A stretch of 34,385 nucleotides of DNA from Nitrososphaerales archaeon (GTDB lineage: Archaea; Thermoproteota; Nitrososphaeria; Nitrososphaerales; UBA213), in NCBI GenBank assembly GCA_038868975.1, contig JAWCSA010000007.1:1-34385 (forward strand). Direction: 5' to 3'. The notes beneath the pieces were generated by a model that searched no databases, was not told the origin of the DNA, and saw only the letters and a list, made by a program, of their open reading frames with translations. A program made the position numbers and the translations under genes. Positions 1 to 34,385 of the stretch are shown in pieces; position 1 is the first letter of the stretch, and every line of letters starts with the position of its first letter.

Positions 1-1161
1 GACGAAAATATGCATCACTTTTTGTCACACTATTTGCTAGCTTGATGGGATCTAACTCACGCATGGATTACGCATGAGCTTGTAACAAATAATCTTTAAT
101 TCCTGCTCCAAACTCTTACGTATTACCTAATTATGAGTGAAATACGTTGCCCTCTGTGACGGTAAGATGGAAGGAGTTACCAGTATCCAAATCAAAAAGG
201 GTAGCTGTAGAGATAGGGAGACCAGATCTGATGAGATGCATAAAATGCTTCCAAGGGTAATCTTATGTTATGTTCAGTATTGACATAATTTATTCCCTAC
301 TTTGAGCCGATGGGTGTTACTAGAGCATCAGTACTTCCATAATAGCCGCTCACCATTGATGCCTCAATGATCTTCCTTAGCACAACTATGCGCCAAAGGC
401 ATCATAAACAATTATTCAAAGCCCTCTAAATATGATGATACATACGAACGTATGGGCGATTTTCTCGGTTCTAACTATATCCCGCCGCTGACCGTGGGTA
501 AAAGGCGGCTTCTTCTTTGTCTTATCATCCTCAAGATCCGTCTCATTGCCCTTCCAGTAAACATCTGGGCCTTGTGAGTTTTGCATGCTCGGTTCTCATA
601 GTTGGGAATCGCATAATTAATGATTTAAATAATTTCCAATCTATCCCCGGATATTTGCTTACAACAGAATCTATGTCGTGATCAAAGTACGTTTGAGTTG
701 GGGGTGAACTTGGTGAGGGTGAACTACCCGCTCGTATATATCAATACGACGCACTCATCTTCAATCCTCATCATCCTGGCATATTGTGCACCGCCGGTAG
801 CTACCAGTTCGAAGTGGGCTCTTTCGTGCATTTAAACAACTCGGTCACTATCATTTTTATATATAGAGATGGGGCTCTGGGAAAGTCGTCTGTGCATATA
901 TGATAGCAAGTGTCAATTAACTGGCCCAGTGCGTTCAAAATTTATCTCGATAACTCTCAAGGTTTCGCCTGTGCGGCGTTCCGCCTTCAAGAGAGTATTC
1001 TCGTTCGGATCGGTTATGCATTTATCTGGGACCGCCAAACTTTTAATGCCCGTTCCATTTGGTTTCAAATAATCGCTGCTGGCTGTGCGTGCGCAGGCGA
1101 GATAGACTCTACACGCAGTGAGAACAAGATGGTAAGTTGCGTATAGAGGGATAGAACTGAA
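1..1161. other. Stretch without a convincing gene
   Basis: No reading frame here looks like a protein. The longer open frames between 869 and 1367 overlap one another on both strands and have no recognisable motif. A CCGCC/GGCGG stem near 482-511 followed by a pyrimidine-rich run could be a transcript end, but this is weak. A 9-base motif (GGGTGAACT) occurs twice near 702-726. I see no tRNA, rRNA or CRISPR-like repeats. Because the following genes look mobile and the restriction genes beyond are decayed, this may be degraded accessory DNA; that is inference. Confidence 0.4.
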
Positions 1162-1398
1162 ATGGCAACCATATACGTGAACGCAGTGATCGTGACGGCA
1201 ATCACGATCATACTCGGATACTTCGTCTTCGTGAACGTATTTGACGCAATACCTACCACCAACATGAGTGCGAACGACACGGCGTTCCTGAACCAGTTGA
1301 AGACAACGACCAACGCCGGTTTCCAGCTGCTAGTGATAGGAATCATTGTCATAGCGGCTGTCGGCATACTGAGTTATGTGACATTCCTGCGCGGATAG
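1162..1398 (+). CDS. Small two-helix membrane protein, possibly of viral or plasmid origin
   Basis: This 78-residue protein has two hydrophobic segments (about residues 7-27 and 52-74) joined by a polar, Thr/Asn-rich loop. It has no charged domain, so it is almost entirely membrane-embedded. Small two-helix proteins like this include major capsid proteins of spindle-shaped archaeal viruses and some pilin-like proteins of conjugative elements, but I see no diagnostic motif for either. It lies 4 bases upstream of a small HTH gene on the same strand, so the two are probably co-transcribed. The coding sequence looks more GC-rich than the AT-rich DNA around it, which fits foreign origin. Function unknown. 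Confidence 0.55.
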   Translation: MATIYVNAVIVTAITIILGYFVFVNVFDAIPTTNMSANDTAFLNQLKTTTNAGFQLLVIGIIVIAAVGILSYVTFLRG

Positions 1399-1402
1399 GT
1401 GC

Positions 1403-1570
1403 ATGAAGATGGCCTTCAGACGACTCCCATATGTGACGCCAGAGCTCGCGAGGTCGCTTCGTGAGATGAAGGCCTCGGGATACAGCATAAGAACAATAGC
1501 TGAGAAGATGCAGATGCCCAAGTCGACGGTGTTCCACTACACACGAGGAATACGCACTGAACCAAAGTAG
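1403..1570 (+). CDS. Small helix-turn-helix protein (55 aa)
   Basis: A 55-codon frame starts at ATG 1403, just after the stop of the upstream membrane-protein gene. Its centre reads GYSIRTIAEKMQMPKSTVFHY (split here as GYSIRTIAEK and MQMPKSTVFHY), a standard helix-turn-helix pattern: an Ile-Ala-containing first helix, a Met-Pro turn and a Ser-Thr-Val recognition helix, as in resolvase or transposase N-termini and small MarR/Xre-like regulators. The ends are basic. With no catalytic domain it is most likely a DNA-binding regulator of a mobile element, or the leftover N-terminus of a recombinase. The domain is clear; the role is inferred from its position. Confidence 0.6.
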   Translation: MKMAFRRLPYVTPELARSLREMKASGYSIRTIAEKMQMPKSTVFHYTRGIRTEPK

Positions 1571-1613
1571 CCTCAAGAGGACTGAGAGCTACTCCCACCA
1601 TTGTTTTATTTCA

Positions 1614-1658
1614 CTTCACTGCAATTAACTTCACTGCAGTCAACTTCACTTCTCCAAA
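1614..1658. repeat. Three imperfect 15-bp tandem units
   Basis: Units beginning CTTCACTGCA (1614-1628 and 1629-1643) are followed by a third, diverged unit beginning CTTCACT (from 1644). The array lies between two convergent genes, and the third unit runs into the last codons of the minus-strand membrane-protein gene. It may have arisen by slippage or be part of a termination region. Too short to be a CRISPR array. Confidence 0.6.
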
Positions 1659-1885
1659 CCCTGCCCTCTCTTTCTCCTGACACGTATCATAGGCGAGAGT
1701 AGCAGGTACCATACTATACCCATACCTGCGAGAGACATATAGAGTCCAACCGATCCGAGTGCAGTCTCCACATGTGGGTATGGACTCACATGGTTGCTCC
1801 CTGAGGTCCCCAAATAGGTCGCGGTAATGACAAGCCCCAAAATAAAGATCACAACCCCAGTTGTAAGGAGGTATTTGGTTGGCAT
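1646..1885 (-). CDS. Small two-helix membrane protein with basic tail
   Basis: Starting at ATG 1885 the protein is 79 residues with two hydrophobic helices (about residues 5-25 and 42-63) and a strongly basic C-terminal tail (RVRRKRGQ) that should face the cytoplasm. An in-frame extension to 2002 would add 39 residues, but that part is the reverse complement of the methyltransferase remnant and looks like a shadow, so the shorter start is preferred. It converges with the small HTH gene. Its 5' end abuts the point where methyltransferase homology begins, so it probably arrived with the DNA that truncated that gene. No family recognised. Confidence 0.45.
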   Translation of the reverse strand: MPTKYLLTTGVVIFILGLVITATYLGTSGSNHVSPYPHVETALGSVGLYMSLAGMGIVWYLLLSPMIRVRRKRGQGLEK

Positions 1886-1886
1886 C

Positions 1887-2096
1887 TTTGGAGACTGTTT
1901 AGAACTGCCCACATGGTTCATCAAACTCTTTAGCAGAGGAGATGTTATTCTTGATCCCTTTATTGGGTCAGGCACAACAGCCTTGGCTTGTATGCAACTC
2001 AATAGACATTACATAGGTATAGAGGCATTTGAGGAGTATTACAATCTGGCTCTCTCAAGAATTCATTCTAAAAAAGACGTACTAACTCAAGTTTGA
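1887..2096 (+). pseudogene. C-terminal remnant of a DNA methyltransferase (R-M system)
   Basis: Only the end of an N4/N6 amino-methyltransferase of the permuted (beta-type) class remains. It contains the cofactor-binding motif DPFIGSGTTALAC followed by HYIGIEAFEEYYNLALSRI, the usual C-terminal arrangement of this class. The catalytic (D/S/N)PP(Y/W) region that should lie upstream is absent, and homology starts abruptly near 1887 beside an oppositely oriented small gene. The frame then runs into a MITE-like element at 2086 and ends in it (TQV). If the element and one copy of its duplicated target are removed, the frame continues through about eight more codons to a TAG at 2267-2269, just before the endonuclease remnant. 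This gene cannot make an active enzyme. Confidence 0.8.
2079..2085. repeat. Left target-site duplication of the MITE
   Basis: GTACTAA here is repeated at 2234-2240, directly outside the two inverted repeats of the 148-bp element. The next base is also C in both copies, but on the left that base is the first base of the inverted repeat, so a 7-bp duplication gives the most symmetrical element. Confidence 0.7.
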
Positions 2097-2233
2097 CGGT
2101 ATATAAACCCCTAATTGAACCCGAGGTGCGTTCTATGATTAGCTTGTGCAGATTTCGCTGGTAATATCACATGCGAGACAGCAGGAGTTCGGATTCCATG
2201 TGGCACACCGCTTTATATACCGTCAAACATGAG
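2086..2233. mobile_element. 148-bp MITE-like element
   Basis: The terminal inverted repeats are 22 bp (2086-2107 and 2212-2233) and match at 21 positions. The inner 16 bases of each, TTTGACGGTATATAAA and its complement, are perfect. The element is flanked by the direct repeat GTACTAA at 2079-2085 and 2234-2240, a typical target-site duplication. The roughly 100-bp interior has no coding potential. Each repeat carries a TATA-box-like TTTATATA pointing outward, so the element could drive transcription of its flanks. It sits at the junction of the methyltransferase and endonuclease remnants and replaces the native methyltransferase C-terminus. The transposase able to move it is not in this window: the 1389-bp IS has different ends. 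Confidence 0.8.
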
Positions 2234-2240
2234 GTACTAA
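2234..2240. repeat. Right target-site duplication of the MITE
   Basis: This second copy of GTACTAA abuts the right inverted repeat. Deleting the element with one copy rejoins an open methyltransferase frame, which supports it as the true insertion scar. Confidence 0.7.
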
Positions 2241-2294
2241 CAACACGTAATATCATACTGAAGGTATAGGTTATGGTGTGGGTAGAATAGATGA

Positions 2295-3033
2295 CGGAAT
2301 AGAGTTAAAGACTTAGTAGATACATGCCTCGCTGAATTTTACAAGAAGAGACTGGAAAAGGTTAACAGTTTAAAACTGAAACATGTGCTACGTAGAAAGA
2401 ATCCATATCTATTTAGGTCGAAGGGAGCAGAGAGACCATCAGAAATAGTTGAGCAGCTGTTGAAGGATTATCTTAGTTCCTCTGATGAAACAATATTTGG
2501 AAATGACTTAGAGCCTCTTGCCCGTGAAGTATCAGGAGGTCACGGATCATCTGGTGAAGGTGTTGATTTCGAGATAGAGACCGATACAGTGTTTAAGGCT
2601 GTATCTATGAAGTCAGGTATGAATTGAGGTAATGCTAGTCAGAAGAAAAGATTACATGATGAGTTTATTGCATTAAGAAATCGTATTCAAAAACTTGGCA
2701 AACAATTTGATGCAATTGTGGGGCATGCTTATGGCATAGTTGGTAAGAAGAGAAAGCAGAAGTTCATTTATCGTGATGTGGCAGGACAAGCGTTTTGGAA
2801 AGAAATGACTGGAGATTCAGAGTTCTACACAAAACTTATTGAGGCGATCCGCGATCAGCCCAAGATCCATAAAGTTCAATTTGATAAGGATCTAAAGACC
2901 GCTGTTGAGCGATTTACAAAAGAATTTAGGAATGATTTTTGTAAAACTGATGGCTATAGATTGGACAAAACTTACAAAGTTCGTTAGCGAAGAAAGCTAT
3001 GAGACAAGGAACAAATCTAATAGAAAGGATTAA
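2295..3033 (+). pseudogene. Broken PmeII-like type II restriction endonuclease
   Basis: Conceptual translation through the lesions gives a protein like the PmeII-type endonucleases: FYKKRLEKVNSLKLKHVLRR then KNPYLFR; then DETIFGNDLEPLAREV; then EGVDFEIE...VSMKSGMN; then AGQAFWKEMTGD and VERFTKEFRNDFC. The main frame meets TGA at 2625-2627 exactly where the family pattern expects Trp (SGMN-W-GNASQ), and the same frame resumes, so this looks like TGG to TGA. Near 2950 the frame must shift for the expected ending IDWTKLTKFVSEE, which then runs to TAA at 3031. The N-terminus is also out of frame: IDDGIELKT lies in another frame upstream and no normal start exists. With the truncated methyltransferase this is a dead restriction-modification system. 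Confidence 0.75.
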
Positions 3034-3138
3034 TCGTCAGATGTTCAAACTTAGGTCTGCACTAGTGATGTGCCAATAACGCAACATGGAGAAGATCCAG
3101 CGTCAATGTGCCATCAACGCACCAGAACCGCGAATCGT

Positions 3139-3151
3139 AATTATTATAAAT
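3139..3151 (+). promoter_or_regulatory. Possible TATA box for the HD/YwgA-like pair
   Basis: AATTATTATAAAT resembles an archaeal TATA element. It lies about 107 bases before the TTG start of the HD gene, which would imply a leader of some 80 bases. The rest of the 3034-3256 gap shows no gene. Position alone supports the assignment. Confidence 0.3.
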
Positions 3152-3256
3152 CTCCCCTTCGTCATCGCCCCATAGTCAGCAGTTTGAACAACCCGACGAA
3201 TCAGCAGAGCTGAAAAACGAAATGCTGATAAGCCTCTGGTATGATCATTAAATAGA

Positions 3257-4579
3257 TTGTCAAAAAAGGAGACGATAATTCGTGATCCTATACATGCCTT
3301 TATCTCACTATCGCATTTTGATTTTATTGAACCGCTTGTAAAAACTTCATATTTTCAAAGATTAAGAAGACTTGCTCAACTTGGCGTATCCGTTTATGTC
3401 TACCCTTCTGCAACGCACAACAGGCTAAACCATGCATTGGGAGCGATGGAATTGTTTGTGAAACTTTTTGATCACTTGTTTAAGGATTCAATAAATGATA
3501 ACGACGTGCAAAACCTGAAAAGGCTTGGGGTAGCCGCGACACTTCTGCATGATACTGGTCATGGACCATTTTCGCATGCTTCCGAAACAGCATTCGAATT
3601 CAAGCATGAAGATTTTTCTAAAAAGATAGTTGCTGAAGCTGAGATAAAAGACATTCTACAAAAAGAGGGAATTGATCATAAGGATGTAAATGCTGTTATT
3701 TCGAACACTGTGACCGACAAGAAAGTGATAATATCTCAATTAGTAAGTAGCGAATTAGATGTAGACAGACTAGATTATTTATCCAGAGACTCATACTTCA
3801 CGGGTGCAGGATTCGGGAATATTGATTTACAAAGAATAGTTAGAACTATGACTGTATTTAATGACAATGGACCACTAAAGAATCATGCAGTAACACAGTT
3901 TAAAGGAAAGTATTCCTTAGAAGCTTATGTTCTTGCTCGTCACCTTATGTATCAGGGAGTTTATTTCCATAAGGCTACTAGGTGTGTAGAGAAGTTAATT
4001 GAAGCCGCTTTAACACGCGCTGAAGAACTCGCACAAGAAAACAAGTTACCCCTACCTGACGAGCTTGCCTTTTTAAACGGTGGAAATGAAATGACATTAG
4101 AACAGCATCAAAACCTTGATGACCATGTAATATTTTCTATCTTAGCAAAGTGGACTAAAAGTGATGATCCTATTCTCAGTGACTTATCAAAAAGGATCTT
4201 AAACAGAGATTTGTTGAAAGCTATTGAAGTGCAGCAGAAAGACATTAGCGCTCTATTTCACAAAAATTCAGAAATCAGAAAATTACTCTCTGACAACGGT
4301 CTGAATGATGCCTACTATTTCCTTTTAGATGATCCAAAAGAACAGCCGTATAAACCGTATAAGCCAATACGCGCAGATGAAGAAGCCAGCAAAACTGTAA
4401 TGACCAATATTTTTGTACTAAAAGAAGACGGCGCACCAGAAGAAATATCAGATCTGTCTGTTTCAGAGGTGGTTAATGCTTTGACCAAATACGAGTATTC
4501 ATTTAGAGTTTATGTCCCTGAAAAATATAGAGAACAGGTACGAAGTTTACTAGGAAAAGATCAAATAGTAGGAAAGTAA
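3257..4579 (+). CDS. HD-superfamily phosphohydrolase (YwfO/SAMHD1-like)
   Basis: This 440-residue protein has all the HD-domain metal ligands of the dNTP-triphosphohydrolase type: HNRLNHALGAMEL (His59), LLHDTGHGPFSHASE (His98-Asp99) and SSELDVDRLDYLSRD (Asp168). It belongs with COG1078 proteins such as SAMHD1 and bacterial YwfO, which hydrolyse dNTPs to nucleoside and triphosphate; substrate here is inferred. TTG 3257 is the first usable start, because an in-frame TGA lies at 3242-3244. The gene is followed after 33 bases by a YwgA-like gene. In Bacillus subtilis ywfO and ywgA are close neighbours, so the pairing recurs across domains. Position beside a dead restriction system suggests a defence-type neighbourhood, but a housekeeping nucleotide-pool role is equally possible. 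Confidence 0.85.
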   Translation: MSKKETIIRDPIHAFISLSHFDFIEPLVKTSYFQRLRRLAQLGVSVYVYPSATHNRLNHALGAMELFVKLFDHLFKDSINDNDVQNLKRLGVAATLLHDTGHGPFSHASETAFEFKHEDFSKKIVAEAEIKDILQKEGIDHKDVNAVISNTVTDKKVIISQLVSSELDVDRLDYLSRDSYFTGAGFGNIDLQRIVRTMTVFNDNGPLKNHAVTQFKGKYSLEAYVLARHLMYQGVYFHKATRCVEKLIEAALTRAEELAQENKLPLPDELAFLNGGNEMTLEQHQNLDDHVIFSILAKWTKSDDPILSDLSKRILNRDLLKAIEVQQKDISALFHKNSEIRKLLSDNGLNDAYYFLLDDPKEQPYKPYKPIRADEEASKTVMTNIFVLKEDGAPEEISDLSVSEVVNALTKYEYSFRVYVPEKYREQVRSLLGKDQIVGK

Positions 4580-4612
4580 ATGGTATGAGAGGGACAGCTT
4601 GGGGGGCATAAA

Positions 4613-5164
4613 TTGAAGATAAAACGAAGTGATTTGGGTCGTTTTGCTCTCTTGTTACTTGCCCTTGAAAGCCAGGAAGTTGTAGCAGGTAGGACAAAGC
4701 TTCAAAAGATGCTTTACTTGGCTAATGAATGTGGCTGGAATGCTATTCGCGATTATGTATTTTATGAATATGGTCCATACTCAGAATGGCTTTCGCTGGA
4801 ACTTGAAAATTTAAAAAATATTGAATTAGTGAACGAAGCGACAAAAACACGAGAAGAACGAACACTCTATCTATATAGCCTCACTCAGAAGGGGCGGTCG
4901 ATGCTAGAAGCCATTCTGAAAGAGCTTAATGAACCTAAATTGGTCGAAAAAACAAGGGGGCTTTTAGAGCAATTGACACGTTATACCTCTGATGAATTGG
5001 AGATAATGGCGTCATTACTCTACATTAGCAGAGATAAGGACCTAGATGAGGAGGGAATAGTAAAGACCACTTTGCGTCTGAAGCCTAGATTCAAAGAAGA
5101 ACAAATAAGGAAACATCTAGATGTTTTCTCACTGATAGAAAGATTCAAGCAATTACCAGCGTAG
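4613..5164 (+). CDS. YwgA-like protein, partner of the HD phosphohydrolase
   Basis: This 183-residue protein contains GRTKLQKMLYLANECGWN followed by FYEYGPYSEWLSLELENL, a pattern I associate with YwgA-type proteins. The 'KLQK-YLA ... YGPYS' layout also recalls the broader Panacea/SocA-like antitoxin fold (DUF4065). The C-terminal half is helical and charged, without catalytic motifs. The start is TTG 4613, preceded by a G-run (4601-4606) at ribosome-binding distance. It lies 33 bases after the HD gene and is probably translated from the same mRNA. I infer that it binds or regulates the HD enzyme; a toxin-antitoxin-like relationship is possible but unproven. Confidence 0.65.
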   Translation: MKIKRSDLGRFALLLLALESQEVVAGRTKLQKMLYLANECGWNAIRDYVFYEYGPYSEWLSLELENLKNIELVNEATKTREERTLYLYSLTQKGRSMLEAILKELNEPKLVEKTRGLLEQLTRYTSDELEIMASLLYISRDKDLDEEGIVKTTLRLKPRFKEEQIRKHLDVFSLIERFKQLPA

Positions 5165-5236
5165 CATATCTACCAATACCACTTTTGCCAATACGATTTT
5201 GACAGTACAAGATTGGACAGTGCCCCTGATAGGAGC

Positions 5237-5246
5237 CTTTAAATAG
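5237..5246 (+). promoter_or_regulatory. TATA box of the phnDCE-like operon
   Basis: CTTTAAATAG fits the archaeal TATA consensus. Transcription would start about 25 bases downstream, inside the palindromic site at 5249-5276. A second AT-rich stretch (ATATTTAAATAA, 5276-5287) is less well placed for the ATG at 5310 unless the mRNA is leaderless. Confidence 0.5.
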
Positions 5247-5248
5247 AG

Positions 5249-5276
5249 TTAAGGTAGCCTAATTAGGCTAACCTAA
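5249..5276. promoter_or_regulatory. 28-bp near-palindrome resembling a DtxR/IdeR metal box
   Basis: Two 14-base halves face each other: TTAAGGTAGCCTAA (5249-5262) and TTAGGCTAACCTAA (5263-5276). The reverse complement of one matches the other at 12 of 14 positions, and the central 16 bases (5255-5270) are a perfect palindrome. The right half is identical to the last 14 bases of the 19-bp IdeR consensus as I know it (ending TTAGGCTAACCTAA). It sits over the expected transcription start of the transporter operon, a position suited to repression. DtxR-family regulators are common in archaea. Binding by such a regulator is inference; the palindrome is directly visible. Confidence 0.6.
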
Positions 5277-5309
5277 TATTTAAATAACATCACTTGGAGA
5301 TCTGGCGGT

Positions 5310-6278
5310 ATGGTAAGCAGATACGTATACGCTGTAATTCCTGCTGTGTTAGTTATAGGCATAGTAATAGGCTATGCTCTAACACTACCTAGCAGCGCAG
5401 TAGTGGCAAGAACAGATACGTTGCAGAAACAGGTTAGCATAGCAATCCAACCCACCGCCTCTGCGCAGGATATCGAAAGTCAGGCAAAGGATCTGGAGAA
5501 GTTCCTAGAACAGAAGACAGGCTATGATATCCAGATTTACGTGCCCACTACCTATGCCGGCGCTGTTGAGGCACTGCGATTTAACAAGGTTGATCTGGCA
5601 TTCATGAGCGCATGGCCATCATACTTGGCTAGCAAAAAGGCTGGAGCCGATCTGGGACTGGCAGAAGTAAGGGAGGTAATAATAGATGAGCAGATGAGGG
5701 CAGAGACATATTACTACTCATATTGGGTAGTTAAGAAGGACTCGCCATATCAAAGCCTCGAGCAACTGAAGGGCAAGCGAGCTGCGTTCCCAAGTGCGCT
5801 ATCAACTTCCGGTTATGTGGCTCCAATGGGCAGAATGGTCGAACTTGGATACCTTACTACCGAGCAGGGCAAGGAGGTTGATCCCAAGCAGTTCTTCTCC
5901 GAAGTATTCTTCGCTGGAGGATATGCTCAAGCTTGGGAGGCATTGAAGAACGATAAGGTAGATGTAACAATAATAGCGGGCGATGTAAGCGAGAAGCTTT
6001 ACAGGGAAGTGCTGGACAACACCAGAGTGTTAGAGCAGCAAGGGCCCATACCATCGCACGGTGTGGTCTTCAATAAGGACATGGATCCAAAGGTCAAGGA
6101 AGATATGAAGAAAGCGCTCCTCGAGCTGGGCAAGGACGATAGCACCAGATCGATAATGAGAAAACTGATCTCTGCCATCTTCGTTGGATTCAAGGAGACA
6201 AACAGCGAAACACATCTGGGAATGTTATCAAAAGCATTAGAGGTAACGGGTCTAAAGTTCACAGAAACTTTAAAGTGA
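5310..6278 (+). CDS. phnD: PhnD-type phosphonate/phosphate ABC transporter binding protein
   Basis: This 322-residue protein has an N-terminal hydrophobic segment (about residues 6-28) that should anchor or export it, then a type II periplasmic-binding fold of the PhnD (COG3221) family. Recognisable stretches are VSIAIQPTASAQDIESQAKD, FLEQKTGYDIQIYVPTTYAG, EALRFNKVDLAFMSAWPS, KGKRAAFPSALSTSGYVAP and AWEALKNDKVDVTIIAGD. I see no lipobox Cys, so a membrane anchor is likelier than a lipoprotein. It is first in a three-gene operon and overlaps the ATPase gene by 4 bases. Relatives bind phosphonate, phosphite or similar oxyanions; the ligand is not readable from sequence, and the metal-box-like operator upstream leaves open another substrate. 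Confidence 0.88.
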   Translation: MVSRYVYAVIPAVLVIGIVIGYALTLPSSAVVARTDTLQKQVSIAIQPTASAQDIESQAKDLEKFLEQKTGYDIQIYVPTTYAGAVEALRFNKVDLAFMSAWPSYLASKKAGADLGLAEVREVIIDEQMRAETYYYSYWVVKKDSPYQSLEQLKGKRAAFPSALSTSGYVAPMGRMVELGYLTTEQGKEVDPKQFFSEVFFAGGYAQAWEALKNDKVDVTIIAGDVSEKLYREVLDNTRVLEQQGPIPSHGVVFNKDMDPKVKEDMKKALLELGKDDSTRSIMRKLISAIFVGFKETNSETHLGMLSKALEVTGLKFTETLK

Positions 6279-7012
6279 AAAATATGGATGAAGCGCTGCG
6301 TTTCAACGACATACATCTTTCCTTGGATAAGCGTGAGATACTGAAAGGTGTGTCTCTAAGTGTTAGCAGAGGTGAGATAGTAACTATAATGGGACCAAAT
6401 GGGGCTGGCAAGACAACGCTCTTGAAAATCGCACTAGGCCTGATGAAACCTACGTCAGGCGAACTTTATATTTTCGGTAAGCAAAGGTTAAGCAAGACAG
6501 AGCGTGGTTTGTTGGGGTACATTCCCCAGAACCTTGGCTTGGTTAACGGTTCAAGTGTATTATCTAATGTGATTATGGGTGCCCTGCAGCGAATGCCTGC
6601 ATGGCGATCCATGTTTGGTCTTTACCCAGCGACCATCATCGATGAAGCCTATGGTACAATGCAGTTGCTGGGTATAGAACATCTATCTAATACGAAGGTG
6701 GGCAAGTTAAGTGGTGGTGAGAAGCAAAGGGTTGCAATTGCTAGAACTATGCTGCAAAGACCAGCTATAGTATTTGCTGACGAAATGGCTTCAAACCTTG
6801 ATCTAAAGGCTGCGGGTGATGTAATGGAGAGGTTCTTGGAGATAAGGAAGGAGATGGGTTTAACGCTGATTATGACACATCATAATCCAGAGTTTGCCGA
6901 GATGCATAGCGAGACAGTTCATTTGATGATGAATGGAAGGATAGTAAGCAGCATTCCCGCGTCATCGCTTAACAGAGATAATTTGATAAAGATGTATGGA
7001 CTTGCGGCCTAG
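6275..7012 (+). CDS. phnC: PhnC-type ABC transporter ATPase
   Basis: The 245-residue protein shows a full ABC ATPase: Walker A GPNGAGKTT (about residues 41-49), Q-loop YIPQNLGLV, signature LSGGEKQRVAIART, Walker B IVFADEMASNLD and H-loop MTHH. The Walker B stretch reads ADEMASNLD where relatives usually have DEP-x3-LD, a minor variation. The frame can start at GTG 6275, overlapping the phnD stop, or at ATG 6284; no clear ribosome-binding site separates them. It powers import through the permease encoded by the next gene, with which it overlaps by 17 bases. Confidence 0.9.
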   Translation: MKNMDEALRFNDIHLSLDKREILKGVSLSVSRGEIVTIMGPNGAGKTTLLKIALGLMKPTSGELYIFGKQRLSKTERGLLGYIPQNLGLVNGSSVLSNVIMGALQRMPAWRSMFGLYPATIIDEAYGTMQLLGIEHLSNTKVGKLSGGEKQRVAIARTMLQRPAIVFADEMASNLDLKAAGDVMERFLEIRKEMGLTLIMTHHNPEFAEMHSETVHLMMNGRIVSSIPASSLNRDNLIKMYGLAA

Positions 7013-7772
7013 TGGACCACTACAGATACCAGCGGTTGTGATTCTGCTTATACTGGTAGGCAGCGCTATGCACCTGCAGTTCAATCCAATCTCTATATTT
7101 AAAGACCTAGGCAACTCTGCTGTTATAATACAAGAGTTGCTTTCGTTCGATGTAACTGTGGCTGATAAGGTTGCCTTTGCTATAGTTGAAACAATAGAGA
7201 TGGCCCTGATAGGCACTGTTATAGGGTTTATACTCGCTGTTCCTGCGTCTCTTATAGCTGCCAAGAATACTTCGCCTATTTATTTGAGCATCTTCGTCAA
7301 GGGGATCATAAATATACTCTGGTCTATCCCGGCATTGCTCTCTGCTATTGTACTAGTGGTTGTGGTAGGTTTGGGGCCCACTGCTGGCATACTTGCCCTA
7401 GCGCTATACACCTTGGGTTTTAGCGGCAAGTACCTGTACGAGATCTATGAATCACAAAATCCTTCTGCATACGATGTTGTGAAAGTTGCTGGTGCAGGCA
7501 GATTGCAGGTAATGCGTTATGTTACCCTTCCAGAGGCATCACCATATCTAGTGAGCCAGTTCCTTTTCATGTTATCATACAACATAAAGAATTCATCCAT
7601 ATTGGGTCTAGTTGGTGCCGGTGGTATTGGTTTCTACGTCATACACTATTTGGAAAGTCTGCAGTATGGCAAGGCATCCATGTTCTTGTTGGCGGTAGTT
7701 CTTACGATCATAGCAATGGACTGGCTGAGCACTCGGCTCAGGAGACAGCTTGCTAAAGAACATTCACCTTAA
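6996..7772 (+). CDS. phnE: PhnE-type ABC transporter permease
   Basis: This 258-residue membrane protein has about six hydrophobic segments and the permease EAA-type loop YDVVKVAGAGRLQVMRYVTL followed by PEASPYLVSQFL, which docks on the ATPase. The ending NSSILGLVGAGGIGFYVIH is characteristic of phosphonate/methionine-type permeases. It starts inside the end of phnC, implying translational coupling, and closes the operon. Together the three genes make a complete importer at the cytoplasmic membrane. Confidence 0.9.
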   Translation: MDLRPSGPLQIPAVVILLILVGSAMHLQFNPISIFKDLGNSAVIIQELLSFDVTVADKVAFAIVETIEMALIGTVIGFILAVPASLIAAKNTSPIYLSIFVKGIINILWSIPALLSAIVLVVVVGLGPTAGILALALYTLGFSGKYLYEIYESQNPSAYDVVKVAGAGRLQVMRYVTLPEASPYLVSQFLFMLSYNIKNSSILGLVGAGGIGFYVIHYLESLQYGKASMFLLAVVLTIIAMDWLSTRLRRQLAKEHSP

Positions 7773-8392
7773 CAGGACAGTTATTTTCATGCTATGTTTA
7801 TGTCCCTAAATTCTTGATCTAACATTACTGAATAATTGTAGCCATTAGTGGAATATTTTCTGTAACAGGAGGAATACAATTGAGCCATGTTCTATGTGTT
7901 CTACTTATCCCTTACTTGCTTTCATGCGTGCGATCTCATTTCTCTATATATACGAACCCCTCCCCCTAATACTTTCATGCGCGTGTACTCCCTCAAAATT
8001 TTATCCTGCATAGCATAGCATAGCTTAACTTTTACATCCATGTTCATAGAATATCTAAGGGTTGTCATCATGTGGTGCGGAACTACTAGCTATTTCATGA
8101 GTTTCTGATTTGCAAGAACTAAGACTACATGCTCAAATATCAAGCTAGGAGCCTCTGATCTCGAAATTACATCACTAATTTTCACGTCAAATTCAAGAAA
8201 ATATTTGCTTAAGCATATGACAGATGTTGTATACATGCAGGAAGAATAGTTAATGATACTCTGATACATACAAATGGAGTGATAGTGAAGGCAACCCGTA
8301 ATACTCCTTAAAGTTGATCTTTAGCGATGTGCCAGAGATGTAACGGGATGCAAATGGTTAACCTTATGAATTCCTTATTATAGCAATAATGC
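7773..8392. other. 620-bp intergenic region, no gene seen
   Basis: AT-rich DNA between the transporter operon and the PRPP synthetase gene. A short run of TAGCA/CATAG repeats occurs near 8009-8025. No open frame has recognisable content. It should hold the 3' end of the transporter transcript and the promoter of prs, which has an AT-rich TATTATAGC stretch just upstream of its GTG start. I saw no tRNA or box C/D RNA here. Confidence 0.4.
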
Positions 8393-9283
8393 GTGAGCAA
8401 GGAGATCTGTGTTATAGCGGGTCCGGCATCGAAAGATCTTGCCCGTAGTATTGCAGAAATACTTGTTGCAGAGGTAATAGACGTTGAGCTAAAGGTCTTT
8501 CCAGATGGTGAGAGCAAGGTTAGGATAGATGGCGATCCGTCTGGCAAGTTTTCCCTAGTGGTTCAATCAACATACCCACCAGTTAATGCCAAGTTGCTTG
8601 AAGCTTTATTCACAATAAGGAAGGCTAGCAAGATGGGAGCAGATGTTTGTGCAGTTATTCCGTATCTAGCATATGCGAGACAAGACAAGGAATTTGTGAA
8701 GGGAGAAGCTATTAGCATGGAATCGATAGCAAGCATCTTCGATTCATCTGGCGCGAAGAGTCTGATAACTGTTGATATACATAGCGAAAAGTCGCTCTCA
8801 TTCTTCACCATATCAGCATACAATGTATCTGCTGTTCCGTTGCTGGCAAACTATTTCAAATCAAAGAACCTCGTAAATCCCATTGTGGTATCTCCAGATA
8901 TTGGCGGAGGGCCCCGGGCTGAAGATTTTGCAAAGATCCTTAATACAGAATCGATTGCTCTGCCAAAACACAGGGACAGGAGTACGGGCGAAGTTAGAAT
9001 AGTCGCTAGTGTAGGAGTAGAAAGAGCAAGGGATCGTGATGCCATAATAGTTGATGATATGATAAGCACTGGGGGCAGTATAGTAAAAGCTGCCGAAGTC
9101 ATGAAAGAAGCTGGTTGCAAAGATATCTATGTTGCATGTACGCATGCACTACTGCTCGATGATGCTTTAGACAGGATAAAAAATGCGGGAGTGAAGCAAG
9201 TGGTTGGTACAAACACAGTACCAAGCCAAGTTAGCAAGGTTGATGTGGCACCGGTTATATGTGATCAAGTTAAGAAGTTATGA
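8393..9283 (+). CDS. prs: Ribose-phosphate pyrophosphokinase (PRPP synthetase)
   Basis: This 296-residue cytoplasmic enzyme makes 5-phosphoribosyl-1-pyrophosphate from ribose 5-phosphate and ATP for nucleotide, His and Trp synthesis. Motifs include FPDGESKVRIDGD (ribose-5-P side), VIPYLAYARQDKEF (ATP binding), SPDIGGGPRAEDFAK and the PRPP loop AIIVDDMISTGGSIVKAAE. Length is normal for the archaeal form. The GTG start at 8393 has no ribosome-binding site, so the mRNA may be leaderless. Its stop overlaps the ATG of the next gene (ATGA), so it begins a tightly packed run of three genes. Confidence 0.95.
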   Translation: MSKEICVIAGPASKDLARSIAEILVAEVIDVELKVFPDGESKVRIDGDPSGKFSLVVQSTYPPVNAKLLEALFTIRKASKMGADVCAVIPYLAYARQDKEFVKGEAISMESIASIFDSSGAKSLITVDIHSEKSLSFFTISAYNVSAVPLLANYFKSKNLVNPIVVSPDIGGGPRAEDFAKILNTESIALPKHRDRSTGEVRIVASVGVERARDRDAIIVDDMISTGGSIVKAAEVMKEAGCKDIYVACTHALLLDDALDRIKNAGVKQVVGTNTVPSQVSKVDVAPVICDQVKKL

Positions 9284-10248
9284 ACGAAATTATGGAGGAT
9301 ATGCATTTCTTCATACATAGCGGTGATCACCCAAAGCTAGCTAGGGCTGAATTGCATGCACTCGTAAAAAGTTATCACCCAAATACACGCTTGCAAAACT
9401 TTGATGAAAGAGTTTCATTAATTTATGGACGCCTTTCTCTACAGAAAATTTCCTCACGCACCGCATACACAAAGTATGCTGGGAGATTGTTGAAATTGTC
9501 GGATCTTGATTTTGATATTAATGGATATCCCATGAACTGCAAAAAATTTGCATGTAAGCTGATCAATCTATCAGACAAGCATGCGAACATGGAATCACTT
9601 ACCAGCATTGGAAAGTACATCAAAGAAAGGTACCCATGGATGCGTGTATCTCTTGAAAATCCTGATGTCACTGTTCTATACATAGTTACAAACAGTGGTT
9701 CGTTGGTAGGTATTGTGGATTACAATAGCCATCGTTTGAAGCAGAGTGCAAGAAGCAGACCTTACTTCCATCCAGTAGCCTTGGAACCCCGATTGAGTAG
9801 GGTAATGATCAATTTGACGATGTGTAAGGAAAATGATCTATTGCTTGATCCTTTCTGTGGTACGGGCAGTATACTGCTTGATGCAGCAGCTATGAATATA
9901 CGCACTATAGGATGTGATATTTCTGAAAAGATGTGCTATGGTGCACTTGCCAATGCAGGCATGAACAGCGCAATAGTGAATTGTGATGCACTATCATTAC
10001 CTTTGCAGTTGAAATTTGTCGATGGTATAGCAACCGATCTTCCATATGGCAGGGCCGCATCAACGATGAAAAGATCTGCAAAGAAGTTGCTTGAGGACTT
10101 TGTGTCTCTAGTATCTGAAATGAAGGGAAAGAGATGCTGTGTTATGTGCAGGAAGGGTGATGAGCAGCTGTTTGATAATATTGTGGAGCAGTATGACATA
10201 TACGAGCACAGGAATTTAACAAGGAATCTGATGGTACTATGCAGCTGA
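9280..10248 (+). CDS. THUMP-domain tRNA (guanine-N2) methyltransferase, Trm-G10/Trm11-like
   Basis: This 322-residue protein has an N-terminal region with ARAELHALV and an ISSRTAYTKYAGRLL-type segment (THUMP-like tRNA binding). The C-terminal Rossmann methyltransferase has the SAM motif LLLDPFCGTGSILLDAA (about residues 187-203) and catalytic-region ATDLPYGRAAS. The DLPYG form of the (N/D)PP(Y/F) motif is typical of the archaeal Trm-G10 enzyme, which methylates G10 of tRNA at N2. Start ATG 9280 overlaps the prs stop. It overlaps the RNase Z gene by 10 bases, which couples two tRNA-maturation steps. Confidence 0.85.
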   Translation: MNEIMEDMHFFIHSGDHPKLARAELHALVKSYHPNTRLQNFDERVSLIYGRLSLQKISSRTAYTKYAGRLLKLSDLDFDINGYPMNCKKFACKLINLSDKHANMESLTSIGKYIKERYPWMRVSLENPDVTVLYIVTNSGSLVGIVDYNSHRLKQSARSRPYFHPVALEPRLSRVMINLTMCKENDLLLDPFCGTGSILLDAAAMNIRTIGCDISEKMCYGALANAGMNSAIVNCDALSLPLQLKFVDGIATDLPYGRAASTMKRSAKKLLEDFVSLVSEMKGKRCCVMCRKGDEQLFDNIVEQYDIYEHRNLTRNLMVLCS

Positions 10249-11153
10249 AGGTTTTCCTGTTGGGAACAGCATCTGCCATGCCTACGTATGAGAGGGGCTT
10301 GAGCTCTGTAGCTCTGGTAAGGGGGAATGAGGTGCTATTATTTGATGCTGGAGAGGGGATGCAGCGCAACTTCATCAAGGCAGGCATAGGCACCAACAGG
10401 AAGATGAAGGTCTTCATAACGCATATGCACAGCGATCATTGTGTTGGTTTGCTTGGACTATTGCAAACAATGACATTGCAGAATAGAGACATGCCCATAC
10501 AGCTTTATGGACCAGAGCAGATAGGTGATTTCATCAACAGCAATATGAAACTGCTCAACTTCGGTCTTACATTTCCATTAACTGTTCGTGCGGTAAGCGA
10601 AGGTATCATATCTCAAGAGAAAGATTATGTTGTAAGGGCAAAACTTGCAAGGCATTCTGTAAGGACATACAGTTACTGCCTTGAGGAACGTGAAAGACCC
10701 GGAACATTTTATCCTGACAAGGCTAGAGCTTTGGGCATACCCCAAGGACGGCTGTGGCACAGGTTGCAGCATGGTGAAGATATAGAATTCAACGGAATTA
10801 TAGTAAGGTCAAGCGATGTTACGGGAAGTAAGAGAAAGGGAAGAAAGATAGGGATCTCTGGTGATACAAGACCTGATGACGGTCTGGTAGATTTCTTTCG
10901 CGACTGTGATCTTCTTATATTTGATTCAACATATGGTGATGAGCATAAGGACAAGGCCGCAGAAAACATGCATTCAACAGCGAGGGAAGCTGCGATACTT
11001 GCTAGGAAGGCAAATGTGAAACAGCTTGTACTTACACACTTTAGCGCAAGATACGATGATACAGGTGTGCTGGTTAGGGAAGCCTTAGAAGTTCATCCTA
11101 ATGTTGTTGCTGGAAGTGACCTGATGAGCATCGATGTTCCATACCCTGATTGA
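10239..11153 (+). CDS. rnz: Ribonuclease Z (tRNA 3' endonuclease)
   Basis: This 304-residue protein is a metallo-beta-lactamase-fold endonuclease that removes tRNA 3' trailers so CCA can be added. Zinc-binding and catalytic motifs are FITHMHSDHCVGLLGL (His-x-His-x-Asp-His), KIGISGDTRPDD, an IFDSTYGDEH region and QLVLTHFSARYDD. Length is typical of the short, dimeric form. The ATG at 10239 lies inside the end of the methyltransferase gene. A CCA-adding enzyme is encoded elsewhere in the window (17029-18384), so both 3'-end maturation steps are present. Confidence 0.93.
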   Translation: MQLKVFLLGTASAMPTYERGLSSVALVRGNEVLLFDAGEGMQRNFIKAGIGTNRKMKVFITHMHSDHCVGLLGLLQTMTLQNRDMPIQLYGPEQIGDFINSNMKLLNFGLTFPLTVRAVSEGIISQEKDYVVRAKLARHSVRTYSYCLEERERPGTFYPDKARALGIPQGRLWHRLQHGEDIEFNGIIVRSSDVTGSKRKGRKIGISGDTRPDDGLVDFFRDCDLLIFDSTYGDEHKDKAAENMHSTAREAAILARKANVKQLVLTHFSARYDDTGVLVREALEVHPNVVAGSDLMSIDVPYPD

Positions 11154-11192
11154 TTAAAAAAAGCAAAATAGCTGTTGTCATTTTTTCTTTAT
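11154..11192. terminator. Bidirectional poly-T terminator region
   Basis: Convergent genes meet here. On the minus strand a T7 run (plus-strand A-run around 11156-11163) follows the coiled-coil gene. On the plus strand CATTTTTTCTTTA (11180-11192) follows RNase Z. Archaeal transcription ends at such T-runs. The plus-strand run overlaps the last codons of the minus-strand gene. Confidence 0.55.
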
Positions 11193-11723
11193 TGACAATG
11201 TCTTTTGAATTTCGCTTACTGCATTCAGAAACTTCTTCTTTGCCTCGAACTCCTCGTTTGCCTTGATCACTATCTCCGACGGCGAAAGCATTACGTCCTT
11301 CACCACCATAGGTAAGCTCAATCCAAGCACCTCACTCAACATACCAAACAGGTTGGTAAATTTCATACCATCTCTAAAGCTATAGGTAGTGTTACCGTCT
11401 TTGAAGACGGGCACAGGTTCAACAGGAATAACCAAGTCCGGAGATGCAAGTTCTTCTATGAAGGTACTCTTATCCTTTTCAATCATATCAACCAGAAGGT
11501 CTCTTTGCCTGACAAGTTCATCTCTAACCTTTTCAAGACTGCCAAGTTCATCATGATAGTCAATGCCAATCATCTTTGCAAAACTGGTTTCTATTTGACT
11601 CTTGAGGGGAAGCTCGTGAATTCTTGCGTTAACATTTGAAAGCTCTTCGTCAACTTTGAAGAGGTGTTCCCTGTTAGCCTTTATTCTTGCAGCAACCTCT
11701 TCCAGATAGGTAAAGTCAGCCAT
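11178..11723 (-). CDS. Coiled-coil protein encoded next to the tubulin homologue
   Basis: From ATG 11723 the protein is 181 residues. The N-terminal half is a predicted coiled coil rich in Glu, Lys and Leu (including LEEVAARIKANREHLFKVDE and LEKVRDELVRQRDLLVDMIE). A compact middle follows (VIPVEPVPVFKDGNTTYSFR), then a charged helical tail ending in Lys residues. No family recognised. A longer TTG start at 11759 would overlap the tubulin gene; ATG 11723 leaves a 16-base gap and has an AAGGATG ribosome-binding-like stretch upstream, so it is preferred. Tight spacing behind the tubulin homologue makes co-transcription near certain. I infer a partner protein: filament regulator, membrane or cargo adaptor. 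That role is not shown by any motif. Confidence 0.75.
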   Translation of the reverse strand: MADFTYLEEVAARIKANREHLFKVDEELSNVNARIHELPLKSQIETSFAKMIGIDYHDELGSLEKVRDELVRQRDLLVDMIEKDKSTFIEELASPDLVIPVEPVPVFKDGNTTYSFRDGMKFTNLFGMLSEVLGLSLPMVVKDVMLSPSEIVIKANEEFEAKKKFLNAVSEIQKTLSIKKK

Positions 11724-11739
11724 TGCTTGCACATCCTTG

Positions 11740-13122
11740 CTAGCTGAAGTGATGCACAACGTCCATTAGTGCCTGCTTGAACTCCTCATTTGTCAATCCC
11801 CACTTCGCGTACTCCTCCCTATATGAATCCCAGGACTCTTCAGCAACACGTGCAATTTCCAGTATTTTCGGTCCAATCGCCTTTGTGTTTACTAGTATCA
11901 TAACACTTGCTTGCTCTCTTTCGATTATCGGTATCTTGACAAATATCATCCTCGACTCCTCCATGTTGAACCTCTCCTTTATTATCGCCTTCAACGCTTC
12001 TCTTTCCTTCATGTCAAATTCTCCGCTAACCTTCACCAGAGCACAGCAGGAATCTCTTGGGCCGCCCTTGTCCCTAATCACACTTTCATCTAAATCGAAG
12101 AGGATCGCGTCTTCCCGGTGACGCACAGCTTCAATTATTCCTTCCATCGTATTGCTCTTTCCACTAGGGATCAGAGACCAATGACCATCATCAGGCACAA
12201 GCGGTATAACCCATGGGATGGCAAACTTTGGACGTTTCGTTGCAAGCCATGTTCTGTAGTTTGACATGTCCCACTCTGTCTCCCTTGCAAATGAAGCTAT
12301 GAACATAGAGATAGCGTTAGCCGCAAGCAGGTTCATGCCCTTATAGTCCCGCCACCCAACTTCCTGCTCTTTGGGCAGATCGTCAATTATAGATGGAACC
12401 TTGGAAAGCTTCTGGTCAAACCTGTGCGCAAGCTGCCTTAGCGCTTTGTTATCAAGAAGTATGGAACAGTCGGAATATTTTATCTGGTATTCCAAGTTCA
12501 TCACTATATTCACCGTTGCAGCCTCGTATATGACAGGATCCCATCCAAACTCTGGGAGTAGTCCAAAAGTTGCTACCGTCGCACCGCCGCCAATGTCTTT
12601 CTTTATATGCTGCATGAAGGCACATGCAAAGGAGCTGCCAGTTCCTCCACCCATTGCAAAAGGCACCGTAAAACCTCTTACCGGCTCCGGCGACAGTGTT
12701 GCCAGTTGCTTCTGGAAATCGAATTTGGTAGAGACCTCCTTCATGAAACGAGTTCTACCCTCGGCCCAATTTCTAGCCGCTCCACCAGCGCCATGTATTA
12801 CATGTTTGTCCCTCAAAGCAAAGAGATCTGGGTATGACTGAAGAATTAGATTGGCAGCCCTTGGGTCAAGATCCACCAGCAGTGCTCTTGGTATAAGCGG
12901 TACTTCGCCCCCGCCGTACGAATTGGAGAATCTTAGAATAGTACTTCCGTACCTTTTCAGCACCTTGGCCTCTTCCTTCTCACCGTGCAGAACGGGTCTA
13001 AGTGGATCAGCGCCCACATCAAGCAGCAACCTTCTATAGGATTCTGCACCAAGACCTATCCCGCAATGTCCAAAACAGGTCATTATAACTGGCGCGGGTG
13101 GAAGTGGAGCAAATTTAGCCAA
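11740..13122 (-). CDS. Archaeal tubulin homologue (artubulin-like)
   Basis: This 460-residue protein matches tubulin along its length rather than FtsZ or CetZ. Visible are T1 CFGHCGIGLG (16-25), the tubulin-like PRALLVDLDP (78-87), GAGGAARNWAEGR (111-123, compare beta-tubulin GAGNNWAKGH), the tubulin signature GGGTGSS (158-164), FGLLPEFGWDPVIYEAATVN (186-205), SDCSILLDNKALRQLAHR (217-234, the H7 start with the nucleotide-contacting Asn), and a C-terminal domain ending AEESWDSYREEYAKWG, like tubulin H11-H12. It lacks the acidic tail of eukaryotic tubulins. The T7 region reads GMNLLAANAIS and seems to lack the acidic residues of NxDxxE. Artubulins were described from Nitrosoarchaeum. The start is TTG 13122 with an AAGGTG ribosome-binding site. 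It leads a two-gene operon. Confidence 0.9.
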   Translation of the reverse strand: MAKFAPLPPAPVIMTCFGHCGIGLGAESYRRLLLDVGADPLRPVLHGEKEEAKVLKRYGSTILRFSNSYGGGEVPLIPRALLVDLDPRAANLILQSYPDLFALRDKHVIHGAGGAARNWAEGRTRFMKEVSTKFDFQKQLATLSPEPVRGFTVPFAMGGGTGSSFACAFMQHIKKDIGGGATVATFGLLPEFGWDPVIYEAATVNIVMNLEYQIKYSDCSILLDNKALRQLAHRFDQKLSKVPSIIDDLPKEQEVGWRDYKGMNLLAANAISMFIASFARETEWDMSNYRTWLATKRPKFAIPWVIPLVPDDGHWSLIPSGKSNTMEGIIEAVRHREDAILFDLDESVIRDKGGPRDSCCALVKVSGEFDMKEREALKAIIKERFNMEESRMIFVKIPIIEREQASVMILVNTKAIGPKILEIARVAEESWDSYREEYAKWGLTNEEFKQALMDVVHHFS

Positions 13123-13146
13123 ACTCTAGAGCACCTTCCATCATAC

Positions 13147-13218
13147 AGCATATTAGTATGGTTACGATTTAAGGAACATGACGAACCGTTTAGGAACGCA
13201 CTGTCCGGTTAATATGCT
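13147..13218. promoter_or_regulatory. Divergent promoter region with a 9-bp inverted repeat
   Basis: AGCATATTA (13147-13155) is mirrored by TAATATGCT (13210-13218), 54 bases apart, in the gap between the minus-strand tubulin operon and the plus-strand gene at 13285. The spacing would allow one dimeric regulator to bind both arms. AT-rich stretches between the arms (such as GATTTAAGG on plus) could serve as TATA elements. The repeat is plain; regulatory use is inference. Confidence 0.35.
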
Positions 13219-13284
13219 AATTCGCATCATATGCAGATGGATGAATCAGGTAGAATTGAACTGCCAGTTTGGTACTAGCAAAAA

Positions 13285-13950
13285 GTGATGCTATTCCCTT
13301 GGCTACTAACTTTTATTCGTGTATATATAATCAGGCATGTGTTACCTCTTCGCTTACTTGTGATAATTGCAATTGTTCTTGTCTCTATAGGGGCCTTCGT
13401 TCTTATTAGCCCAAACATCCCGGCCAGAAGCAGTGTAAACGATGCAGTCGGAGACGCGGTGCCCGTAAGAGTTCACGAAACGGCCTTGGAGCCAGTGCTA
13501 CAGCCATATCACGATATCAGGAGTGCAAGTGTGCAGCGCTTGAACGGAAAGGAATTGGTGCTAACGTTGGAATTGCTTGGCGATCCTAACCTTAATACTG
13601 AACATGAAATAGTGTACATATGGGTGATGGAATACCCAACTATAGTAGGAACACAGAGGTACACGATAATTGTGCCCCACTTTCCTTCAGAGCTTGGATT
13701 GTCTGCAGGATGGCATATAGCAATATTTGATAACAATGCGCAGAGGTACGTTGTTCCATTGAAAAGCATAGGATCGATGCCAGGCAAGGTCGAGGTAAAC
13801 ATAGATCCTAAGCTAATGGGAAACCCGTCCTTTTTCTGGTGGCAGGCATTTGTAATGATCAGGGTAGAGCTCCAGTTTGACAGGCCACCAGACTTTCTGG
13901 TCGACAGCGCTCCGGATAACTACACTGTGCTATTGGGACCTTTCAGCTGA
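13285..13950 (+). CDS. Membrane-anchored extracytoplasmic protein, unknown function
   Basis: This 221-residue protein begins with a basic/hydrophobic region and a transmembrane segment (about residues 22-43, LRLLVIIAIVLVSIGAFVLI). About 175 residues then lie outside the cell, rich in beta-type sequence with many aromatic residues (FFWWQAFVMIRVEL near the end). No Cys or catalytic motif is evident. The frame starts GTG-ATG (13285/13288); either could be used. It is divergent from the tubulin operon and its end overlaps the convergent isomerase gene by 8 bases. I do not recognise the family. Confidence 0.7.
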   Translation: MMLFPWLLTFIRVYIIRHVLPLRLLVIIAIVLVSIGAFVLISPNIPARSSVNDAVGDAVPVRVHETALEPVLQPYHDIRSASVQRLNGKELVLTLELLGDPNLNTEHEIVYIWVMEYPTIVGTQRYTIIVPHFPSELGLSAGWHIAIFDNNAQRYVVPLKSIGSMPGKVEVNIDPKLMGNPSFFWWQAFVMIRVELQFDRPPDFLVDSAPDNYTVLLGPFS

Positions 13951-14710
13951 TCAGGTGCTTCAATCTATCAACCGACCTGAAGGGATCTGTTGCTGATTCA
14001 ACCACATATGGACCAATAAATCCAAGTTTCTTGCATCCATTTACTAATTTCTTCCAATCAATCGTGCCTTCACCAACATTCAGATGTCCATCGCTCTTGC
14101 CATCGTTATCCGTAACATGTATCTGCATGAACTTAGAAGCGTATTTCTGCACAAATTCATCAATATTCCCAGCCATATTAGCATGTCCCGTATCAAAAAC
14201 TATGTAAACGTTCACATTGTTGTTTTTTATAAACTCATCAAACTCTGCTGGCGTTGATAGATAACCGACGTTTGGTGGCATGTTTTCTATGCCAAGCTTT
14301 AATCCCCTAGCCTTGCTGTAGTCTATCAATTCAAGCAAAGCTTCCCTGTTGAGCTCTTCCGAACGCGTGTCATATGCAAACAACTTTGAACCCGGATGCT
14401 GTACAAAGCCAACAGCTCCTATATCGACTGCATGATCGATCGAGAGTTTCAGCCTGGTTAATGCCATCTTCCTTTGCTCACCTCGTGGATTAGAAATATT
14501 TGAGGATGGATCGAAGGGGCAGTGAACCGTGAACTTTACTTCTCTTACTTTTTTCAACGAATCTATCGTAAGATCATTATCAAGGGCGGTTGTCTTGAAA
14601 TCGACCACCTCTGCAACTGATATATCCTTTATGTTCATCTTCAAATCGTCGATAAAATTCTCAACAGTGTTTTCGAAAAGTGTTATATACATGCTGGAAA
14701 TGCCTAGCAC
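13943..14710 (-). CDS. Xylose-isomerase-like TIM-barrel protein (sugar phosphate isomerase/AP endonuclease 2 family)
   Basis: This 255-residue TIM-barrel protein shows the family pattern VHCPFDPSSNISNP, GAVGFVQHPGSK, LGIENMPPNVGYLSTPAEFD (Glu ligand), VNVYIVFDTGHANMAGNIDE (Asp/His ligands), MQIHVTDNDGKSDGHLNVGE (His, Asp, His) and GPYVVESATDP (Glu). These metal ligands fit the COG1082 sugar isomerase/epimerase and endonuclease IV fold. Without the specific endonuclease IV DNA-binding loops, the substrate stays open. The start is GTG 14710; a 62-aa gene diverges from it. Confidence 0.8.
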   Translation of the reverse strand: MLGISSMYITLFENTVENFIDDLKMNIKDISVAEVVDFKTTALDNDLTIDSLKKVREVKFTVHCPFDPSSNISNPRGEQRKMALTRLKLSIDHAVDIGAVGFVQHPGSKLFAYDTRSEELNREALLELIDYSKARGLKLGIENMPPNVGYLSTPAEFDEFIKNNNVNVYIVFDTGHANMAGNIDEFVQKYASKFMQIHVTDNDGKSDGHLNVGEGTIDWKKLVNGCKKLGFIGPYVVESATDPFRSVDRLKHLIS

Positions 14711-14791
14711 ACTCTAGAAAATATGGTTTTAACTTATAAACCAATGGAATTGAAACTTTAATATTTGATCGTAATCGAATGATCAAGTGAT

Positions 14792-14980
14792 ATGGTTCAG
14801 GTACCACTCGAGGTATTTGACAAATTTAAAGAACTGATGACTACGGAGTCACTGGAGCTTATGCAGAGGGTGGCAGAACACTACAGGTTCGGCGGTGCAT
14901 ATAAGGTATCTGCTGGCAACGCCTATAGAGGTATAGATATCATAAAGCCAACACTGGAAGAGCTTTCAAAGCTGGAGTAG
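14792..14980 (+). CDS. Small acidic/helical protein (62 aa), unknown
   Basis: A 62-residue frame starts with ATG 14792 and contains VFDKFKELMTTESLELMQRV followed by a Gly/Tyr-rich segment (YRFGGAYKVSAGNAYRG) and a short helical tail. An ATATTTGATCG-type AT-rich box lies about 30 bases upstream, fitting a nearly leaderless mRNA. It ends one base before the stop of the convergent UPF0201 gene. No family recognised; the compact position argues that it is real. Confidence 0.6.
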   Translation: MVQVPLEVFDKFKELMTTESLELMQRVAEHYRFGGAYKVSAGNAYRGIDIIKPTLEELSKLE

Positions 14981-15376
14981 TTAGGACACAAGCCAATTAA
15001 TTATGGATTGCAACTGGTTGGTTGTTATTGTAATCTTTATGGGGCCTAGTGGGGATTCAGATTCTTCCTCACATATCGATACTATTCCAGCATACGCAGC
15101 TTGCTTGTTAAGGTAGAACCATGTTGAATTTGCAATTCTGTTATCTTCAAGCACCCTACTCAATACGCCAAGCACTGCACGTGACCTTGCCTGCTCATAG
15201 ATCTTGCTCAAGGACTCTATATTTCTCGATTCTGTAACCACTTTGTTATCTGTAAACTCAGGTGTGCAGTTGGTTAAAACGTTCTTGACAGCTCGTATCA
15301 CCTTCTCTACATCTTCCGAAGGATAAACATGGCATTCAGCCCTAATGTCAAGTGAAACGTCTGGAGCCCTTCTCAA
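14981..15376 (-). CDS. UPF0201 family protein (COG1325)
   Basis: This 131-residue protein has a DIRAECHVYPSEDVEKVIRAV start and FYLNKQAAYAGIVSICEEES with ESPLGPIKITI near the end, as in the archaeal UPF0201 family. The family has been predicted to be RNA-binding and exosome-associated. Its TTG start overlaps the upstream UPF0200 gene by 29 bases. In some archaea (for example Archaeoglobus) the two are one fused polypeptide, so the overlap here keeps an ancient functional link. Exact role unknown. Confidence 0.8.
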   Translation of the reverse strand: MRRAPDVSLDIRAECHVYPSEDVEKVIRAVKNVLTNCTPEFTDNKVVTESRNIESLSKIYEQARSRAVLGVLSRVLEDNRIANSTWFYLNKQAAYAGIVSICEEESESPLGPIKITITTNQLQSIINWLVS

Positions 15377-15926
15377 CTTCTTTCCTCCACTTGCTGACTA
15401 CCTCTAATGCCTTTTGCTGCAGCTCCTTTATTGTTCCATCATTAGTTATTATGCTATCAGCATAGGAGATCGCTTCGCCTATACCTACATCAAGCTCCCT
15501 TTTATCCCTGTGCAGGAATTCGTCCTCTGTCTTTGGAGCGTCCTTTCTCTTTCTTCCAGTTAGGAATCTGAAACGTGTTTCTTTAGGCGCATGTATTCCT
15601 AGGATCTTTACGATACCATGCTTCCTCAGAACATCTACCTCATGCACGCTCCTAAGGCCGTCAACCGCAACAAACATGCTAGAATCCTTCATAATCCTTT
15701 GCACAACTAGATATGCAATAGCCCCCGGACCATGTATCTTTCTTAACTTGAGCATAAGTTTTCCCAAGTTAACGTCATCCTGCTCCAGACCCTGTCTTGC
15801 AGCCTCTTCCCTCACAACATCGCCCATGGTAATTACTTTGAAACCGTTTTCCTTTAATGCCTGCGCTACCGTTGTTTTTCCAGCGCCTGGCATACCGGTT
15901 ATACAAACAATTAGTGGTAAGGGCAC
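15348..15926 (-). CDS. UPF0200 family P-loop kinase (dephospho-CoA-kinase-like)
   Basis: From GTG 15926 the protein is 192 residues, beginning PLPLIVCITGMPGAGKTTVA with a Walker A P-loop. It then has VDGLRSVHEVDVLRK and RFRFLTGRKRKDAPKTEDEF (LID-like basic region) and NDGTIKELQQKALEVV, all typical of UPF0200 (COG0237-like nucleotide kinases). A longer frame to 15998 adds 24 residues without conserved content, and GGTTTTATTC upstream of GTG 15926 on the minus strand is a suitable TATA for a leaderless start. Similarity to dephospho-CoA kinase is fold-level; the substrate is not assignable. Confidence 0.82.
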   Translation of the reverse strand: MPLPLIVCITGMPGAGKTTVAQALKENGFKVITMGDVVREEAARQGLEQDDVNLGKLMLKLRKIHGPGAIAYLVVQRIMKDSSMFVAVDGLRSVHEVDVLRKHGIVKILGIHAPKETRFRFLTGRKRKDAPKTEDEFLHRDKRELDVGIGEAISYADSIITNDGTIKELQQKALEVVSKWRKEVEKGSRRFT

Positions 15927-16016
15927 GCAATTGGTGCAAATACGATAGAATAAAACCTTATCCTTGTTATGCAAATAATAGATAGAAATATTTAACATTT
16001 CATTTGCATAGCGATC

Positions 16017-16436
16017 ATGAGATCGTTAACTGAATATCTTACATTCAACACACCGACAAGGAGAGCTTTCATTAACATAACACATAGGGTCGAAGAAATG
16101 GTGAGGAAAAGTGGCATAAAGGAAGGGTTATGCTTGGTAAATGCCATGCATATAACGGCAAGTGTCTTCATCAATGATGATGAAAAGCGATTGCATGAAG
16201 ACTATGATAGATGGTTGGAAGAACTAGCGTCACATGAACCCATTGACCAATATAAACACAATAGAACGGGAGAGGATAATGCTGATGCCCATTTGAAAAG
16301 ACAGGTAATGGGCAGAGAAGTGGTAGTTGCGGTAACAAATGGAAAGCTGGACTTTGGTCCGTGGGAGCAGATCTTCTTTGGCGAATTTGATGGAAGGCGC
16401 AGCAAGAGGGTGCTTGTTAAAGTTATAGGCGAATAA
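16017..16436 (+). CDS. YjbQ family protein (UPF0047)
   Basis: This 139-residue protein carries the YjbQ signature: [36 protein letters not shown] (His in DAHLK) and [19 protein letters not shown]. Some YjbQ proteins have weak thiamine-phosphate synthase activity in vitro, but the in vivo role is unsettled. ATG 16017 follows an AAATATTTAAC box and diverges from the UPF0200 gene, so the two share a short promoter region. Confidence 0.88.
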
Positions 16437-16483
16437 TGAGGTTACCATAAGTAATATAAGCACTTTGAATAAGATTAGTAAAG

Positions 16484-17029
16484 ATGCGCACGTTTGTAGC
16501 AGTAGAAGTTAGTAGCAAGGAAGCCGTGCAGAGTATGCTTGAGTTTCAGAAAACATTGTTACGGACTGGGTTGAAGGCCAAGCCGGTAAATGCAAACCAG
16601 TTGCATTTTACGCTAATGTTTCTTGGCGAAATCAATGAGGCTATGCTACAATCAATAAAAAGCAAATTAGCTGACATGAAATTTGAACCCATAGATGTAT
16701 CATACAGTGGTGTTGGTGTATTCCCTAACAGCAAGTTCGTTCGTGTGATATGGATAGGTGTAGATGACGATTCTGCACCAAAGTTGATAAAGTTGGCAAA
16801 GGAAGTCGAGTCAAGATTGAATGCGTTAGGATTCTATAGCGACAAACCCTTCACGCCGCATGTAACTTTGTTTAGAGTGAATGGAAAGATACGCGATATT
16901 AATTCGATAAGGGTTTTCAAGGACAAGAAATTTGGGACAGATACATTAAAAATAGTAAAGGTGAAGAAGAGCGAACTAACTTCAACTGGACCAATTTACA
17001 GCGACCTGTTCATGGTGGGGAGTACTTGA
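16484..17029 (+). CDS. thpR: RNA 2',3'-cyclic phosphodiesterase / 2'-5' RNA ligase
   Basis: This 181-residue 2H phosphoesterase has both HxTx motifs: HFTLMFLGE (about residue 42) and HVTLFRV (about residue 126). MRTFVAVEVSS is the usual N-terminus. Archaeal members hydrolyse 2',3'-cyclic phosphates and can join tRNA halves through a 2'-5' bond. The stop overlaps the start of the CCA-adding enzyme gene (TGATG), a coupling that keeps two tRNA-end enzymes together. Confidence 0.93.
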   Translation: MRTFVAVEVSSKEAVQSMLEFQKTLLRTGLKAKPVNANQLHFTLMFLGEINEAMLQSIKSKLADMKFEPIDVSYSGVGVFPNSKFVRVIWIGVDDDSAPKLIKLAKEVESRLNALGFYSDKPFTPHVTLFRVNGKIRDINSIRVFKDKKFGTDTLKIVKVKKSELTSTGPIYSDLFMVGST

Positions 17030-18384
17030 TGTATGACGTTTTCCAGCAGGCACACAAGCTGGTGGAACCAACAAAAAATGAGATTGATTTTGTGGATAGA
17101 GTAGCTAGGAAAGCATTTGCGCTTGTGAAGGAACATTCAACAAAGTTCAAGGGGGTGGTTGACGTTCTCTTTGGCGGTTCATATGCAAAAGGTACATGGC
17201 TCAAAGGCGATGTTGATATAGACATTTTCGTTAAGGTGAGTCAAGATCTTAGGGAGCAGGAGTTTGAAAGAATTGGAAAGGATCTGGGAAAGCTTGCACT
17301 TAAGAAGTACAAACCATATTTGCGTTATTCCGAGCACCCATATGTCGAGGCCTTCGTGGATGATATCAGGGTAAACGTGGTTCCGTGCTACGATGTGGAG
17401 AAAGGCAAATGGAAAAGTGCTGCAGACAGATCGCCATACCATACTCAACTGGTGAAGCAATCCTTTGACGATGAGAAGAGGCGTGAAGTACGTCTGCTTA
17501 AGAAGTTCATGAAAACAATGGGAATATACGGTGCTGAAATAGCTACAAATGGTTTTAGTGGTTATGTGTGTGAAGTTTTGATCCTGAAGTATGGAACATG
17601 TATGAAGGTCTTGGAAGCATCTGCAGAATTCAAAGAGAGGCAGGTTATAAGTTTGGAAAGTGTTGAAGATAATATCATCAAGCTCTTTGACAGTTCATTG
17701 ATAATAATCGATCCTGTGGACAGTAGGAGAAATCTTGGCACGGCTATATCTGATGAAAACGTTGGAAAACTAATACTCACATCAAGGAGGTTCATTATGA
17801 AACCGAGTATAAAATTTTTCAGGGGTGTGCCTAGCAGGAAAGAATTAAAGTTTACAGACAACATCATTTTAGTTGAATTCAATTACAAAGATAGAAGTCC
17901 AGACATCATATGGGGGCAGCTGAAGAGTAGTGCAAAAACAGTTGCAAAACAACTGTCAATCAACGGCTTTAATGTGATACGATACGTAACATCTACCAAT
18001 GAGGAAGGTAATGCAGCATTTGCTTTCATGATTGATTCCATGCAATTGCCAGGGAAGATTGTAAGGCAAGGACCTAAAGTTTTCGATAGGAAAGACAGCG
18101 ATAAGTTCATTGCCAAGAATCTTAAGAAGAGTCAGATAATCTGGATCGGGGATGAAGCAAGGATGTACGCATTGCTGGACAACAAATTTACTGATGCAGT
18201 AACATTTCTCAAGTTTCTATTCTCTAAGAATATTAATAGTAGTGGTATTGCTCCTGGCTTGATTGATGATATAAGAAGAGGATACCGAATTTATAGCGGT
18301 AAGAAGGTGAAATGGGTGCGAGAAAACTTTGTGAAGGAGGCAATAGGTGAACTTGTTACGACAGATCAATTTGCGTTCGGTTGA
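17029..18384 (+). CDS. cca: Class I CCA-adding enzyme (tRNA nucleotidyltransferase)
   Basis: About 451 residues from ATG 17029 (an in-frame TTG lies one codon earlier). It adds or repairs the 3' CCA of tRNA using CTP and ATP without a template. The class I signature LFGGSYAKGTWLKGDVDIDI (about residues 47-66) carries the two metal-binding Asp residues. It is followed by VEAFVDDIRVNVVPCYDVEK with the third carboxylate, then the archaeal central and tail domains (GFSGYVCEVLILKYG, DPVDSRRNLGTAIS). Length matches the archaeal enzyme. It sits between thpR and a COG2112 kinase with overlaps on both sides. Confidence 0.95.
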   Translation: MYDVFQQAHKLVEPTKNEIDFVDRVARKAFALVKEHSTKFKGVVDVLFGGSYAKGTWLKGDVDIDIFVKVSQDLREQEFERIGKDLGKLALKKYKPYLRYSEHPYVEAFVDDIRVNVVPCYDVEKGKWKSAADRSPYHTQLVKQSFDDEKRREVRLLKKFMKTMGIYGAEIATNGFSGYVCEVLILKYGTCMKVLEASAEFKERQVISLESVEDNIIKLFDSSLIIIDPVDSRRNLGTAISDENVGKLILTSRRFIMKPSIKFFRGVPSRKELKFTDNIILVEFNYKDRSPDIIWGQLKSSAKTVAKQLSINGFNVIRYVTSTNEEGNAAFAFMIDSMQLPGKIVRQGPKVFDRKDSDKFIAKNLKKSQIIWIGDEARMYALLDNKFTDAVTFLKFLFSKNINSSGIAPGLIDDIRRGYRIYSGKKVKWVRENFVKEAIGELVTTDQFAFG

Positions 18385-19120
18385 GACAGATTCTTTGGTA
18401 GGCGCACCGTTCAGTGCAGTCCTAGGCTATCCTAGATGCTCAATGGATGAATTGACAAGCAGGGTAAATGAATTGAAGGTAAATGGAGTGCATGCCATTA
18501 TTTTTGAAGGTACGAGCATGATAGGAAAATTGAACGTAGTGGGCAAGGGATGTGTAAGTGTTGTTGTAAAAGCAACTACAAATGGCACTGTTATCGCACT
18601 TAAGATAAGGAGAACCGATGCTGGCCGTCAAACTATGGAAAGAGAGGCACGTTTTCTGGAACTTGCCAATAAGGTTGATGTCGGTCCTAAGTTGATCAGG
18701 GGCAGCAAGAACTTTTTGCTGATGGAGTTCATAGATGGTACAAGCCTTTTCAGATATCTGGAAAAGGAAAATGGAATGGATAGTATTCGTAAGGCAGCAT
18801 CAGAAATCTTGGATCAGTGCTACAGGCTTGACGAAATGGGTTTGGATCATGGGGAACTGAGTGATATGAGGGAACATATAATTATAGCAGATAATGGCAA
18901 GATTACAATAATTGATTTTGAAAGTGCTAGCACTAATAGAAGAGTTTCTAACGTTACCGCTTCAACGCAATACCTCTTCATCGGCGGTGCCTTTGCAAAG
19001 AATAACAGGAAATTGCTGAAGATTCGTTCCATTGATCCCATCATAGAATCATTGAGAGAGTATAAGAAAAATGTTAGTAAGGAGAACTTTGAACGCTTGA
19101 AACAAACGCTTAGCCTATGA
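18347..19120 (+). CDS. COG2112-type predicted Ser/Thr protein kinase
   Basis: This 257-residue protein has a reduced kinase fold: ATP-anchoring lysine in VIALKIRR, MEREARFLELANKVDVGPKL with the pairing Glu, LLMEFIDGTSLFRYLE as hinge, catalytic loop LDHGELSDMREHIII and metal-binding IIDFESAS. The catalytic loop has HGEL where RIO or Bud32 kinases have HGDL; archaeal COG2112 proteins often vary here, so activity is uncertain. It overlaps the CCA gene by 38 bases from GTG 18347; a later start cannot be excluded. Linkage to tRNA-end enzymes suggests a role in RNA metabolism, but the target is unknown. Confidence 0.82.
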   Translation: MNLLRQINLRSVETDSLVGAPFSAVLGYPRCSMDELTSRVNELKVNGVHAIIFEGTSMIGKLNVVGKGCVSVVVKATTNGTVIALKIRRTDAGRQTMEREARFLELANKVDVGPKLIRGSKNFLLMEFIDGTSLFRYLEKENGMDSIRKAASEILDQCYRLDEMGLDHGELSDMREHIIIADNGKITIIDFESASTNRRVSNVTASTQYLFIGGAFAKNNRKLLKIRSIDPIIESLREYKKNVSKENFERLKQTLSL

Positions 19121-19157
19121 TCGTACATTTTTATAATATGTAAATGATTAAACTGCC

Positions 19158-19877
19158 GTGCATATTGAGGTTCGTGAATTAAAGACCGTCAGTTTGAGGG
19201 GTGGAACTGTTATAGACGGCTTCCCAACGGTCGGACTTGCTAACGCGATCGCCTGTGAATGCATAATCGAATCCTTGCAGTTAGAACCAGTTGCGATCAT
19301 CGATTCCGACATGTTTCCTTCAATGGCAACCATATACAGATCAAAACCTTACTTTCCTGCTAGGATACACGCGAATGAAGAATTGAATTTAGCTGTCTTC
19401 ATCTCTGAACTAACCTTGAAGGAACCATTGCTTAAAGGTATAGGCAAACTGGTCATTCAGTGGGCTAAAGAGCACGAATGCTCCCTTGTGTTGAGTGTAG
19501 CAGGCATGCCAGTTGATGAAGGTGAACATGTAGATGGCATGGATATACTGGGTGCTGGTAGCAGTGAAAGAGCGCTGCAAAAGATTAGGGAAAAGAAGAT
19601 TGCTATACTGGAACATGGAGCGGTGTCCGGCATACCTGGCATATTGCTTAGCGAAGGAAGGCTTGAAAATATAGACGTGATTGTGTTCTTGATTAAGGTG
19701 CTGAAGGATGTTCCAGATTTTCGGGCTGCAGCCTTGGTATCTCAAATATTGTCAGAGTTTGCACCTTCCTGCAAGTGTGATACTGCCAGTCTTGTACTGG
19801 AGGCTGAAAAGGTGGAGAGGAGGTTAAAGAAGATACAGACTGAAAGCAAATCGTACACAGATATAATGTATGGATAA
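19158..19877 (+). CDS. PAC2-family protein (proteasome assembly chaperone-like)
   Basis: This 239-residue protein shows the PAC2 pattern: VIDGFPTVGLANAIACECII, SDMFPSMATIYRSKPYFPAR, LAVFISELTLKEPLLKGIGK, GAVSGIPGILLSEGR and VLKDVPDFRAAALVSQILS. Archaeal PAC2/PbaA-type proteins relate to proteasome assembly factors, though clients vary. The GTG start at 19158 is preceded by TTTTTATAATATG about 25 bases upstream, a good TATA for a leaderless mRNA, so it starts its own transcription unit after the kinase gene. Confidence 0.87.
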   Translation: MHIEVRELKTVSLRGGTVIDGFPTVGLANAIACECIIESLQLEPVAIIDSDMFPSMATIYRSKPYFPARIHANEELNLAVFISELTLKEPLLKGIGKLVIQWAKEHECSLVLSVAGMPVDEGEHVDGMDILGAGSSERALQKIREKKIAILEHGAVSGIPGILLSEGRLENIDVIVFLIKVLKDVPDFRAAALVSQILSEFAPSCKCDTASLVLEAEKVERRLKKIQTESKSYTDIMYG

Positions 19878-19879
19878 TT

Positions 19880-19990
19880 TCACTTTAGCTTTGGTTTGAG
19901 CCCATGTTTATTCAATTCCTTTGCACACCACCCCCGCCGGCAGAATCCAATACCATCGCAATCACATGCCTTGTGCCTGCACCATAACAT
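19880..19990 (-). CDS. Cys-rich small protein, probably interrupted by the IS
   Basis: A minus-strand frame of 36 codons from ATG 19990 encodes five cysteines within 19 residues (MLWCRHKACDCD then GIGFCRRGWC) and a basic tail, like a small zinc- or metal-binding protein. The open frame continues upstream (KIHEEQR before the Met) to the IS end at 20013. If everything from 20014 to 25479 plus one 4-base target copy is removed, the frame joins in phase to codons beyond 25480 (NKTTVEV before KIHEEQ). It then reaches a TAG near 25534 with no normal start, so the native start is unclear. Likely a small gene or its 5' region disrupted by insertion. Confidence 0.45.
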   Translation of the reverse strand: MLWCRHKACDCDGIGFCRRGWCAKELNKHGLKPKLK

Positions 19991-20013
19991 CCGCTGTTCT
20001 TCGTGTATCTTAA

Positions 20014-21402
20014 CTGGTTATTTGCAGATTTGTGCGTAAGGTCTAGATCTCTTATCATTCTGATCTATTTCTTGCAGTTGTGGTTGTATTCTCATGCTTG
20101 CAGCTGAAGTCCCTTCCCCGTTCAAGGGTCTCTTGAAGAGCTTTAACGGTATTCTTAGCAAGCCCCAGCAGAGGAACCTTGCCAGCCTTGTTCTAGGATT
20201 CATTGCAGCGGAGGGAGAGAAGAATGTGAAGGGAATGGCTAACTCACTGGTACCATACAGGAATCAGAGCAGCCTTAACAGATTCATAACAGATGCAAAA
20301 TGGGACTATCGTGCCCTTAACTACAGAAGGCTAAGACTTGTGGAGAAGGAGCTGGGATTGTCAGATAACTCCAATAGCAGCGATAAGCAGTGTTACTTCA
20401 TAGTTGATGATACAACAGTTGAAAAGTACGGTGGTGAAGTGGTTGGATACCATCATGACTCGAAGCATGGATTAATCAGGGGGCACTGCTACGTAACTGG
20501 GCTTTGCGTATGCAGTAGCAACAGCAAAAGCAACAGCAACGGCAGATACGACGATGATGCATGGTACCCAACAGACCTGAAGCTCTACATGCCAGCAGGT
20601 TCCTCTCCCTTTTCAAAGGAGAGACTGTTCAGGAGCAAGATAGATCTTGCATGTGAGCTGATAGACGAATTCAGTCCTCCAGGTGCAGGGAAGGAGGATG
20701 AAGAAGGTGTGATGGTCTCCTTCGATGAATGGTACTTCTGCAGCGAGGTCGTGAAACATGCAGAAGGCAGAGGCTTCCAATGGACAAGTGAAGCAAAGAG
20801 CAACCGCATCATCTTATATCAGGATGAAAGGCTCCATGTGGGCGAGCTTGCAGACATAATGAAACCATTCTTCAGGGATGTTGAAGTTGATGGGGAGCTA
20901 TACCAGTGCTGCGATCTGCAGGTATACATGCCAAGGATAGGCAAGGTCAGGCTGGTCTTCAACTGCAAGGCAGACACAAAGGACATGCACAATATGTGTA
21001 CGAGTATAACAAATGAAAGTGAGCCATTCACAGCAAATATTGTGAAGAGGAGCTTGAAGAGGTCAGAGATCGAATCGTTCTACTGGGATGTGAAGAACGT
21101 GATTGGATTTGGAGAGTATAGATTCAGGGAGAGCGAAGCGGCGATAGTACACTCGCACCTAGTCTTCCTTGTCTATACACTGCTCCAGATCCTGAAGAAG
21201 AGAATGGAGAGCAGAGATGAAGAAAGGAGGGAAGTTATGATGAAAGGTAAGGGAAAGAGATGCAGCATAGGAGAAGCATGCGCATGGCTCAGGGACAGAT
21301 GCCTCCTATCATTCTGCATCTGGATCAAAGATAAGCTCGCAGCAGGACTTGATATCACAAAGATAGCAGGGATGATACGACCACAAATCTGCAAATAACC
21401 AG
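20014..21402 (+). mobile_element. Insertion sequence, copy 1 (IS701/IS4-superfamily-like, 1389 bp)
   Basis: Perfect 21-bp terminal inverted repeats begin CTGGTTATTTGCAGATTTGT at 20014 and mirror at 21382-21402. One transposase gene fills the element. Flanks are TTAA on the left (20010-20013) and CTAA on the right (21403-21406), both of the form NTAA, matching the YTAR-type 4-bp target of IS701-like elements. The flanks are not identical, so this copy no longer has a clean duplication. It appears identical to copy 2 at 24091 over the full length, with a constant offset of 4077. Confidence 0.92.
20094..21398 (+). CDS. DDE transposase of IS copy 1
   Basis: This 434-residue transposase is intact. 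The catalytic triad is readable: FIVDDTTVEKYG (Asp105/106), MVSFDEWYF (Asp211) and RSEIESFYWDVK (Arg323, Glu327, Lys334), the R-x3-E-x6-K signature of the IS4/IS701 superfamily. The N-terminal 90 residues carry the conserved KPQQRNLASLVLGFIAAEGE and YRNQSSLNRFITDAKWD segments of the DNA-binding part. The stop lies 4 bases inside the right end. An intact gene and two seemingly identical copies imply recent activity. Antisense open frames in it are shadows. Confidence 0.93.
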   Translation: MLAAEVPSPFKGLLKSFNGILSKPQQRNLASLVLGFIAAEGEKNVKGMANSLVPYRNQSSLNRFITDAKWDYRALNYRRLRLVEKELGLSDNSNSSDKQCYFIVDDTTVEKYGGEVVGYHHDSKHGLIRGHCYVTGLCVCSSNSKSNSNGRYDDDAWYPTDLKLYMPAGSSPFSKERLFRSKIDLACELIDEFSPPGAGKEDEEGVMVSFDEWYFCSEVVKHAEGRGFQWTSEAKSNRIILYQDERLHVGELADIMKPFFRDVEVDGELYQCCDLQVYMPRIGKVRLVFNCKADTKDMHNMCTSITNESEPFTANIVKRSLKRSEIESFYWDVKNVIGFGEYRFRESEAAIVHSHLVFLVYTLLQILKKRMESRDEERREVMMKGKGKRCSIGEACAWLRDRCLLSFCIWIKDKLAAGLDITKIAGMIRPQICK

Positions 21403-21502
21403 CTAATTTTCGCATAAGAAATTTTGTATTAAAGCATTCATTTCTAATTTGTGTAATAACAAGCTCTAAAGAATGAATGAATTTTAAGAATGCGAATTTC
21501 GT
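21403..21502. repeat. 100-bp repeat, copy A (imperfect inverted symmetry)
   Basis: Matches 23946-24045 at 98 of 100 positions in the same orientation. Near each end it has TTCGCAT in opposite orientation, and inside are CATTCATT and AATGAATG arms, so the unit is itself an imperfect palindrome. Copy A starts at the first base after IS copy 1 (its CTAA is the IS flank) and lies about 140 bases upstream of the membrane-bound regulator. It could be a MITE relative or an operator shared by the two divergent units of the cargo. Confidence 0.8.
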
Positions 21503-21641
21503 TAACTTTCACAATTGCATTTGTTAACGAAGTTCTACATGACATTGCGGGACTAGTGCTCAAATAAGATAGACAACAATTAATGAAAATCTTATTTGGG
21601 AACCTTTTTATGGACAGTTATATTCATGAAAGTGCAGAAAG

Positions 21642-22280
21642 ATGGATTCACTGAAAGAAGATGATTCTGCTGTCAGTCCAGATAACGCAGTAATACTAGA
21701 AGAATCGATTGAAATTCTTAGTACCGATGATCAGCGTTTAAAGATAATAGGCGAAGAGCTGTCAAATGATATAGGAAGGGCTGTATTAACCAAGTTATTT
21801 GAAAGGGTTACCAGTATATCTGAAATAGCTCGTTCTCTAAATGTTTCTGTTCCACTGGTTAGTTGGCATATTCAAAGACTTTCTAAAGCTGGATTAATTG
21901 ACATACAACACATAAAATTAAGCAGTAAGAATAAGGAGGTTCGACACTACATGCCCGTAAAGTTCGCATTAATAATCATACCTTTTACGGTTACAAGAGC
22001 AACCTATTATTCAAACATTCTTAAGAGCGCCATTATGAAAATTTACCGCAATCTTCCTGTAGTAGCTACATTCATTGGAAGTGCTATTGGCATATACATG
22101 ATACAGAGAACTATCACAACAGATAGACCCGTCTTTACTATAGAAAATCCTGACCGAACCCCTGCAATTTTCATAAGCTCTGACCTGGTAATCTCTTTAG
22201 CTATTGGTGCATCTATTTCCACTGGCATATGGTGGCTTATCAAATTCTTAAGAAAGCGTGCTAAAGCCAGAATATTTTGA
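21642..22280 (+). CDS. Membrane-bound winged-helix transcription regulator
   Basis: This 212-residue protein has an N-terminal ArsR-like winged helix-turn-helix (about residues 30-105: RAVLTKLFERVTSISEIARS, LNVSVPLVSWHIQRLSKAGL and the wing KNKEVRHYMPVKFAL). Two hydrophobic helices follow (about residues 138-155 and 180-201) and a basic cytoplasmic end. A one-component regulator tethered to the membrane could sense the cell surface and act directly on DNA. It converges with the secreted-protein genes of the same block, and a near-identical 100-bp repeat lies upstream of both transcription units. Regulation of those genes is inferred from this arrangement. Confidence 0.75.
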   Translation: MDSLKEDDSAVSPDNAVILEESIEILSTDDQRLKIIGEELSNDIGRAVLTKLFERVTSISEIARSLNVSVPLVSWHIQRLSKAGLIDIQHIKLSSKNKEVRHYMPVKFALIIIPFTVTRATYYSNILKSAIMKIYRNLPVVATFIGSAIGIYMIQRTITTDRPVFTIENPDRTPAIFISSDLVISLAIGASISTGIWWLIKFLRKRAKARIF

Positions 22281-22331
22281 TTTATCTGTTAACTAATTTT
22301 CAGATAAAAAAGTTCGGAGTGTGGAAGATTT

Positions 22332-23247
22332 TTACCACAGCTGTGTTCCGGGTGTGATCTTAGTTGTCGAGTAATACCATTGGACGGTTCCGGCAGGAAG
22401 TGTTGAGCCACTTTTAAGCTTGTAGTCAGCATTAGCATCTGCCTGGCTCGAACCTATGGTTGGGGTATCAGTCTAGGTGGAACCCTGTGGCTTGTAGGTT
22501 ATGTACGAATTGTTTGTTTTGTCAGTGTCTATCCTAGTTGTTGAATAAGCTGATAGGTTCTTAAGATATGTAACGCCTCCAGATAGTGCCACATATCCCA
22601 TGTCGTACTGTTTCACCTTCCATCCAGATGTGTTCACTCCAGTTTCTGCTCCAAATTGTAAGAACTTTATCTTTCTATTGGAATTATCCTGCGGTGCTGT
22701 TATGATCTTTATGCCAGCTGAGAAGTACTTTGTTGGATCTGTACTCAGTTTTGTATAGGTTGACGTGAAGCTTTGAGAACTTCCATCTGTGTAGTGTGGT
22801 TCATAGTACCACTTAACCTTTGTGCTACCTCCTGAAACGTTCCACCAGAATGTTTGATACACATAGGCTATGTTGCTGAACGTTCCTAGCTGTTGACATT
22901 GACCTGTAGATGCACAATCCTCTCTCAATGTAAATAGTTCCCAGACATTATAGGCTCCCTTGATGTTGTATGGTGAACTACTGAGCAGTTGTATACCACT
23001 TTGGTAGCTCCATCCTGTTGGCTCTGCATTATCATTCCATCCTCCAGTTGATAGTACACTAGCTACCCAACTAGTAAGACTGGACGTTGATGTTCCTGCA
23101 AAGTTGTTGTAGCCGAAGATTTGGGTGGCCTTTACTACTGTTTGGCTTGTATATCCGCCAACATATGGTTCTGCAAATGCCTGTGTAGGAAGCATCAGTA
23201 GTGGAAGAAGGGATACAAGAACAATGTATTTTTGTTTGCATGTTCAT
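22332..23247 (-). pseudogene. Secreted protein gene with signal-peptide frameshift and internal TAG
   Basis: The continuous frame (stop at 22473, first Met 23195) covers 240 residues of an exported Ser/Thr/Tyr-rich beta-type protein. Two lesions are visible. First, the frame just upstream encodes an obvious signal peptide (YIVLVSLLPLLMLPTQAFAE) that joins the ATG at 23247 only if an A5 run (plus-strand T5, 23229-23233) is read as A4. Second, after the TAG the same frame continues 46 codons with sensible composition (GSSQADANADYKLKSGS, GTVQWYYSTTKITPG) to TAA at 22332. It lies 2 bases after the 213-aa secreted-protein gene, so it was second in that operon. No family recognised. Expression by slippage or readthrough is conceivable but unlikely. 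Confidence 0.65.
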
Positions 23248-23249
23248 TC

Positions 23250-23891
23250 TTATCCCACCACTTTTACTCGAACCGAATCTCCAAAGATTCCAACATCGTA
23301 TGGGCTTCCTCGTTCTGGCGATGTGAATGAGGGCGAGAAGTTCGCTGCTTTGTTTACCATTTCATCAGACCAGTTTTGAGGTATGGTTATGTACATGTCT
23401 ATCGACTTTGTTTCTCTTGGTGCCAAGGTAACTGCGTTTGGAACAAACCGAACTAGTGGGCTCAGATCTATTGCTCCGGGTATATCTATACCTTCTTTTA
23501 TTGCGTTGGTCCTTTCTTCTACTGTTGTAGTTGCAAGTACAGATGGTGGTAGTAGTTTACCCTGTATTCCATTGGCAATAACAGTTACAGAAGTGAATGG
23601 ATTTGTGCCTGCTATATGAGTTATCTGGAAAGTTACCTTTATTGTACTTCCTCTGCTTACTTCAATTTCGTTTCGATCTGCTTTGATGATAATGGCTGAT
23701 CTCCCACCGCTATTCACGAAATCATCTGGAGTAGCACGGAAGGTAAGCGGCTTATCATCTGTTGGTGAAGTAGCTGTGGCAGTTCTTAAATCTACATTAG
23801 GTGATAGTGACTGCGCTTGAACAATACCAACTGTCAATGCTAAAGCTGCTGCAGCTATTCCTGCTAGATACCATTGTTTTTTGATAGTCAT
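23250..23891 (-). CDS. Secreted protein, unknown function
   Basis: This 213-residue protein has a clear signal peptide (YLAGIAAAALALTVGIVQAQ, cut expected after about residue 26). It is followed by a Thr/Ser-rich linker and a beta-sandwich-like domain (IIIKADRNEIEVSRGSTIKV, FTSVTVIANGIQG, VTLAPRETKSIDMYITIPQN) like those of archaeal surface or accessory proteins with Ig-type folds. No catalytic residues or Cys are evident. It leads the minus-strand operon that includes the damaged secreted-protein gene. The 100-bp repeat B lies 54 bases upstream of its ATG, a promoter-proximal position. Confidence 0.7.
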   Translation of the reverse strand: MTIKKQWYLAGIAAAALALTVGIVQAQSLSPNVDLRTATATSPTDDKPLTFRATPDDFVNSGGRSAIIIKADRNEIEVSRGSTIKVTFQITHIAGTNPFTSVTVIANGIQGKLLPPSVLATTTVEERTNAIKEGIDIPGAIDLSPLVRFVPNAVTLAPRETKSIDMYITIPQNWSDEMVNKAANFSPSFTSPERGSPYDVGIFGDSVRVKVVG

Positions 23892-23945
23892 TAACTAAGC
23901 CATAATTTTATGAGATGATAAGTTTTGATTAAATTGAAATTTAAT

Positions 23946-24045
23946 CTAATTTTCGCATAAGAAATTTTGTATTAAAGCATTCATTTCTAATTTGTATAAT
24001 AACAAGATCTAAAGAATGAATGAATTTTAAGAATGCGAATTTCGT
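23946..24045. repeat. 100-bp repeat, copy B
   Basis: 98% identical to copy A (two differences, G/A and C/A near the middle). It lies directly upstream of the secreted-protein operon and 45 bases before IS copy 2. In B the sequence before CTAA (TTTAAT) differs from the IS end that precedes A, so the shared 100 bases define the repeat without relying on the IS. Confidence 0.8.
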
Positions 24046-24090
24046 CAATTTTTAGATGATGTTTTCCCGATTATTTTGACAAAAATCTAA

Positions 24091-25479
24091 CTGGTTATTT
24101 GCAGATTTGTGCGTAAGGTCTAGATCTCTTATCATTCTGATCTATTTCTTGCAGTTGTGGTTGTATTCTCATGCTTGCAGCTGAAGTCCCTTCCCCGTTC
24201 AAGGGTCTCTTGAAGAGCTTTAACGGTATTCTTAGCAAGCCCCAGCAGAGGAACCTTGCCAGCCTTGTTCTAGGATTCATTGCAGCGGAGGGAGAGAAGA
24301 ATGTGAAGGGAATGGCTAACTCACTGGTACCATACAGGAATCAGAGCAGCCTTAACAGATTCATAACAGATGCAAAATGGGACTATCGTGCCCTTAACTA
24401 CAGAAGGCTAAGACTTGTGGAGAAGGAGCTGGGATTGTCAGATAACTCCAATAGCAGCGATAAGCAGTGTTACTTCATAGTTGATGATACAACAGTTGAA
24501 AAGTACGGTGGTGAAGTGGTTGGATACCATCATGACTCGAAGCATGGATTAATCAGGGGGCACTGCTACGTAACTGGGCTTTGCGTATGCAGTAGCAACA
24601 GCAAAAGCAACAGCAACGGCAGATACGACGATGATGCATGGTACCCAACAGACCTGAAGCTCTACATGCCAGCAGGTTCCTCTCCCTTTTCAAAGGAGAG
24701 ACTGTTCAGGAGCAAGATAGATCTTGCATGTGAGCTGATAGACGAATTCAGTCCTCCAGGTGCAGGGAAGGAGGATGAAGAAGGTGTGATGGTCTCCTTC
24801 GATGAATGGTACTTCTGCAGCGAGGTCGTGAAACATGCAGAAGGCAGAGGCTTCCAATGGACAAGTGAAGCAAAGAGCAACCGCATCATCTTATATCAGG
24901 ATGAAAGGCTCCATGTGGGCGAGCTTGCAGACATAATGAAACCATTCTTCAGGGATGTTGAAGTTGATGGGGAGCTATACCAGTGCTGCGATCTGCAGGT
25001 ATACATGCCAAGGATAGGCAAGGTCAGGCTGGTCTTCAACTGCAAGGCAGACACAAAGGACATGCACAATATGTGTACGAGTATAACAAATGAAAGTGAG
25101 CCATTCACAGCAAATATTGTGAAGAGGAGCTTGAAGAGGTCAGAGATCGAATCGTTCTACTGGGATGTGAAGAACGTGATTGGATTTGGAGAGTATAGAT
25201 TCAGGGAGAGCGAAGCGGCGATAGTACACTCGCACCTAGTCTTCCTTGTCTATACACTGCTCCAGATCCTGAAGAAGAGAATGGAGAGCAGAGATGAAGA
25301 AAGGAGGGAAGTTATGATGAAAGGTAAGGGAAAGAGATGCAGCATAGGAGAAGCATGCGCATGGCTCAGGGACAGATGCCTCCTATCATTCTGCATCTGG
25401 ATCAAAGATAAGCTCGCAGCAGGACTTGATATCACAAAGATAGCAGGGATGATACGACCACAAATCTGCAAATAACCAG
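24091..25479 (+). mobile_element. Insertion sequence, copy 2 (1389 bp)
   Basis: Same orientation, length and 21-bp ends as copy 1 (24091-24111 and 25459-25479). Left flank CTAA (24087-24090), right flank ATAA (25480-25483). The inner flanks of the two IS copies are both CTAA, while the outer flanks are TTAA and ATAA. This is what recombination between a chromosomal IS and an IS on a circle would leave. Confidence 0.92.
24171..25475 (+). CDS. DDE transposase of IS copy 2
   Basis: The 434-residue product is identical to that of copy 1, with the same triad (Asp105/106, Asp211, Glu327). Two intact, identical transposases in direct orientation can mobilise the intervening 2688 bp as a composite unit, or delete it by homologous recombination. 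Confidence 0.93.
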   Translation: MLAAEVPSPFKGLLKSFNGILSKPQQRNLASLVLGFIAAEGEKNVKGMANSLVPYRNQSSLNRFITDAKWDYRALNYRRLRLVEKELGLSDNSNSSDKQCYFIVDDTTVEKYGGEVVGYHHDSKHGLIRGHCYVTGLCVCSSNSKSNSNGRYDDDAWYPTDLKLYMPAGSSPFSKERLFRSKIDLACELIDEFSPPGAGKEDEEGVMVSFDEWYFCSEVVKHAEGRGFQWTSEAKSNRIILYQDERLHVGELADIMKPFFRDVEVDGELYQCCDLQVYMPRIGKVRLVFNCKADTKDMHNMCTSITNESEPFTANIVKRSLKRSEIESFYWDVKNVIGFGEYRFRESEAAIVHSHLVFLVYTLLQILKKRMESRDEERREVMMKGKGKRCSIGEACAWLRDRCLLSFCIWIKDKLAAGLDITKIAGMIRPQICK

Positions 25480-25704
25480 ATAACTTCAACAGTAGTTTTA
25501 TTGAAGGCATTATGAATCTGGAATAACGAGTCATAGTCCTACCCCCTCGAACGGCGGGCGTTTACACACGCAATCCTGTTATCCAGACCCAGTCCAATAT
25601 ATCATTGATAGGTGCGTCGATGGGAGGAATAAATGACAAGCATGCATTTTATCATGCACCGAATATGCGCAAGTTTCCATTTAATTTTCCTTTCACAGGT
25701 ATAA

Positions 25705-25764
25705 ATGATCGATGAAAACGAATTTGTAAGGCTCGTTCGTAAGAGCAGCAATGCGTATACCTAA
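25705..25764 (+). CDS. Possible short upstream frame (19 aa)
   Basis: ATG 25705 follows an ACAGGTATAA stretch and opens MIDENEFVRLVRKSSNAYT, ending at TAA inside the start of the 284-aa gene (ATG 25751). It could be a coupled leader peptide, or the true N-terminus of the next protein with a frame slip. Composition looks protein-like, but so short a frame can arise by chance. Confidence 0.25.
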   Translation: MIDENEFVRLVRKSSNAYT

Positions 25765-26605
25765 CAACCTGACAGATGAATTTTCTATTCAACTCACCAA
25801 AACTCACCATGATATCAGCCAGAGATACCTTCATGCCATAAGGAAGCAGATAAGACACACGAAAGTAAGTGTTATGCTAGCTGATGCTCGTGTAACAGAG
25901 CATGATACATTTGATCCTCATGATGTTGCACTCTTTTATGAGATGCTTTCAGCGAGATTGCAGAACTGGTCCTCGCGGCCAATAGAGAAAACGGATGCCG
26001 GTGATCTAAGACGATTGCATACGTTATTTACTACATCAATTGAAAAATACAACTTATCATGTTACTACGGCGTACAGTATCACTCTCTTCTATTTTACAA
26101 GTTTGATTCTAGAATAAAGGACATTCAGACAGACATAACGCTTCTTGACGAGAAAATTACTATGATGAAGGAGGAGATAGCAGGTAAGGAGAACGCTGTG
26201 CTCGAGAAGGAGTTCGAGGAGAGAGGTATGGCCAATCTCGCGTTTGAAAAAACTGTTGAAATTGTGTATAATGATGAAAAACTGTATAAAGAATTAACCG
26301 ATAAGATCGATGAAATAGAGAGAAACAACCCGGAGTATTTGCGGATAACAGAAAAGAGAGATAAGTTAGTGGAGGAGCTGAAGAACATGATAATAGAACT
26401 TCACCGCATAACACCTGTTCTGATAGATTACAATAAACTTATGCAGGGAGAGGAAGGTGTTACAGTATACTTTGACCTAGAGATAGAAAGGCAAGGCGAG
26501 AAGAGTGGTGTGATAAACGTCGAAAAGATTCCAAGGAAAGTTAAACAAATTATCATCGATAGATTGAAGGAAATGGGGTTGGCGTTGATGAATGCATATG
26601 CATAG
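25751..26605 (+). CDS. Coiled-coil protein, unknown function
   Basis: This 284-residue soluble protein has an N-terminal mixed region with several His and Tyr residues (YYGVQYHSLLFYKFDSRI), a long central coiled coil (about residues 120-220, Glu/Lys/Ile-rich: ITLLDEKITMMKEEIAGKEN and LYKELTDKIDEIERNN) and a compact C-terminal domain (GVTVYFDLEIERQGEKSG, KIPRKVKQIIIDRLKEMGLA). No signal peptide or catalytic motif. It lies in the same direction as the zinc-ribbon and aconitase genes, 36 bases ahead of the former. No family recognised. Confidence 0.7.
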   Translation: MRIPNNLTDEFSIQLTKTHHDISQRYLHAIRKQIRHTKVSVMLADARVTEHDTFDPHDVALFYEMLSARLQNWSSRPIEKTDAGDLRRLHTLFTTSIEKYNLSCYYGVQYHSLLFYKFDSRIKDIQTDITLLDEKITMMKEEIAGKENAVLEKEFEERGMANLAFEKTVEIVYNDEKLYKELTDKIDEIERNNPEYLRITEKRDKLVEELKNMIIELHRITPVLIDYNKLMQGEEGVTVYFDLEIERQGEKSGVINVEKIPRKVKQIIIDRLKEMGLALMNAYA

Positions 26606-26641
26606 GAACATCTATTAATCATCCATACAATTTATTTGCTA

Positions 26642-26944
26642 ATGGATCTCTGGCATGTCAAATGTGGTAAATGTGGCTATGAAAAAAAACTCAACCTAGG
26701 TTCATATGATCTAGGGCAAACATTTACAGATCTTAACGAAGATTTTGCCTACTACAAATTATTTATATGTAGGAAGGAGAACGCTTTCGTGACAGTAAAT
26801 GTTCATAATACGCATTTTGACAACAAATGTCCAGCTGATGGAAGTGAGCTGATGCCAGTTGTGAATATACCTCCAAACAAGTGTCCGAGGTGTAATGCAG
26901 ATATCTATGCAGAGAAGATTGATCTAGGTGAAGAATTTGGGTGA
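26642..26944 (+). CDS. Zinc-ribbon protein
   Basis: About 100 residues from ATG 26642 (an in-frame TTG lies two codons earlier). Cys pairs are visible: VKCGKCGYEK near the N-terminus, NKCPADGSEL in the middle and NKCPRCNADIYAEK near the C-terminus, enough for two zinc sites. Such small proteins often bind nucleic acids or act as adaptors. The gene overlaps the aconitase start by 17 bases, so it is probably co-translated with it; whether it is functionally linked to this Fe-S enzyme is open. Confidence 0.72.
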   Translation: MDLWHVKCGKCGYEKKLNLGSYDLGQTFTDLNEDFAYYKLFICRKENAFVTVNVHNTHFDNKCPADGSELMPVVNIPPNKCPRCNADIYAEKIDLGEEFG

Positions 26945-28886
26945 TATCTTGGCTAAATCAATGGCACACAAAATTATTGAATCTCATTTGGTAGACGGGA
27001 AAATGGAAGAAGGTGAAGAGATAGGCATCAAAGTAGACCGGGTCTTAATGCAAGATGCGACTGGAACCATGGCATGCCTCCAGTTTGAAGCCTTGGGGAT
27101 GCCTAAAGTGAGGGTCGAACAGGCGGTTATCTATGTTGACCATAATATATTGCAGATTGGATTTGAAAATCCTGACGATCATAAATTTTTAGAAACTTTT
27201 GCCAAGAAATATGGTATATACTTCTCGAAACCCGGCAACGGAATATGCCATCAAGTAAACCTTGAAAGGTTCTCCACACCAGGCAAAGTGTTAGTTGGAT
27301 CTGACAGTCATACGCCAACTGCAGGTGGTGCTGGTATGCTCGCCATCGGTGTTGGTGGTCTTGATGTTGCGATTGCCATGGGAGGGGGGCCATTCTATAC
27401 TAAGATGCCAAGGATAGTCGGTGTGAAGCTAACAGGACGGCTGAAGCCATGGGTCACAGCTAAGGACGTAATACTTGAGATGCTTAGAAGGCTTACCGTT
27501 AAAGGAGGCGCGAATAGGATATTCGAATATTATGGTGAGGGAGTTAAGACATTATCTGTTCCTGAAAGAGGAACTATATGCAACATGGGCGCGGAGCTTG
27601 GTGCTACTACATCAATCTTTCCTTCCGATGAGAATACAAGGGATTACTTTAGGAGACAGAGCAGAGAGCAGGATTGGAAACCGCTAGCCCCTGATCCTGA
27701 CGCTCCATACGATGAAACAATGGAGATCAACCTTAGTGAGCTTGAACCTATGATGGCATGCCCGGGTTCACCTGACAATATCAGGAAGGTTAGAGATGTG
27801 CAGGGCATAGAAGTTCAGCAGGTGCTGATAGGTTCTTGCACAAATTCTAATTACAGGGAGCTCATGATAACCGCACATCTGCTGAGGGATAGAAAGATAC
27901 ATCCTACCGTAACGATGGCAGTCAATCCCGGTTCTAAACAGGTATTGGAGATGTTATCAAGGGATGGAGCTGTATACAACATAGTTGCGGCTGGAGCAAG
28001 ATTACTTGAACCTGGATGCCATGGATGTATAGGCATGGGCTCCGCGCCAGGCACCAATTGGGTCTCCGTTCGCTCATTCAACAGGAACTGGCCTGGAAGA
28101 AGTGGCACAAAAGATGACAAGGTTTACCTAACAAGCCCGGAGGTATGTATTGCATGCGCAATTACCGGAAAGATAACAGATCCCAGAGATTTAGGAGACT
28201 ACCCAGAAATTCCTTGGCCTGACAGTTTCATCATAGACGATTCCGGGATACTGCCACCTGCAAGCGATCCTAACACTGTTCAACTGTTAAGGGGCCCTAA
28301 CATTAAGCCTTTACCATTGAAAAAACCGTTGGAACAGGATCTGCAAGGAGAAGTGTTGCTCAAGGTTGATGACAACATAAGTACGGATGCTATCATGCCA
28401 GCTGGCGCTAAGATACTGCCCCTAAGGAGCAATATACCTGCAATTAGTGAGTATGTGTTTTATTGGATTGATCCCACATTTGCGAAAAGAGCAAAGGAAA
28501 AGGGCGGAGGGTTCATAGTCGGAGGCGAAAACTACGGACAGGGTTCAAGCAGGGAACATGCTGCATTGGCACCCATGTATCTCGGTATCAAGGGTGTAAT
28601 TGCAAAATCTTTTGCTAGGATACATCGAGCCAATCTGATCAATTTTGGAATCATACCGTTCGAGTTTGTAAATGCGTCTGACTATGATGTGTTGCAACAA
28701 GGCACTCTGATAAAGATTAATGATATACGGGGAGCATTAACAAGTGGCTGCAAATCCATAAAGGCATTCATTAACGACAATAGTGTTTACCTTAGGATCG
28801 ATTTCACACAAAGGCAGCGCAAGATATTGATAGAAGGCGGACTGTTGAATTATACTAAAAAGGCTTACACATTAAGAGGGCTTTGA
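26928..28886 (+). CDS. Aconitate hydratase (aconitase)
   Basis: This 652-residue enzyme isomerises citrate to isocitrate using a [4Fe-4S] cluster. The cluster cysteines are VLIGSCTNSNYREL and LEPGCHGCIGMGSAPG. Other signatures are VGSDSHTPTAGGAGMLAIGV, SVRSFNRNWPGRSGT and, in the swivel domain, GGENYGQGSSREHAALAP and KSFARIHRANLINFGIIP. Length fits the single-chain mitochondrial-like subgroup with fused swivel, longer than isopropylmalate isomerase subunits. The frame opens at GTG 26928; the first ATG is 26961. HKIIESHLVDGKMEEGEEIG matches the family N-terminus and both starts include it. Role: citrate-cycle carbon flow. Confidence 0.92.
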   Translation: MKNLGDILAKSMAHKIIESHLVDGKMEEGEEIGIKVDRVLMQDATGTMACLQFEALGMPKVRVEQAVIYVDHNILQIGFENPDDHKFLETFAKKYGIYFSKPGNGICHQVNLERFSTPGKVLVGSDSHTPTAGGAGMLAIGVGGLDVAIAMGGGPFYTKMPRIVGVKLTGRLKPWVTAKDVILEMLRRLTVKGGANRIFEYYGEGVKTLSVPERGTICNMGAELGATTSIFPSDENTRDYFRRQSREQDWKPLAPDPDAPYDETMEINLSELEPMMACPGSPDNIRKVRDVQGIEVQQVLIGSCTNSNYRELMITAHLLRDRKIHPTVTMAVNPGSKQVLEMLSRDGAVYNIVAAGARLLEPGCHGCIGMGSAPGTNWVSVRSFNRNWPGRSGTKDDKVYLTSPEVCIACAITGKITDPRDLGDYPEIPWPDSFIIDDSGILPPASDPNTVQLLRGPNIKPLPLKKPLEQDLQGEVLLKVDDNISTDAIMPAGAKILPLRSNIPAISEYVFYWIDPTFAKRAKEKGGGFIVGGENYGQGSSREHAALAPMYLGIKGVIAKSFARIHRANLINFGIIPFEFVNASDYDVLQQGTLIKINDIRGALTSGCKSIKAFINDNSVYLRIDFTQRQRKILIEGGLLNYTKKAYTLRGL

Positions 28887-29168
28887 ATAATTAATTTCTT
28901 GAATTACTGGAACGTTAAATTGCAAATCTTGGAATTTCTATGCGCATAACACTTGGCTTATTGATCATCCTTTTGCTATCTAGCCTTACGACGACTGGAT
29001 TCGAAGGTTTGCTAGAGTTATGACAACGTAGTCGAAGGCATCTATACTCTGGTTCATATCTAATCATGCAAAAATTTCAAAATTTGAATACAAACGTAGC
29101 AAAAAATAATTATTCACAGCCCTCCGTTAATGTAACGTATATCTATGACAAACTAGGTCTTATTCGCA
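28887..29168. other. Intergenic region with a possible 27-aa hydrophobic peptide frame
   Basis: ATG 28940 opens a short frame (MRITLGLLIILLLSSLTTTG, then seven residues to TGA at 29021-29023) that looks like a bare signal peptide. It may be the remnant of a lost secreted-protein gene or chance. ACGTATATC near 29137 could be a TATA element for the TTG start at 29169. No RNA gene seen. Confidence 0.3.
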
Positions 29169-29699
29169 TTGATAGTAACGAAGAAGATATTGATAGCTGC
29201 AGCAATAATACCAATCATTATAGCGCTAGCTATTGCAATCCCCAAATTATCTCCCTCTGGTGGTCAAACCACTACAACGCCCTCATTGCTTAGGATCGAG
29301 TTTAGCAAGGAGGATATGAAGCGGATAAGCTATGGAGTAACAGAAAGGATTGGCGCTCTTAAGAGCGAGAGATTAACTATAGATGAAAAGGGCCAGGCCT
29401 TCTACAACATAAATACCGAAGGAGAGAAGGGCTCTCAAACTAGGTTTCAGGTAAATTCCCAGGATTTGAAGAGGTTGAAGGCTTTGATTATCGATACTGG
29501 CTTCATGCAGATACCAAAATCCGAGTTTGCTGTTAAAGATGATGCTAATGAGTTCACAAAATATACGCTCAAGGTAAGTCTGGACGGTCACACAAAGACA
29601 GTAAATTGGGTAGACGAGTCTGCATCACAAGATTTTGTTCCGCCACTGGTACTTAGGCTAAGCGATACCATACGAGCAATAGTGGATAAAAATACCTAG
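29169..29699 (+). CDS. Membrane-anchored extracytoplasmic protein, unknown
   Basis: This 176-residue protein has an N-terminal anchor (KKILIAAAIIPIIIALAIAI), a Pro/Ser/Thr linker (SPSGGQTTTTPS) and a soluble domain of about 135 residues (IEFSKEDMKRISYGVTERIG, FYNINTEGEKGSQTRFQVNS, TLKVSLDGHTKTVNWVDESA). The domain resembles small exported proteins common in Nitrososphaerota, but I cannot name it. The TTG start at 29169 has no ribosome-binding site and suits a leaderless mRNA. No Cys. Confidence 0.65.
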   Translation: MIVTKKILIAAAIIPIIIALAIAIPKLSPSGGQTTTTPSLLRIEFSKEDMKRISYGVTERIGALKSERLTIDEKGQAFYNINTEGEKGSQTRFQVNSQDLKRLKALIIDTGFMQIPKSEFAVKDDANEFTKYTLKVSLDGHTKTVNWVDESASQDFVPPLVLRLSDTIRAIVDKNT

Positions 29700-29777
29700 A
29701 CGAATATTTAACAATGCGTATAAAAAATGCGTAATAAAGAGGGTTTATAACACAAATTATTTATCCTAAAGATGTAG

Positions 29778-30566
29778 ATGGAGCAGAATTTTACCACTGC
29801 CGACCGGTATAGTGTAAGATACTTAGAAAACGGCGTTTCTAACAAAAAGCATGTCCTTTGTCTTCATGGACTTGGAGCATCAGCGGAAAGATGGTCCAAA
29901 GTTTTGCCCATATTAGCAAAGGAGTACCATGTTGTAGCACCTGATCTGATAGGTTTTGGTTACAGTGACAAACCAGAAGTTCATTATACAATAGATTTTC
30001 TTGTACGTTTTGTGCGGAAATTCATGAAAAAGATGCAACTCAAGAAGGTCATCTTGGTTGGTGCTTCGCTAGGAGGGCATATAGCTTTGGAAACTGCACT
30101 AGCATATGGTGATACTGTAGAGAAGCTCGTGCTTGTATCGCCTGCGGGGATGATGAAGAACCCCACTCCAGGTTTGAGTCACTATATTGCGGCTGCTATG
30201 TATCCTACGGTTGAAAATGCTAGAAAGGCTTTCCAAGAAATGGCGGGCAGCAAGGATGTGGACGAGATCTATACCAAGGATTTTGTTAATAGAATGCAGC
30301 TACCCTATGCTAAATATGCATTCATGTCTGCCGTTTTGGGAAGTAGAGCTGCGCCGGCATTGGAGGATAGATTGCACAAGATTAAGGTACCCACACTCAT
30401 TGTATGGGGTAAGAAGGACGGGTTGATCCCGGTAAAGTTCGCAAGGAAATTTCATGCATATATAAAGGATTCAAAACTGGTTATAATGGATAACTGCGGT
30501 CATACGCCGTACTTTGAAAAACCTAATGAATTTTGCAACATATTGCTTGAATTCCTAAAGAATTAG
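29778..30566 (+). CDS. Alpha/beta hydrolase (esterase/depolymerase candidate)
   Basis: This 262-residue protein has the full alpha/beta-hydrolase pattern: oxyanion-hole region LHGLGASAERWSKV, nucleophile elbow VGASLGGHIA (Ser in GASLG), acid TLIVWGKKDGLIP and catalytic His DNCGHTPYFEKP. It precedes the PHA genes in the same direction as the AbrB-domain and phasin-like genes, so a role in PHA mobilisation, as an intracellular depolymerase or oligomer hydrolase, is a fair guess. The fold alone does not prove it. TTTATAACACAAATTATTTA upstream of the ATG supplies a promoter. Confidence 0.82.
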   Translation: MEQNFTTADRYSVRYLENGVSNKKHVLCLHGLGASAERWSKVLPILAKEYHVVAPDLIGFGYSDKPEVHYTIDFLVRFVRKFMKKMQLKKVILVGASLGGHIALETALAYGDTVEKLVLVSPAGMMKNPTPGLSHYIAAAMYPTVENARKAFQEMAGSKDVDEIYTKDFVNRMQLPYAKYAFMSAVLGSRAAPALEDRLHKIKVPTLIVWGKKDGLIPVKFARKFHAYIKDSKLVIMDNCGHTPYFEKPNEFCNILLEFLKN

Positions 30567-30684
30567 ACTTTTTTTACATTTGTAGACACGAGTTCTTATC
30601 GATTTACCACAGATTTGCATACCATTTAACACCAAAAACAATATATGTGTTACCTTCTAATGGTATTATAAGGGAATCAAAACC

Positions 30685-31044
30685 ATGACACAAAACGAGA
30701 ACGAGAACGATACAAATCCGGCTTATCTATTCAGCAAGACGTTGAAGCGCAGCACCGAAACTCAAGCTGAGTTTTTGAGACGAATGGCATCAATGCAGTT
30801 CGAAACTATGCAAGGATTGATGAATGTGCTGCATACAATAACCAACTTTAATGCCGTATTCAAAGCAACAGTACAGAGCAATGGAAGGATATCGATCCCT
30901 GAAGCAGAGAGAGAGGCACTAGGGATAGAAGATGGAGATCTAGTCCAAGTCATCATAGTTCCCCTCGAAAAGGGAAAGGAACGAACTAAGGTCAAGGACG
31001 ATTCCCAAAAATTTCAAATAAAAGGAGGTGTAAAGATTGAGTGA
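30685..31044 (+). CDS. AbrB/SpoVT-domain protein of the PHA locus
   Basis: This 119-residue protein combines an N-terminal amphipathic helical stretch (about residues 12-50, KTLKRSTETQAEFLRRMASM) with a swapped-hairpin AbrB domain (about 53-92: FKATVQSNGRISIPEAEREA, LGIEDGDLVQVIIVP). AbrB-type regulators sit in haloarchaeal PHA loci and can regulate PHA genes. The extra helical part may bind granules or the phasin, making a granule-responsive repressor plausible. Its last codons overlap the ribosome-binding site and TTG start of the next gene. Confidence 0.78.
   Translation: MTQNENENDTNPAYLFSKTLKRSTETQAEFLRRMASMQFETMQGLMNVLHTITNFNAVFKATVQSNGRISIPEAEREALGIEDGDLVQVIIVPLEKGKERTKVKDDSQKFQIKGGVKIE
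31021..31030 (+). promoter_or_regulatory. Strong Shine-Dalgarno deciding the TTG start of the phasin gene
   Basis: AAAGGAGGTG lies 6 bases before TTG 31037 and is close to a perfect complement of the 16S rRNA 3' end. It lies within the AbrB-domain gene. A comparable AAAGGTGG precedes the TTG start of phaE, while many other genes here seem leaderless. Confidence 0.8.
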
Positions 31045-31450
31045 GAAGAGACAAGAGAAAGACGCCTTTGATATTTATCAGGAAAGTGTTGCGAATGTAA
31101 TTGAAGAGGTAGCAAAGCTGCAACCAGCTTACATACAGTCACTAACAAACCTACAGCATGAGTGCACAGAAGCATTCAAAAGAGCTGTCGAGTCAACAAT
31201 AACTGTACAGAAAGAATTTGCAAATGCGACATGGGGTCCAGGTAAATTCCCAGCTGCAGTTGCAAGGAATGCCAGCGAAAGTACTGATGCGTTGGTGAAG
31301 GCCGTATCAACAAGCAACAAGGCAATTATAGCAACTGTTGATGCAACGACACAGAACATAAGAACCTTCAGTGATACTATTAACACATTCGCAAAGATAA
31401 ACCAAAACCTGATAAAGACATGGCAGAGTTTTGTACCATCTAGAGCGTAG
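31037..31450 (+). CDS. phaP: Phasin-like PHA granule protein
   Basis: This 137-residue, almost entirely helical protein is rich in Ala, Thr, Asn and Gln with amphipathic periodicity (ESVANVIEEVAKLQPAYIQS, EAFKRAVESTITVQKEFANA, TDALVKAVSTSNKAIIATVD). It has no Cys and no signal peptide. The pattern fits phasins, which coat PHA granules and control their size. Context supports it: AbrB-domain gene upstream, phaE-phaC facing it. Sequence similarity among phasins is low, so the name rests partly on position. A T-rich stretch follows the stop. Confidence 0.72.
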   Translation: MSEKRQEKDAFDIYQESVANVIEEVAKLQPAYIQSLTNLQHECTEAFKRAVESTITVQKEFANATWGPGKFPAAVARNASESTDALVKAVSTSNKAIIATVDATTQNIRTFSDTINTFAKINQNLIKTWQSFVPSRA

Positions 31451-31459
31451 ATGGTAAAA

Positions 31460-31492
31460 TACATCTTTTTATTTTTAAAGCCTTTTTAGGTT
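31460..31492 (+). terminator. T-rich terminator after the phasin gene
   Basis: Runs TTTTT, ATTTTT and CCTTTTT follow the phasin stop at 31450 and fit archaeal intrinsic termination. The TTTTTAAAG portion may also serve as the TATA element of the next gene (GTG 31513). Confidence 0.5.
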
Positions 31493-31512
31493 CCTATGTT
31501 ATCCCCATATAC

Positions 31513-31875
31513 GTGGACTACAGGGAGCTTTGCGGTAAAATATTGGGCATTAACAAGGATATTCGTTTTGTGGGTTTTATTAACAGATCGGGCAAGCTTA
31601 TCGAAGGAGGTATGAGACCAGGCCTTGAATCTCTTGATGACGAGATCCATCAGAAACGCTGGTTCAACCAGGTTGCTATGCGAGCGGAGATGTACGAGAT
31701 GTTTAATAAGATATATGGAAAGACTAACGTAGTTTATGTTGAAAGAGAAAAACTGAAACAGCTCACATTTTATAGAGGAGACAAGATATTGCTAGTAACC
31801 CTGCAGCCATCTGTTGATAGCAACAAGGCTTTAGAAATAGTACGAACTATAGAGAAGATCCTTGACTCTACATGA
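31513..31875 (+). CDS. Small conserved protein of the type common in Nitrososphaerota
   Basis: This 120-residue protein opens DYRELCGKILGINKDIRFVG and contains FINRSGKLIEGGMRPGLESL, EMYEMFNKIYGKTNVVYVER and DKILLVTLQPSVDSNKALEI. It looks like a roadblock/profilin-like alpha-beta fold (sensor-like) and resembles a family often present in many copies in ammonia-oxidising archaea (DUF6659-like, from memory). GTG 31513 with an upstream T-rich/TATA stretch suggests a leaderless mRNA. It converges with phaC, 3 bases between stops. No function assigned. Confidence 0.65.
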   Translation: MDYRELCGKILGINKDIRFVGFINRSGKLIEGGMRPGLESLDDEIHQKRWFNQVAMRAEMYEMFNKIYGKTNVVYVEREKLKQLTFYRGDKILLVTLQPSVDSNKALEIVRTIEKILDST

Positions 31876-31878
31876 GCA

Positions 31879-32955
31879 CTAACGTACCGATCTTTCCTTT
31901 AACCATGATGCCACGTCTGGAATTATACGCTCCTGTGAGTATTTGCTTGAAAGTAAACCTATATGACCTGTAGGATAAACCTTGAGCTCCTTGTCCTCGC
32001 TTGATACGTTATAGTTAAGTGGTATACTGCATTCAGGTGATACCAAGTGATCGTCTTCTGCCACGACTGTAAGTAATGGCACATCGATCTTACGTAGGTC
32101 AATCAGCTTATCGCCAAGTTTCATCTGATTTTTAACAAGCAAATTTTTCTGGTAAATATCCTTTATCCACTGTCTGAATGTTTCACCAGCTATGGGCGGT
32201 GTGTCGTAAAGCCATTTTTCGACACGTAAGAAATTTTGAACAAAATCGGTATCGTGAAGGTTGTTTGTGAATTCTATATATTTTCTTACATTCTGCTTGA
32301 AAGGCTTCAATATGCTGTAGCAAAGATACAGGAATTCAGGTGGTATGTTTCCGTAATTGTTTATTAGCAGATCAGCGTCTATATGTTTGGATAGATTGCC
32401 TAAGACGGTCGTGTCCTTCTCGCTATCAATGACAGGCGCTGTGACATACAGATTCTTTACCTTTTCTCCATGAAGCGATGCATACATTACGGACATAGTT
32501 CCGCCCATGCAATAGCCATGAATTGAAATCTTTTCTTGATAAGAAGCGTCCCTTACCAAGTCGACAAAATAATCTATGAATCTGTTGACATAGTCATCAA
32601 ATGTTAAATATTGATCTATTTGTTCAGGTTCACCCCAGTCTATCATATAAACATCAAAACCTTGGTTCAGCATACCCCTCACCCAGCTCCTATCTGGTTG
32701 AAGATCCAGCACATAATACTTGTTTATGAGAGCATAGACTACCAACAGAGGAACAGGATGGGGTTTTTCGACAAATGGCTTGTAATGCAGCAACCGTATA
32801 TTCCTCCCCTTATGAACTACATCTGCTGGTGTCGTTCCAACATCGATACTGCCAATACTTTTCGCCGCTTTAGAAACCTGCAATACACCTTTGTTGAATT
32901 GCTGTATTTGCTGCATAATGGTCAAAAATATATCGGAGTAATCTTTCTTACTCAT
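31879..32955 (-). CDS. phaC: Class III PHA synthase catalytic subunit
   Basis: From ATG 32955 the protein is 358 residues, the normal length for class III PhaC. It polymerises hydroxyacyl-CoA into polyhydroxyalkanoate on granules together with PhaE. The lipase-like box is GYCMGG with nucleophile Cys149; the acid is AEDDHLVSP (Asp302) and the base TGHIGLLSS (His331). These numbers equal those known for Allochromatium vinosum PhaC, supporting this start over the frame's earlier TTG (32973). Other family stretches: YALINKYYVLDLQPDRSWVR and GFDVYMIDWGEP. The start lies 1 base after the phaE stop (TGAAATG), so the two are translationally coupled. Confidence 0.95.
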   Translation of the reverse strand: MSKKDYSDIFLTIMQQIQQFNKGVLQVSKAAKSIGSIDVGTTPADVVHKGRNIRLLHYKPFVEKPHPVPLLVVYALINKYYVLDLQPDRSWVRGMLNQGFDVYMIDWGEPEQIDQYLTFDDYVNRFIDYFVDLVRDASYQEKISIHGYCMGGTMSVMYASLHGEKVKNLYVTAPVIDSEKDTTVLGNLSKHIDADLLINNYGNIPPEFLYLCYSILKPFKQNVRKYIEFTNNLHDTDFVQNFLRVEKWLYDTPPIAGETFRQWIKDIYQKNLLVKNQMKLGDKLIDLRKIDVPLLTVVAEDDHLVSPECSIPLNYNVSSEDKELKVYPTGHIGLLSSKYSQERIIPDVASWLKERSVR

Positions 32956-32956
32956 T

Positions 32957-33559
32957 TCACAAAACCTTAGCAATATCCTTCTTCTTTCCTCCAGAAATTT
33001 CTTCTATGACATCTGAGATCTCTTTCAGTTTCTTCTTTATGCGTTCTATCTCTTCATAGACACTTTCGATCTCACTGCGTGTTGGCATGTCGAGGTTTTT
33101 GGAATAAATTTCAACGAGTTTCCGTACATGCACATTAAACTGTACTTCATGTTTTAGCAACTCACCAAAAATCATAGCAAACTCTTCTGAATCAAAAAGG
33201 GTTGTAAATTCGTCTTCAAACGTTTCGATCCAGATCTTCTTTACCTCTTCCTTTGACTTTTCATCTGTTATATCAATAGGACACTTAGCCAATACCTTTC
33301 TTGTTGCCTCAATCCATGTAGCACTAACCTTAGCATAGTACCGCGTCAATATTTTATTAAAAGCCGTAAGCTCTTCTGTAGCTTTTGCAAGTTCAGCATT
33401 TATTGTTACGGAATTCTTTATTAAACTCGCAGCAGGACCGATAGTTGGCATTTCAGGAGTTCTATTCTGCAACCAGTTAAGGGTATCGGCCCACGACTCG
33501 ATCATATTTTTTAATATCTCAGAATTTTCCTTATCGTTAGACTGTGACTTGTCTGTCAA
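32957..33559 (-). CDS. phaE: Class III PHA synthase subunit PhaE
   Basis: This 200-residue helical protein ends with the family's typical C-terminus (DMPTRSEIESVYEEIERIKK then KLKEISDVIEEISGG), a coiled coil that follows the 'P-T-R-S-E' motif. Upstream are DTLNWLQNRTPEMPTIGPAA and ATRKVLAKCPIDITDEKSKE. It is shorter than the bacterial PhaE of purple sulfur bacteria, as usual in archaea. PhaE is needed for PhaC activity. The TTG start at 33559 is fixed by AAAGGTGG a few bases upstream on the minus strand. First gene of a phaE-phaC operon. Confidence 0.9.
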   Translation of the reverse strand: MTDKSQSNDKENSEILKNMIESWADTLNWLQNRTPEMPTIGPAASLIKNSVTINAELAKATEELTAFNKILTRYYAKVSATWIEATRKVLAKCPIDITDEKSKEEVKKIWIETFEDEFTTLFDSEEFAMIFGELLKHEVQFNVHVRKLVEIYSKNLDMPTRSEIESVYEEIERIKKKLKEISDVIEEISGGKKKDIAKVL

Positions 33560-33626
33560 AGATAACCACCTTTGTAGGTCAGAAACCTTACAGAAAGTAA
33601 CCTTTCACCGATGTCCCCTACATTGG

Positions 33627-33640
33627 CAAATTTATACTTT
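33627..33640 (-). promoter_or_regulatory. TATA box of the phaEC operon
   Basis: On the minus strand AAGTATAAATTTGC lies about 70 bases before the TTG start, giving a leader of roughly 40 bases that includes the ribosome-binding site. This agrees with a leadered, Shine-Dalgarno-dependent message. Confidence 0.5.
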
Positions 33641-34054
33641 GTTCCTAGCGTATGACAGCGTTTGGAGGGGGTACGCATGGTTAATCTATACGTATGTAAA
33701 TTGTATATTTTTCGGTTACTATATTTCACAAATTAACACGAGAAAACATAAGTGAACCAAAAATTGCTCAAATGATATTGTTGTTGAACTATTTCTCAAG
33801 ACGGTAACGTTACATTCATTGGTGCATAGAAGGTTGAGGAGACACTGGTTAAATTGTCTGAAAAGATAATCTCAGGTCAGAAACGCTCCAGGAGCGCGAA
33901 TTCAAGGTTATAATAACAATGAAAGAGTAAAAGACACGGGTTGCTGTTTAGCATGGCTTCATTTGACAGGTAACCGTGGTTATTGTGATAGAAAAAATAT
34001 CTGAGGCATGGGTATAATTCAATCTGGAGTATTCTGATTTGTTAAGAATATCGA
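33641..34054. other. Intergenic region without a recognised gene
   Basis: AT-rich DNA between the phaEC promoter and a transposase fragment. Open frames here (such as one to 33755) have no protein-like content. It should contain the right end of the neighbouring insertion sequence, but without the other end I cannot place the terminal repeat. Confidence 0.35.
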
Positions 34055-34385
34055 TTAACTTACAAGCATATGCTTAAGAGCTCTTAACGGTCTCCTTGTC
34101 AGGTAATTGTAGTATACCATCACCTGATAAAGCAGTACTGACAATAGCACTATGCTCTTTGCCTTATCCAATCCTCTTACTGGCAATGGGTCTATATCAA
34201 ATACGTCCTTGATGTGCTCTATCAATGGTTCAACAGACTTGCTCCTCCATGCATATATGCACTGCCCCAGTTCAGAATCGTAAAAGTGTAATAGTTCGAG
34301 CCTTTCACCATCTGTATGCTCGTACCTTGTTATTGGACACACGAGCTCAAGATTCATGTTTTTGCTGAACTCATACAGTGCATGG
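34055..34385 (-). CDS. Transposase, C-terminal part (runs off the window)
   Basis: The frame is open to the window edge (HALYEFSKN precedes the first Met at 34357), so only the C-terminal 110 or so residues are seen. It shows the end of a DDE transposase: IYAWRSKSVEPLIEHIKDVF with the catalytic Glu, then DIDPLPVRGLDKAKSIVLLS and LYQVMVYYNYLTRRPLRALK. It differs from the 1389-bp IS transposase, so this is a second IS family. Whether the gene is whole cannot be judged here. Confidence 0.75.
   Translation of the reverse strand, partial: HALYEFSKNMNLELVCPITRYEHTDGERLELLHFYDSELGQCIYAWRSKSVEPLIEHIKDVFDIDPLPVRGLDKAKSIVLLSVLLYQVMVYYNYLTRRPLRALKHMLVS

Follow-up and report, generated by a model that had tools for sequence, protein, structure and literature searches.

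An artubulin gene and its near-constant downstream partner in Nitrososphaerales

The main result of this study is the near-obligate linkage, on the same strand, between artubulin genes and a small uncharacterized gene located immediately downstream; the constancy of this partner gene is a new clue to the role of artubulin. In the analyzed window, that is, the whole 34,385-nucleotide stretch of a Nitrososphaerales contig (JAWCSA010000007.1), the artubulin gene occupies positions 11740..13122 and the partner gene positions 11178..11723, both on the minus strand. Artubulins, a tubulin-family group of Nitrososphaerota, are known since 2012 (Yutin & Koonin 2012, PMC3349469) and earlier trees (PMC9871819, PMC13394414) already treat them as a group. 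No text treating the downstream gene as a family was found in the literature searched; in the 2012 article, a figure key contains one "conserved hypothetical protein" that could be the partner gene (PMC3349469).

Assignment of the window gene to the artubulins

The frame at 11740-13122 is open throughout and encodes 460 aa with zero internal stops, in agreement with the first-pass annotation. The TTG start agrees with homologues, which start at the same position with ATG, and the 162-bp intergenic stretch between this gene and the divergent gene at 13285 (13123..13284, no strand assigned) is, judging from the coordinates, the presumed promoter region. The only Pfam domain is the Tubulin/FtsZ GTPase domain (residues 13-231, 60.2 bits versus a cut-off of 33), which is matched by all 33 aligned artubulins. 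The window protein is 54-85% identical to the 32 other artubulins over nearly the full length, and ten sampled artubulins form a single clade in the tree (100/100). Based on the sequence, alignments, and conserved columns, the GTP-binding signature loops (residues 18-228, positions 12439..13071, minus strand) are assigned as T1 GHCGIGLG, T2 DLDP, T3 GAGGAARNWAEG, T4 GGGTGSS, and T6 DNKAL. All motifs listed in the first-pass annotation were recovered, at residues 18-25 (T1), 78-87 (PRALLVDLDP), 111-122 (T3), 158-164 (T4), and 217-234 (SDCSILLDNKALRQLAHR).

A profile of 33 artubulins was compared with profiles of tubulin (human alpha, beta, and gamma, of which alpha and beta agree with PDB entries), CetZ (two PDB sequences), and FtsZ (the FtsZ of the same genome and two haloarchaeal ones). 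Tubulin is the best match by many orders of magnitude, with E-values of 5e-16 for tubulin, 4e-4 for CetZ, and 0.02 for FtsZ at full length, and of about 1e-17, 8e-4, and 3e-3, respectively, for the GTPase half alone. When solved structures were ranked by sequence, Asgard tubulins came first (E 7e-19), followed by gamma, alpha, and beta tubulins; the top-scoring ones, matched in the GTPase half, are the Asgard proteins AtubA/AtubB (PMC13394414; PDB 9f6t, 24rt) and OdinTubulin (7evb). In the tree of the GTPase half, a branch with support 100/99 unites artubulins and tubulins, leaving CetZ and FtsZ outside, and a constraint grouping artubulin with CetZ was rejected (p 0.004). Convergence of a diverged FtsZ or CetZ paralogue toward tubulin is another conceivable origin, as the GGGTGS loop is common to all these proteins, the Pfam Tubulin model spans both families, and the C-terminal half of artubulin fits neither of them well. 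Such an origin is highly improbable given the profile and PDB scores, the rejected grouping with CetZ, and the separate normal FtsZ encoded on contig C28 of the same genome, which scores 326 bits on the FtsZ model TIGR00065, a model that artubulin does not match. By its sequence, the window gene is thus identified as an artubulin, a tubulin-family GTPase of Nitrososphaerota; profiles, PDB ranking, and tree agree with the earlier call of a genuine tubulin homologue distinct from FtsZ and CetZ, which have the superfamily GTPase core in common with it but match its profile far more weakly.

Where artubulins stand with respect to the eukaryotic and Asgard tubulins is less certain. The artubulin branch, with 2.03 changes per column in the GTPase-half tree, is long, support for the tubulin clade where artubulins attach is 32/75, and a 2026 study states that the position of artubulins was never fully resolved (PMC13394414). 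The tree upholds the union of artubulins with tubulins but gives no firm position among them. The first-pass annotation expected any further member to bear on the origin of the eukaryotic cytoskeleton; one more member alone does not settle where tubulin came from.

In tubulin, much of the longitudinal interface is formed by the C-terminal half. The full-length profile alignment with tubulin extends to the artubulin C-terminus; the C-terminal half alone is at control level, with a score of 18.3 against 22.7 for the best of 60 column-shuffled controls. None of the 33 artubulins matches Tubulin_C (PF03953), and only the GTPase half aligns significantly with the Asgard tubulins. Santana-Molina and colleagues likewise observed in a profile search that artubulin C-termini differ from those of other groups (PMC9871819). 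The AlphaFold model of artubulin is poor (mean pLDDT 49); two helices are predicted near the C-terminus of this low-confidence model (418-440 and 445-459), and a Foldseek search with it retrieved tubulins only, yet with TM of about 0.2, and was not relied on. The tubulin-like helical end suggested earlier is therefore unconfirmed, and the poor model gives no backing to the two-domain tubulin fold that the first-pass annotation had named as support.

The GTP-binding loops and the guanine contacts of helix H7 align between artubulin and eukaryotic alpha, beta, and gamma tubulins. In the full-length profile alignment, the alpha-tubulin guanine contacts Y224 and N228 correspond to artubulin Y260 and N264, both invariant in 33 artubulins. 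Within the T7 block RETEWDMSNYRTWL (residues 280-293, positions 12244..12285, minus strand), whose mapping is likewise derived from the profile alignment, alpha-tubulin D251 corresponds to D285, so that the aspartate is kept, and the catalytic E254 corresponds to an invariant Asn, N288, an assignment made from one profile alignment. By this alignment, artubulin lacks the catalytic acidic residue of T7 (alpha E254 / FtsZ D212). Further differences from the eukaryotic tubulins are a conserved insertion (SIIDDLPKE..VGW, around S244-W257) that is specific to artubulins and separates H6 from H7, and a C-terminal domain that is unrecognizable by sequence alone. GTP hydrolysis by tubulin depends on E254; since beta and gamma tubulin are likewise without Glu at this position, its loss does not disqualify artubulin from the tubulin family. 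We infer from the invariant N288 that GTP hydrolysis by artubulin is slow or absent.

The Asn at the catalytic position and the very divergent C-terminal half would also suit a GTP-binding regulator in which the nucleotide pocket has been retained but filaments are no longer formed. However, R280-L293 is almost wholly invariant in 33 artubulins, D285 included, and is the best-conserved stretch of the C-terminal half. In tubulin polymers the T7 block of one subunit completes the active site of the adjoining one, and its conservation in artubulins fits selection on a subunit-subunit contact; a non-polymerizing role is thus unlikely, and polymerization remains the preferred reading.

Other genes with related GTPase domains were noticed in this genome and in the order. 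On contig C33 (L002:1474-2442), beside a MiaB-like gene, is the gene for an FtsZ-like protein of 322 aa, whose GTPase domain is of the FtsZ type and whose branch is very long. Elsewhere in the order, other families encode proteins of roughly 900 aa (loci L015-L024, for instance L017:2-2223, minus strand), in which a Tubulin_2-type GTPase domain is followed by a long coiled-coil-like sequence; their genes adjoin a membrane-protein-like gene, and they possibly represent another filament or membrane system.

The partner gene and its linkage to artubulin

The partner gene encodes 181 aa from the ATG at 11723, located 16 nt past the artubulin stop, and its frame extends to a TTG at 11759. It follows artubulin in all 11 loci first compared, including both copies of this genome. 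We surveyed 400 genomes from across the order and found 97 artubulin loci in 94 of them. At 93 of these loci the partner lies 5-21 nt past artubulin in the same orientation; at the other four, the artubulin match is cut short (G334, G326, and G335) or the two genes are split between contigs (G296). Of the 77 loci in named GTDB genomes whose artubulin ORF could be scored, 74 have the pair, and at the remaining three the sequence ends 45, 139, and 545 nt past artubulin. The next commonest neighbor family occurs in 34 of these 77 loci. The first-pass annotation had correctly recognized the artubulin at this locus, but it overlooked the conserved partner as well as the other artubulin copy carried by this genome.

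Tight packing alone can keep gene order among close relatives, and the partner family also exists without artubulin, so the two genes might be adjacent merely through joint inheritance or transfer, with no joint action. Yet the linkage spans four families and persists where identity has dropped to about 53% for artubulin and 24-28% for the partner, with all other artubulin neighbors reshuffled across the compared genomes; the partner was duplicated along with artubulin; and it has decayed in three cases where artubulin is gone. In these three genomes (G013, G182, and G219) the partner is present only in a frameshifted or fragmentary form, which in one case is on a short contig, and no artubulin trace was found in the flanks searched, as would be expected of a partner that is no longer needed once artubulin is gone. 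Adjacency without joint action accordingly seems rather doubtful to us, and the action of the two proteins in a common system is preferred.

Some function of the partner is nevertheless independent of artubulin, because families f2 and f7 carry it without artubulin, as full-length copies and short versions, respectively. The f2 partner gene adjoins a radical SAM gene, and no other tubulin was seen beside the partner in the artubulin-less families. In f7 (L180-L184), the short partners are located amid ribosome-biogenesis-like genes, named from their sequences as Nep1-like, RNase P subunit, and S19e.

The AlphaFold model of the partner is confident (pLDDT 92) and consists of an antiparallel helical hairpin (residues 4-37 and 59-92) followed by a small alpha/beta domain (106-180). 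Three residues close to the hairpin tip, F48, G53, and D58, are strongly conserved, family f2 included. The partner belongs to no Pfam family, its Foldseek search against solved structures returned nothing below E 0.06, and its profile matched mostly coiled coils among solved structures, with E above 0.01. As for individual candidates, Snf7 was rejected, and the matches to Spc24 and Dam1 are weak and at chance level.

Two pairs in one genome, distribution, and the Snf7 neighbor

A second artubulin copy, 85% identical to that of the window, was found on contig C69 with its own partner (L026:1312-3247), next to a Na+/H+ exchanger gene and not to the neighbors seen in the window. Between the window contig and C69, the non-synonymous/synonymous difference is 0.08/0.78 for artubulin and 0.23/0.87 for the partner. 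The duplication of the pair is old, because the synonymous sites are saturated, and both artubulin-partner pairs are old and under constraint. In the tree, both copies are adjacent at the base of the Nitrosopumilaceae-type artubulins, their order being weakly supported (82/66). The second pair is on a separate 10.4-kb contig, and strays can occur in a draft bin with 133 contigs, so it could be a binning artefact from another organism. This is quite unlikely in view of the estimated contamination of 0.31%, the similar GC content (0.414 versus 0.42), the common position of both copies near the base of the Nitrosopumilaceae-type artubulins, and the presence of two pairs also in G374, though the bin of the latter is less clean.

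The 94 artubulin carriers among the 400 genomes surveyed belong to four families and include non-ammonia-oxidizers, a wider range than the "few Nitrososphaerota" of the first-pass annotation. In a phylum-wide sample, artubulin was found in 23 of 398 genomes, all within this order, and no artubulin relatives were found in plasmids. The host is an ammonia oxidizer, because archaeal amoA is present, and belongs to family f1, whereas most artubulin relatives are in a separate family, f9; among the artubulin carriers tested, those of f10 and f13 are without amoA. The host family is not named in the literature searched. The artubulins of Nitrosarchaeum and Nitrosotenuis (PMC3349469, PMC3835317) belong to the same family as that of the window, with about 73-76% identity over the full length for the members compared, and likewise coexist with FtsZ. 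In contrast to them, the present host is an ammonia oxidizer of another family and has two copies and no Snf7 neighbor; in contrast to those accounts, the downstream partner gene is described here for the artubulin family. A Nitrosotenuis-type artubulin pair is also present in L062 (BMAH01000059.1), titled "Gammaproteobacteria bacterium BBSC-SA02", which is probably a mislabelled or mixed assembly.

The Snf7 neighbor of artubulin was stressed in 2012, and cooperation with Snf7/ESCRT-III in division was proposed (PMC3349469). Among 11 genomes searched, Snf7 is next to artubulin only in three genomes of one genus (g26), and the Snf7 genes of the present host are on contigs C55 and C103, not on the window contig. 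The Snf7 neighbor is also absent in Nitrosotenuis uzonensis (PMC3835317), and therefore Snf7 adjacency does not define artubulins. The 2012 division idea thus rests on a neighbor seen here in one genus only and far less constant than the partner gene.

Two other loci of the window deserve mention. Two identical 434-aa transposase-like ORFs (20094-21398 and 24171-25475) surround about 2.8 kb with secreted-protein-like genes, a possible composite transposon. Positions 30685-33559 probably contain a polyhydroxyalkanoate synthase cluster, recognized from sequence only, with a synthase-like gene at 31879-32973 and phasin-like neighbors.

Proposed mechanism and significance

The reading that we favor, and consider fairly probable from sequence evidence, is that of a GTP-binding artubulin filament assembled head to tail, with a dedicated accessory protein encoded by the next gene. 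Artubulin and its partner would be co-transcribed as a single unit; artubulin would bind GTP through the conserved tubulin loops and could assemble head to tail into a cytoskeletal filament, which, with N288 at the catalytic position, would hydrolyze GTP slowly or not at all. The partner may interact with this filament as a dedicated accessory protein, for instance, a cross-linker, a capper, or an adaptor for membrane or cargo. More speculatively, in a two-gene filament system with an accessory protein of a new fold, the old duplication of the pair could have given rise to two specialized filaments or to a mixed polymer, a split resembling that of alpha and beta tubulin and independent of eukaryotes; we offer this only as an outside possibility.

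No functional test of artubulins was found in the literature searched. The near-constant operon partner provides a concrete handle for such a test, namely two small proteins that can be co-expressed, and the gene is carried by several named organisms with cells open to examination, for example Nitrosotalea devanaterra and Nitrosotenuis. Outside the Asgard archaea, artubulins belong to the prokaryotic proteins most closely related to tubulin, and for this family the focus moves from Snf7, a neighbor in one genus here, to a partner linked across four families.
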